The position numbers and the translations under genes were made by a program. A stretch of 64,000 nt of DNA from Ananas comosus (taxonomy: Eukaryota; Streptophyta; Magnoliopsida; Poales; Bromeliaceae): the NCBI RefSeq assembly GCF_001540865.1, contig NC_033627.1:10733338-10797337 (forward strand). The letters are read 5' to 3'. The first letter of the stretch is position 1. Every line of letters begins with the position of its first letter. The notes under the pieces were generated by a model. It did not search any database. It had not been told where the DNA came from and saw nothing but the letters and a program-made list of their open reading frames with translations. Below are positions 1 to 64,000 of the stretch, piece by piece.

Positions 1-61
1 TTAAGTATTTAACATATGATTAACTAAATTTTTCTAACGAAGTATAACGGAAAGAACATAT

Positions 62-245
62 TTAAAAGGAAAATACTTATTGTACACCTCAAAAAAAGGT
101 GTACATCTTACATCCACAATCCCCGGGTTGATAAAATTCAAATTGGTTTTTAGTAAAATTTTAAAAAATTGATGTGACAAGAATGACCTTAGGATTAAGT
201 GGGTGTAAAATATACATCCGACTTTAGGGTGTACCTGTAGCATTG
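62..245. repeat. Dispersed AT-rich repeat, copy 1
   Basis: This AT-rich stretch shares an ordered series of words (TCTTACATCC, TTTTTAGTAAAAT, TTGATGTGA, AAGTGGGTGTAAAATATACATC) with 33040-33170, so the two are copies of one dispersed element. No protein or clear terminal repeat is visible. The rest of 1-300 holds nothing else I recognise. Confidence 0.5.
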
Positions 246-338
246 CCCTATTTGTAGGGAGCTATATGCAATTAACCCTATATTATAATAGTATCACCAG
301 GCACGGATATTCGCGAGCCACGTCGACTCTCCTCGCTC

Positions 339-805
339 CACGTGTCCGCTTGCCAAACCCGGTCCCCACGTAGTGCTCCACCCTCTGGACGACACGTGTC
401 AGGGGCCAAGTGGGCTCAGGGCCCACCGATCACTTTGGTTTCCCCACCGCCGCACGGAGCTCAAGAGTTGGTGGGGCCCACCACCCCTTCGGGTCACGTG
501 CCCCGCTTCGTCACGTGACCGGCGAGTGGGGGCCCACCTCCCATCGTCACGGTCCACGAAGCGCGTTGACCCACCACTCCCACACGAGGTGCTCGGTGGG
601 GCCCACCCACACCACCCAAACCCGATGCCCACAATAAAAGTTCGCCTGGACCCGGTCTGTTAGACCGCGCGAAAGAAAGAACCGCCCAGTTTCCCAAAAC
701 GTACAGAGTGATGACGTGGCGGACCTGGTCTAGGCACTACTAATTCACGTCTCCCCAGGCCGTTTTAAAACAAAACGCACAAAGTGCGCAGCACGTGCAC
801 ACGTG
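339..805. promoter_or_regulatory. GC-rich island with six G-boxes and TCP-type sites
   Basis: CACGTG occurs six times (339-344, 393-398, 495-500, 512-517, 792-797, 800-805), far above chance in 470 bases. The class I TCP consensus GTGGGNCCCAC occurs perfectly at 471-481 and 596-606, and a GGNCCCAC core at about 529-537. A TGACGTGGC (ACGT-type) motif is near 711. The island looks like a promoter, yet it lies 3' of the TCP gene (minus strand, stop at 985) and no gene starting from it is visible in the window. It may be a downstream or bidirectional regulatory region, or the promoter of a gene beyond the left edge. The function is inferred from motifs only. Confidence 0.5.
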
Positions 806-984
806 CGAGCGCGGCCACCAAAGTTACGCATATACGAAACGAAAAGGGTCGGAGAGTAAAAGAAACGAAAAAAAAAAAAAAAAGTGCTTCTAAAATTCTA
901 ATTACTAATTACTTTCCAAAAACACAAAAAGACAAAAAAAAAAAAAAAAAAAAGGAAAAAAAAAAAAGAAAAAAAAAAAAAAAA

Positions 985-2052
985 CTACTCTTCGTTGCTA
1001 GATTCCGAAACCGGCTCCTCCTCATCGTCCTCCTCCTCTTCGGGCCCATCGTCGTGGTGGTGGTGGTGGTCGTGGTGATGGTGGTGGTGGTGGTGGTGGA
1101 GGTGGTGGTGGTCTCCTCCCTCTTCGCCTCCGCCGCGGCGGCGCCGCTCCTCCGACTCGCAGCCCATGAGCTGCAGCTCAGCCCCCTTCTCGGCGGCGCC
1201 GCCGGAAGGGGCGGAGGGCGGCGGCTGCGCCTCCGGCGGGGGCGGGGCGGCGAGGCCTATGATCTGCGGCGGCGTCGGGATCGCCCAGAGCTGCGCCTGG
1301 CTGGAGGGCCCGGCGGCCACTCCCGGGGACGGCACCACCCACACCGGCAGCAGCCCCTGCGGCCCCGCCGCGATCGGCGCGAGCCCGCTCGACATCGAGA
1401 TCGCGCCGCCGCCGCCGCCCCCTCCCACCTGGAAAATCGAGTCCGCGACGATCGGATAATACGCCGCCGCCGCCGCCGCCGCCGGAGGCATCGGCATCGG
1501 CATCGGCGTCGGCATCGCAGGCGTCGGCGTCGTCGTCGTCGTCGCAGCGGCCCGCGTCGGCTGCAGCTTCTTGCGCCGCTTGGCAGCCGAATCCTCCCCT
1601 CCGCCTCCGCCTCCGCCGCCGCCCTCCAAGCCGGCGGCGGCCGACTGGGTGGGGATCTGGAGGGTTCCGTCGACGGTGGTGGCGATCGCCGGGACGGTCC
1701 CGGTGCCGGTGGCGGCGATGATGGCGGGCTCGGCCTGCTGCAGCAGCCAGCGGATGGTCTCCCCGTCGGACTTGTGGCCCAGCTCCCTCGTCAGCTGGAA
1801 TATCCGCGCCGCGCACACCGCCGGCATCCGGATGCGCCGCCCGCGGCCCTCCACCTTCGTGTGCCGGTCCCTGTTGCGCCCACCCCCCGCCTGCTGCTGC
1901 TGCTGCTTTCGTATCAGCTGCAGGCTCCCGAACAGCTCCATCGGCTCCGGCTTCGGCACGATGAACCTGTGCATCGGAACCGCCGCCGCCGTCCGAAGGA
2001 GCTCCTCCTCCTCCTCCTCCTCCTCCTCTTTATCCTGCCTCTCCAACTCCAT
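985..2052 (-). CDS. Class I TCP transcription factor, TCP9/TCP19-like
   Basis: Intronless 355-residue protein. The start is the first ATG (2052) after a CT/CA-rich leader. The class I (PCF) TCP domain spans about residues 62-120: basic region [17 protein letters not shown], helix-loop-helix segment [19 protein letters not shown], then the [21 protein letters not shown] signature. Class I proteins bind GTGGGNCCCAC-type sites in the nucleus and regulate cell proliferation and growth genes. Downstream SSGLAPIA and QGLLPVW-like segments resemble the TCP9/TCP19 branch. Low-complexity runs are unusually many: nine Glu near residue 9, five Gln near 50, a Gly run near 145, an Ala run, a His-rich stretch and an acidic C-terminal tail. 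Family and class are certain; the exact orthologue is inferred. Confidence 0.93.
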
Positions 2053-2075
2053 ATTATCACAACTGGTAACAACAG

Positions 2076-2122
<47 letters not shown>

Positions 2123-2500
2123 GCACACACTCTCGCTTCCTTTCTTTCTTTCTTTCTCTCTTTCTTTCTCCTGCGATAAAACCTAATATACAGTGGAGCC
2201 GCCCCGGGGTGAGAGGAGGCGTCCTCTCTCTCTATATCTCCTTGTTTTAGTCTTTTATTATCATCTATCCGCTGCTTCCTCTTTCCTTTCGCCCCGCCCT
2301 CGGTGGGGCCCACTCCTCTTTCGATCCAACGGCGCAGGAGCCACGCGGCCCCACCGGCTCGGGCACCCGAATCCCGAAAATTCTTCGGTGTAACGCTCGA
2401 ATGTGGCCCGGCTTGTGGGGCCCACGCGTGAACAGCTACGAGTGTATGCGCTCTACCTACAATATTGTGCTGGAATGTATGGTCCGTTTGGATCCACGTT
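2053..2500 (-). promoter_or_regulatory. TCP gene leader and promoter with TCP-binding motifs
   Basis: The DNA upstream of the ATG at 2052 contains two perfect class I TCP consensus sites, GTGGGGCCCAC at 2303-2313 and 2415-2425, plus a GGNCCCAC core at 2347-2354. Between the ATG and these sites lies a pyrimidine/CA-rich leader. The sites suggest self-regulation or cross-regulation by other class I TCPs. A TATA-like run near 2229-2236 on the minus strand is possible but weak. Confidence 0.55.
2076..2166. repeat. Compound microsatellite (CT)n-(AC)n-(CTTT)n
   Basis: (CT)n covers 2076-2100, (AC)n 2101-2130 with one G interruption, and (CTTT)n about 2143-2166. It lies in the presumed 5' untranslated leader of the TCP gene, so length variation could affect transcription or translation. 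Confidence 0.9.
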
Positions 2501-2536
2501 GCCATAAATATAACATAATTAAAAGAAAAACCTTCG

Positions 2537-2860
2537 CATACCACCGTGTGGTTTCACAGTCATTTTAGTGCCCCGTGGTTCAAAGTGTATTAATTTCACT
2601 AATTTTTTTATTATCAATTTTATTATTTTTTTTGTTAAATTTATGATAAAGTTAAAATTAAGAGATACTAAAGTGAATATTCGATAAATCTAAATGAACT
2701 ATCTGAAGTGTTTTGTATATAATTTAACAAAATATTAACGAAAAAACTGACGAAAAGATAAAAATGAAACTACAAGACACTAACTTAATACACTTTAAAC
2801 CGTAGGGTACTAAAGTGAGAAAGTACGAAACTACAGGGGTGGTGTTTGAAGTTTACCCTA
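2537..2860. mobile_element. MITE with long terminal inverted repeats, copy 1
   Basis: The left end (CCACCGTGTGGTTTCA, then a GTGGTTCAAAGTGTATTAA segment) is repeated inverted at the right end (CCACCCCTGTAGTTTCGTAC then GGTTTAAAGTGTATTAAG on the minus strand). The same family recurs at 15477-15790. There is no coding capacity. Exact ends and TSD are not resolved. Confidence 0.65.
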
Positions 2861-4360
2861 ATTAAAATTAAAATTAAAATTTTGGTTCATTTCTTTTAGA
2901 ATTAATTTCATACAAATCGCTACAAATATAATATTCTATGAAATTCAATTTTCATGTATTGTTCTTATAAAAAGTCTAATATTTTAAATATATCCATTTG
3001 ATTTGTTACCGTCAAAATAATATTTATTTATAAATAAAATGACCTTTTTACCATTATAAATATATCGCTCTAAAATTCCAACTATTAATTAAAGAAGGGT
3101 AAGAAGGTCAATCCACTTAATTAATTAATTCGGATTAAGTGTTTTATCTATGATTAATTAATATTTTCTAGTGGACCCTAACGGTCTAGTCGAGCATTGC
3201 GCTAAAAATATTACAGCTAGATTTATTTATATTTTAATTATTTGATAGTATCCAGTTAAAAGTTTTATACTTAAAAATATCTTTTTTTTTTTTTGGTTTA
3301 GGGTTGAGAGGTACGTTAGAAGATTATTTTTATCCTCTAATAATTTAATAAAATTCTCCCTATGGACAAATCTATTTACAAGATGAGTGGTAGATATGGG
3401 TTTTTTTTAATATAATTACTCTTTTAGTTGACTGTATTTTTAATTATATTATAACACGCTTGGTTCAAAATAGAATTAAAAATTGGAATAGGAACAAGAA
3501 CGGACCAGAATAAAAACAGTATAATAAAAACTCACAAGGCATATTTGATTTGAAGGATTTGTAATTTAGAATGGGAATTTTAATGATTCTTTTTCATTAT
3601 TGGTGTTTAGTTTGCAAGATTAATATTCTGATTTTCATTTTGAAGGAAATCGAACAAATAATTTTCTCCAATAGAGGTAAGAATCAACAACTTTGATTTC
3701 GAAAGGAATTGAAATATTTTTTTTTTCACCAATAATTATTTAAATTTAAATATTAATTTATATTTAAGATTGAGAAGAATTAAATTTATTTCACAATTGC
3801 TTTTTCTTGATACAAGGCTGAACAAAATAGCATTGTTTTAGATGTGTATCAATAATATATAGAGGCTTTTGCTTATTTACTCTTTACTATTATCCAAAAT
3901 TTTTAAATTTATTTTCAAATTATCAAAATATTCTTCCAAAACAAATTCTATTTGTGAACCCTAGAAGAAATTGAAATATTTGAAGAAATTTTTCAAAATT
4001 AATAAAGATATTTTGGACTTTCAGGAATAAATAAAATATTTTTGAAGTTTTAAAAGAATATATTAGATATTATCTCTTATATTATATGTGGATTACTCTG
4101 AATTTTGTAGATTTTTTATAAATGATACTGCATAACAATTAAATGAATAACAAACAAAGGTATGAGCTTTTGTGTGTTTTATTCTAAAATTACATATGAT
4201 TTCGAACATTTTATTGTATTTTATGTTTCTAAAATAGATACAACAATACCCAAACAACTTTTTTCAATTCATGTTTAACCTCCAACAGCCCCATTTCCTG
4301 TCCAAAAAATAAAGTACAAAAACAAAAAAAAAAAAAAAAAAAAAACATGCATAAAATTTG
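2861..4360. other. AT-rich intergenic DNA
   Basis: No ORF, RNA gene or clear element is visible. The region contains short A/T runs, including poly(A) at about 4325-4345. Confidence 0.6.
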
Positions 4361-4380
4361 TTATAGTTTCGTCTTGAACA

Positions 4381-6428
4381 AAAACTTTTAGCCAATTTGC
4401 ATAAAAAATTCACAAATTTTTGAATTTTTGCAAAACTGAGCTGTCTTTTTTTATTTTCCAGATTCGGACCGAATTTTTAGAAAACTAATCAAAATATCCA
4501 TATTTCGTTCTCTCGTTCTTTTTTTTTTTTTTTTCTCTCGTTCTTTTTNTTTTTTATTCCCTCTTCGAAGAGAGAGACGGAGGCGGCCCGCCTCGCCTCT
4601 TCCCCTTGCGCCCTCGCCCGCATTCGCGCACTACCCGCCTTCCTCACCTCCGACCCTACCAAGGCTGTGCTCGCCGCCGCCTTTTGGGACGCCCCTCCTT
4701 GCCTCCGTCCCATGCGCCCTCGACCGCGCCCGCTTACCCTACGCTCTCCTCTCTTCCGACGCCGCCGAGGCTACGCCATGATTCTCTTTTCTTTCTGTCC
4801 AAACCTTCTCTACAGCCTCTGCAGCCCTTTGCGACCCACCTCCACCTCCACCGCAGCAGATTTTTCACCAATCAAACCCACTTCTGGGAACCCGCCGTCC
4901 TTACCACCGTCGCCGACAACAAAAAGGAAGCGCTACTCAGCGCCAAGAAGCTCGTTGGTAAAAGATGAGGCACGCGACACACCGCGCCCATCCGGGGTCT
5001 GCAACGATCATGGTAGAGACGGAGGAGAGCGCGACGACATCGAAGAAAAGGGCAGGGCGGCTGCGAGCGCGGCCTCGGTGAGGTCGGAGGCGAGAAGGGC
5101 AGGGGGTGCACGGGAGCATCTTTGGTTAATTATTTTTGTTTGTTTAAAATAAGAAAAATTAACTAAAAATAAAAAAACTAGAGAATAAGAAAAACGAATT
5201 GGAGAAAAAGAAAAAAAAGATGAAATTGCACTGTTAAGATAAAATTACATTATTTTAAAAAAACGTTGCACTATTATAGAATTAAGTTGCACTTTTTGAG
5301 ATGTAAATTGTATTTTTTAAGATGAAAATTACACTCTTTAAACAAAAGTTACACTTTTTGTGAAATAGTTATACTATTTCTCCTCCCAAAAAGTATTTTT
5401 TAAGATAAAAATTACATTTTTAAACAAAAGTTGCACTCTTTGAAAGATAATTGCACTATTTTTCCTCCCACAGAGCACCCTTTAGGATGAAAATTATACA
5501 CTTTAAATGAAAGTTGCACTTGTTCAGAGATAGTTACACTGTTTCTCCTCACAACGAGTGTAATTTTTATTTAAAGAGTGTAACTTTTATCTTAAAAAGT
5601 GCAATTTATATCTCAAAAAATGCAATATTCTTCTAAAATAGTGTAACTTTATTTTAACAGTAAAATTTCATTATCTTCTTCCTTTTTCTCTAGTTCTTTT
5701 TTTTTTATTCTTTAGTTTTTTATTTTTAATTGATTTTTTTTTAAGCAAACAAAAATGTTTAACTTGAGATGCTCCCGTGCACCCTCCACCCCTCTCGCCG
5801 AGGCCGTGCTTATCGCTGCCCTTTGGTACGCTGCGCTCGCAGCCGCCCCGTCCTCTTCTCCGGCGTCGTCGTGCTCTCCTCCGTCTCCACATCACTCGTC
5901 ACCAGCCCCGGGTGGGCACGGTGGGTCACGTGCCCCCTTCCTCGCCAGCGAGTTTCTTGGCATCGAGAAGCGCTTCCTTTTTGTCGTCAGCGATGGAGAA
6001 GACAGCGGATTTCCAGAAATGGGTTTGGTGAGTGAAAAATTTGCTGCAGTAGAGATGGAGGTGGACGTGGGTCTTGAAGGGCCGTGGAGACGGTGGAGGA
6101 GGTTTGGAGAGAAAAAAAAAGGGGATTGGGCGCAGCCTCAGCGGGGTCGGAGGTGAGGAGGATGGGGGGTGAGCAGGCGCGGGTAAGGGCGCAGGGGGCA
6201 GAGGCGAGGTGGGCCGCCTCCGCTTCCACCTCTCTTCGTAGAGGGAAAAAAAAGGAGGAGAGAAAAAAGAAAAAAAAAGAAAAAAAAAGAAAAAATGAAA
6301 GGAATAAGAGAGTATTTTGGTCGGTTTCTGAAAATCCGATTCGAATATGTAAAATAGAAAAATACGGTCCAGCTATGCAAAAGTTCAAAACTTGTGAATA
6401 TTTTATGCAAATTGGCCAAAACTTTTAC
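4381..6428. mobile_element. Long-armed palindromic (foldback) element, copy A
   Basis: The left arm (about 4381-5130) is repeated in reverse complement at about 5750-6428. Outermost is an AT-rich TIR containing GCCAATTTGCATAAAA; next comes a GC-rich arm (CTCCGACC, GGCGGCCC and TGCGCCCT words recur inverted at 6130-6240). The centre (about 5220-5690) is made of spaced TTGCACT/TTACACT motifs and is itself roughly palindromic. Short ORFs in the arms are overlapping low-complexity readings, and I do not regard them as genes. No convincing TSD was found. The same architecture recurs at 48474-52553. The long TIRs suggest a non-autonomous DNA transposon, possibly Mutator-like or Foldback; the superfamily is not proven. 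Confidence 0.75.
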
Positions 6429-6831
6429 AAAATATCCAACCAAGCCTTTAGTGCCCTATATATTTTTACGCAAACACTGTACTACCTATATGATCATTAA
6501 AAAATCTTAATTTTTCTATAGAATAATTATTTATTATTGTGTCTAAGTCATTTTGATGGAAAGAGTAAAATAATTTTTTTCACAAAAATTATATTTTACA
6601 GGTGCCAAAATTCCTTTTTCTTTTGTTTTTTCATCACCCATAGATCTTGTAACCGCAAAATCCTTCCATAAAAGCTATCGACTATAATAATAAATAATAA
6701 TAATATATAATTCGAAAATTTAGAGGCTGTGTACGAAACCACGCCATTTCTTTTTAAAAATTACAAATTTTAATCAGAGAATAATAAAAAAATTGTGACA
6801 GGATGTGAAAATAGCCATTTCTTACCATTAA

Positions 6832-8513
6832 GGCCCCGTTTGGATACCTCTAAAAACGTAGCATAGTTAAACTATGCTACACTGGTAGGAAAATAATCCT
6901 ATGAATCGTTTGGAAGAAAAAAAAATGACGTAATTTTTGGAGTATAGTTATACTATACTCCAAAAAATGGAATAAACTTACAATCCACTTTAACCAAAGG
7001 AAAAAAATTCCACCATTTTGGGCTCCCAAAGATGTATCAATTTTTAAATTTTAAATTTCAACATAAAATTTTAGATTTCAAATTTTAAAATTTTAAAATT
7101 CAAATTTAATTTTGATTTTAAATTTCAAATTTTAAATTTCAAATTTCAAATTTCAAAAACTTCAAATTTTAAATTTTAAATTTCAAATTTCAAAAACTTC
7201 AAATTTCAAATTTCAAATTTCAAATTTCAAATTTCAAATTTCAAATTTCAAATTTCAAATTTCAAATTTCAACTTTCAAATTTCAAATTTCAAATTTCAA
7301 ATTTCAAATTTCAAATTTCAAATTTCAAATTTCAAATTTCAAATTTCAAATTTCAAATTTCAAATTTCAAATTTCAAATTTCAAATTTCAAATTTCAAAT
7401 TTCAAATTTCAAATTTCAAATTTCAAATTTCAAATTTCAAATTTCAAATTTCAAATTTCAAATTTCAAATTTCAAATTTCAAATTTCAAATTTCAAATTT
7501 CAAATTTCAAATTTCAAATTTCAAATTTCAAATTTCAAATTTCAAATTTCAAATTTCAAATTTCAAATTTCAAATTTCAAATTTCAAATTTCAAATTTCA
7601 AATTTCAAATTTCAAATTTCAAATTTCAAATTTCAAATTTCAAATTTCAAATTTCAAATTTCAAATTTCAAATTTCAAATTTCAAATTTCAAATTTCAAA
7701 TTTCAAATTTCAAATTTCAAATTTCAAATTTCAAATTTCAAATTTCAAATTTCAAATTTCAAATTTCAAATTTCAAATTTCAAATTTCAAATTTCAAATT
7801 TCAAATTTCAAATTTCAAATTTCAAATTTCAAATTTCAAATTTCAAATTTCAAATTTCAAATTTCAAATTTCAAATTTCAAATTTCAAAAAGTTCAAATT
7901 TCAAATTTCAAATTTCAAAAAGTTCAAATTTCAAATTTCAAATTTCAAATTTTAATTTTATTTTTAATTTTTAATTTTCAATCTTCAAAATTTAAATTTA
8001 AACTTAAATTTAAAATTTTAAATTTATAAATATGTAAATTTATAAATTATTAAATTTGAAATTTAAAATTTTAATTATAGATTTTTTAAATTTCAAAATT
8101 TAAAGTTTAAATGGTATACTTTAAGTTTTAAATTTTAAAGTTTCAAATTTCAAATTTGAAATTTGAAATTTCAAATTTCAAATTTCAAATTTAAAACATA
8201 AAATCTAATTTACTTTTTTAATTTTAAATTTTAAATTTTAATTTTATATTTTGAATTTTTAATTTTAATTTTTAGAATTTTATTTTTAAATTTTGAATTT
8301 TGAATTTTGAATTTTGAGTTTTGAATTTTGAATTTTAAAATTTTAGAAATTTAATTGTTATAAATACTGTGGAATTGTATGATATGTATCCAAACAACTT
8401 AAAAATGAAGCTGTGAAATTTTTTTGTAGTTACAGGATTTCGTATTTCATTTAGACCAAAACCATAGAATAAAAATTCTATGGAGTTTTTTAACTATGCA
8501 TCCAAACAGGGCC
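6832..8513. mobile_element. Tourist-like (PIF/Harbinger) MITE with satellite expansion
   Basis: The left terminus GGCCCCGTTTGGATAC and the right terminus (reverse complement GGCCCTGTTTGGATGC) form a TIR followed on both sides by ATAGTTAAA-type sequence. A 3-bp TAA duplication flanks it (6829-6831 and 8514-8516), as expected for PIF/Harbinger-type MITEs. The element is 1682 bp, several times the usual size for a Tourist-like MITE, because a 7-bp tandem array has expanded inside it. Confidence 0.85.
7201..7888. repeat. (AAATTTC)n tandem array, about 98 copies
   Basis: Near-perfect head-to-tail AAATTTC heptamers, with a visible variant near 7271. Degenerate AAATTTC/AAATTTT copies extend to about 7030 and 8330. 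The unit is not the plant telomere repeat. It lies inside the Tourist-like MITE. Confidence 0.97.
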
Positions 8514-8634
8514 TAAATGTTGTCTAGTGTTTGCTTAGGCATTGTTTGAATATATAAATAATTTACTACTCAATTTAATTTATTCTAACTTAGACTCTGG
8601 TTGAATATTGGAATAATATTATTTAATGATAATA

Positions 8635-9180
8635 TTTCAAGAGCTAGGCTCCTATGCTTTCGTCAATACGGAGGTCTCCGTGCTTGTAAGTTATTTTCGA
8701 TGATGGAGCATTCGATTTGGCGATCGACTCCGCTAGACATGATCTACGCTATAGGAACTATTTAGAAACCAAATTTCATAATTTTTTTGACTTTATTTGC
8801 CTAGTGAATGAGTAGGTTCAAAATAAACGGCTGAAAATAAAAATCTCACAAAAAATAGTGATAAAGAACTCAAATTTCAAATCAAAAGTATTGTTCTTTC
8901 TCTTGATGTTAAGTAGAATTTTCTATTAAAGTTTCATATAATTTGGATTCTTCTACACCGTTGAACTTTAAAACGCACCACATCGGCTGTTAAAATAGGC
9001 ATTTTTTAGACTCTCTGATCACTTGGTAAATGATGTCAAAAAATTATAAAATTTGGTTTCTAAATAGTTCTAATAGCGTAAATCATACCTAACGGAGCCA
9101 ATCGCCGAATCGGATGCTCCATCATAAAAAACAACTTAAAAGCACGAAAGCGTCTGTATTTTCGAAAGTATAGAAGACAT
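8635..9180. mobile_element. Long-class foldback MITE (about 540 bp)
   Basis: The left end (TAGGCTCCTATGCTTTCG, then GGTCTCCGTGCTTGTAAGTT) is matched in inverted orientation by the right end (AACTTAAAAGCACGAAAGCGTCTGTATTTTCGAAAGTATAGAAG). The inner arms share AACTTACAAG..GATGGAGCATTCGA-type words. Homologues lie at 12627-13165 and 30985-31520. No ORF. Confidence 0.7.
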
Positions 9181-9189
9181 ACTCATATT

Positions 9190-9929
9190 TCAATATGAAA
9201 CTACGAAAGTTTCTTTTTATGCGATTGAAAGTAAAAGATTTGACTTTTGATTTTTGATTTTTGATTTTTGAAACAGCCTAGCATCCATGATTTTGTATAA
9301 TTTCATATTTCATCAGTAAGTTAATTTATCCTATTCTAAAAGAAAAATTGAAGGTAAATTAAGATATTCTATTCTAAATATTTGATCACACATCTAATCT
9401 ACCAAATATTAGAAGTTTCTTGAGTAAATTAAAGAAATATACGGAACAAAGTGTTCATGCAAGAAGCTCATAGTATTTGATAAATGAAGAGTATAATTAA
9501 ATATGTATAATGGCATAGTATATTCAACCTTAAAATTATTTTTTTTGAATTTAAATAAAATCATCTTGTATGCGAAATATATTATCTTATTAAATCATAG
9601 ATCTTAACACTTCTTAAGACTTACTCGAATGTCAGAATAAATTATTTGATGATAATTTATTCGGTTAAATATTTTTTATGTGATTGTTATGAGTTTAATT
9701 TTTACTCAATAAAAAATTTTGACATCTATAATTTAATAAAATAATATATTTTACTTATGAGATAATTTAACTTATTCTGAAAAAAAAAAAAGCCCGAGAG
9801 CTTGAATATACAATTCAATTAGATATTTGACTGCACTTTTAAAATTCAGTTAGTACTAAAATTTCTTATATCGGATGGGATCTTAAGGAACAAAAATCGA
9901 ACTCTTAAGCTCCAATCATACAAAAAAAA
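9190..9929. other. AT-rich intergenic DNA
   Basis: No gene or defined element is visible. It contains (TTTTGATT)-like short repeats near 9240-9270. Confidence 0.5.
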
Positions 9930-9930
9930 T

Positions 9931-10081
9931 ACCGACCGTCCCTAGCGCAAGTGACAAAGAGCTTGCTGGTTGGTACCCAAGATCCCAACGTCGAATCCTA
10001 ATTAATTCACATTTCCAGCTAAGTTTATTTCTAAATGAAATAAACGAAACGGGTAGCATACTACTTATCTCTCAAAAAAAA
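9931..10081 (+). mobile_element. tRNA-derived SINE, copy 1
   Basis: An A-box-like head (TAGCGCAAGTGACAAAG), a B-box-like GTCGAATCCTA, an internal AAGTTTATTTCTAAAT.AAATAAACGAAACGGGTAGCAT tail and a 3' A-run. It is flanked by a perfect 14-bp duplication AATCATACAAAAAA (from 9914 and 10082-10095), which demonstrates target-primed insertion. Other copies: 13310-13458, 14726-14875, 40433-40536 (truncated), 37720-37790 (3' end only). Confidence 0.85.
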
Positions 10082-10571
10082 AATCATACAAAAAATATAT
10101 ATATACTGAATAAACAATTATTGATATATTATTCCAATATTCATATGTAAAAATGTACGTAACTTACCTGTACTTTTAACTAGTTTTAATTGGTTATCCA
10201 ACCTTTTCAATTTGTTTACTTTTAATCAGTCAACGACAGTTTGTATTTTCACATATTTAGTATACTTCATGTAATTCTCAGAACTAATAATTTTACTGAA
10301 ATAAGTAATTAGCTTAAATTTTAAAGTTAGAATATTGTTAATTGATTCAACAGAAAAATTAAAAAATTGAATAGTAAAATTAAAATTTTGAAAGACTAAT
10401 TTGTTGGTTCAAAATAATTCATAATTTATATAAGCATCTATGATTTTATGTATTTATTAGATTTGTAAATTGAAAAGTTTAGAACCAAATCTTATTATCG
10501 AGATAGTACGGGCACTAACATGCTATTCCTAGCCAGAAAGATGAAGGAAAAAAAAATTATTTGTACAATCT

Positions 10572-10572
<1 letters not shown>

Positions 10573-10637
<65 letters not shown>
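10573..10637. repeat. (TA)n-(GA)n microsatellite
   Basis: (TA)n at about 10574-10606 runs directly into (GA)n to about 10637 and abuts the left end of the next MITE. Confidence 0.9.
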
Positions 10638-10639
<2 letters not shown>

Positions 10640-10847
10640 GAGCTAGAATACATTCAAAAGCACCAATGAGATGATGCTTTTGAGTTTTTAACCATTGGAT
10701 GGAGATATGTAAGATTGTGATGATGGTGGTAGGTAGTGGTATGTGGAATAGTGTTTGATCCAAGGGCTATTAGTAATGAAGGAGTAGATCCAAAGGCTAG
10801 AAATCTGAAAACACCAATGGGGTGATACTTTTAAAAGTATTCTAGCT
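10637..10847. mobile_element. Short-class foldback MITE (about 210 bp)
   Basis: The ends TTGAGCTAGAATACATT and (inverted) ATTGAGCTAGAATACTTTTA form a TIR, with CACCAATG repeated near both ends. (TA)n/(GA)n lies on the left and (TA)n on the right. Confidence 0.75.
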
Positions 10848-10894
10848 CAATATTATATATATATATATATAGTATATATATATTATATATATAT

Positions 10895-10925
<31 letters not shown>

Positions 10926-10932
<7 letters not shown>

Positions 10933-11103
10933 GAGTTCCTATGCTTTTAAAAATACCAAGTTGTTGGTGCTTGTAGAGTAATGAGTGGGTGGTTGGTTGA
11001 ATAGTATAATCTAACGGTTGAAAATGATCAAAGCCATAAATCTAATGGTAAAAAATTTACAAGCACCAAGTATTTCGTGCTTTTACAAGCACATAACCGG
11101 AAT
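10926..11103. mobile_element. Short-class foldback MITE
   Basis: AAGCACCAAG recurs inverted at the two ends, with a core GGTTGGTTGAATAGTATAATCTAACGG shared with other short-class copies (49275-49510, 50198-50404, 56547-56776). Both flanks are (TA)n. Confidence 0.7.
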
Positions 11104-11145
11104 ATATATATATAATATTAATATATATATATATATATCTATATA

Positions 11146-11371
11146 GAGTCCGGTACTATGCTATTAATTAGCATGAAGCACTTGTGTCTACCAAGTTTTC
11201 TGCCGTTAGATCTAGCCTCTTGATCATTTTCACCCGTTAGATCATACTATTCAACCAACACCCACTCAACCCTTGGGGCCCATCATCCTAACGCACATCT
11301 CTTAATCCCAATAGCAAAAAACTTGGTAGCACCAATGACTTGGTGCTATTAATAGTATATTAGCCTAGTAG

Positions 11372-11375
<4 letters not shown>
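11146..11375. mobile_element. Short-class foldback MITE
   Basis: Same family in opposite orientation: the core is CCGTTAGATCATACTATTCAACC. The ends TACTATGCTATTAA and TAATAGTATATTAG are inverted relatives. Flanked by (TA)n on both sides. Confidence 0.7.
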
Positions 11376-11416
<41 letters not shown>

Positions 11417-11960
11417 AGAGCTAGACTTACTATACTATCTATAGTACGAGCTCAGTATATATAGTGTTGGTTTTCGATCTTAGGGCGTTCAAATCAACGA
11501 TCCATACCGTTAAACTGATCTAGGGTATTTAAAGTTTCTAGAAATAAAATTTTATATTTTTTTCGACATAGTTTACTTTATGATCAAACTATTTCAAAAT
11601 TGTCAATTTCAAACGGCTATTATGACGCGTTTGGAGTTTAGACGGTGTAGAAGAATCTAAATTCTTCAAATTTTGATAGAAATACTTTAAACTATATAGA
11701 TCAAAGTTAACATTCTTGATCTTGGAATTTAAAAGTCCTATACTCAAATTTAAAGATTATTCAATTTCACCGTCCATTTTGATATAATTTATTTACTAAG
11801 TAAACGATATCGAAAAAACTAAAATTTATTCCTAAGAAATTTATATACCCTAGATCATATTTAACGGTGCGGATCATTGATTTGAACGTCCTAAGATCGA
11901 AAACAAACACTATTAGTACCGGACTCGGTACTATAGATAGTATAGTAGTGCCTAATTCTA
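11417..11960. mobile_element. Long-class foldback MITE
   Basis: The ends TACTATACTATCTATAGTAC and GTACTATAGATAGTATAGTAG are inverted copies, with arms sharing TTCGATCTTAGG.CGTTCAAATCAACGATCC in inverted order at about 11865-11905. Flanked by (TA)n arrays. Confidence 0.8.
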
Positions 11961-11995
11961 TATATATATATATATATTATATATATATATATATA

Positions 11996-12533
11996 TAGGG
12001 TTCGGCTACTATGCTTTTAATAGGATTGGGACTGTCCTTATCAAGTCGATTTGAATGATCGGAACTTTCAATTTGATAATCGGCACCAATTGAAGTTGAT
12101 TACACAATTAGAAATGTTTTAGAACCAAATTTTGTATTATTTAAAAATCATTATCAAGTTCATCTTAAGAGTTGAAAATGAACGGTTAAATGAATAACCT
12201 TCTTAAAAATAGAGGTTAGACTTTCTTAGTTCGTAATCAGAGTTATCCAAACTTATCTAAATAGTATAAAGATATTTTCTATCAAAAATTCAAGCAATTT
12301 GGATTGCTCTACATCGTTAAACAAGCAAACGGCCTCATATAGCCGTAAAAATTGTCGATTTTTACGGACCTTTGATCACCATGTAACATTATCAAATTTA
12401 TGAAATTTAGTTTCTAGATATTCAATACTCTAGATCATTTCAATGGCCTCCGATCATCGATTCGGAATCTCGATCATCAAGAACAATTGATAAGATAAGT
12501 TCTCCTATCCTATAAATTGGATAGTAGCATTAC

Positions 12534-12535
<2 letters not shown>
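11996..12535. mobile_element. Long-class foldback MITE, divergent copy
   Basis: Starts GGGTTCGGCTACTATGCTTT after (TA)n and ends GGATAGTAGCATTACTA before (TA)n. The inner arms carry the family words GATCATTTCAATGG..CCGATCATCGATTCG. No ORF. Confidence 0.65.
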
Positions 12536-12581
<46 letters not shown>

Positions 12582-12626
12582 ATATATATATATATATATA
12601 ATATATATATAATATATATATATATA

Positions 12627-13159
12627 GCTGGTATGCTTATGGAAGCACGGAGCCCTCCGTGTTTCCAAGTTGTTTTCGATGTTCGGACTTTCGAATTGAC
12701 GATCGGCTCCGTTAGAGTTGATCTAGAGTATTTGAAGTACCTAGGAAATAAATTTTGTGATTTTTCGATATCATTTGCCTAGTGATCGAAGAGACTCAAA
12801 ATCAATAATTTTAATGACCGTGGTGAGCCGGTTGCAAGTTTAACGGTGTAGAAATATCCAAATCACATGAAATTTTGATAGAAAATTCTTTATACCATAT
12901 AAAACAAGATCAATAACTTTGATCTAAAATTTTAATATCATATCATCATATTTTGTAAGATTTTTAATTTCAGCCGTTGATTTTGAGCCACTTCGATCAC
13001 TAGGCAAATGATATCGAAAAATCGCAAAATTTATTTTCTAGATACTTCAAATACTCTAGATCAAATCTAACGGAGCCGATTGTCGATTCGAAAGTCCGAA
13101 CATCGAAAACAAAGTGAAAGCACGGAGCCCTCCGTGCTTCCATAAGCATCATAGCCGCA

Positions 13160-13165
<6 letters not shown>
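12627..13165. mobile_element. Long-class foldback MITE
   Basis: GGAAGCACGGAGCCCTCCGTG at the left recurs inverted as GCACGGAGCCCTCCGTGCTTCC at the right. The arms contain TTCGATGTTCGGACTTTCGA and its reverse complement. Flanked by (TA)n at the left and (CA)n at the right. A partial copy of the same subfamily lies at 34020-34200. Confidence 0.85.

Positions 13166-13191
<26 letters not shown>
13163..13191. repeat. (CA)n microsatellite
   Basis: About 14 CA dinucleotides directly abutting the right end of the preceding MITE. Confidence 0.9.
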
Positions 13192-13193
<2 letters not shown>

Positions 13194-13309
13194 TCTATTT
13201 AGAATGGAATGATCTTTATCAGTAATATTGATATGACTAGCAAAAAAATTTTCATCCAACAGCGTATAAAGTGTACATCTTATTGCTGGAAGACTAATAA
13301 ATTTGACAA

Positions 13310-13458
13310 GTAACCGACCGTCCCTAGAGCAAGTGGCAAAAGGCTTGGTGGCTGGTATTCGAGACCTAAATTCGAATTCTAGTTGATTTACATTTCAAGC
13401 TAAATTTATTTCTAAATAAAATAAACGAAACGGATAGCATGCTATCTATTTCTAAAAA
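13310..13458 (+). mobile_element. tRNA-derived SINE, copy 2
   Basis: Same organisation as copy 1: ACCGACCGTCCCTAGAGCAAG head, TTCGAATTCTAG B-box-like segment, GATAGCATGCTATCTA before a 15-base A-run. Flanks TTTGACAAGT and TCTGGCAAGT resemble a decayed target duplication. Confidence 0.8.
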
Positions 13459-13477
13459 AAAAAAAAAAATCTGGCAA

Positions 13478-13546
13478 GTGGGCCCCACATGGGGTGTGCA
13501 ACGATTGTGCAGAACGGGGATGGGAGAAGTGTTGCGTGGGCCCCAC
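13478..13546. promoter_or_regulatory. Pair of class I TCP-type motifs outside the TCP locus
   Basis: GTGGGCCCCAC occurs at 13478-13488 and 13536-13546 in a small GC-rich patch just after the SINE. No gene is visible beside it, so the motifs may simply reflect a dispersed GC-rich repeat; a related GTGGGCCCCGCATGGGGCT patch lies at 35992-36010. Confidence 0.35.
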
Positions 13547-13633
13547 GCAACAGTGGGGACCACGCGGCAGTGTCAGTGCATCGCTTTTCTAAATGATTTA
13601 TCTCAAAACAGTAGATGGTATCTCTTTTATTTT

Positions 13634-14356
13634 TTGGAAAAATTTCTTCAATACCCTTCCAAGTAGCTTTAATTTCATAAATATCCTTCAAAATTTTAAA
13701 ATTTCATATTTGCCCTTCAAAAGTATGGAAAAGTTTCAAAAATACCGTCACTGCTAACAATCTGTTATATTAGCTTCAAAATACCAATTTTACCCTCTAT
13801 TTTAATTTAATCACCACTCTCATAAATTTTTTTTTTGAATATATGAAGACCCCCTCAATTACTACCCATTGTGAAATACCCTTCTAAATTTAACTTTTTA
13901 ATTAAAGTCTTCTTAAATTTTATTTTCTTAAATTGAATGATTTTTTATTATTAAATTAGAGATTTTATCTAATCCATTAATGATTCAAATAAATTTAATA
14001 ATTTTAATAACTTCGTAGTATATAAAATTAAATAAGTTTCTGTTCAAAAAAATAATAATAATAAAAACTTCAAGGATTTACTTAAATGACCTATAGTTGA
14101 TAGTTTTAGTATAAATATCAAAAATAAGCGAAAAAAATTTTAATTTTTAAACAAAAAATAAGGGTAAAATGGTAATTTCATATTTTGAAATAAAATAAAA
14201 AAAATGCTATGTTGACGGAAGTTAGCAAAAAATTAACGGTGAGGGTATTTATGAAAAAAATATTGTATTTAGAGGGGTATTTGTGAAATTTTAAAAATTC
14301 AAAAGGTATTTATGATATTTCATAACTTTGTGAGGGTACAAATGAATTAACCCTTG
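13634..14356. mobile_element. Degenerate long-TIR element, MULE-like
   Basis: The left end (TTCTTCAATACCCTTCC..TTTCATAAATATCCTTC) corresponds loosely in inverted orientation to the right end (..GGTATTTATGATATTTCATAACTTTGTGAGGGTACAAATG). The interior repeats similar words. No ORF, and the TSD is unresolved. The superfamily is a guess. Confidence 0.4.
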
Positions 14357-14389
14357 TTTTTTTATTTTAAGGAGTTGCGGAAAAGATTC

Positions 14390-14575
14390 TACTGAATCAC
14401 ACTTGTATAATATCATCAATAATAAATTAATTATATTTTTTTAAAAAATAGTATAATAAATATATTTTTTATAATTATAATGTGACGAATGATTTTAGAA
14501 AAGAGTCAATTGATTGGTTGAATATGCTGCATCACTAATATAATCGGTGTACTCTAGAATTTTTTCATAGTGGGG
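14390..14575. repeat. Dispersed repeat related to 32533-32880
   Basis: Shares ATCACACTTGTATAATATCATCAATAATAAATTAATTATA with the 32533 region. It also shares a second block (GATTGGTTGAATATGC..ATCACTAATATAATCGGTGTACTCTA) with 32830-32880. Unclassified. Confidence 0.5.
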
Positions 14576-14725
14576 ACACGGAAGGAGGGGCCACCCGATT
14601 CGGACGGACGCGGACTGCATGAGTTAGCAAGCTGATGCGGATCCAATGGCTGTGGAGGCGTTGTCGTTTCGGCAGGTGGCCCGGGCTTTGGCCCACAATC
14701 ACTATGACTAATTTTAGCAATGCTA

Positions 14726-14875
14726 CCGGCCATCTTAGCGCAAGTAGCAGAGGACTTGTTGGTTAGTACCCGAGGTTTTAAGTTCGAAGCTTAATTGATT
14801 CACATTTCTAAGTTTATTTTTCAAAAGAATAAATGAAGCGAGTAGCATATTATCTATCTCTTAAAAAAAAATATA
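14726..14875 (+). mobile_element. tRNA-derived SINE, copy 3
   Basis: CCGGCCATCTTAGCGCAAG head, AAGTTCGAAGC B-box-like segment, GAGTAGCATATTATCTATC before the A-run. Perfect 12-bp target duplication TTAGCAATGCTA at 14714-14725 and 14876-14887. Confidence 0.87.
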
Positions 14876-14887
14876 TTAGCAATGCTA

Positions 14888-15409
14888 TTCCCCACCAACT
14901 AATAGAAAAAAAAAAACTCTTAGAAGGAGATCTCCAACCACACCTCATTAAGAAATTTCAATTCGTAATCAATTGTCACTTTTATGTCTTCTCAACGGTT
15001 ATAATTATTTTTGTTAGGGTTAAATTTTTTTAATTATTTTTGTTGGGGTTTAAATTTTTTTAAATTTTAGTATTAAAAATAACTCAACAAATCATTGTAT
15101 AAAGGCAAAACTAATATATGGCAACGGGTCAGGAACTCCCCCGCTAGACGTGGTTGTGAAGTTCCTAGGGGATTATAGTATTCATTATACATTTTTTATC
15201 CCTTATTACATATTAGTACAATCATCAGTTAGTAAATTCTAGACATTATAAAAGACTAAATCAAGATCTTTAATCTCACTAATTTTTCTTTGTAATACTA
15301 AGAATTTTAAATATATATAAATTTGTGGGTGTGAGATGTACACCCTTATTATAAAATATGTATTTAATATTTTCTAACTAAGTTTTCTAATTTTTAAGTA
15401 AATAGAAAG

Positions 15410-15470
<61 letters not shown>
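14888..15470. other. AT-rich intergenic DNA with (TA)n
   Basis: No gene visible. (TA)n microsatellite at about 15415-15467. The segment 15325-15360 resembles part of the 1-245 repeat. Confidence 0.5.
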
Positions 15471-15471
<1 letters not shown>

Positions 15472-15476
15472 GGGAA

Positions 15477-15790
15477 AACTTCAAATACCACCCTTGTGGT
15501 GTCACGTTTTTTCACTCTACTATCATGTGATTTAAAATATATTACTTCAGTATCTTATAGTTTTGTTTTTGTCTTTTAGATATCTCCTCTGCTAATTTTT
15601 TTTTTAAATCGGTGACAAAATTAAAACTATAAAATACTTAAGTGAAATTCGGTAAGCTACTAGATGTAGTATCTGAAGTTTATGTATATGATTCAATAGA
15701 GAGTTAGCAAAGATATTGACGGAAAGAGAAAAATGTAATCATAGGGTGCTAAAGTGATACACTTTAAACCACGTGCGGCGTACTTTATTT
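15477..15790. mobile_element. MITE, copy 2 of the 2537-2860 family
   Basis: AAACTTCAAATACCACCCTTGTGG at the left and GGTGCTAAAGTGATACACTTTAAACCA at the right match the inverted ends of the 2537-2860 element. Directly preceded by (TA)n. Confidence 0.6.
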
Positions 15791-15799
15791 TTTCTGTAA

Positions 15800-16108
15800 C
15801 CAAGGGCCTTACCTTCGACATCGCCGTCGTCATAGAGCTCGTTGTCGTCATGGATAAAGAGAAAATGATATTAAAAATGATGAAACTCAATATTAAAATA
15901 TAAATTATATATATAATGGATAAAAAGGTCATTTTAACTTTTAGCTAGCTGTGGTTAGTTATTTTAAACTCATAGTTATTTAAATTTTGGTAATAGAAAG
16001 ATATATTTGCAACGGAAACATTTTTGAAACGACAAATTTGATAACTTAAGTTTTATAAGGAAATATTTTCTATTTGTTATCCTTGCATGTAGCCATATGC
16101 AATTACTC

Positions 16109-16169
<61 letters not shown>

Positions 16170-16420
16170 TTATATTACAATGTGATATATTGTATATATT
16201 AAGTATGAATATTAATTATAGTAATATGATATTATATGTATAGATTGTGATCGTATATGTGTATATAAGATGTTGTAATTATATGTATATTCAGTATAAT
16301 ACTGATATTTGTTAATGTTGATATTATTATGTATATTTAATACTATTAATATTAATTATTAATATCATGTATATTGATAGATATAGTATATTTGCTAATA
16401 TATATACTATGTATATATAC
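15800..16420. other. AT-rich DNA with (TA)n
   Basis: (TA)n microsatellite at about 16110-16165, then degenerate TATA/ATATT-rich sequence up to the retrotransposon LTR. No gene visible. Confidence 0.5.
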
Positions 16421-18550
16421 TGTATATCCTTATACATATATATATTATATATATATATATATTGTTGGAACACGTGCCTTTGCTGCAGCATGTTATCATC
16501 TTCCTTAAATAAATGAGAATCACCCGCACCTCTAATTAATTTCTCTTCCTCTTTTTATCTGGGACCTACGCAAGGAAGGAAAATCCGGTTGAAGTTGAGC
16601 AACGTCGACGATCGCGTCGGCGACTTGTTTGCGTTCGTACGTGACTCGGTGTTAGCCGTATCAATCGCGAGAGCCGGGCGGAGGATGTTTCGTCTCGATT
16701 CCTTGCCGGAATTAGGAGTCTCTGGTAGTGGTATACTCTCACTTCTCCATGGATCTCTCTACTCAAGCTTCATCAATCGACTAATGCTGATTCGCAGGAT
16801 CCTGGTTGTCGACTGTTAGTATTTCAGCTCGTACGCGACGAGAAGCATGCGATTCGACGAATTGGTTCGTTGGAACCTGAATTCGAGACGAACCAACGGA
16901 CTTACCACGCTCGAATTTGGAAAAGTGTTTGCTCTGTCGAAATTCCTTTTACTGAAGTTGCCGAACAGACTCTAAGTGTCGGATTGCTGATTCCGCATCG
17001 ACGCCGCTGTTACTGTTCTCGTAAGTCGAACGTGACGAAATTGCCTGCTAGATCGCTATACTTCAGAACGAAAGATTCTGGAGCGCCAAATCGCAACGTT
17101 GAGCGTTGCCCTGTCGAACCAGTAGTACTAGCTCGTTGCGACCAATTCAGAAGATGCGTTTCGCAGTCTCAACGTCGACGTTCTTCTGCCACTCCGCCGC
17201 ACGAGTCGCGAATTCAGCAAACCTGGCCTTGGACGTGACTTCGAATGAACTTCAGACCCTTGTTTACTAGAATTGGATAAGTTACATGGTCTGATTCGCT
17301 TCTATTCGCTACAGGAGTTGCTGAAGTTAGTATATCGTTTTACTCCTAATCATATTTTCGCATGTAAAATAATTCGACGCATTGAACCTATTCTACTCGA
17401 AGTCATGATTATATGTAGATTCAATCGACATTGGAGTATATGTAATAAATTAAGTAGTAATACAGTTTGACTGGAAATATTAGATATAAAACCTGCGATT
17501 ATGGACCTGTCCTTTTAACTGCTGATTAGCTCAGAGCCTAATTAAATGTACTTTCGCATAATCTCCAGACATACTCAGTAGTTTAAGATTAATTACCTCG
17601 TCGCTGTTGCGCCGATGGATCTTTAACATGATCGTTCATCGTTCCCCGCGTGTGTCTAAAGTGACGGGATCTCAGTATTGCCTTTTGGCGTTCAGATGTG
17701 CCGATGCACATACCTGTTGTCGGTTCAGAACCATTTTACTCGATTACTGTGACTTTGGCTTTTCAGAGCCTGTTTGAGCTCGACAGAGATACGCTGCATA
17801 CTCGGTTGGGTAGCGCCCACGAGTGCCACTCCGGAGTCAGGCTTTGTGCTTTCGCGTTGGTGTCGCTCATGCCAGTTGGACTTGCTCTCCACGGACCAGT
17901 TAGTGTGGATAGAGCCCGATAGTCGCAACGGGGCAGGGACGGGTGTATTCACAGTCCCGGGGACGGGTATGCTTACAGTCCCGATTGGATTGGGTCAGAT
18001 TTGACATTTCCTACAGTTGGTTAGTGTAGAGCATGATAGCGTAGTGATTGATAGCGGTAGAGTGTACTTCCTGCTTTTCCTACTATTTTTGCTCCCTTCT
18101 GTAGACTTAGTGGGTAGACCGATGTTGTTTTGGGCGGCACCCACTGAGGACTACCTGTTTTTACAGTAGTTCTCACGCTCAGTTGTTACTCCTGTTTTGC
18201 AGAGCCACAGGTGCCGGCTGCTGCATCTTCCGCCGACCAGAATCGAGGCAAGGACGTTGCGAGCTAGAGCCCTACCCGACAGTCAGAGCTAGAGGCTTTC
18301 CACTACTGCAGGTAGTTGTTTTGGAGTTTATGTACATAGTTGTTTAACTCGCCAGTGCGAGTAACCTTGTATTTTGGATTCTAGCTATGTATATGAAACT
18401 CAGTTATTTAGTTTTTTTGAGCAGCTCTATGCTACTGTTTGTAGTATCGTATTTCTACAGGTACTTTGACGTTTCGTATACAAGGAAAATTTCTTTGTAT
18501 ACGGCGGATTTGTCGGCGTGCCCGGGGAACGAGATATCCGGGGCGTGACA
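16421..18550 (+). mobile_element. 5' LTR of a chromovirus-type gypsy element
   Basis: Begins TGTATATCCTTATACATATA, matching the 3' LTR start at 23714 (TGTAGTATCCTTATACATATA), and ends GGGGCGTGACA just before the primer binding site: 2130 bp. Relative to the 3' LTR it is clearly diverged (my rough reading is four in five bases identical in the first 400). The LTR contains several open but unconserved frames, which I do not call genes. The TA-rich terminus may make the exact first base uncertain by a few positions. Confidence 0.8.
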
Positions 18551-18558
18551 GATTAAGT

Positions 18559-18570
18559 TGGTATCAGAGC
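18559..18570 (+). other. Primer binding site, initiator tRNA-Met
   Basis: TGGTATCAGAGC, complementary to the 3' end of initiator methionine tRNA, lies eight bases after the LTR end. This is the normal position and sequence for plant gypsy elements. Confidence 0.92.
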
Positions 18571-18847
18571 TTTGCTATAGGTCGTTGGGACCTAGGAAAC
18601 CCTAAGTTGGCAAACCTTAAGAAGCAAGACGCGAGAGGCGTCATTTAATTGCGAAGGTCAATGATTATTTGTTCTAATTCCTCCTAGAGTGGAGTGAGTG
18701 ACTGAAGGAGTTCCTGTTTTGGCCTGAAAAATTATGTTGGCTGCAGACGACATAATTTTGGAGGAAAACAGGGACCGCCTTCCCGACTTTCGTTGATTGG
18801 GTCTAGAGTGTTGCGTGTATCTGACCCCGACTTGTTTCTTTTTAGCT

Positions 18848-20440
18848 ATGTATCGTCGCCGAGGTCGACCGTCGTTGCGGGATCGTGCGGGACCTTCTGA
18901 GAGATCTGAGCAGATGGAGCAGAGTGCTCGGCAGGAGCAGAGGGACAGACCGGAGGTTAGTGCATCCCCTGTTATAGAGCCGAGTGCGCTACCTGAGGCT
19001 GGCGCATCCCCTGATCTGAGTGCACAGTTGGCTGCCCTGACTGAGGTGACGAGGCAGCAGGGGGAGTTATTGCAGAGGTTGTGTGAGAGGATAGCTCAGC
19101 CACCGAGTTCAGCACCGAGAGTACCAGAGTCGCCAGTGCCACCCCCGACTACTCCAGTGACCGCACCAGCTGCAGCAGTTCCTCCGTCGGCAGCAGTTCC
19201 AGTAGCGCCAGTTGCGCCTGCCAGGGGGCTTGTACCATTGACTGAGGCCGAGCAGGAGCGGTGGACGGAGAGGTTAGCTCGTTTCCGCCGATTTGATCCA
19301 CCGATCTTCGATGGTAGAGGCACTGAGGCCTGGGTTGTTGAGGGTTGGGTCAGTGCTATGGAGAGGTTATTCGAGGATCTGTACGTTCCAGAGGGGGAGC
19401 AGGTACCTTTGGGAGTACACTGTTTGTCAGGTGATGCACGTGACTGGTGGCGGAGAGTGAAGCGAGACCAGAGACTGGAGGCAGCGCAGCTGAGGTGGGA
19501 TGAGTTCTGTGGAATGCTGTATGGGATGTATTTTCCCAACAGCATGAAACAGAAGGTTGAGGAGGATTTGAAGAGGATCCAGCAGGGCGAGCGGACAGTT
19601 CAGGAGTATGTTCGGGAGTTTACTAGACTCCTGAACTGTGTTCCGTTCGTGGCCAGAGACGAGGCACATAGGGTCTACTTGTTCGAGCAGGGTTTGAGAC
19701 CCGACCTGTTCAGGTTCGTCAGGGCGCAGAGGTCGAGGACTTTGGATGCGTCCATTGAGCAGGCATTATGAGAGGAGAGAGGAGAGGTGTCGCTGTGGGA
19801 GAGAGCTCAGGGGCCGGGACAGAGTCAGGACAGGAAGCGCCCAGCTCCAGACGACGGAGGTCAGTCGAGTAGCAGGCGTCCGCCGAGGCCTCCACGATCG
19901 CGTTCACAGGGTCGTGGATTCTCGGGGCGTCAGCGATTCAGGGACTCTCGTCAGAGGGGACAGACAGAGAGGACGCCGCAGTGTGTGATCTGCGGAGGAC
20001 CACACTGGCCCAGACAGTGTGAGCAGAGGGAGGGCCGGTGCTACGGGTGTGGTGAGCCGGGACACATGAGGGCAGCTTGTCCCCGAGCAGCATCGCCAGC
20101 ACCATCATCAGCTTCAGCTCCACCAGCACCTCAGCAGACTTACAAAGCAGCACCGAGTTACCGCCAGGAGGATAGGTCGTCCATGCCGCGACAGAGTGAG
20201 CGGCGACAGCAGGCTCCGAGTGGCAGAGTCTATGCAGCTCAGGTAGAGGACTCTACAGCAGCCGACCGAGTAGTGGCAGGTATCACTTTGATTTCTGGCA
20301 TTAGAGTTCGCACTCTTTTTGATATTGGTGCATCGCATTCATTTGTTAGCCGGGCATTTGCATTGTTGCATGGTCTAGAGTTGGGCATTGTCACAGGCAC
20401 GAGAGGTGCAGATCCCGGACCATGTTTTACAGGTTGCTGA
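18848..20440 (+). pseudogene. Chromovirus gag and start of protease, interrupted
   Basis: The likely start is ATG 18848. An acidic and proline-rich N-terminus is followed by the retrotransposon gag domain (about 19285-19760; FDPPIFDGRG and LSGDARDWW). Two zinc knuckles follow at about 19980-20080: CVICGGPHWPRQC and CYGCGEPGHMRAAC. An in-frame TGA at 19769-19771 replaces a Trp codon. The aspartic protease begins near 20300, but its active site reads DIGAS instead of D-T/S-G-A. A frameshift near 20380-20410 breaks the frame from pol. In the wild type this polyprotein forms the virus-like particle. The copy is dead by at least three lesions. Confidence 0.92.
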
Positions 20441-21962
20441 GTGTTGTTGGTCGTGTCCGGTGCAGTTGGATTCGTGGGTCATGCCCGCAGACCTGTTGGA
20501 GCTAGGGCAGCTGCAGGACTTTGACGTTGTGCTCGGTATGGATTGGCTGGCGCGGTACTATGCTACTATTGATTGTGGAGCGAGGACTGTGACGTTCCGC
20601 GAACCAGGCCAGGAGGAGTTTACTTTTAGAGGCTGCAGGAGCACGCTGTTTGCCACCTCGATATCTTCGGCGAGGGCTCGACAGATGCTGAGTAGCGGGT
20701 GTATTGCTTACTTAGCGACAGTTGTGGAGGTACCTACGGCGGCACCGGGACTCGAGGATATTCCAGTAGTCCGCGAGTTTTCGGATGTATTTCCCCTTGA
20801 GTTAACGACATTGCCGCCGGAGAGGGAGATTGAGTTTGTGATTGATGTAGTTCCTGGAACTACACCAATCTCGAAGGTACCTTATCGGATGGCGCTGGCT
20901 GAGCTGAGAGAGCTAAAGGCACAGCTTCAGGATTTGATGGATAAAGGGTTTGTGAGACCCAGTGTGTCGCCTTGGGGAGCGCCAGTGCTATTTGTAAAGA
21001 AGAAGGATGGTTTGCTCAGGTTATGTGTGGATTACCGGGAGCTGAATAAAGTGACCATCAAGAATAAGTATCCCTTGCCGCGCATTGATGATTTGTTTGA
21101 TCAGCTGCAGGGATCTTATGTCTTCTCGAAGATTGATCTCCAGTCAGGTTACCACCAGTTGAGGGTGAGGGCCGAGGATGTACCCAAGACGGCTTTTCGG
21201 ACTCGGTACGGGCATTATGAGTTCACGGTGATGCCTTTTGGATTGACGAATGCCCCTGCCGCATTCATGGATTTGATGAACAGAGTGTTCAAGCCGTTCT
21301 TGGATAGGTTTGTGGTAGTCTTTATTGATTATATCTTGATTTACTCCCGGAGCGATGCTGAGCATGAGGAGCACTTGAGGATTGTGCTACAGCTTCTGCG
21401 AGAGAAGAAGTTGTATGCCAAGTTAAAGAAGTGCGAGTTTTGGTTACGGGAGGTCGCTTTCTTGGGCCACGTGATTTCAGCCGAGGGCGTAGCAGTGGAC
21501 CCAAAGAAGATTGAGGCGATTCGGGATTGGCCGAGACCGACGACGGTGACTGAGGTACGGAGCTTCCTGGGACTGGCAGGATATTACCGTCGGTTTGTGG
21601 AAGGCTTTGCGAAGCTTTCCACACTCCTCACACGCTTGACGCGGAAGGGGATTCGTTTTGTCTGGAGCGACGACTGTCAGAGGAGCTTTGACGAGTTGAG
21701 ACTGAGGTTGACGTCGGCTCCTATCCTTGCTCTTCCGGTGATAGGGGATGGATTCGTGATCTACAGTGATGCATCGCACAGTGGACTTGGTTGCGTGCTG
21801 ATGCAGCATGATAGGGTGATTGCTTATGCTTCACAGCAGTTAAAGGATTATGAGAAGAATTACCCTACGCATGATTTGGAGCTTGCCGCGGTGGTTTTTG
21901 CTTTGAAGCTCTGGCGGCATTACTTGTACGGCGAGCACTGCGAGGTATTCACCGATCATTAA
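20400..21962 (+). pseudogene. Chromovirus reverse transcriptase and RNase H, inactivated
   Basis: Protease tail ([18 protein letters not shown]) is followed by [72 protein letters not shown] and [13 protein letters not shown]. The catalytic loop reads [10 protein letters not shown]: the second aspartate expected after FID is a tyrosine codon at 21330-21332. RNase H follows ([28 protein letters not shown]). It ends prematurely at TAA 21960-21962, where a Lys codon is expected, and the same frame continues afterwards. The order protease-RT-RNase H-integrase is that of Ty3/gypsy elements. Confidence 0.93.
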
Positions 21963-22016
21963 AGTCTCAAGTATCTGTTCACACAGAAGGAGCTGAATCT
22001 GAGGCAGCGCCGGTGG

Positions 22017-23666
22017 TTGGAGTTACTGAAGGACTATGACATTAGTATTCAGTATCATCCCGGCAGGGCGAATGTGGTGGCAGATGCGTTGAGCAGGAAG
22101 TCAGTGCAGAGCCTGAGTTTGAGGATTACTGAGCAGAGACCCCTACTCGAGGAGCTACGGCGGCTGGGACTCGAGATAGTACCCCCTCGGTCTACGGCGA
22201 GGCTGATGTCTCTAGTACTACTGCCCACTCTGTTGGATAGGATCCGAGAGAAACAGAGTGGAGATCCGTACTTGGTGAGGATTAGAGAGCAGCTAGACAG
22301 GGGGCAGGCTGAGGGTTTTGCTTTGGACAGTTCGGGAGTACTACGGTACAGGGACCGACTGTGTGTGCCTGTGGATCCGGAAGTTCGAGCGGATATTCTG
22401 AGAGAGGCTCATTGTTCCCCATATACGGTTCACCCTGGGGGAACCAAGATGTATAAGGATCTTAAGGCACAGTTCTGGTGGCCTGGAATGAAGAGGGACA
22501 TTGGCAGATATGTGGCTCAGTGTTTGACTTGCCAACAGGTGAAGGCCGAGCATCAGGTGCCTGCTGGCAAGCTTCAGAGTCTGCCAGTTCCCGAGTGGAA
22601 GTGGGAGCACATCACGATGGACTTCGTCGTTGGATTGCCTAGAGCGCAGGGTGGCTACGACGCGATTTGGGTGATAGTGGACAGACTGACCAATTCTGCT
22701 CACTTCCTACCGGTTCAGACTACCTGGTCCAGGGAGAGACTTGCGCAGCTATACTTGGATGAGATCGTTAGGCTGCACGGCGTGCCAGTGTCGATTGTAT
22801 CAGACAGAGACCCGAGGTTTGTATCCCAGTTTTGGAGGAGTCTTCAGACCGCCTTGGGTACACAGCTACATTTTAGCACGGCGTTTCACCCATAGACAGA
22901 TGGTCAGTCAGAGCGGACCATTCAGACTCTAGAGGACATGCTGAGGGCATGTGTCCTGGACTTTGGAGGAGGGTGGTATCGATATTTGAGACTGGTTGAG
23001 TTTGCGTACAACAACAGCTATCAAGCGAGCATCCAGATGGCTCCGTTTGAGGCGTTGTATGGACGCAGATGTCGATCCCCCCTATTTTGGAGTGATGTGG
23101 GTGAGCGGAAGACACTTGGACCAGAGATTCTACTTGAGGCTGAGGAAAAGGTGAGAGTCGTTCGACGACACCTTTTGACAGCACAGAGCCGACAGAGGAG
23201 CTACGCCGATATCAGGAGACGAGACTTAGAGTTTCAGGTTGGAGATCATGTTTTTCTCAAAGTCTCGCCGTCCAGAGGGATACGCCGTTTTGGAGTACGT
23301 GGAAAGCTTAGTCCACGGTTTGTTGGCCCTTTCGAGGTATTAGAGCGTATCGGACCGGTGGCTTACAGGATAGCTCTACCCCCGCGACTTGCTGGCATCC
23401 ACGATGTTTTTCACGTCTCAGCATTGAGGAGATACGTTTTCGACCCCTCTCACGTGATCGACTTCACTCCACTCGAGATTGGCGAGGACCTGAGATACGA
23501 GGAGCGACCCGTGCGGATTCTTGCTCCCGAGACGAAAGAATTGCGCAACCGGGTCATCCCGTATGTAAAGGTGCAGTGGAGCAACCACGAGGAGCAAGAG
23601 GCGACTTGGGAGCCAGAGACCGTGATGAGGGAGTCTTACCCCGACCTGTTCGTTGCCCCGTCTTGA
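22017..23666 (+). pseudogene. Chromovirus integrase with C-terminal chromodomain
   Basis: Same frame as RT. The end of the RNase H/linker ([16 protein letters not shown]) precedes an HHCC zinc finger ([15 protein letters not shown] ... [11 protein letters not shown]). The integrase core follows with catalytic Asp in MDFVVGLP, Asp in VSDRDPRF and Glu in GQSERTIQTLEDM. An in-frame TAG at 22893-22895 interrupts it just before TDGQSERT, where Gln is expected. The C-terminus has a GPFEVLERIGPVAYRIALPP module and a chromodomain-like end (VIPYVKVQW, EATWEPETVMRESYPDLF), characteristic of the Tekay/Del chromovirus lineage. Such chromodomains can direct insertion to marked heterochromatin. Confidence 0.92.
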
Positions 23667-23702
23667 GGTATGTTTTAAGTTTCGAGGACGAAACTTTTTG
23701 TA

Positions 23703-23713
23703 GTGGTGGAGAA
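23703..23713 (+). other. Polypurine tract
   Basis: GTGGTGGAGAA lies directly before the 3' LTR start TGTAGTATCC, the position expected for the plus-strand primer. A related GTGGGGGAGGA precedes the LTR at 24877. Confidence 0.8.
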
Positions 23714-24356
23714 TGTAGTATCCTTATACATATATATATTTATATATATGTATATATTGTATGGATGCCACGTTGCCTTTGCATGCATGGCATACTTATC
23801 CATTTCCTTAATTAAGAGATGCACCCGCACCTCCTTAATTAATTTTCCTTCCTCTCTTTTTTCTTGAGCCGTACGCAAGGACGAGGAGAACCCGGTTGAA
23901 GTTTGGAGCAACGTCGACGTCGCGTCGCGGAGCCGTTCGAGCGCGCACGTGTTACCGTAGCATCGCGAGGAGGCCGGGCGAGGGAGTGTTTTCATCGTTC
24001 TCGACGCCGTGCCGGAATTGGAGTCGCTGGTTGAGGTGGGTAATCTCTCATTCCTCCATGGATTTCTTCTCTACTTCAAGCTTCATTCAATTCGAGCTTA
24101 AGTGCTGATTCGCAGGATCTTGTCGTCGACTGTTAGTATTTCAGCTCGTACGCGACGTAGGAGCATCGGATTTCGACGAGATTTGGTTCGTTGGAACCGG
24201 GACTTCGAGACGAATCCATAGGATCCTTACTCACCCAATTTGGAAAAGGTTTGCTCTGTCGAAATTCCTTTTTACTGAGTTGCTGTTTGCCGAGCAGACT
24301 CTGAAGTGCTGATTGCTGATTCCAGCATCGACCCGCCGTGTTTTACCTAGTTCTCT
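23714..24356 (+). mobile_element. 3' LTR, partial, cut by assembly gap
   Basis: TGTAGTATCC start after the polypurine tract. From about 23787 it matches 28641-29210 almost base for base (visible differences are few), whereas it is much more diverged from the 5' LTR at 16421. It stops at the N run. Confidence 0.85.
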
Positions 24357-24479
24357 NNNNNNNNNNNNNNNNNNNNNNNNNNNNNNNNNNNNNNNNNNNN
24401 NNNNNNNNNNNNNNNNNNNNNNNNNNNNNNNNNNNNNNNNNNNNNNNNNNNNNNNNNNNNNNNNNNNNNNNNNNNNNNN
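24357..24479. other. Assembly gap, 123 N
   Basis: Run of undetermined bases between an LTR and a pol fragment. The two sides are not contiguous in any one element. Confidence 0.99.
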
Positions 24480-24825
24480 ACGTTTTGTTGGCCCTTTCGA
24501 GGTATTGGAGCGTATCGGACCGGTGGCTTACAGGATAGCTCTACCCCCGCGACTTGCTGGCATCCATGATGTTTTTCACGTCTCAGCATTGAGGAGATAC
24601 GTTTTCGATCCCTCTCATGTGATTGACTTCACTCCACTTGAGATTGGCGAGGATCTAAGATACGAGGAGCGACCGTTGCGGATTCTTGCTTGGGAGACGA
24701 AAGAATTGCGCAATCGGGTCATCCCGTATGTGAAAGTGCAGTGGAATAATCATGATGAGCGGGAGGCGACTTGGGAGTCTGAGACGGTGATGAGGGAGGC
24801 CTATCCCTTTTTGTTTGATGCCTGA
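24480..24825 (+). pseudogene. Chromovirus pol C-terminal fragment (chromodomain end)
   Basis: An uninterrupted frame from the gap to a TGA stop reads RFVGPFEVLERIGPVAYRIA to EATWESETVMREAYPFLF, homologous to the end of the integrase at 23310-23660 with scattered substitutions. It belongs to a second element whose 5' part is lost in the gap. Confidence 0.9.
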
Positions 24826-24876
24826 GCAAAGGTATGTTTGAGTTTCGAGGACGAAACTTATTGTAGTGGGGGAGGA

Positions 24877-26167
24877 TGTAGTATCCTTTAAATATACATC
24901 CATATATATATATATGGATGCCACATGCCCCATGTATATACATATATATATAGGTGGATGCCACGTGCCCCCATGCATAGTTATCCATGCATTTAATTAA
25001 GGGAAGCAACCTAAACCTCTCTAATTAGTTTTTCTTTCTCTCTTTCGTGTGGAGTGGAGAGCCGAAGCGGACGAGCCGCGTAGAGGTAGCCGCGAAGCTC
25101 GGATTCGCCGTCGACGGCGTGCCGCGGAGTCGCTCGAGCTTATTTTCGACGTCGTGTTGCTGCGAGGAGGCCGGGCGAGTGCGGCTTTTCGCCATCCTTG
25201 ATGTCGTGCTGGTTCTAAGGTATTTTTTTTTTTTGAAATGCTTTATCAGTGGGCATTCCTCCAATTACTTCAATTCCATCAATTTCGAGCTCGGGTGCTA
25301 CTGCTGCAGATTTCTGCGTCGACTGTCGGTGTTTTGGCTCGTACGCGACGTAGGAGCATCGGATTTCGACGAGACTTGGTTCGTTGGATTCGGGACTTCG
25401 AGAGGAATCCACGAAGCCCTCACTTGCCAGATTTGGTGAAGGTTAGCTTGGTCGAATCTCATTCCTACTCTACTGCTGCAAATTCTGGACTGAATCGGTA
25501 ATTGGTTGGTGTAGAGCTTGGAGTTAGCGCGATTCTTGAGATCGAAGTACTACGATCGACCCAGCAGGTGGAGCCACAGCTGTGAGAGTGTTTCGCTGCC
25601 GGGGATTTGCGTGCGAGGTGGGTTACATCGGCTTTACTCCTAAGTTCTTATTGGTCGACATGTATAGATTTTGATTTCGGTAATTAATGTTAGCTCAAAT
25701 TCATGGATTAATTGTAGATTGTGAAATCTGAATTTTGGAGCATGTTTTATAAATTAAGTAGATTATACATGTTGGACTTGAAAATTGAATTAGGAGAAAA
25801 CCTGCGATTTAGACCTGTCACCTGTATAAACTGCCTGATTTAGCTCTAGGAGCCGTTAGAAAATTGTACTGTCGCAATTTCTTCGAGACGAGTACTCCAG
25901 GTAGTCTAGAATGTATTTACACTCATACTGGTTCGCCGAGTGGATTTTTACAGGGTCGTTCAGGTTGTTTCGGACTGTTGGGTGCCGTCAGAGTTGACGG
26001 TGGACCCGTATCGCCTTTTTGGCGTCAGACTGTGCCGAGGGCACGTTACCTGTTGGTTGTTAGATCAGTTTGAGTCGATTACTTGACTTTGGCTAGTTGG
26101 AGCCTGATTGAGCTCGACAGAGATACGCTGCATACTCGGTTGGGTAGCGCCCACGAGTGCCACTCCG
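24877..26167 (+). mobile_element. LTR of a related chromovirus subfamily, truncated by gap
   Basis: Begins TGTAGTATCCTTTAAATATA after GTGGGGGAGGA and contains LTR landmarks shared with the 5' LTR (GCTCGTACGCGACGTAGGAGC; GAGCTCGACAGAGATACGCTG). It is diverged in the 25040-25200 part. It ends at GCCACTCCG exactly where the N run starts. Confidence 0.82.
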
Positions 26168-26267
26168 NNNNNNNNNNNNNNNNNNNNNNNNNNNNNNNNN
26201 NNNNNNNNNNNNNNNNNNNNNNNNNNNNNNNNNNNNNNNNNNNNNNNNNNNNNNNNNNNNNNNNNNN
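26168..26267. other. Assembly gap, exactly 100 N
   Basis: A round number, the usual placeholder for a gap of unknown size. Its right edge is also the left edge of the reversed block. Confidence 0.99.
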
Positions 26268-28267
26268 TGAGGAGGACCAGACCAAGCGCCTTGCAGTGTC
26301 AGGAGCGAGGTGTTAGTTATCATCGTATCATGGCGCGGTCGGTTAGGTATGGCTCGTGTTGCAGCTTCAGGACGTCGACGGGATCGTGGTTGTCCAGACG
26401 CCCGTACTGGGTGCTTAGGTTGACGTGGCCTGTGCTGGTTGTTGTGAGTCGTTGGACATTTTGTACCAGGCCCTAGACGTGGAGAGCACGGACACTGTTA
26501 CGGGGATGGAGATCTGGTACGTTGTTACGTTTACGAGCCGATTGTTTCCTTACGCTACGTGGTCATAGTTTTTCTCACGCTTGAGATTACGGTCTTTAGT
26601 TTCACTATGGACGGTGATGAGCCAGCCGACGACATCTCAGGAGATGGTCTCGACGTATCTGAGACGGTGAGCCTCGGACGACAGCGGCGAGTGGGACAGC
26701 GCCGTACCTGCTGGATAGGAGGACCGCCGTTGAGCCACGACGAAACATTCGGACGACTCCACGACCACCTCGACTTCGACTACTACCACGACCGCTACGA
26801 CGAGCCCCTGTTCGACGGGAGTACACAGGGCCGACTGGTGTGGGCATCGTGGCCGGGAGGGAGACGAGTGTGACAGACCCGGTCACACCAGGAGGCGTCT
26901 AGTGTGTGACGCCGCAGGAGAGACAGACAGGGGAGACTGCTCTCAGGGACCTAGCGACTGCGGGGCTCTTAGGTGCTGGGACACTTGCGCTAGCACCTCC
27001 GGAGCCGCCTGCGGACGATGAGCTGACTGGAGGCAGCAGACCTCGACCCGCGAAGGACAGGACTGAGACAGGGCCGGGGACTCGAGAGAGGGCGTCGCTG
27101 TGGAGAGGAGAGAGGAGGGTATTACGGACGAGTTACCTGCGTAGGTTTCAGGAGCTGGAGACGCGGGATTGCTTGGACTTATCCAGCCCAGAGTTTGGGA
27201 CGAGCTTGTTTATCTGGGATACACGGAGTAGAGACCGGTGTTTGCCTTGTGTCAAGTCCTCAGATCATTTGAGGGCTTGTATGAGGACTTGACAGGCGAG
27301 TGGGACGACCTAGGAGAAGTTTAGGAGGAGCTAGAAGACAAAGTACGACAACCTTTTTATGTAGGGTATGTCGTAAGGTGTCTTGAGTAGGGTGGAGTCG
27401 ACGCGGCGGTTGTCAGGGACCAGGGCGGAGCGAGAGGCGGTGGTTAGTGCACGTAGTGGACTGTTTGTCACATGAGGGTCACCATGGACGAGGGGGACAC
27501 CTTGCTTGTCTAGGAGTTTATTGGAGAGGTAGCGTGACTGGGTAGGGAGTTGTTGGGTCCGGAGTCACGGCGACGGTAGCTTCTAGCCACCCAGTTTAGC
27601 GGCTTTTGCTCGATTGGAGAGGCAGGTGGCGAGGACGAGCCGGAGTCAGTTGCCATGGCCGGGGGATCGTCCGCGTTGACCGCGATGACCTTGACGACGG
27701 CTGCCTCCTTGACGACGTCGACCACGCCAGTGACCTCATCAGCCCCCACCGTGACCGCTGAGACCATGAGAGCCACGACTTGAGCCACCGACTCGATAGG
27801 AGAGTGTGTTGGAGACGTTATTGAGGGGGACGACGGAGCAGTGGAGTCAGTCCCGCCGGTTGACACGTGAGTCTAGTCCCCTACGCGGTCGGAGTCCAGC
27901 GCGTGAGCCGAGATGTTGTCCCCCACGTGAGCGGAGGCCAGACAGTGAGACGAGGACGGCTCATGAGACGAGGACGGCTCATGAGACGAGGTAGACAAGT
28001 CCAGAGAGTCCTTCAGGGCGTGCTCCAAACATAGTGTAAAGACCTCCTCAAACGTCTGTCGGAACCCATGTGTCGACGTAAAATCGTGCCGCAAGGTGGG
28101 TGTCTGTCTACCAGTCAGTCTCGCCTGGTATGTCTGAGATCTCCTGTACGACTCCCGTACGCAGGACCTAAAACCTCCTCCCACCATAGCTGTACACTTT
28201 GACCAACTCAAACGCATGTTGTTGTCGATAGTTTATTCGTAAGTCTACCGAGGCAAACTCCGCAACA
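26268..28267. other. Block of 2000 bases written in reverse without complementing
   Basis: From 26268 to about 28024 the text matches positions 20619 down to about 18890 of the chromovirus when read backwards with no base complemented. For example, 27029-27088 equals 19801-19860 reversed at all 60 positions. From about 28022 to 28267 it matches 22813 to about 23058 complemented but not reversed, with constant offset. Reversing the whole 2000-base string once turns the first part into normal sense gag-protease and the second into normal antisense integrase. The last un-reversed base (20619) then meets 28268 (20620) with no base missing. Reading frames in this block have no biological meaning. 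Confidence 0.95.
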
Positions 28268-28370
28268 TTACTTTTAGAGGCTGCAGGAGCACGCTGTTTG
28301 CCACCTGGATATCTTCGGCGAGGGCTCGACAGATGCTGAGTAGCGGGTGTATTGCTTTCTTAGCGACAGT
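28268..28370 (+). mobile_element. Chromovirus pol fragment, sense
   Basis: Matches 20620-20723 (TACTTTTAGAGGCTGCAGGA to CTTAGCGACAGT) with very few differences. It is the direct continuation of the reversed block once that block is un-reversed. Confidence 0.9.
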
Positions 28371-28640
28371 CTCGCGACGCCCTTGCCTCGATCCTGATCC
28401 GCGGAAGGCGCAGCAGCCGAAACCTGTAGCTCTGCAAAACAGGGGTAACAACTGGGCGTGAGAACTACTATAAAAACAAGTAGTCCTCAGTGGGTGCCGC
28501 CCAAAACAACATCAGTCCACCCACTAAGTCTACAGAAGGGAGCAAGAATAGTAGTAAATGCAGGAATAAAGTCTACTGCTATCAAACACTATACTATCAT
28601 TCTCTACACTAACCAACTGTAAAAATGTCCAATCTGACCC
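28371..28640 (-). mobile_element. Chromovirus LTR 3' part, antisense fragment
   Basis: Reverse complement of about 17994-18263 of the 5' LTR (CTTGCCTCGATCCTG.TC; CAGTGGGTGCCGCCCAAAACAAC). A normal inverted fragment with moderate divergence. Confidence 0.85.
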
Positions 28641-30044
28641 ATGGCATGCTTATCCATTTCCTTAATTAAGAGATGCACCCGCACCTCCTTAATTAATTTT
28701 CCTTCCTCTCTTTTCTCTGGAGCCGTACGCAAGGACGAGGAGAACCCGGTTGAAGCTTGGAGCAACGTCGACGTCGCGTCGCGGAGCCGTTCGAGCGCGC
28801 ACGTGTTACCGTAGCATCGCGAGGAGGCCGGGCGAGGGAGTGTTTTCGTCGTTCTCGACGCCGTGCCGGAATTGGAGTCGCTGGTTGAGGTGGGTAATCT
28901 CTCATTCCTCCATGGATTTCTTCTCTACTTCAAGCTTCATTCAATTCGAGCTTAAGTGCTGATTCGCAGGATCTTGTCGTCGACTGTTAGTATTTCAGCT
29001 CGTACGCGACGTAGGAGCATCGGATTTCGACGAGATTTGGTTCGTTGGAACCGGGACTTCGAGACGAATCCATAGGATCCTTACTCACCCGATTTGGAAA
29101 AGGTTTGCTCTGTCGAAATTCCTTTTTACTGAGTTGCTGTTTGCCGAGCAGACTCTGAAGTGCTGATTGCTGATTCCAGCATCGACCCGCCGTGTTTTAC
29201 CTAGTTCTCTGTGTAGGAGTGTCGAAACGTGACGAAATTTGACGTGCTAGATTCGCGACTTCGAGACGAAGATTCTGAGCCCAAGATCGCGATTTTTGGA
29301 GCAGGTTTGCCCTGTCGAACCCTAGTTTTACTAGGCTGCTGTTTGCCGAGCAGATTTCAGAGATGCTGTTTCGCAGGTTCCAGCGTCGACGTTTCGTATT
29401 CTGGCCCATTCTCTGCGCAGGAGCGTCGGAATTCAGCGAAACCTGGGCCATTGGATTCGTGACTTCGAGATGAAGCTTCAGGACCCTTGTTTGCTGAATT
29501 TGGATAAGGTTAGCTTGGTTGGATTTAACGCTTTCTTCGCTGCCAGGAGTTGCTTGAGAGGTAGGTTACATCGGTTTTTACTCCTAAGTTCATATTCGTC
29601 GGCATGTATAATTTTCGACCTTTGGATACTCTATTCTAGCTCGAATTCATGGATTATATTGTAGATTGCAAATCTGAATTTGGAGCATGTGGTAATAAAT
29701 TAAGTAGGTTATACATGTTGGACTTGGAAATTGAATTAGGAGAAAACCTGCGATTTGGACCTGTCACTTGTTTAAACTGCCTGATTTAGCTCTAGGAGCC
29801 GTTATTAAATTGTACTGTCGCAGTATCTTCGAGACGAGTACTCCAGGTAGTTTAGATTACATTTACGCTCGTGCTGGTGCGCCGAGTGGATTTTTACAGG
29901 ATCGTTCAGGTTGTTCCCGACTGGTGGGTGCCGTCAGAGTTGACGGTGGACCCGTATCGCCTTTTTGGCGTCAGATTGTGCCGAGGGCACATTACCTGTT
30001 GGTGGTTAGACCAGTTTGAGTCGGTTACTTGACTTTGGCTTTTC
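28641..30044 (+). mobile_element. Chromovirus LTR, sense, missing its first ~70 bp
   Basis: Starts abruptly at ATGGCATGCTTATCC, equivalent to 23787 in the 3' LTR, and remains nearly identical to it up to the first gap. It then continues through the LTR body to about 30044 (CTTGACTTTGGCTTTTCC). It contains three related units of about 200 bp. Confidence 0.85.
28958..29530 (+). repeat. Three ~200-bp tandem units inside the LTR
   Basis: Units begin near 28958, 29162 and 29363. Each carries GCTGATT/GCTGTTTCGCAGG-type sequence, GTAGGAGCATCGGA/TGTAGGAGTGTCGAAA/CAGGAGCGTCGGAA, then GACTTCGAGA(C/T)GAA and a GGTTTGC.CTGTCGAA-type segment. The copies are diverged. Confidence 0.7.
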
Positions 30045-30049
30045 CTAAT

Positions 30050-30785
30050 AGGCTATAATCAAAACAAATGGGTCTAACTGGTCCTACAACTAAAACTTAC
30101 GTGCCCTTCACACAATCCGATGCAAAAATAGCAAACTGGGTCCACCGTCAACCGCGACGGCACCCGACAGTGCGGAATAGTCTACATACTACTGTAAAAT
30201 AAGCTCGGCATTCCAGCACGAGCGTAAACTCATCCTACACTAATCTGGATATCCATCGCATACTAACAGTGACGATACAAAAGAACCACAGCTCTTAATG
30301 CTAAATTTGGTAATTTTCAGAAAGTGACAGTGTAGAATCGAAATGTTTTCTCCTAAGTCAATTCCAAGTCCAATATGTAAAATTATACTACTAGCTTAAC
30401 TCCAAATTTAGATGTTAACTCTAATCCATGAATTTGAGTACTAGGAAGAAAACCCAAAGATACATGTCAATGACATAAAAACTTAGATGGTATTCCCGCG
30501 ATTTCGGTAAACTTCAACCCACCTCGAAAAGCTCGTCCAACTACGGCGAGAAGTCGAAAGGAGAGGAAATCACGCGCTCGCCCGGCCTCCAACGACGCAA
30601 CTGCGAGGTACGCACACTCGTACGACTCTCCGAATCGACGTCGAAATTTTTTCCGAGCTCGAGCCACTACCTCTACCAAGCATACGACCAAAAACTAGAG
30701 AGAAAAATGAGAAAATTATCCTCTCAAGTGGATAGATATGAGGGGGAGTAGGTTGTGTGGATAACCACCAACCAAAATGACAATA
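30050..30785 (-). mobile_element. Diverged chromovirus LTR, antisense
   Basis: The reverse complement reads GTCGGGTGCCGTCGCGGTTG, GACGGTGGACCCAG and GAGGCCGGGCGAGCGCGTGA, matching LTR landmarks with many substitutions. It faces the preceding sense LTR, forming a large inverted repeat with an axis near 30045. The terminal TGTAGTATCC is not found, so the copy is truncated. Confidence 0.75.
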
Positions 30786-30985
30786 CTACCCTTCACCAAC
30801 TCAACAAGCTAGCTGGAGTATCGATATCCGATTTGGTTACTGGTACTCGGCCTCTCAGCCTGCAAGTTCTCACCCAGGGTACCGGTATCAGCCCGATACT
30901 GTACCGGTATTGTACCGGTACTCAGCATTAAATTGGCACAATCCGANGAAAGAGAGAGAGAGAGAGAGGAGGAGGAGGAGGAGGA
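30786..30985. repeat. Short (ACCGGTAC)-rich patch and (GA)n/(GAG)n
   Basis: GTACCGGTAT-type words recur at 30880-30930, then an n at 30947 and (GA)n-(GAG)n at 30950-30985 abutting the next MITE. No gene visible. Confidence 0.6.
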
Positions 30986-31520
30986 GGCTTCTATGTTTTC
31001 GAAAGTACAGAAGCCTTCGTGCTTGTAAGTTGTTTTTGATAATAAAATATTCGATTTGATGATCGGTTTCGGTAGATATGATCTACAGTGTTGGACCTAT
31101 TTAAAAATCAAATTTCATAATTTTTTTATTTCGTTTGTCTAGTAAATAAATAATCTCAAAATGAACGGTTGAAAATAAAAATTTTATAAAAATATTAATA
31201 AAAGACTCAAATTTCAAATTGGGAGTATTGATCTTACTCTTAATGTTAAGTAGAATTTTTATTAAAGGGTCATGTAATTTAGATTGTTTTACATCGTCAA
31301 CTTACAAACGTATCATATCGGCGGTTAAAATAGTCATTGTTGAAACTTTGATCACTTGGTAAATAATATCAAAAAGTTATGAAATTTTATTTCTAAATAA
31401 TAATAATAGCATAAATCATGCATAATAGAACCGATCGCCAAATCGAATGTTGTATCAGCGTAAACAACTTACAAATACGAATGTCTCCGTACTTTTAAAA
31501 AAAGTTTTTATAAGAACCTC
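30985..31520. mobile_element. Long-class foldback MITE
   Basis: Homologous to 8635-9180: GGCTTCTATGTTTTCGAAAG at the left and GTACTTTTAAAAAAAGTTTTTATAAGA at the right, inner arms CTTGTAAGTTGTTTTTGATAATAAAATATTCGA. Abuts (GA)n on the left. Confidence 0.75.
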
Positions 31521-32530
31521 TTTCTAAGTTTTTCCCTTAATGTGATTCTAAAAAAATTAGCTTTCTAGGAAAGTATTTTATTTTATTTTTCAAATTTTAT
31601 AAAAATTGGTATTTTTATTTTTTCAGATTTTTTAGAAAAACAAAAAACACTAGTTTTCTATAAAATATGAAAAAAGATTTTTTCAGAAAAACTAACTTTT
31701 TTGGAACCTAATGTGCCAATAATTGAAAAGAGAACTTTTTTTTTTATGCTTTTCTGAAGAACCAAAGTACCAAACTGCCCATAATATATTTTTATTAATA
31801 GATTACCAATGATATCTTCTTATCCGTGATAATCTACTAACAAATGGTAATGACATGAATATTTTTTCGATAGAAAATATAGATGATTATCGAAATATTT
31901 CAAATCGTAAACCAAATATACCCTTCAAATAAAGTGAAATAAAATAAAATAAATGGAAACTCACTTGTATTCTAAATACTAATGCAAAAAAAATACGTGA
32001 GGCACGAAAAAAATGTACGATAAAAAAATATTTTCATTATTTTCATATATAATATTATATTTTGCATATCGCATGCAATCAATTTATCATAATATATTTT
32101 TTATGATTCCATCTGAATACATAAAAGCTTATTTGCCATTCCATCTTTTTCTTTTTTTTAAAAAAAAAGAATGCTAGTTGTACGAAATAGAGGTCTATAA
32201 TTTATACTTTTTTATTTTGGAATTTAATAATTTTTTAATAATTATTAGAATAAAAAAGAAATAAAATAAGGATCAAAAGTTGAGAAATTTTATACCCGCT
32301 TTTAGCGTGTGCCATTGCGTGTTTTACTTTTATTTTTTATTTTTTTCTTTTTTGGGTTGCGTGAAGCACATTGTAGTTGCGATAATATTGGTGGGCCCAT
32401 TTTGTTCGGTTGGATCCAGCTGGCCCTATCCGCACTCCACGGCCGTCCGATTTAATTTTTTTTTATTTTTTAAAGAAATACCACCTGATGGTACTCTACT
32501 GCAGCCCCCAGACCTCACCCAACATTGAAA
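31521..32530. other. AT-rich intergenic DNA
   Basis: No gene or clear element. A short TGGGCCC-containing patch lies at 32390-32450. Confidence 0.5.
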
Positions 32531-32532
32531 AT

Positions 32533-32880
32533 TTACAGTATCACACTTATATTGTATCATCGTTAGTAATAAATTAATTATATTTTTATTTTTGAAAGAA
32601 TAAATAGAATACAAATATTTTTTTTCTTAACTATGATACATAGGATACCACGCCGGTAATATAACCGGTGCATTTTAAAATATTTTTCGAAGCAATGAGG
32701 TGGAACACTTATACCACGTCATTAATAATAATCAACTAATTATATCTTTCTGTTTCAGAGTAAAAGTATAATAAAAATATTTTTCTATTAACTATGATGG
32801 AAAGGGTAAAGTTAAGAGATTAATGTGATTGGTTGTGAATGCGACGTCAGTAATATAACTGTTACATTCTAAACTTTTTC
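32533..32880. repeat. Dispersed repeat, two tandem-like copies
   Basis: The segment CACTTATATTGTATCATCGTTAGTAATAAATTAATTATA recurs in modified form at about 32705-32745 (CACTTATACCACGTCATTAATAATAATCAACTAATTATA). Both resemble 14390-14575. Confidence 0.5.
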
Positions 32881-33039
32881 TCACCCGATCTCTGCGGACC
32901 CCACCGCCCCATGATCCCTGTAATGATTCTGATGAATGACAGCTAGACACGTGTAAAATTGTAAATGGGGGGCATTAAAACTGTTTAAGAAAAAAAAAAA
33001 GAAATTCTCTTTATACAAACCCAAAAATAGAAATTAGAT

Positions 33040-33170
33040 CTTACATCCCTTATTTTAAAATTTATAAAAATTACATAATTTTTAGTAAAAATATAAAAAT
33101 TAATGTGATAAGTAAAAAAATTAATGACTCTTAAATAAAGTGGGTATAAGATGTATATCTTAGAACCTCT
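33040..33170. repeat. Dispersed AT-rich repeat, copy 2 (see 62-245)
   Basis: Same ordered words as 62-245, including TCTTACATCC, TTTTTAGTAAAA and AAGTGGGTATAAGATGTATATC. Confidence 0.5.
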
Positions 33171-33944
33171 TATCCAGACTGTATGGGCACAAGTGAAATT
33201 TTCATTATTTTATTTTATTTTATTTTATTTTATGACAGTTTAATTCAAATTCTAACAGCATACCCCTTCATTGTACAATGTTTTTTTACCACAATAATTT
33301 TTAGGGGCAATTGCCTATATATCTTTGAAAAGTTTTCGATTTTTTTATTTACCTCTATTAGAAAGCTAATATTGAAAATACCCTTCTTGTGTTCTAAGTT
33401 CTTTCTAATATATCCCTAGAGTTAAATTCCGTTAGTGAGGTGTTAACAATTATCGTTATCTCTAAAAATTACCATTTTGCCCATTCCAATATTCCCTTAT
33501 ACCGTAACTAACTTTTCTTACATATCCTTCATCTAGTAAATACTTTTCTTATTTGCACTTCAAATATCAATTAATTAATTAAGCACGTGGGAGCGAGTAG
33601 ATGAACGGATAAGATCGATCACAGCTAAACCAACCTTGGTGGCTGGAGGCATAGTTAGTTAATTCGGATTCGGCGAAAATTCGGTACGGATATAATTCAG
33701 ATAAAATTCGTCTTTTAATTTTTAAATTCTTTGAAAAATACGGTTAAAAAACGGATTCGGCAATTATTCGGATACGTGATTTATACGGGTATTATATGTT
33801 CACCAATTAAAAATTCGAGATAAAAAATTCGGCTATATAATAAATATATAATAATTATTATACTATATATATTATTATTATAATTTTTATATATAGATTA
33901 AATATATTTAAAATTATAATAAATATATATTAATAAGAATTGGG

Positions 33945-34205
33945 CTCTTATGCTTTTAAAAGTACCAAATCATTGGTGCTTGTAAATTTTTGGCCCTTGA
34001 ATTAAAGCATATGCGATCACTAGGCAAATGATATCGAAAAATAATAAAATTGAGTGGGTGCTAGGTACTCCAAATAAAATTTATTTTCTAGGTACTCCAA
34101 ATACTCTAGATTAAGTTTAACGGAGCCGATCGACGATTCGAAAGACACAACATCGAAAACAAGCTAGAAGCACGGAAGGCTCCGTGCTTCCGATAGCATC
34201 GTAGC
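33945..34205. mobile_element. Chimeric or deleted foldback MITE nested in the MULE
   Basis: The left part (TGGGCTCTTATGCTTTTAAAAGTACCAAATCATTGGTGCTTGT) is short-class. The right part (CACTAGGCAAATGATATCG .. GCACGGAAGGCTCCGTGCTTCC) is the right half of the long-class 12627-13165 type. It is a fusion of the two classes or two nested remnants. Confidence 0.6.
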
Positions 34206-34209
34206 CTCA

Positions 34210-34272
<63 letters not shown>
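34206..34272. repeat. (CT)n-(TA)n microsatellite
   Basis: Directly abuts the right end of the nested MITE. Confidence 0.92.
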
Positions 34273-34390
34273 GAGAGGGAGGTCCACAGGGAGGTCCACC
34301 GTGGACCTCCCTCTCCGGTCCACGAGGCCAAACTAGCCTCGTGGACCGCGCATAATCTCTGCTCCCCTCCGCGAGCAACACCGCGCCCTC

Positions 34391-34990
34391 TTGCTCCCGG
34401 CACGCGGACGGCCTCGGGCGGACGGCATGTGGACGGCCTCAGGCGAGATTGGGTCGTCGCTGCGGCNCTCCGCCTGCTCCTCCGCCTTCTCCTCCTTCCT
34501 CCTCGGCAGCGGCCTCGCCTCCCCCTCCCTCTTCAACGGCTCCTGCGACCTCTCCTCCTCCTCCTCCTCCACCGGCGGCGGCGGAGACCTCGCCGCGGGG
34601 GCGCGGCCGTGCCAGTACGCGTCGCTCTCGGAGCTCCGGGCCGCCGCGCCCGCGGCGCTCGACAACGCCACCGCGCTATGCACTGGCCCCTCCGCCTCCC
34701 CCGACCTCATTGCCGACCAGGCCGGGTGCGCCGCGTGCCAGAGCGCCGTGATCGGCCTCGCCTTTGCCCTCCTCGGTGCCGCCGGCCCAATCGCCGAGCT
34801 CGTCCCCTGAGGCATGGCCGCCACCATCGAGGTCCGGTCCCGCTCCCGGCCCTTCCTCCCCCGCTTCCGCTCCTACGCCCTCTGCATGGTCCAGGTCCTC
34901 GAGAACGTCAACGCCCTCGGCGGAGGAGGAGGAGGACGACGACAAGAGCGGAGGCGACGGCGCTAGGCTTGAGGGTAATGAGGCCAAGTT
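34391..34990 (+). pseudogene. GC-rich gene-like fragment inside the MULE
   Basis: The longest sensible frame runs 34391-34810 and contains SGLASPSLFNGSCDLSSS, RPCQYASLSELRAAAP, LDNATALCTGPSASPDLIAD and QAGCAACQSAVIGLA. It has regularly spaced cysteines and a hydrophobic segment, which looks like part of a secreted or membrane-anchored plant protein. The frame has an n at 34467 and a stop at 34808-34810. Further GC-rich sequence follows (RSRPFLPRFRSYALCMVQVL after the stop). I do not recognise the family with certainty and give no name. The composition is sharply different from its surroundings, as expected for a captured exon. Overlapping frames in other phases are shadows. Confidence 0.5.
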
Positions 34991-35384
34991 GGGAGAGAAA
35001 GAGAGGATAATTTAAGAAAATAGTTTAATAAGGTAGGGGCAAAATAGATATTTTAATTAGGTTTTAACTCTGGTATATATTTAACCCATATTTAACCCGA
35101 ATTAGTTTAACAGGGAATAACTGCAGGTGTATTTTGGAATAACGGTGGAACATATGAGTGGTATTTTAGAAAGAAAAAAAAAATAGGAATAAATCAGATA
35201 TTTTCAAACGTATGAGAGATATATAGGCAATTATCCCTAATTTTTAAAAGAGTTTTTAATTTTTAAAAGAGCTTAGTCGTTATAGTACGATGTATTTAAT
35301 TAGTAAGATACAAATATAAATTTTACACCTTAAAATTTCTTCGCTTGTTATATATTTATGAGAGAGAGAGAGAGAGAGAGAGTA

Positions 35385-35921
35385 GGGCTATTATACTCTT
35401 ACGATTTTAGAACCCTTCGTACTCATAAATTGTTTTAGATGATGGAGTTTCCGATTTGGCGATCCACTCAATTAAATATGATCTAAAATATTTGAAACTT
35501 CTAAAACTAAATTTCGTAATGTTTCGAAATCATAATAAAATCTATCAAGCGGGCATAAAAAAAAGGTCAAAATCGAACGACGTTCTAAAAAAGGATAATC
35601 GGATTCTTCAATTTAAGATCAGAGTTATTGATCTTTATCTAAGTAATGAGTAGAAGTCTCTATCAAAAATTCAATCTATTCCAATTCTTTTACACCGTTA
35701 AACTAGCAAGAATCTTATAGTGGCCATTAAAAATTGTCAATTTTGTGATCATTTGTTCGTAAAGTAAATGGTATCGAAAAATTATGAAATTTAATTTTCA
35801 GAAGTTTTAAATACTCTAAATAATATTTAACGGTATAGATCGCCGATTTGGAAGCTTTATCATAAAAAACGACTTATGAGTATGTATGAAGGCGATCGTC
35901 TTTATAAAAGAATAGTAATCC

Positions 35922-35925
<4 letters not shown>
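35385..35925. mobile_element. Long-class foldback MITE
   Basis: GGGCTATTATACTCTTACGAT at the left, CTTTATAAAAGAATAGTAATCC at the right. The arms share CGTACTCATAA.TTGTTTTAGATGATGGAG in inverted form near 35855-35885. It lies between (GA)n (35362-35382) and (TA)n (35926-35966). Confidence 0.75.
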
Positions 35926-35968
<43 letters not shown>

Positions 35969-36139
35969 AATAAAAAATTTTTTCTTTTGCGGTGGGCCCC
36001 GCATGGGGCTACACATGGCAGCCACGTGGCTTGCGACCTGCAACCCTTTACTTTTTCTTTTCTTTTTTTTCTTTTTTTTTTTTGTGCTTAACTATAAAAA
36101 CACTTCCTGCATTTTACCACGTTGAGATGCCTCCTCTAT

Positions 36140-38251
36140 GAACAAATCTGATCGGAGGTGGTTCATAATTCTCCCCGTACAATCCGATCGGTCGGATTTG
36201 GCAATCCGCTCGGAAATTAATTCTCGATCGATCGCATCACTCGTGACGATTTTACAATCAAATTCGATCAGTCGGATTTGGTGATTCGCCCCAGGTCGAA
36301 TTCGGCATTCCGAATCGGTTTTGAACCTGAGAGTTCGGGGTTTTACATATGAGATCGTGCATATCCCTAAGTAAAACTTTTTGAGCGAATCTTTTGAAGA
36401 GTTTTACGAGAGAAAAATTAGGGTTTTGAGAGAGCCATACAAAGAGGAGAGAAGAATACAGGTTGTAGTGTTCCGATCTAGAAGAGGAGAATGGAGAACA
36501 TTGATTGGAGTGGCTCGTTCAAAACGGTGTTAAGGAGTTCTTCGATAGAAAAGTTTTTTTTTCTTGTATTAAAGGTGATATCTTTGGGGCAGTGTCGGAG
36601 AAGATATTGTACTCTTAACTACTGCAAAAATCTTTATGATTCAATCGAGGAGGCAACTGATAGACCCGCCAAGATATCAGATAAAGAATGTGAGAAATTA
36701 TATCGCAAAATCGTTGAAATTATTAGATAGCGGATTACACGATAGCATTTTCCACCATGTTTCGATGGCGGTAAATTAAAGCCCTAAGACTTTGGCTGAA
36801 ACTGAAAAAAGAGTTTAAACGAGGGAAAGACGGCATAGAATAAAGTGTTCTTCATCCACAAATCGGCGAACTCGAAATATAAGGAGGGGACTTCCACGGC
36901 GAAGCCTCTAAGTAACTTTCAGAATGTTGTGAACCAGGTAGACAAGATGAAGATGGTGTTGTTAGATGAGGAACGGTCGAGATGGGGGACGACTGAGAAT
37001 CGAAGATCATAGACCTGGGAGATATTGTGCTTATCACAAGTTTGAGGTACGTACGAACTGGTGCTAAAGAATATATTGTTCGACACGCCGCAGATATTCA
37101 CTTACAACTATTGTCGACAGGGTGCTAGAACAAAAAGGTTACTGCAGTGTGTTCGGCGATGGCCAGTGGAAGCTAACCAACAAATCAATAGAAGCAGCCA
37201 GAGGTGCCAAGCATTGGCTCTTTCTACTTAATATAGGGAAAGCTCAGCAAGTGGGGAGGTGAAAGAAGCAGGGAAACTACGCACCTCAAAGCTATGGCAT
37301 CGACAATTAGGACATATAAGCCAAAAAAAAGTATGTCAATTTTGGCTAATATAATACTTTTTCTACTGATAGTTGTGGAGCGAAAAGGTGTGACAGTTTG
37401 CAATCCTTTGGGAGGAATGTTGCCGTAAGATTGACAGCCGCAGTTAAATGAATAAACTCACCAAACTTTCAGCTACATGATGAGCAATCTGGCTTGAAAG
37501 AAATAGTGTTATTTTTAGGGGACGAGGCTCAAGCCCAACTCAAGTTCTTCGCCGTATACATTCATTCCAACAGGATTGGTTAGAACAATGCCGTTAATTA
37601 TATACTCGTTGCTTAATCCTTCTCCCTATTCTTTCATCCATTTCCCCCTCTATCTCTTTTCATTTTTTGATGTTTTGTTTTCTCCTTTCTTGAGGTCTTG
37701 ACTGCCTTCTTTATATTGTCAAGTTCATACCACTTTATGAATGAAGCGAATAGCTTGCTATCTTTTTTTTTAAAAAAAAAAAGAAAAAGAAAAAGGAAAA
37801 GGTGTGACAGTTAGTTATCTTATGGGTAAGCAACGAATTTCATTTTAGACCTTTTTTCCCCAAAAAAGAACTGGTGCTTAGATCTTATTCATAATAATAT
37901 ATGTCATATGATTGATAAGAAGACTCTTTTAGAGTATGTTCTTGTTTCATAACTTTCAGTAATAATTAATCACCCTCTTTTAAAAGTTTGGACATATGGT
38001 TTAAAATCAAAAGAGCAGGTGCTCACGTGTTCAAGCAGTTTCACATCTCTGCTGAGAAGGGGACTAGGAAAAAGAGCATATGGGCGGATAACAGGGGTAA
38101 ATATAGAGAGGTTCTTTTGAGAAGTAGTGTCAACAAAAGTAGTATTAGACTGGAGAAAACAGTGCCTGAAAGAACACAAAGAACTGGGGTTGCTGAGAGG
38201 ATGAACTTGACGATCTGCGAGAAGATCAAGAGTTTTCGGATTCGAGGTTAA
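36140..38251 (+). pseudogene. Ty1/copia retrotransposon remnant
   Basis: A short gag-like frame starts at 36491 (MENIDWSGSF). At 37280-37345 the frame reads TSKLWHRQLGHISQKKVC, the GAG-pre-integrase signature of copia elements. At 37988-38251 an integrase-like frame shows VFKQFHISAEKGTRKK and TVPERTQRTGVAERMNLT, which corresponds to the NGVAERMNRT region of the copia integrase core. Many stops and frameshifts separate the pieces, and RT/RNase H are missing. Copia order (integrase before RT) fits. No LTR pair found. Confidence 0.8.
37720..37790 (+). mobile_element. SINE 3' end fragment
   Basis: TATGAATGAAGCGAATAGCTTGCTATC followed by a T/A-rich run resembles the 3' end of the SINEs at 9931, 13310 and 14726. 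The 5' part is absent. Confidence 0.45.
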
Positions 38252-38445
38252 GGGTCGAATGATGATTAGATCTGGATAATTACTTTTTGTCTGTGTGTTT
38301 CTGTTCTTTTGTATATATATATTTTGTATGTATATCTTCGTGACAGTAATCGGCTGATTCAACCGTCCTAGTTTTTTGTTTCGAGGTTAAGGGTCAAATA
38401 GTAGTTAGATCTTGGTGTAATTATTTTTGTCTATGTGTTTCTGTT
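38243..38445. repeat. Direct duplication of ~70 bp
   Basis: GAGGTTAAGGGTCGAATGAT..ATTAGATCT..TAATTACTTTTTGTCTGTGTGTTTCTGTTCTTT at 38243-38310 recurs at about 38382-38445 with a few changes. It lies at the end of the copia remnant and may be part of its 3' region. Confidence 0.65.
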
Positions 38446-38449
38446 CTTT

Positions 38450-39640
38450 AATCTTTTTAATTTAAATTTTTATTAGCCTAATTTTTAGGTTGAGAGTCAA
38501 ACTGATTCAAGATTTATTAACTTAATTTTATTGTTGCTTAGGTTTATATATGAGTCTCGATCTATCAAAGATTTACAACATCTTTGATAGATGTAAGTGA
38601 GAACACACAAACATTTTTTGATCCAAAAAACTTCAAAATGATTCAAGTCTGAATTAAACCCAAACAGCAAGCTATATCTTACCAGTATCCCTTATGCGTC
38701 TTGACACATTTATAAATCTGCAAAATATGGGTCGTCCAACCACGTAGCTGACATATATTAGGTGTGTAACAGACGACACATATCTGGTACAGACAGAGCA
38801 TTTAAAAATGAAGCATCTGTGGCTCTGCGCATCATAGAATGAACTCTCAATACATCAATTTGTAATTACATTGTACCATTGTGACCGTACGCATTAGTTG
38901 ATACTACGTCCTGTTCAATTGAATGCTAAGAACAATTAATTGGAAGCAATAGATCTTTCAGATTTATGAAGGTACCACACTAGAAGATGGCAACAGTTGG
39001 TAGAAATTATTGGACTCTTTCCCAGAATAGCTACACACATAATTCCTACATATCTGAACAGCATAACTACAGATTGTAACAATTTATTGATCATTGAAGT
39101 CTCAACTAACATTTAGATGGATCATGTAGTGCACTACTCTTTCTCAACTGCCGATTGTGCTGTTGCCTACTCGATATCTTGTTAAATCTTAAATGGGCTC
39201 AATAGAGGATTGCAGAGGAAAACAATTGCTTACTAAATCCAATGAAGAAATGTAATTAGCAAAGCACTGTAAGTGACTACCGCAAACGAAAATAATGATT
39301 GTTAAATAAAAAAAAAAAAAAAAATCAAGTACAATTGGCAGAGAGGAGAATTACACAGTACCTGCTTAATCGAGTTGGTTGAGTGGTGGGGTTGAATTGG
39401 GGAAAGTGCTGCCCCACAATGAAAAATGTAGCTCAGAGGAGGGGCAAAAAAATTTAATGTGTGCTAATGATAGTTAGGTACTAACAACAGTCAGTTAACT
39501 ACCGGTAAGCAAACTATAGTAGAGATAAACGTGCGGAAACAGAACCTTGAGGAATAGTCGTGCAAATAATAACTTTAATGGGTTTGACGAATATACATAC
39601 TTGATGTGTATGTTTGAAAAATCTCAGGACAAAACAAGCC
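38450..39640. other. Non-coding DNA, no feature recognised
   Basis: I see no exon, element or RNA gene. An A-run lies at 39307-39324. Confidence 0.4.
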
Positions 39641-39960
39641 AATGATCAACAAATAAGGAAGAATTAATGCCTATGATGCCCCTACTACAGTTCTAATATC
39701 GGAATGGTGTTATGATCATCCCAATTCTTATTTGGTTTTTCTATTGGGTTTGGTAATCATATTAGAACTATTGTTTTGATTCTGGGCCTATAAATAAGAG
39801 GCTCCCCTCTTTTACAATCAATGGTCATTTATTTTAACGAAAAAGAGTTATTCTTATTGACTTCTAGTATAGGCTAAGTTATAAGAGAAAGCCCCCTCTT
39901 CTACTTGGAGCAAAAGGGCGTTCGATAGAAATCCAAACAACTTAGTATTTGAGCTATAGT
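39640..39960 (+). mobile_element. Possible LTR remnant with TATA box and decayed primer binding site
   Basis: TATAAATA at 39789-39796 is followed by a GAGGCTCCCCTC leader. At about 39940-39957 the segment TTAGTATTTGAGCTATAG resembles TTGGTATCAGAGCTATAG, the usual post-LTR context in plant elements. This suggests the U3-R-U5 end of an old LTR retrotransposon. No coding part recognised downstream. Confidence 0.4.
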
Positions 39961-40432
39961 TAGGAGTAGAAGATCCTAAAAGATGGATGATTAATAGGCA
40001 ACTTTAAGAGGCTAAAGTGTTATAGTAACAGAAGCGGAACTATGTTAGTGATGAAAAGATTTAATAGAGCAGAATAAAATTCTACCTTAAGCAACTTGGC
40101 AACTATTCAACTCTTGTATATTAAAATGGTATCCAAGGTTGCAATTCCAATTTCACAAATAAAAGTTCATTTCAGTGAAGTTCGAATTTTTATTCTTCTG
40201 GCAGTTTCAAATTCATTTTCAGTCATTTCATCTAAAGTAATTTTGCAAATATAAAAAATATGCAAATATACGGATCAAACTTCAACATATTTGGAGATAA
40301 CAGTTTCTTCTTACCGCAAAAACTATGAACTTAGAAGTGAAGAGCAATTTGAAGAAATGACCTTAAATCTAAATTTGGATATAATAATTTTACTCCTTTT
40401 TGGGCTAAAATTTTGGAAATTACGGAACTGTT

Positions 40433-40536
40433 TTTTTTTTTTTTTTTGAGAGAGAGAAAGGTAGCATGCTACCCGCTTCGTTTATTTTATTTAGAAATAA
40501 ACTTAGCTGGAAATGTGAATCAACTAGGATTCGAAC
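40433..40536 (-). mobile_element. 5'-truncated SINE, antisense, with long TSD
   Basis: On the minus strand: B-box-like GTTCGAATCCTAGTTGATTC, AAGTTTATTTCTAAATAAAA, ACGAAGCGGGTAGCATGCTA, then a poly(A). A near-perfect 20-bp duplication TTGGAAATTACGGAACTGTT flanks it (40413-40432 and 40537-40556). The A-box half is missing, consistent with 5' truncation at integration. Confidence 0.85.
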
Positions 40537-40908
40537 TTGGAAATTACGGAACTGTTATAACACATTACAGTTAGATAATCAAATGAGCATAATAATTCAT
40601 CTAAATAGCAAAATTATATTTGTCAGCTAAACATTAATGACAAGTATTCAATGTGGAAATTTGTAAGCTAGGATTTAAAAAAAAAAAAAAAAGTTTGTAG
40701 ATCTACATCAATTTGTGTAGATCTACATAAATCAATGGCAGCCATGGAACTTAAAAGAAAAAGGAAGAAGATTAATTGACTTGTTAGACTATGCTGAATA
40801 TGCAGAGATTTTTCAAACCATAAAACCAAACTCTCAGTGTTTCAAAAGGCTTTATCTGATAAGTTCTCCACATTGTATACTAACTGCATACCGCTAAAGT
40901 GTTCCATA

Positions 40909-41443
40909 TAGAGGTGTCAACGAGCCGAACACGAGCGAGCTAGGGCCGGCTCATGTTTAGCTTGTTTATGAAACGAGCCAATCTCGAGCTAGCTCATTAA
41001 AGTATCGAGCCTAAAAACTCAGCTCGTTTATTAACGAACCGAACACGAGCTAGCTCATGGACAACTAGTTAAAAGATTAGAAAGAATATATATAGGATAT
41101 AAATTTTCGAGATCTTATCCATTAGACTTTGATCTAATTGTTGAAATTTTATACATAAATGGACCTTTTTATAATTGAGTTGGGCATTATATTTAGGTTG
41201 GGATAAAAATTAAATAATAAAAATCTGTATTTTATATATATATATATATATATATATGTATTCGAACTGTTGTCGAGCCAAACACCAGTGAGCTGACCCT
41301 AGCTCGTGTTCGGCTCGTTTATAAGCAAGCTAAAAAATTCAGCTCGTATTCGACTCGTTTACTAAACGAGCGATTTGATCTCGAGCTCATTTCGAGCCAA
41401 ACACGAGATGGCTCCCGAACAGTGAGCTGGATTGCCACCCCTA
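40909..41443. mobile_element. hAT-type MITE, 535 bp
   Basis: The termini TAGAGGTGTCAAC and (inverted) TAGGGGTGGCAATC are hAT-like, with subterminal CGAGCCGAACACGAGC/GCTCGTGTTCGGCTCG words in both orientations. Perfect 8-bp target duplication GTTCCATA at 40901-40908 and 41444-41451. No transposase. Confidence 0.88.
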
Positions 41444-41451
41444 GTTCCATA

Positions 41452-42049
41452 TCACAAATGAACTGGCAAACTATTAGAAATAATTTATTACCTGCCAACA
41501 AATTAAGTACTATAGAGCAAAAAGTTGCTGACATCTTACATAAGTGTGAGCAAACTCCTATTAACAAAGCAAGTAGTAACCAAAATATGCCAAAAATTTG
41601 TAAACCAAGATATGTCTTCCTCTATAAAAAAAGGTAGTGAATCTTCTCACGTCAAACCAAGACAACAGACGGTTGAGCAACATTGCATCCTTCATTTGAT
41701 AGAGTACAGCTAAACGATTGAAAGATAATCACTTTGTCCATGCATCTTTCAAAGGTGTTTCCTATATATTTGATAATGATATTACATGTTAGTTGATTAC
41801 ATCAATAATATGTTTAATTGAAATTCCAGATGCCATTCAAGGAATAACGATTGGTGGCCTAGTTTAGCAGTCCATAGACGTCATAACGCACTTTTTAAAT
41901 TACCTCATCCTAATTACCAACTAAACATCTATACAAGGATTTGTGTTTCATAACTGGAGAAGCTCGGTTCATTTACCAGATTATGAAGAGAAGCAAATCC
42001 ATAATGGCCACCAAGGAGAAAAATGGCCTCAGTAATTGTTTGCTTATCC
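41452..42049. other. Downstream flank of PEX16
   Basis: Contains the presumed 3' UTR of PEX16 (minus strand) and otherwise nothing I recognise. Confidence 0.4.
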
Positions 42050-43611
42050 TTATGAACCTGATGTATACGTGTAGCGTGTCTGAGCTCCAACTATTAGCTC
42101 TACAACCTTAGCTGCATGAGGAATGAAGCAAGAGTAAACCACCATGTACTTATATTTTAACTCAAAGCAATAAAAAACAACAATAAAAGTAGTAACTAAA
42201 TGTAAAGGGTCAAGCAGAGCGAAAGCCATACGCACCAGTGAGAAAGCCAAATAATGGAACTGGGCTCAAATATCTATCAGCCTTTTCAAGATGATGCCTG
42301 AGAATACAACATGTTAAGAGTAAGAACAAAAACTAATAAACAAAAGCTGTAGTATAGATAAGAAGATGTGTATAATTACTTGGTATACTTGGTGAAGAAT
42401 GGGTCTCTCATGATATAAAGCGCCCATATCAGCTTTCTTCTTTTTAACTGGGACATGCCATATAATACCCATAATCAGCACTTCACACAAGAAGTAAAAA
42501 AAAAAGAATCCATCTTAAGGAATTTAAGTGCACTTGCCTCATCTTTTTCAGAGGTAGAGAGCTGATAAAATTTCACTCCGACTCTGTGAGGTCGACTAGC
42601 AGCATGCAATAGGATGCTCATACTACTGAGATCTACAGCCAGTGACACTAACCAAGGTTTCCACGATCTAATCCCGTATTTTCTTATGAACATCACATAT
42701 ATAAGCGGTCTCAAGATAGAGAGAATCTCCCCAACAAAAAATAAACGGCCCGAAAGCCCTTTCTCTGACCAAATACTTGACAGCGTAGGTTTTTCTACCA
42801 CCAAAGCTGAAGAAAAATCGACAATACATAAAGAACTTGTGAATTTTCAACAACACAAAGTACAATACAGCTCAACAATCATAGAACTGATTAAAATAGG
42901 TTAAAACGTACAGAGACTACGAACTATAGACCCGTTTGAAATGGGTACCAGAATCTCAAACATACTGATTTCAATCACCTAACCTTTCAGTATCTCCAAT
43001 TTCAGTGCCTCTCAGTCATAAGATAATGATATTGTGATTCTTTTCAAATTAGCAGAATTTTACATTACTTGATGGGATATTCTATAACTATTTCCTGACG
43101 AAACTGTTTAGTTCTGATAAAACTTGATTGAGAGGAACTGAAATAAAGCATAAGGGAAAGTTAGGTACTAAATTCATAATTTAAAATTTAGATACTCACT
43201 TCAAAATGCAGTATAGTTCAGCTAGTCTTTGCAGGTTTTTCACCTCTAAAATATTACCAGGAGGCTCAAAAGGATGTCGAAGTCTATTCAACAACATCGG
43301 GTCCAACGCCATTTTAGCATTCTCGCCAAACCTGCTCAGTGCAGACATAGCTCTCCCCTCCAGATTCTTCGGCACAATCCCATTATGATTTTTTGAATAC
43401 CCATTTTGATGACCATTCCTCACATAGCCACCAGGCCATCCATTAGCCCTCATACCACCACCATAGTCTTCGGGAACATCTAATATCTTCTCCTCATTCA
43501 CCACCTCCCCTCCTTGTAGAAGCATCCTGTACCCGCTATCGCGGAAAGCAGCTAATCTCACCAGTGCCCTGAATTGCAAACAACCCCAAGTTGCCGTGTC
43601 ACAAGCAAGAC

Positions 43612-43642
<31 letters not shown>

Positions 43643-44717
43643 CGACGGAGCATGTTCTACATGCTTGTTTACCCCTACTTGTACTTCTACTTTCAGCTGC
43701 AGCCACTGATAGCCTCTATCATAACAAGAAGATGAAATGAAATTCTCACCTCCAAAATGAGCGGACGAGGGGGTCTTATATATAGTGCCTCCCCCTGGCA
43801 GCACTACTCGAACAGCACTTCCATCAAACAACAATTCATTATATAACATAACCTAAGCTCTTGCCGGGCCCAGCTTCTCAAACAGCTTTTCTGCTCGCTT
43901 TCGATTGCGACAGCAAGCTCAAACTGAGCTTCTAGCGTCAAAAAGCAGAAAGTCTAATTTGAAGCTTCTGATTCAAGCTAAGGCAGAAGCTGACAGAAAC
44001 TTCTTTGTGTGTCAGATCAACAGCAAGGACAGACAGGCTGACAGACAGCCAGCCCCTAACTAACTTGAAGATTAATTCATGAGGCAAGGGGTCTTACTTC
44101 ACTCCCTCGGCGACGGCGAGGAAGTTCCACTTCCCCTTCTCCCCGAACAAATGCTGAGCACCAACTTCAACCACGGTCTCCGCATCTTTGAGAATCGACA
44201 CGAACAAAGACCACGGAAAACCCGACTTCTCGGGCTTCACCGGAAACCCCCGCCCGGGAGGCGGCGCCGTGTCAATTATATGCTGGTTCACGGTTCCGAC
44301 TATGCCCAAAACCGCATAAACTGCACCCCCCCCCCAAAAAAAAAAGAGAAAAAAAAAAGAAGAAAAATCCAATACATAGCCCTCAAAAAACCACAATTCC
44401 CACAAAATTATCATTTACGAATCTACGCGGAAAAGGTAAATGTTACCGAAATTTCACAGAACCTGCTTCGGGGCCGATCTCGGAGTTGGAGAAGCGCTCG
44501 GGGAGGAGCCAAGTGATGCCCTAATCGATCGAATTCGACGAGATTAGGATCGGATCGGATCGGATCGGATCGGATCGGATCGAACCGTGCGATTTGAGGA
44601 GAAATTCCTATGAGAAAGGAAAACAAAAATCAAAAATCGGGGGCTTACGTTGGCTAGGGATTCGAGGGAGCGGACGAACTCCCGGTTCGTCCGCACCCAA
44701 AGCTTGTAGGCGTCCAT
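42050..44717 (-). CDS. PEX16: Peroxisome biogenesis protein 16 (PEX16/SSE1), eight exons
   Basis: PEX16 is an integral membrane peroxin needed for peroxisome membrane formation; in Arabidopsis it is SHRUNKEN SEED 1, acting at the ER and peroxisome. Exons (minus strand): 44649-44717, 44463-44520, 44098-44320, 43258-43568, 42538-42806, 42380-42447, 42236-42297, 42050-42111. They join in phase to 373 residues; the Arabidopsis protein has 367. Landmarks: NREFVRSLESLANGITWLLP near residue 12, LKDAETVVEV near 87, ALVRLAAFRDSGYRMLLQGG near 118, NLEGRAMSAL in exon 4, RPLIYVMFIRKYGIRSWKPW in exon 5, RRKLIWALYIMRDPFFTKYT in exon 6, VVELIVGAQTRYTYTSGS at the C-terminus. The exon 4 donor (43257) was chosen by phase. 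The intron after exon 5 starts GCAAGT. The gene looks intact. Confidence 0.95.
43619..43638. repeat. Poly(A) run in PEX16 intron 3
   Basis: About 27 consecutive A from 43612 to 43638 on the plus strand (poly-T in the transcript), near the 3' splice site of intron 3. Confidence 0.8.
44547..44581. repeat. (GGATC)7 pentanucleotide repeat in PEX16 intron 1
   Basis: Seven head-to-tail GGATC units inside the 128-bp first intron. Confidence 0.95.
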
Positions 44718-44800
44718 GGCGTTCTTCGTCGTCTTCTTCCTTCTCCTCCTAATCCGATTCTAGTCGCCTCCCCCAGGACATGTATATATGATTTTTTATT

Positions 44801-44847
44801 TGTTTTTTTTTTTTTTTTTTNTTTTTTTTTTTTTTTTTTTTTTTTTT
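44801..44847. repeat. Poly(T) tract upstream of PEX16
   Basis: Nearly 46 T with one n at 44821, some 85 bases upstream of the PEX16 start codon. Its length is probably unreliable. Confidence 0.9.
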
Positions 44848-45427
44848 GTTAACGCCGTGGGAATATGAGTTGGTCGGAAAGGGCAAACGCCGTTGGGAAT
44901 CTTGGGATCAAGTTCGTGTACCGCGTCCATGAAAGTGTACAGCTGGGATTAAAAATAGAGTTTTATAAATTTACTAAAAATTATAATTTTTTAATATGCT
45001 TTTACTAATAGCCCAATTTTAAAAGTAGGAAAAGGCGCGGTGCGTGTAATTTTTTAATCATAAAATTATCTCCATATTTGCACAGTATTAGTAAAAAAAA
45101 CTTTACAAGACACATGGCGTATAATGCTGCGCGTTTCTTAAAGCGATCCAACGATTAAAAAGTCCTAAACATGAATGCTTCTATGCTTTTAAAAGTGAAG
45201 GAGCTCGACTTTTAACTTTTGATATCTCTTCAAAATTATCAATACTATTTTTAATACTATAAATTAATAATTTATATAAAAAATATCCTCCATCAGGTGG
45301 ATTATTGTGTACCTAGTTGCATGTAATTGTAAATAGGGATAATAGCTTATATGTTTTTCAAAACTTAAAAATTATCTTATTTATTTTTTGAGAATCAAGA
45401 TATTCTTGTTGATTTTAAAAAATTTCG
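44848..45427. other. Non-coding DNA
   Basis: No gene or clear element. The PEX16 promoter would begin here, but I see no diagnostic motif beyond general AT-richness. Confidence 0.35.
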
Positions 45428-45625
45428 TGAAACAACCGTTGTACTCAAGCTTAAGCTGGCCTGGGCTCGAGACTTTTTAATCGGCCTATGACGTGGGCTT
45501 GAATTAAATGGGAGAAAATTAATATGCTAGGAACCTAGCGTGACTCGAACTCAGGACCTCCTGCTCTGATACCATGTGAAACAACCGTTGTACTCTAAAA
45601 GCTTAAGCTTTTAGATAACGGTATT
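45428..45625 (-). mobile_element. TRIM (terminal-repeat retrotransposon in miniature)
   Basis: GAAACAACCGTTGTACTCAAGCTTAAGC at the left recurs as GAAACAACCGTTGTACTCTAAAAGCTTAAGC at the right. Just inside the right copy, GCTCTGATACCATGTG is the reverse complement of a TGGTATCAGAGC primer binding site directly after the terminal repeat. The interior is only about 120 bp with no coding capacity. This is the layout of a TRIM in minus orientation. The exact LTR ends are uncertain. Confidence 0.82.
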
Positions 45626-46400
45626 TTAAACATTTTTATATTTTTTACAAATTTCTTCAAATATTCTCATTTTTCCTAGGGTTTCCTAATGGGATTAGAT
45701 TCTGTAAAAGTATTTTGATAATTTTGAATAAATTTAAAATTTTTGAATAATTGTAAGTGGTAAATAAGCAAAATCTCATATAAATAATAGCGTGGTACTA
45801 TGTGAAGGTAATCAATTTATTTCCTATTCAAAAATTACTCTGATTTTTATGTATGATTCAATTACATGAATATCTTTTTTGTCTACTTAAATTTATTTAT
45901 TTTTATTTAATATCATATGAGTCTCATGTTGATCTTAGTTAATAATTAATTCTAAAGTTAGACTATACTTTTCTTTGTGAATTTATTTTCTACTTTCTCT
46001 AAATTAGCATGATTTTTTTGTTTAGTATTCGTATAGTTTAGTAATTAATTAGTTTTATTTTAGTATAAATTCATCTATATTATTTCCTTTAAGCTGATTA
46101 AAAAGGCATAAATAACTGATTATGGGCCAAAAAGAAAAGTTTAGTTTTTAGACAGATTATATGAGTATTTCTGATAATTTTGAAGATTAGAAGAATATTT
46201 TTGATATTAACACTTTTAGATGGATTTTATGTAATTAAGGTTGTGCACGTGAAATTATCCTTTTAATATATGTATTGAGTAAAAAAAGAAATGAACGGTG
46301 CATATCTATAATCTATAAATCTATAATCTATCTACAAACATATATTATTTCCCAATAATTTTGCTGACGTGGCGCAACATTCTTGCTTTGAGAATTTTTT
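45626..46400. other. AT-rich non-coding DNA
   Basis: No gene or element recognised. Confidence 0.4.
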
Positions 46401-46416
46401 TTTCTCATTTAGATAG

Positions 46417-46625
46417 CTTGCTTACCCTCTCTCTCTATGTAACTCCCATGTCCCCCGTCTTCTCTTTCCCTTCCTGTGTCACTTCGTTTTCCTCCTCTTT
46501 ATAACTCCTCATTCTTTTCCACAGCCACCATATTCTCTTTTTCTCTCTATATAACTCCTATGTCCTTCCTTCTTCCCTTCTTCTCCCCGCGTCCCTCCGT
46601 CTTCCCCCTGCCATGACTCTCCATT
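46417..46625. repeat. Two ~120-bp pyrimidine-rich tandem copies
   Basis: CTCTCTCTATGTAACTCCCATGTCC ... CTTCGTTTTCCTCCTCTTTATAACTCCTCATTC is followed by CTCTCTATATAACTCCTATGTCC ... CCTCCGTCTTCCCCCTGCCATGACTCTCCATTC. Diverged tandem duplication. Confidence 0.6.
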
Positions 46626-46869
46626 CTTCTCTAACCACTACGAGTCTTTGCAAAAGAGATACTACACATCATTTTTAATCCAAATCCTTACAATGTTCAA
46701 TCGAACGATTGATATAAACCGATCATTTCCTCATCAATATATCCAATGGTCGAGATCATACGAGATTTGTTGGCACTTTTTCCACACGCTCTCTATAAAC
46801 CCTCTCTACTTTATCTCTCACACTCCTTTTAGGATTTCTGCCTCTTTTGTACCCTGAAGCTATACTCAA

Positions 46870-47065
46870 AGCGGCATCATAGAATGATCCCCTTCGGGAT
46901 CAACAGAGCCCTTTAGCCGAAGAGGGACTTTATTTGCTTCGTGAAGTGGCCGAAGGTGGTGCGGATCCAGTGGCAGAGTAGGATTCTCATGCAGAGGTTG
47001 AAGGCGCTCCCCACTTTGAACCAATTCATCAAGACCCTTGATAAGAACCTTGCTAAACTACTAAT
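46870..47065 (+). pseudogene. 60S ribosomal protein L7a fragment
   Basis: The translation (frame with small breaks at the left) contains [37 protein letters not shown] and [12 protein letters not shown]. This corresponds to the conserved eukaryotic RPL7A (eL8) segment around [30 protein letters not shown]. Conserved Arg and Lys positions are substituted and nothing else of the gene is present, so it is a captured or retroposed fragment and not a gene. It lies between pyrimidine-rich repeats and an unknown ORF. Confidence 0.82.
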
Positions 47066-47183
47066 ATTCTTTTTTTTTGTTTTAGAGATTTTGTTAATAT
47101 AATTGTATCATCTCTATTGAATTACTTGTAGTATTTATCCATCACTAATCTCTCTCTCTCTCTCTACGAATGCTCAAGAAGTT

Positions 47184-47561
47184 TTGGCAAATCTCGCCCA
47201 CGGTTCAAAATCGCCTCAAATTGGTAGGGTTTCGCATTATTTTCTATTGATTTCGTCTTTGATCGATCTAATTTTTGACTCTATAGATTGGATCCTTGAG
47301 GTGGGGAACAAGGCGTCAAATGTCGTTGGGGAGATTCTTCACAAGTATTTTCGCCAAAGGTTCAACATCATCGACAAAGAGGATCTTAGTCTTTGGTACC
47401 CTTATTGCTCGTCTCTGCAAGGGAGAACCCATAAATTTTGGACATATTATGTGATTTATTTGTATGTACGATTGTTTACATTATTCATGTTTCCTGTATA
47501 CTGTTTAATTTTAAAGATTTTATATCTTGCAGACGTGTATTTATCTTTTCTTGTAGTCTAA
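47184..47561 (+). CDS. Unrecognised 125-residue ORF beside the L7a fragment
   Basis: Open frame MANLAHGSKSPQIGRVS to a stop at 47559-47561. A hydrophobic region near residues 20-40 is followed by VGNKASNVVGEILHKYFRQR and FNIIDKEDLSLWYP, then an AT-rich hydrophobic tail. I do not recognise it. The middle part has protein-like composition and may be an exon fragment transduced together with L7a; the ends look like intron sequence. Low confidence that it is expressed. Confidence 0.2.
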   Translation: MANLAHGSKSPQIGRVSHYFLLISSLIDLIFDSIDWILEVGNKASNVVGEILHKYFRQRFNIIDKEDLSLWYPYCSSLQGRTHKFWTYYVIYLYVRLFTLFMFPVYCLILKILYLADVYLSFLVV

Positions 47562-48470
47562 CACTTTCTTGACCTTGAGTTTAATTGTATAGATTGTTGA
47601 GTGTATACAGATAAAAAATTATTTTAGTAGTTTTTTACCAATTCTTGCAAACTATTTAAACTAATGTTCTTCATTTCATATTAGAGTATTATTTTCTATG
47701 TATTTGATGAACTATACATTTAAGACTTATTTCTCCAAACTATTATCGATAATCAACAATAACTAAAAAAAATAATTGCTTTGATAATATCTACTCGCCA
47801 CATCGTACTGGTAACTACACTAGTTAAATAGAAAAAAGAATAGCATGAATACTCCCCATTAAAAACCAAAGCCATTATTCTTGATCAAGATATCAAAACA
47901 TATTTCGTAAAAAAAATTTAACTTATGTAGATCAAATCAAGTTGTTAAACTAACAAATACAATGAATCAATTGCTAAAATAATACAGCTAAATAAATTAG
48001 TATAAGCATTGAACTTTTATTAAATTGAACCTTTAATATCATTAAATAATTTATAGTTCTGCTATGATTTTTTTTAAAAAAAAAGATTTTGAGCCCAAAT
48101 ACTCTACAAAAATTAATTCTAGTGTTTACATATCTATCTATCTATCTATATAGTGTATCACCTGTCTATCTATTTTTAATTGATTCAATTAATATAAATA
48201 ATTAATTAGTTATCAGTTATTTACACTTTAATAAAATTTGCAGTATTATTAGCCAAAAAAAGGATTTAAAGAAGTTAAATTTAACAAAGGCTCTTAAAGT
48301 TACAATTTTCTTTTTCAATTTAATTAACGAAATTAACTTAATTCAAAATACTAAAGTTAAAAGTGTCGATCAAAAAAATAAAATAATTAAAGGACCAACT
48401 TTAATATGGTCAATAATTAAAGGATCTGCTTTTAAAGGTCCCTGTATATTTTCACTGAAAATAAAAAGAA
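47562..48470. other. AT-rich non-coding DNA
   Basis: Nothing recognised except a short (CTAT)n run at about 48130-48150. Confidence 0.45.
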
Positions 48471-49274
48471 TTTTTGGGCTTTTCTTTTGGCCAATTTGCA
48501 TAAAAATTCATCAAGATTTTGTAAAAGTAGGCAGCCTTTTTAGATTTTATAGATTCAGTCCGAATTTTCAATAAACTGACCAAAATACTTTTATTTCTCT
48601 TTCTCTCTCTTCACGTTCGTTTTTTTTTCTGTACGGTTCTTCCTTTCTTTCTCCTCCCACTTTCTCTCCTTTCTCATCCTCCCCACATCGACGTTAACTA
48701 CACGCTCCTTTCTCTTACTTCACCTGTACGTCAGTCGATACTGGCTTGATATAGATAGATTGCAAATCCAAGTTATGACTGTGGATGTACCAAACGGCGA
48801 TAGCGGTTCCCAGTTTTTGAGAACAACGGAAGAGGAGACAAAGGGCGAGGAAAATACATAAAAAAAGATGCAGAGGGAAAGAAAAAATTATATATATTAT
48901 ATTATATATTATATATTTATATATTATATCTGATATTATAAAACAAAACACAGTATGGTTAGGCTAGAATACTTTTAGCTAGTATCTAGGGTTGTGCTTA
49001 CGTGGTTTTTACCATTGTGGAGAGATAGTGAGTTGAGATTGACGGTGTAGTGGTGAGTAGGTTGGACATAGTCATTGAGTCTGCAAGACTATATAGTACA
49101 TTCAAAGTATATCCATGCTAAAAACCTAAAGCACCTATCGGGGGGGTGATATTTGAAAATTCCTATGCTTAACAGTACCCAAGTTAATGATGTCTTTAAA
49201 TATAATATATATATAAATAATAAATAATATACTATATAATATATATATTATTATATATACTTATATTATAATAT

Positions 49275-49506
49275 ATATATATAATTGAGCTCCTATACTT
49301 TTACAAGTACCAAGTTATTGATGCTTGTAGATTTTCGGTCATTGAATTAAGAGAAGTGGAGTTAGGATGATGTGGGTCTCTTAGAGTTGAGTGGGTGGTT
49401 GGTTAAATAGTATAATCTAAATGTTGAAAATGATTAAAAGCGTAGATCTAGCGGTAAAAAATTTACAAACACCAAGTGCTTGGTGCTTTTATAAGCACCA
49501 TAGCCG

Positions 49507-49510
<4 letters not shown>
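49275..49510. mobile_element. Short-class foldback MITE
   Basis: TTGAGCTCCTATACTTTTACAAGTACCAAG at the left and ACCAAGTGCTTGGTGCTTTTATAAGCACCATAG at the right; core GGTTGGTTAAATAGTATAATC. Lies between (TA)n and (CT)n. Confidence 0.75.
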
Positions 49511-49591
<81 letters not shown>

Positions 49592-49592
49592 G
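49511..49592. repeat. (CT)n-(TA)n microsatellite
   Basis: Separates two foldback MITEs and abuts both. Confidence 0.95.
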
Positions 49593-50130
49593 AGTCCGGC
49601 TACTATACTCTAAGAAGTACGATCGCCTTCGTACTCATAAGTTGTTTTCAATGATAGAGCTTCCGAATCGACGATCCATACCGTTAAACATTATTTAGAG
49701 CATTTAAAACTTCTAAAAGTCAACTTTTATAATTTTTCGATATCATTTACCTTACGATCAAAATCTCATAAAATTGACAATTTTTAACGGTCGCTATGAG
49801 ATATTTGCTAGTTTAATGGTGAAAAAGAATCGGAATATGTTGAATTTTTGATAGAAAATTCTATTCACTACCTAAATAAAGATCAATAACTCTGATCTTA
49901 AATTGAAGGATCCGATCATCCATTTTTAGGATGTCATTCGATTTTAACCGTTCATTTTATACTCGCATGATGGACTTTATAATGATTTTGAAAAATTACG
50001 AAATTTATTTTCTAGAAGTTTCAAATACGCTAGATCATGTTTAATGGTGTGGATCGTCGATTTGAAAAATCCAACATCTAAAACAACTTATGAGTACGGA
50101 GGGCTCTATACTCATAAGAGTATAGCAGCC

Positions 50131-50133
<3 letters not shown>
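49593..50133. mobile_element. Long-class foldback MITE
   Basis: GTCCGGCTACTATACTCTAAGAAGTACG at the left mirrors TACTCATAAGAGTATAGCAGCCCTAC at the right; arms CGTACTCATAAGTTGTTTTCAATGATAGAG inverted near 50075-50110. Bracketed by (CT)n-(TA)n on both sides. Confidence 0.8.
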
Positions 50134-50198
<65 letters not shown>

Positions 50199-50200
50199 GA
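50134..50200. repeat. (CT)n-(TA)n microsatellite
   Basis: Again separates two foldback MITEs. Confidence 0.95.
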
Positions 50201-50404
50201 ATTATGCTACTATACTATCAATAGTACCAAGCCTTTGGTACTATTGAATTTTCGGCCGTTGGATAAAAAGATGTGCGGTTATGATGATAGTGATCCCCGG
50301 TTAAATTGATAGCGGTCCTCTAGGGTTGAGTGGGTGGTTGGTTTAATAGTATAATCTAACGGGTGAAAATGATCAAAAGGTTGATCTAACGGTAGAAAAC
50401 TAAT
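50200..50404. mobile_element. Short-class foldback MITE, right end lost
   Basis: GAATTATGCTACTATACTATCAATAGTACCAAGC start and the family core GGTTGGTTTAATAGTATAATCTAACGGG. Its right terminus is replaced by the hairpin at 50405. Confidence 0.7.
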
Positions 50405-50599
50405 AGCAGGGCTACTGTGCTATTAGGAGCACAGCAGCCCTTGTGCTTCTAACTTTCTAACCACCCATCAAGTTTGATGGGTGGTTAGAATGAGAGAGGA
50501 AAGAGATATTGGGGAGAAATTGGGAGTTAGAAAGTTGATGAGTGGTTAAAAAGTTAGGAGCACAAGGGCTGCTGTGCTCCTAATAGCACAGTAGCCCTG

Positions 50600-50601
<2 letters not shown>
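50405..50601. repeat. Hairpin with ~62-bp near-perfect arms
   Basis: AGCAGGGCTACTGTGCTATTAGGAGCACAGCAGCCCTTGTGC at the left is repeated as reverse complement at the right end, continuing through TTCTAACTTTCTAACCACC. About 70 bases lie between the arms. A small foldback MITE of a third type. Confidence 0.88.
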
Positions 50602-50637
<36 letters not shown>

Positions 50638-52559
50638 TTTGAAAAAATCAATAATGTACAGTTATGACGCTGAAGAAAAAAAAAAAAAAAACAGAAGTCG
50701 CCAGTATTGTAGAAGAGGACAAACTTGTACTGTTTGAGAGCAAAGTTGCACTACTTGAGAATATATTGCACTGTTTAAAATAAAATTGTGCAATATAAAA
50801 TAGAAAGTTGCACTATTTTTGGACTAAATTGCACTAGTTGACGAAGTTGCACTATTTAAAACGAAAGTTGCACTTAGAGAGTAAATTGTACTGTTTGAGA
50901 TAAAATTGCATCATTAGAATAAGTTTGTCTCAAATAGTGTAACTTAGTCTTAGACAAAATTAGATAATCTCCCAGCTCCTCGCCCGCGCCCACATGCTCC
51001 CCGAGCTCCACTCCCTCCACCGCCACTTCCTCCTCCCCTCATCCTCCTCCGCCTCCTATGCAGTCGCCGCCGCCGTCGCCGTCATCTCCGTCTTCGCCGT
51101 CACCTCTCTATAGTTAGTCGCCTCTCTGCAAATTGGCCACTTATATTTCTTCTTTGTTATTTTTATTATTTTTATTTTTTATAGGATTTGTTTTGGTTTT
51201 TAATTATTTGCATATATATTTTATATCATCCTAGCTAGATTTGGTATGGTTATATCAAAACATCAGATAATTCTATTTAGATCCAATATGTTCATGTACA
51301 GTTGATTTCTCTTCTATCATAAGAGATTAGAAGTGTCCTTATATGAGTCAAAAGGTGTCCATTGATATTATTTGCAAAGAGGATGGTCATTTGCTTGTAA
51401 GGTGCACTATGAATCTCTTATAAAAAAAAAAAAATCGTTCTTTAGTTCTATGCGATGATAAAGGTGCACTTTATTAGGCATCAATCATTCTTTAGTTCTA
51501 TGATTGAGATGACGGCAGCGGCGGCGGAGACGACGGCAGTGGCGGCGGAGATGACGGCGACGACGACAGCAGTGATGGCGAAGACGACGACGATTTCCGT
51601 GGCAAAGACGACGGCGATAGTTGCAGAAAAGGCGGAGGAGGACGAGGGGAGGAGAGGAGGAAGAGGTGGAGGTGAAGGAAGTGGAGCTCGAGAGCATGTG
51701 GGTGCGGGCGAGGAGGTTGGAGATGGTACAATTTTGTCTGAGCCTAAGTTGAACTATTTGAAACAAAGTTATTCAAAATAGTACAATTTTGTCTTAAACA
51801 ATGGGTGCAACTTATTCTCTAACAGTACAATTTTTTTTCTTCTTCTCTCTTCTTTCTCTTAAACAATGCAATATAGTCTCAACAGTGCAATAAGGTCTAA
51901 AAATAGTGCAATTTTTATTTTATATGGTAAAATTTTGTCTCAAACAGTACAACTTATTTTCTCAAACAGTATAACTTTGGTTTCACACAGTGCAATTTTG
52001 CCTTCTTCTTCTATTTTCTTTGTTTTTAGCGGCACCAACACATGATGATTTTTTTTCAAGAGAAAATTTTTTTTTTTTTATTTTTTTCTTTCACCCTCTA
52101 TTTCCTTTTCTATAACCGTACCTCATCCCTCGCCCTTTGCCATAGTTGCCGCATCTCTGCCCCGACGCGCTCTCCCTCCCCATCGTCCTCAAAACTTGCG
52201 ATACTGTCTTGCCGTTGCTGTCACCATCCACGACCATGTATTCTGTCATATCGCGATCTGTGCTATATTCGAGTAGGCGTTGGCGGAGATGGGAGCGAGA
52301 GAGGAGCGCGGCATTGACATCAAGGTGGTGGAGGAAGAGGAGAAAGGACAGAAAGAAGGAGGAGAAAGAGAAGAAGAAACGGCTAGGAGGAAGAAGACAA
52401 ACTGTACAGAAAAAAAAAAGCATGAAAAAAAGAAAGAGAAAGAGGAATAAGGACATTTTGGTCAATTTATTAAAAATCCGGACCTGATCTGTAAAATCCA
52501 AAAAGATGGTCTAGTTTTGCAAAAATCCAAAATCAATGAATTTTCTATGCAACATTTTT

Positions 52560-53460
52560 TTTAAATTAATTTTTTTTTTCTTTTTGAGTGAATGCCCTTA
52601 GGCAAATTTCACTTTGGCAAATTTCATTAAGTAGCAGAGCATAATAGAAAATATACGGGAGATAACATCAAGCAGTCAATGACCTCAACACTAAGACAAA
52701 GAAAAAGATGAAATTGAAGGTCCCTAAACCTCAACAGTAAAATAGAGTTTTATAGATTACTATAATAGGTTGGCACCTAAACCTTAAAACTCTATAATTT
52801 TTTACTCTATTTTTTATTATTTGGCTTAAATTTGGAAAAATAAATAATTTGACATAAAAAAATCCACCACCACCTTCTCCTTGCTTTAACCACTCCCACT
52901 ACCTTCTCCTTGCTCAAACCCGCCAACTCCCCACCCCTCCCACCTTCATCAACACCCTCTATCGTGATGACCCTACACGAAAAATCCACCAATGTCTCAC
53001 CTCGAAGCAAAAGATCCTGTGGGTGGCGGCGGCGACGGCGGCCAATGGCTAGGAAAAATGCCGCAATCTCAAGGAGAAGGAAGCAGTAGAGATAGAAGAA
53101 AAGGAGTAGGAAGTCATGCGGCAGCTGCGGCGGCGGCGGCGACGCAAGGCGCCGAGGAAGTGGAGGGGCGCATGGTTGACGGAGTGGGAAAGCCCGTGAG
53201 AATCGCCAGCGGGTCGAGGAGGTGGTAGTGGAAGATGTATGGGGAAAGAAGAAGGAGGTGGGATGAGTTCTCTGGAAAAAAAAAAAAAAAAAAAGTGATC
53301 TATGCTCTTTTTTCTCCAAAAAACTTCGTTATGAGTCTATTACTCTCTTTATATTTCAAAAAGTTATCCAACATGTCTTTTATAAAGTTTCAAGAATTAT
53401 AAAAAATATACTGTAATAGACTATTACTCTGTATTGGGTGGTACCCAAATAGGCCCTAGA
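52560..53460. other. Non-coding DNA with a GC-rich triplet patch
   Basis: A GGCGGCGGCGACGG-type patch at 53020-53230 gives overlapping ORFs on both strands (for example 52807-53319 minus, 52992-53228 plus). They consist of low-complexity residues without a recognisable domain, and I do not call a gene. A-run at 53277-53294. Confidence 0.4.
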
Positions 53461-55420
53461 TAATTTTAATAATAGTTTCTTCTTTGACCAGACTAAATGG
53501 GAAACATTTGCATAATTGTCTGACCTAATTCTTAAAAAATTCAAAATGTAAACATAGTAAACTTGTAGTGGTGAAATCCATACAATAAGAAATATCATAT
53601 CTTGGGCTTGAGCAGAAGCATCTCCGGTAGCATGCCTAGATCTATCATGTACATAGGGCTCTCCCATACATACAAAGCAACAAACAAACAAAAATTTCAT
53701 ATGAGTTGGAGTATCAAAGTATAAATCGACTATTCTATTACAAACCACAAATTCCAAATATTCTATTACATGTTTAGTCAAACAATGTAACTTACCAAAA
53801 TATTAGAGTTTTAAATAGGGTTCAACGTTTAGACAACACCAAAAACAAACGGCAGAGAGTTAGCTACGATGCGACACCCTTGCCACGATCACCTGCAGAT
53901 GATGAGAAGAACTCTAAAAAAGAAAGCAACAATGGAACGTGAAAACTATATAAAATAGTTTCCAGTGAGTGGAATCACCATAAGGAAAGCTCTATCCACT
54001 ATGTCCACTAGCATCATAATAATGAAGTATAAAACAACGGTAAAGAAATAATATGTGTTCATAACAAGAAAGTCTACTATAATGCCTCTAGAATATCGGA
54101 GCATGCCAATCATCATCTCTACATGTATCAATTTATATGGTTACAAGTTGACTACTCATCATCCAATAATCTCAATCAATACAAGATCCAATCAAACTTA
54201 CGCCTTGTCTAGTGGGACATTGAACAATCGCACACGAACCACATCAGCACTCAACAGGTAGAGCGAGGTGAACAATCGCATCTTTACTAGACTATATCTC
54301 TAGCGAGCCACGGCTTGTAAGAAGCGACACTCACAAGCTAAAGTGCTCATTGAGCTCATTTTGGCTCTTGCAAGCTATAATTAATCTAATTAACTTGTTA
54401 TGTCTCAATTCGGAACACATATAAAAGTTATCTTGCTACATTGGCATTTCATCAAACACTTAGTGGGCATTTTCATGATTCAAGCTCTACATATCATAAT
54501 TCCTGTCCAATTGCTATTACACTATCATGACATTTTCTAAGGGTGTTCCATCAAAGAGAATAAATAATCAACAATTGCAAGGCATGCAAGTATAGATTCC
54601 ATCATAATCAACCTTTAAAATTAGAGTTTTCTACTTACGTCCATGAATCATCAATTTATAGAAAATTTCTACTTTAACTAGGATTTCTCATGCGACCCTA
54701 GAGTAGAAAATTAACTATAAATGTAAGGAAGAAGATATAGAGAGAGAGATCGCTCATTTTGGAGACTTAAACCTATATATATAGATTCCCAGAGAAGGTC
54801 GATAGATACTTGAATGGAGTTGAGGAGTCCATCAAACAACCCTACAAGAGAGTTTCTATCTCATAATTTTTGTCTAAAACTCTTTCACATAAAACCTCCA
54901 ATTTAAAACCCTAAAATCCACACTCCACAAAATCCCCCAAAAACTACCAAAATCACACTATTTCAAGTCTAAGGGAAAAAAACTCACCTCTTCCAAGTTC
55001 TATCTCCTAGATTCAATCTTTGGATCTAGAGTTGGGCTCTCTAAGAACTCTTCCTTCACTTCTCTTGCTCCAAATTCAAGCTTGGGTTGAGATTGAGCTT
55101 TCAAAGAGAGAAAAGAGAGTAGAGGTGAAGGCTCAAAGGAGAGGAAGAGGAAAAAGATGAAGGAGAAGGAAAGAGAGTAGTTTCTCTCTTGTGGCTAAGA
55201 GAAATAAGGGAGACTGAGAGAGAAAGGCATTTATAGTTTCAATGTTACCCCCTCAATACACAGTTTGCATACAAATAAGTACTAGTACTCGAACTTGAGT
55301 ACTAATACTCTCTCACTTAGTACTAGTACACTCCAAAGTTTCACAAAATTCAAGAGTTCCAACAGTAAAAATAACTCAAGATGTACCGATATTCCACCTC
55401 GGATGTCGATAAATCATCGT
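53461..55420. other. Non-coding DNA, possibly 5' part of the gypsy remnant
   Basis: No gene visible. A purine-rich stretch lies at 55090-55230. Its position just before the protease remnant makes LTR or leader origin possible, but I could not show it. Confidence 0.3.
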
Positions 55421-55429
55421 AGGTATAAT

Positions 55430-56267
55430 TTTGATTAATAATATGAGGGTTAAAGCATTATTTGATATAGGTGTATCTCATTCTTTTGTAAGCCATTCTT
55501 GCTGTATCATATGGATTGGAACCGGTATCTTTGCCGTATGTAGAAAAGGTTTAAATTCCTAATCATGTATTGTATGTTGTCGAATACTGCTCTGCTTGCC
55601 CAATTAAGGTCGATGATTGGATCATACTCGTAAAGTTGTTGGCACTAAAACAGTTAACAAACTATTAACGTTGCTTTGGACATGGATTAGCTCACCCGCT
55701 TTTACACAAGGACTGATTGTCGAAATCGAACTATGATCATTCGTGAGTCGAGCCAAGAGGAATTTGTCTTTCATGGTTGTAAGAGTTTTCTCTTTGCAAT
55801 GTTGATTTCGATGTCGTGGCCAAGCACTTGATGAATAACTGCTGTGTAGCCAACTTGGTGTGGATGGTGGATGTGACAAAGGAGGCTTCGGGACTCAAAG
55901 ACATCCTACTAGTTCGCGAATTCCCTAATGTCTTCCCTTTGGGGCTAGATGTCACCAAATCGAAAAATCGAATTTGTTATTGATTTGGTTCCTAGTATGG
56001 CTCCTATTTGCAAAGCACCATATAGGATGGCACTGGCTAAACTAAGAGAGTTGATGGTGCAACTTTAGAATCTTTTGGAAAAGGGTTTTGTTAAGCCGAG
56101 TGTATCGCCTTAGAGAGCTCCAATGTTGTTAAACAAGGAGAAGGACCCCGTTTGTGTGTAGACTACAGCGAATTAAACAAGATGATAATTAAGAACAAAT
56201 AGGCATTGTCGCGTATCCATGACCTCTTTGATCAACTTCAAGGATCATGGGTGCACTCAAAGATAGA
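55430..56267 (+). pseudogene. Gypsy protease-RT remnant, left half
   Basis: Decayed frames show MRVKALFDIGVSHSFVS (protease), EFVIDLVPSMAPICKAPYRM, ALAKLRELMVQL, EKGFVKPSVSP, DYSELNKMIIKNK and [10 protein letters not shown] (RT), with many stops and frameshifts. It breaks off at the SKID motif at 56267, where a hAT element is inserted, and continues at 60921. Clearly a second, older gypsy copy than the 16.4-kb one. Confidence 0.88.
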
Positions 56268-56447
56268 TAGGGATGTCAATGGGTATGGATATCCGAAATA
56301 TTATCCATATCCGAACCCGAACGGGGCGGGTTTATCCGAGCTAAAAGGATATGGATTTGGTTATGGGTATAGAAAATAAAAACCCAACGGATATGGGTAC
56401 AGGTATGGATTTTGTATATACCCGACCCGAACCCGAACACAAACCCG

Positions 56448-56455
<8 letters not shown>

Positions 56456-56529
<74 letters not shown>

Positions 56530-56550
56530 TTATTTATTTATTTATTTATA
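56456..56550. repeat. (TA)n-(TTTA)n microsatellite
   Basis: About 34 TA repeats followed by about six TTTA units, directly abutting the next MITE. Confidence 0.95.
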
Positions 56551-56774
56551 GAACTAGGCTAATACACTATTAATAGCACCAAGTTATTGGTGCTACCAAG
56601 TTTTTGGCCATTGGATTAAGAAATGTACGGTTAGGATGATGTAGGCCCTCTAGGGTTGAGTAAGTTGTTGGTTGAATAGTATAATCTAACGGGTGAAAAT
56701 AGTCAAAGGGTTAAATCCAACGGTGGAAAACTCGATAACACCAAGTGCTTGGTGCTATCGATAGTATCCCAACC

Positions 56775-56776
<2 letters not shown>
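56551..56776. mobile_element. Short-class foldback MITE within the hAT element
   Basis: GAACTAGGCTAATACACTATTAATAGCACCAAG at the left and CTTGGTGCTATCGATAGTATCCCAACCG at the right; core TTGGTTGAATAGTATAATCTAACGGG. (TA)n-(TTTA)n to the left, (CT)n (56777-56824) to the right. Confidence 0.8.
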
Positions 56777-56828
<52 letters not shown>

Positions 56829-58092
56829 CTAGTTACTATCATAGTTAGTATATATATATATATAAATTATTTTTTTATATAATATATAAAATATTTAATA
56901 ATGTTTATCCATTGGATCTTCATCCAACGGTATACAAAAATTTCTATCTTCATTTTCCTATTTTCCCTTATTTTCAATGTGGTCCTCGGGATGTGCGGCA
57001 AGAGCGAGAGGGATTACTCATCACTAAACCCTAAGTCCCTTTGCCCCATCCGCCATTTCACCGCCCCCTTCGATCTGCCGTTCGCGGTCTCCCCCGCCCG
57101 TCCCCAATCCGGCAATCCTTCCCTCTGCCGTCTGCCCCGCCTTGCCCGCTGCCTGTCCCCAGACGCCTTGCTCGCGCCCCATCCCTAGTCTCCATTCGAT
57201 CGAAGTCGAACCATTCCGTGATTTCTCGTACTCGGTACTCTCAATCTCACGACGCCCTTCCCTCTCCTCTTCCTCCTCGGTCTCTTTTTCCTCTTCCTTC
57301 CATTCTCGTTTTCTGCATTCAACATGGTATGAGTTCACCCATTTAATCTCGTCGACGTTCAGCAAGGTCAGATCCATTAGTTTTTTTTGGTATGGGGCCT
57401 GCAAAGTTACTGCTCATCAATTTCAAAAACTACAAAAAGATCGGAAAAAGAAACCAAGAGGCCCTTAACTATTTAAATTGTTAACAGAACAAATTACACC
57501 AGTATTCCTGAACCATATCCGCTACATTTGTATTCATTATTGTATACGAACTCATCCCATACAAGAAAAAGAAGTGTTAAATAGCTTGAGAATATTTTTG
57601 AAGCTCTTCTATTTCAAAGGAACAAAAAAAGGAAATGAGGCATAGAAATGCCTCTGAGATGGTGAATTAAAATCAGCCTATCAAGCCTTAGGTCATGTCA
57701 TCTGTAACTGCCAAAAGAATGAAACTGTTTCCAAGGGATGAGAGAGCTGTGTTTCTCATTCCTAATTCCCAAAGCTCAGAGTTTTGAGATTAGTAATGAC
57801 CAAAGCTAATCAAAATTTGGTCCAAATTGACCAAAATACATTGTGTTAAGCCAACTAATCCAAAACAAGCCGAAGCTGATTGAATCCCCAAAATTTCCTT
57901 AGTTTTGTATTTAGCCTCAGTTGAACCTTCAGAACTCGTGCCTTTAAACATAGAGATGTAAATAGGAATACTCTGTTTTGGTTTTATTTGCATAATCATT
58001 CAATTATTCTCTTGGCTAGATACTTTTTTTTATTTATTACTCTCTTGATGATTGATTAGCAGGTCAAATTATACAAACCAAAAGGATAAAAA

Positions 58093-60214
58093 ATGTCTAC
58101 ACAACCGGCTAATGAAAACTCTCAACCTTCACCGGCACCACTTACTATTCATACAAATGTAGGATCAAATCCATCCCCAGTTGATACTATCGGTGATGAC
58201 GAAGAAACCAATGAAGTAATGAAAAAAAAAAGCAACTTCCTTGGTGTGGAATCACTTTTCGAAGGAAAAAGTTGCTGAAGCTATAAAAGCCAAGTGTAAT
58301 TATTGTGGAAAGAAACTTTGTAGGGATGCAAAACATGGAACGAGCCACTTACATTCGCATCTCAAGGTATGCCCAAAGCGCAGATTTAAAAACATTAAAG
58401 ATATAGTGTATCAAAAAAAGCTAAAGTTAGAACAATTTGGTGGTGAGAAAGTAAAGGTTGTCAATTTTACCTTTGATCAAGAGGTGTCAAGAAACGAGTT
58501 AGCGTCGATGATTATTATGCATGAATATCCAATTTCCATAGTAGAGCATGTTGGTTTTAGAAAATACTCGGCTTCTCTTCAACCGGCATTTAAAATACCT
58601 TCTAGAAATACAGTGAGAAATGAATCTTAAAAATTTATGATTATTAGAAGGAAAATACGATGAATTTATTGAAATCAAATCAAAGTAGAATTGCTATTAT
58701 TACTGATATATGGACAGCTAAGAACCAAAAGAGAGGCTTTATGGCGATCATGGCTCACTTTATTGATGATTCTTGGATGTTGCAAAGTCGAGTGTTGAGG
58801 TATATTTTAATTTCTGTATGCAAATAGTATTACTTTTCATATTTCTCATTCATAAAAGTAACTTTCATTATTATTCATTATAGGTTTGCCTATGTACCTT
58901 GTCCACACACTGCTAATACACTTTCTGATGTATTGATGGACACATTTATTAATTGGAATCTTGATAAAAAGCTCTCTACTCTAACAGTAAACAACTGCAG
59001 TTCGAATGATGTTATTGTAGATATCCTATTGGATAAGCTTGAAAACAGGTCTCTTATGGTGCGTGGGCATTTTTTTCACATGCGTTGTTGTGCGCATATT
59101 CTTAATTTAATTGTTAGAGATGGATTAGAGATGATTGGAGATGCTTTTGAGAAAATACGAGATAGTGTTGCATTTTGGAAGGCAACACCAAAGAGAGAGG
59201 AAAAGTTTGAAGAAACAGCCCGTCAGTTGGACATTTCAAGTACTAAGAAATTGGTGCTTGATTGTAAAACGCGATAGAATTCTACATTTTTAATGCTTCA
59301 ATCTGCTTTGGTATATAGGGATATTTTCTCACGTTTGAAACTTCGTGAGCCATTATACAAGTGTTTGCCTTTAGAAGACGATTGGTGTGTAGCGGTGGAC
59401 ATATGTGAGACACTCGAACTTTTTTATAGTGTAACCGAAATTTTTTCGGGTACAAGATATCCGACGGCTAATCTATTTTTTGAAAAAGTGTGCGATATTA
59501 GATTGACATTACTTGAGTGGTCTGTAGATCTTAATGAGATGATTAGATCCATGGCTGAAAAAATGCTTAAAAAATTTGATAAATATTGGCATATAATTCA
59601 TGGCATTATAGGAGTAGCAACTGTTTTGGATCCAAAATATAAGTTGACTTTATTAGATTGTTATTTTTCGACCATTTATAGTACCGAAGTCAATAATGAT
59701 CGAAGTTGATAAAATTCGACAATTATGCTATGATCTCCTTAGTGAGTATCAAGAAAGAAACAAGCAAGACAAGGAAGTTGGTGGTAAATCTTCTCATTCA
59801 TTTTCTTCTTCTATTAGTGAAGTTGGCAGTCGTAGTATGATTAACAGGAAAAATTTTACTGCTATTTATGATCAATATATGATGCAGAAGAAGAAATCAA
59901 CATCTAGTACACCTATAAAATCCGAATTGGATCATTACTTAGAGGAGGATACATTACCAAGAACAGATAATTTTGATGTGTTGGCTTGGTGGAAAAGTAA
60001 TGGCCTCAAGTACCCTACATTGATGATGATGGCTAGAGATATCCTTGCAATTCCAATTTCTACTATTGCATCCGAGTCGACATTTAGTACTAGTGGAAGA
60101 TTTTTAAGTCCACATCGAAATCGGCTTCTTCCTGATGTTTTAGAAGCATTAATGTGTACTCGTGATTGGCTTTGGGCAAAATTTCATCAAGAAGGTTTTT
60201 TTAAAAAAATTTAG
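58093..60214 (+). pseudogene. hAT transposase, RICESLEEPER/DAYSLEEPER-like, decayed
   Basis: An N-terminal frame from ATG 58093 is followed by a frameshift in the A-run at 58220-58230. Next is a BED-type zinc finger (AKCNYCGKKLCRDAKHGTS .. HLHSHLKVCPKR, about 58285-58380), then a central catalytic region (NQSRIAIITDIWTAKNQKRG; MRCCAHILNLIVRDGL). The C-terminal hAT dimerisation domain contains DVLAWWKSNGLKYPTLMMMA and IPISTIASESTFSTSGRFLS. An intron probably lies at about 58801-58883. Lesions: stops near 58628 and 58646, TAG at 59275-59277 where Trp is expected, and a frameshift near 59695. Unlikely to be active. Confidence 0.9.
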
Positions 60215-60920
60215 TGATATATAATTTAGTATTTTAAAATATGTCTATTATAGTTATTATTTATATTGATATCTAATATGTTATTTGTAGATTCCTCTAC
60301 AGCTACATCGTATTATTGATCTTCGTTGGATGATGATGATGAAGGTGGCATCATTGATGTTGATGAGGTAATTTCTAATCAATATTTTTAGAAAGGAATA
60401 GTATAAGAATTTATTATTCTAGAAATACTTTTAATAGTTTTTGTATCTTTTCTCATGTACAGGAATAATATATAATTTGCCAACGCATCTTGGAGGATTG
60501 ACTAATGACGAGGAGGCTAAGCGAATGTTGTATTAGATAACTTATTTAAATTTTAATGTAACATTTTGATATCTAGAAATTGTACTAGATATTTAGCGAA
60601 TGTATTGTTGTCTTTAACTATTTGAATTTATATTTTTTTTATCGAAATATTGATATTATATGGCATGAATGTATTTGATTGTGTTTTGAAATTTTGATTG
60701 TGCATGTTTTTTTATTGTGTTTTGAAATTTTGTATCGAAATATTGATATTATATGGCATGAATGTATTTTGATTGTATTTGATTGTGTTTTGAAATTTTG
60801 ATTTTACTATAATTTATTTTGAAATATGTTAAAAAAAATTCATTATTTTGGGTTCGGGTTTTCGGGTTCGGGTTCGGGTTTTTGAAAACCCGACCCAAAC
60901 CCGACCCGTTGACATCCTTA

Positions 60921-61420
60921 AAGATAGATCTCCAATCTAAATATCACCAACATAAGATCAAGCCAGAATATATGCATAACACGACTTTCAAGACACAGTA
61001 TGGACACTACATGTTCAGAGTTATGCCGTTCAAACTCACCAATACCTTGTTGGCCTTTATGGATTTAATGAACCATATTTTCAAACTGTTTTTGGATCGA
61101 TTAGTAGTGGCCTTCATTAACGACATCTTGGTGTTCTTTTGGAGCTAGTGATGCTGATCACAAAGAACATTTGAGACAAGTGTTGCATGTTTTGCAGAGT
61201 GAGAAACTTTTTGCCAAATTGAAAAAAGAATGTGAATTTTAGCTTCAGAAAGTTGCTTTCTTGGGAGATGATACTGGCATGTTGGTCAATTCAAAAAAAT
61301 TTTAGCAATCCAAGACTGGCCATGGCAGACAAATGACACTATGGTAAGGAGTTTTCTTGGTCTTGCTAAATACTATCGTCGATTTGGCGCATTACTTGTG
61401 CAGCTACCCAATAGCATTAA
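60921..61420 (+). pseudogene. Gypsy RT remnant, right half
   Basis: Resumes exactly at the target duplication with KIDLQSKYHQHKIKPEYMHN, FKTQYGHYMFRVMPFKLTN and LDRLVVAFINDILVFF (RT catalytic region, here with an Asn before Asp). Decayed HLRQVLHVLQSEKLFAKL and VAFLG segments follow. Frameshifts and stops throughout. It fades out near 61420. Confidence 0.88.
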
Positions 61421-61429
61421 ATTGATGTG

Positions 61430-63304
61430 TTAGGACAGCGGGAGAGTAGGATAAGTGTGAGACTCATTTCGAGACACCTCGTGGGTTGGGGTGACGTTCC
61501 GACGAGTCGGTTCGACAATCGGGCGATCTTTCGGTGACCGTGGAACGGGGTCCGGAAATCCAATTGTTTGCCCGTTTGGATTCACTTAGAGTCATAGCTT
61601 TTGTAATTAGTGAGTTTGAAATAATTACGATTTTGGATCATACTTTGCTTAGGTTAGGCCTATGACGGGAGACATTAACAGGGTGTTGATGACCTGATTT
61701 CATTCTATAGAAGAAGTGGATACTTCAATCCGAAGTCGGTAAAATGGTGCTTGCTCAGTGATTTCTATCCCTATTACCTCCTTTCATTTACTTAATACTG
61801 GTGAGCTTTTGTACACCACTTGACTTCTTAGCTAGTTGCTCTACACTTGTTCCTATCTCATTTTATCATAATTTAGTGGCAGAGCGGTGTTCCTTGGTAA
61901 TTGAATTGTCTATTGTATATTGATAAAAGATAACTATGACATTAGTTGGCACTCGTTGTTGGTGACACTCCTAGATGTGTATTGCATGATATGGCATTAG
62001 TTGACACTCGTTGTCGCTGACACTCCTAGATGTGTATTGCATGATATGGCATTAGTTGACACTCGTTGTCGCTGACACTCCTAAATGTGTATTGCATGAT
62101 ATGACATTAGTTGACACTCGTTGTAGCTGACACTTCTTGATGTGTACTGCATAATATAATATTAGTTGACACTCATTAACACTACTATTTGTATATTTCA
62201 TGATTTGATAATTGTTGACCATGTGGTTAGTGACACTTCTAGTGGTATATCGCATGACTTGACATTAGTTGACCTGATGGTCGGTGACACTCCTAGATAG
62301 ATATTGACCTAATTGCTTGGTGACTCTTTGTGGATTATTCTCTCGGCTACTTGCCGATGTTGGCTATTGAACATGTTGCATCGATCGCCACAGCTCATGA
62401 GCATTTCATGTACACCAGTGGTCTGATCCACCGCAAGAGGGTGTTCTTTTCTGAAAAAGTTGTCGTACTTCTGACCTGTGAGCCTTACGAGGTGGCTGTT
62501 AGGGTTATATGTCAGGTGGGCGAGCAGGATGTGGTTCAACCTGAGGTCTTTTGACCCATAGGGCAGTTGATTTAGTTGTTAGTGCTATCCACCATTTGAT
62601 GCATTGGAGTATCCTGTTGTTCGTTATAGTAGCGGATAGTTATGCATTGATTAACAATTATAGTTCTTTTTAGTCACTATTGCTACTGTTCCGATGCATA
62701 TGTTGATTATGCCTAATTATTGATTTCTACCTTATCTTACAATAGTAGTTACTTTTGCATCTATTGCCGGTTACTATTCTATTGCTACTGTACTTATGAT
62801 ATCTGTTCATGATTATAGTTATCTTTTCTATCCGGCGGTGAGTTCAGCTCGCCTTCGTCGGCTTGCGATACTCGGTGGGAGGAGAGACTTGTTTACATGT
62901 TCTCACCCCCAACCATTTTTCGAGTAACGCGAGCGGTGAGTGTTGGGACAGTGCGTGAGGATGATACTAGATAGCCGATCAGTCCGTTGTTGACATTCAT
63001 TATCGTTTTACTGGATTAGTTTAGTTCACTTCCTATTAATGTTTAAAAATATTGGATGGATGGTTATTATGTGATCATCATATTGTTTGTGTTGTGTGGT
63101 TGTATGTTTGGTTGACTTTGTATTATGGTGCTACGCCGTGCATATACAGGAAAGACTCTATCAATTCATATAGGGGATTCTTTGTTCATGTGGCGGGTCT
63201 ATATGCGTCTGTGGGGTGTTCTCAAAGGTGTTTTAAAAAAAATCTATACATTTTTTGCTAGTTTCCCTAAGAAGGATTTTTAAAAAAATCTCGAGGTGTG
63301 ACAC
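61430..63304 (+). mobile_element. LTR-like region following the gypsy remnant
   Basis: Moderately GC sequence with no conserved ORF, ending CTCGAGGTGTGACA near 63304, which resembles a plant gypsy LTR terminus. The start is not defined. It may be the 3' LTR of the remnant after deletion of RNase H/integrase, or an unrelated fragment. Confidence 0.35.
61935..62310. repeat. 56-bp tandem repeat, about six degenerate copies
   Basis: ATTAGTTGACACTCGTTGTCGCTGACACTCCTAGATGTGTATTGCATGATATGGC repeats with a 56-bp period (visible starts near 61937, 61993, 62049 and 62104), then decays through 62160-62310. Confidence 0.92.
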
Positions 63305-64000
63305 TGTGCAACTCCCATAGACCTGAAAACCCTCTAGACCAATGTTGTGCCAAGCCTGCACATAAGTCCCTACAGTAATTGCTCCTTGTGTCCAAAGCCC
63401 AACACACCCCATGTTAGTTGGGCCCTATTCTACGCAGCCCTGACAGAAAGTTGGCCCTTCTAAGGACCTTCAACACATTCCAAAATCAAACAGCTAGCTC
63501 TCTGCCACCCATGACACCGTTTCCCAACAAAAAATATCATCCCTCATAAGCAATAATGTTCATTCTTAAAAGTTGATCCTCTTTTCTCTCTGTTCTCTTT
63601 TTCTTTCACTTTTTCCTTACCCCCTTGTTTAGCATTTGCATGAAAAAAGGAACCCCTTTCCTTTACCTTTTCATGGTGCGATCTTGATTTTCTCCCACAC
63701 AAACAAATCCTATCTTTGACCTTATCGTCACTTTTTCTCACACAGTTTAGCATACCTTGTACATGTCGCAGTCCTCTCTTTGCATTTAGATCTACTAATG
63801 ACCGTTGGAGCAAAAACTTGGACATCATGTCATCACTAGTGCTGGCGATCATTGATGGACCTATTGTCTATTGCTGTCTTCTCCGCCTATTAGACAACCT
63901 TTTCATGCCATCTATCTACTGTTTGATTTCTACCTCCCCTATCTCCACATTGCTTACTCCATTACTGTCGATCGAAAGCCCATTGCCTTTTAGCTCCTGA
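63305..64000. other. Unannotated right edge
   Basis: Open frames exist (63716-64000 plus, 63544-63852 minus) but I recognise no domain, and composition does not favour one over the other. Could be exon, element or neither. Confidence 0.3.

What the first reader, a model, noticed from the sequence alone, without database searches (positions are those of the whole stretch)
26268..28267. Exactly 2000 bases are reversed without complementation
This block cannot be aligned to the local chromovirus in sense or antisense, but aligns at high identity when read backwards as a plain string. 27029-27088 against 19801-19860 reversed is identical at 60 of 60 positions, and 26427-26486 against 20401-20460 reversed also matches throughout. 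Left boundary: the edge of a 100-N gap. Right boundary: un-reversing makes chromovirus position 20619 meet 28268, which is position 20620, with nothing lost. The length is 28267-26268+1 = 2000. Polymerases, recombination and inversion all preserve strand polarity, so no known process makes a mirror copy. The round length and gap-edge position point to a software or editing artefact (reverse without complement).
Basis: seen in the sequence. Interest (0 to 1): 0.97.

Follow-up and report, generated by a model that had tools for sequence, protein, structure and literature searches.

The report
Backwards contig ends beside assembly gaps
In this plant genome assembly (apparently pineapple), 2000 letters beside a gap are written backwards without swapping strands, and ten other gap-edge stretches checked show the same fault, likely from a gap-filling program that wrote its added bases in the wrong order, which would mislead anyone reading those places.

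Summary
The plain reversal of 26268-28267 aligns to the local chromovirus (1678 of 1737 aligned bases); the reverse complement does not, and the printed string finds only itself. Scaffold C2836 of the same assembly holds a near-identical stretch in normal polarity: 5 differences in 2000, no gaps, running on into 28268-30946. Only end point 28267 fits: 18 mismatches of 4679, against at least 1429 for the 14 other ends tried.

The block is not alone. As a mirror probe it matches 32 other places. I fetched edges for 13 of those blocks; an N run was seen beside 10. Seven were bounded on both sides, and each, read in reverse, runs on into its neighbour. Of the eight bounded blocks, this one included, four are exactly 2000 bases; the others are 675, about 1116, 1166 and 5488.

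So this is a systematic assembly artefact, not biology. In each bounded block the base at the gap is the one that belongs next to the intact contig, as if an extension had been written nearest base first. That software step is inferred. My paper searches found no report of it.

The parts
26268..28267 (.). Mirrored block: 2000 bases in reversed order without complementation; it reads as neither strand
26168..26267 (.). 100-N run that bounds the block on its left
28022..28267 (.). Sub-part of the block that, read backwards, is the reverse complement of 22813-23058 (integrase region): an older, normal-polarity inverted junction carried along in the mirroring
28268..30946 (+). Rest of the same contig in normal polarity, up to the single N at 30947; 13 differences in 2679 from C2836
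18883..20619 (+). Local normal-polarity copy (gag and protease region of the chromovirus) that the block mirrors at 96.6%
22813..23058 (+). Local normal-polarity counterpart of 28022-28267 (integrase region)

Best explanation
Window 26268-28267 is a 2000-base contig end written in reverse order without complementation, likely because a gap-filling or contig-extension step stored an outward extension nearest base first and never turned it round. Shown: the mirror relation; the exact edges; the near-identical normal-polarity stretch on another scaffold; similar blocks beside N runs of 1, 25 or 100 bases elsewhere in the assembly; and, in the eight bounded blocks, that the base touching the gap is the one that belongs next to the intact contig. 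Inferred: a program grew the contig outward into the gap, kept the bases in order of growth and wrote that string left to right; blocks with the gap on their right would be such contigs placed in minus orientation; the repeated 2000 would be a length limit of one setting or round, not of all, since one block is 5488 bases. The program is not identified.
For: Mirror relation and exact edges. Normal-polarity stretch on C2836, 5 differences in 2000, continuing with 13 in 2679. The held genome has the same mirrored letters: L001 and L029 are identical to the window over 26768-30710 and 25664-27663. Mirror probe: 32 other places. N run seen beside 10 of 13 blocks whose edges were fetched. Seven of the 13 bounded on both sides with continuity after reversal; for the six scored at nine offsets each, the score peaks at the stated edge. 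N positions forecast for C16 and C21 (note) were found 8 and 13 bases off; the C14 N position fell exactly where reckoned for a 2000-base block (reckoned before the fetch but noted only after).
Against: No reads, assembly logs or earlier contig releases were seen, so the extension step is not shown. 18 of the 32 rows were not examined, many of them short and 70-76% identical. No N run was reached for 3 of 13 blocks. Of four blocks tested for exactly 2000 one fitted, two were shorter, one longer. The interiors of several blocks (C13, C18, C21, C14, C22) were only sampled. The C20 edge at its N rests on a weak 36-base match. One normal N junction is known, C2836:66959, with natural sequence on both sides, so not every N has a mirrored edge.
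Confidence: 0.85

Rival explanations
1. A scaffolding or patching script turned contig flanks round: it cut a flank beside a gap, reversed it where it should have reverse-complemented or left it, and put it back in place.
For: Gives the same printed result; four of eight bounded blocks are exactly 2000 bases, as a fixed flank would be.
Against: The other four bounded blocks are 675, about 1116, 1166 and 5488 bases, which a fixed flank does not explain.
Confidence: 0.12
2. The letters were altered only in the window or only in the copy of the genome held here, and not in the public assembly.
For: The round length 2000; the public record itself was not seen.
Against: The held genome has the same letters and mirrored blocks of varied length on at least ten other chromosomes' contigs.
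Confidence: 0.02
3. A real biological process made a mirror copy of DNA.
For: None beyond the printed sequence.
Against: No known polymerase or recombination process reverses base order without changing strand (established knowledge). The edges coincide with assembly N runs, and the stretch exists in normal polarity at 1995 of 2000 bases.
Confidence: 0.001

Closest known systems
Assembly inversion error (contig placed in the wrong orientation)
   Same: A stretch is turned round at a contig edge by an assembly step.
   Different: A wrong-orientation contig is reverse-complemented and aligns on the minus strand; this block does not align on either strand until reversed as a string.
Mirror repeats (H-DNA type)
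   Same: Two stretches related by mirror symmetry.
   Different: Those known to me are short and often homopurine (recalled). Here 1737 aligned bases of mixed coding sequence mirror each other at 96.6%.
Ty3/gypsy chromovirus (plant LTR retrotransposon)
   Same: The mirrored letters are a gag/protease segment plus an integrase fragment of this family.
   Different: As printed the block encodes nothing of the kind (0 of 30 relatives match); the mirroring is not a property of the element.

Membership tests
Assembly artefact: reversal without complementation | Aligns only as a plain reversed string | tested here: met
   plain reversal 96.6% over 1706 bases; reverse complement no match; forward only itself
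Assembly artefact: reversal without complementation | Edge coincides with an assembly gap | tested here: met
   Left edge at the 100-N run; N run beside 10 of 13 other blocks fetched
Assembly artefact: reversal without complementation | The true locus exists in normal polarity | tested here: met
   C2836 minus 65716-61038, 18 differences in 4679; allele or duplicate not told apart
Assembly artefact: reversal without complementation | Raw reads contradict the printed order | not testable with these tools
   No reads available
Gap-filling or contig-extension error | Block length and position trace to an extension in the assembly log or an earlier release | not testable with these tools
   No logs or earlier releases; the two genome papers asked for are not held
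Chromosomal or assembly inversion | Aligns as reverse complement | tested here: not met
   no reverse-complement match for the block as printed
Ty3/gypsy chromovirus (the local copy) | gag, protease, RT/RNaseH and integrase in Ty3/gypsy order, with a chromodomain | tested here: inconclusive
   Domains and order met in 18797-23666; the chromodomain match is below its cut-off, 20.9 against 25.1 bits

The most novel reading that the evidence does not exclude
A widely used crop reference genome carries a systematic mirror fault at its gap edges, touching on the order of one percent of the copies of its repeats; it comes from an extension program that writes one side's added bases nearest base first, and the same program has left the same fault in other published assemblies, where ordinary aligners cannot see it.
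Probability: 0.4. Interest if true: 0.65.

Novelty: not a real feature. Interest (0 to 1): 0.5.

Why it matters
As biology it is nothing. As a data fault it matters: mirrored sequence aligns to nothing, so it would pass as unique sequence, hide real repeat copies, spoil genes at gap edges and defeat read mapping and primers. A plain-reversal search is a simple test for it. Rough extent for this one family: the mirror probe gave 32 first-look candidates and a normal-polarity probe 1640 (the probes differ in length and the counts are lower bounds).

Tried and rejected
True inversion: rejected, no reverse-complement match. Window-only alteration: rejected, the held genome has the same letters. 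One fixed length of 2000 for all blocks: rejected by 675, about 1116, 1166 and 5488.

Mirrored reading frames in protein databases: the 141-aa printed frame 26448-26870 had 37 candidates, none at E <= 0.001. Rfam: 0 matches at gathering scores.

A possible second block on C7, 10684086-10684230 or -10684231, right of a single N: read backwards, 118 bases match C7:10682840-10682957 at 97.5%, 73 of 73 outside the simple repeats. I keep it tentative and out of the counts. As a probe in printed polarity it has 43 non-self matches; most cover only the simple repeat, but 11 reach query base 98 or beyond at 75-82%. The opposite-polarity control did not complete.

Composition screen of 21 N runs, leaving out the 100-N run of the finding: flanks with P < 0.05 on the right and left are 5 and 2 of 20 (order 3), 6 and 3 of 20 (order 4), 6 and 5 of 20 (order 5); combined P at order 4 is 1e-5 and 0.0175. 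A screen only; the side difference fades at order 5. A mirror search of 294 kb of C7 found, outside the block and the tentative one with its relatives, only two self-overlapping low matches and one 53-base pair at 85%.

Papers: ten answered searches, listings only and several capped; eight sought the fault itself (all but 16 and 111) and no listed title or abstract describes it. Of PMC8081667 and PMC8774480 I saw passages; the latter mentions chimeric regions and large gaps in the F153 assembly, not reversed letters. Two pineapple genome papers asked for by recalled DOI are not held.

Full report
Observation. The plain reversal of 26268-28267 aligns with the local element copy at 18883-20619, 1678 of 1737 aligned bases. 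The printed string finds only itself and the reverse complement finds nothing. In a whole-window mirror search all six rows involve this block. The left edge is the 100-N run 26168-26267. The right edge is exact by continuity: 88 of 90 for end 28267 against 36-49 of 90 for 15 other ends. The two 60-base checks in the finding are 60 of 60 each.

Independent checks. A strand-symmetric Markov score of printed minus reversed is lowest over this block at orders 2, 3 and 4. It stays negative when the model is trained outside 16000-31000 or only on other parts of the element. The longest stop-to-stop frame is 141 codons as printed and 588 in the plain reversal. Of 30 proteins found with the local gag/protease frame, 19 of them named Ananas, 0 match the print and 30 match its plain reversal. 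The 59 differences from the local copy include 41 transitions; of the 55 in the gag frame, 29 fall on third codon positions and 27 are silent. This looks like ordinary divergence that came before the letters were reversed.

The genome. The window lies at C7:10733338-10797337 of an assembly of 381,958,007 bases in 3128 contigs. The length of contig C5, 15,024,279, equals the contig length listed for an NCBI Ananas comosus protein (P0010), so this is very probably the NCBI pineapple assembly; the cultivar F153 is recalled from its size. A point against: a search with the TCP frame of the window listed no Ananas protein among the best 120 of 4282.

The decisive comparison. Scaffold C2836 of the same assembly carries the stretch in normal polarity. 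Its minus strand 65716-63717 equals the plain reversal of the block with 5 differences in 2000 and no gaps, and 63716-61038 continues into 28268-30946 with 13 in 2679. Moving the assumed end by one to seven bases raises the mismatches from 18 to at least 1429 of 4679 (14 other ends). Whether C2836 is an allele or a duplicate was not settled. The held genome itself has the mirrored letters at C7.

It recurs. The printed block as a probe matches 32 other places. I fetched edges for 13 blocks, which account for 14 of the 32 rows; 18 rows were not examined. An N run was seen beside 10: C5 at 11574993 and at 6870172, C13 at 6031966, C18 at 5927978, C16 (100 N), C21 (25 N), C14 at 10816579, C22 at 3151392, C20 at 4203584 (there on a weak 36-base match) and C1 at 20101326. 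For three (near C13:9989049, C1:24498503, C6:4625430) none was reached. With the window's block, eight have the N run on the left and three on the right.

Lengths. Seven of the 13 were bounded on both sides: C5 2000, C18 2000, C14 2000, C13 5488, C16 675, C21 1166 and C22 about 1116. The interiors of C13, C18, C21, C14 and C22 were sampled, not read through. Others have at least 2134 bases (C5:6870173) and 2167 (C20), if each is one block. For six blocks the joint of reversed gap edge and natural neighbour was scored at nine offsets and peaked at the stated edge in each. N positions for C16 and C21 were forecast in the notebook and found 8 and 13 bases away. The C14 position was reckoned before its fetch but noted only afterwards; it was met exactly. 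Of four blocks tested for exactly 2000, one fitted, two were shorter and one longer.

Mechanism. In each of the eight bounded blocks the base next to the gap is the one that belongs next to the intact contig. A program that grows a contig outward and stores the bases nearest first, then writes the string without turning it, gives exactly this. A contig placed in minus orientation would put the block on the other side of the gap. N stubs of 1, 25 or 100 bases beside the blocks fit unfinished gap filling. The program, the meaning of 2000 and the order of steps are inferred. A script that reversed flanks is the main rival, weakened by the varied lengths. Not every N junction is affected: C2836:66959 has natural sequence on both sides.

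Extent. A normal-polarity probe gave 1640 first-look candidates (40 scored), the mirror probe 32 (32 scored). The probes differ in length and the counts are lower bounds, so about 2% is a rough figure for this family only.

Known or new. Eight searches of the held paper library for such a fault (listings, some capped) showed no description of it. The library lacks most subscription papers and the genome paper itself. The feature is not biological; its value lies in exposing a hidden and testable kind of error.

Noticed in passing
C7:10684086-10684231 (L017:749-894), about 49 kb left of the window: Possible second mirrored block directly right of a single N; 118 bases match C7:10682840-10682957 only when read backwards. 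Polarity control not answered, so tentative.
   Followed up: partly
C7:10886747-10887578: The 832 bases between two single Ns score mirror-like by composition from both sides (right flank of 10886746 P 0.0003, left flank of 10887579 P 0.0007, order 4).
   Followed up: no
44822-45045 and onward: Right flank of the single N at 44821 scores mirror-like by composition (P 0.003-0.004), but poly-T runs across the N as in normal sequence. The search with its reversal did not complete.
   Followed up: partly
28022-28024: Inside the block, an integrase fragment in inverted orientation meets the gag start with a 3-base overlap of the two alignments; C2836 has the same junction, so the retrotransposon copy was rearranged (or misassembled) before the mirroring.
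   Followed up: partly
26268-30946 and C2836:61038-65716: The same 4679-base stretch is present twice in the assembly at 18 differences, once on C7 and once on an unplaced scaffold; it may be an allele kept apart or a duplicate.
   Followed up: no
C7:10728338-10733337: A run of exactly 5000 N ends at the base before the window starts; it may be a gap or a withheld stretch.
   Followed up: no
7136-8029: A tandem repeat is open in several frames and reads as repeated FKFQISN.
   Followed up: no
985-2553, minus strand: Frame with a TCP transcription factor domain (PF03634, 90 bits); no Ananas protein among the 120 listed relatives, which is odd for a pineapple window.
   Followed up: partly
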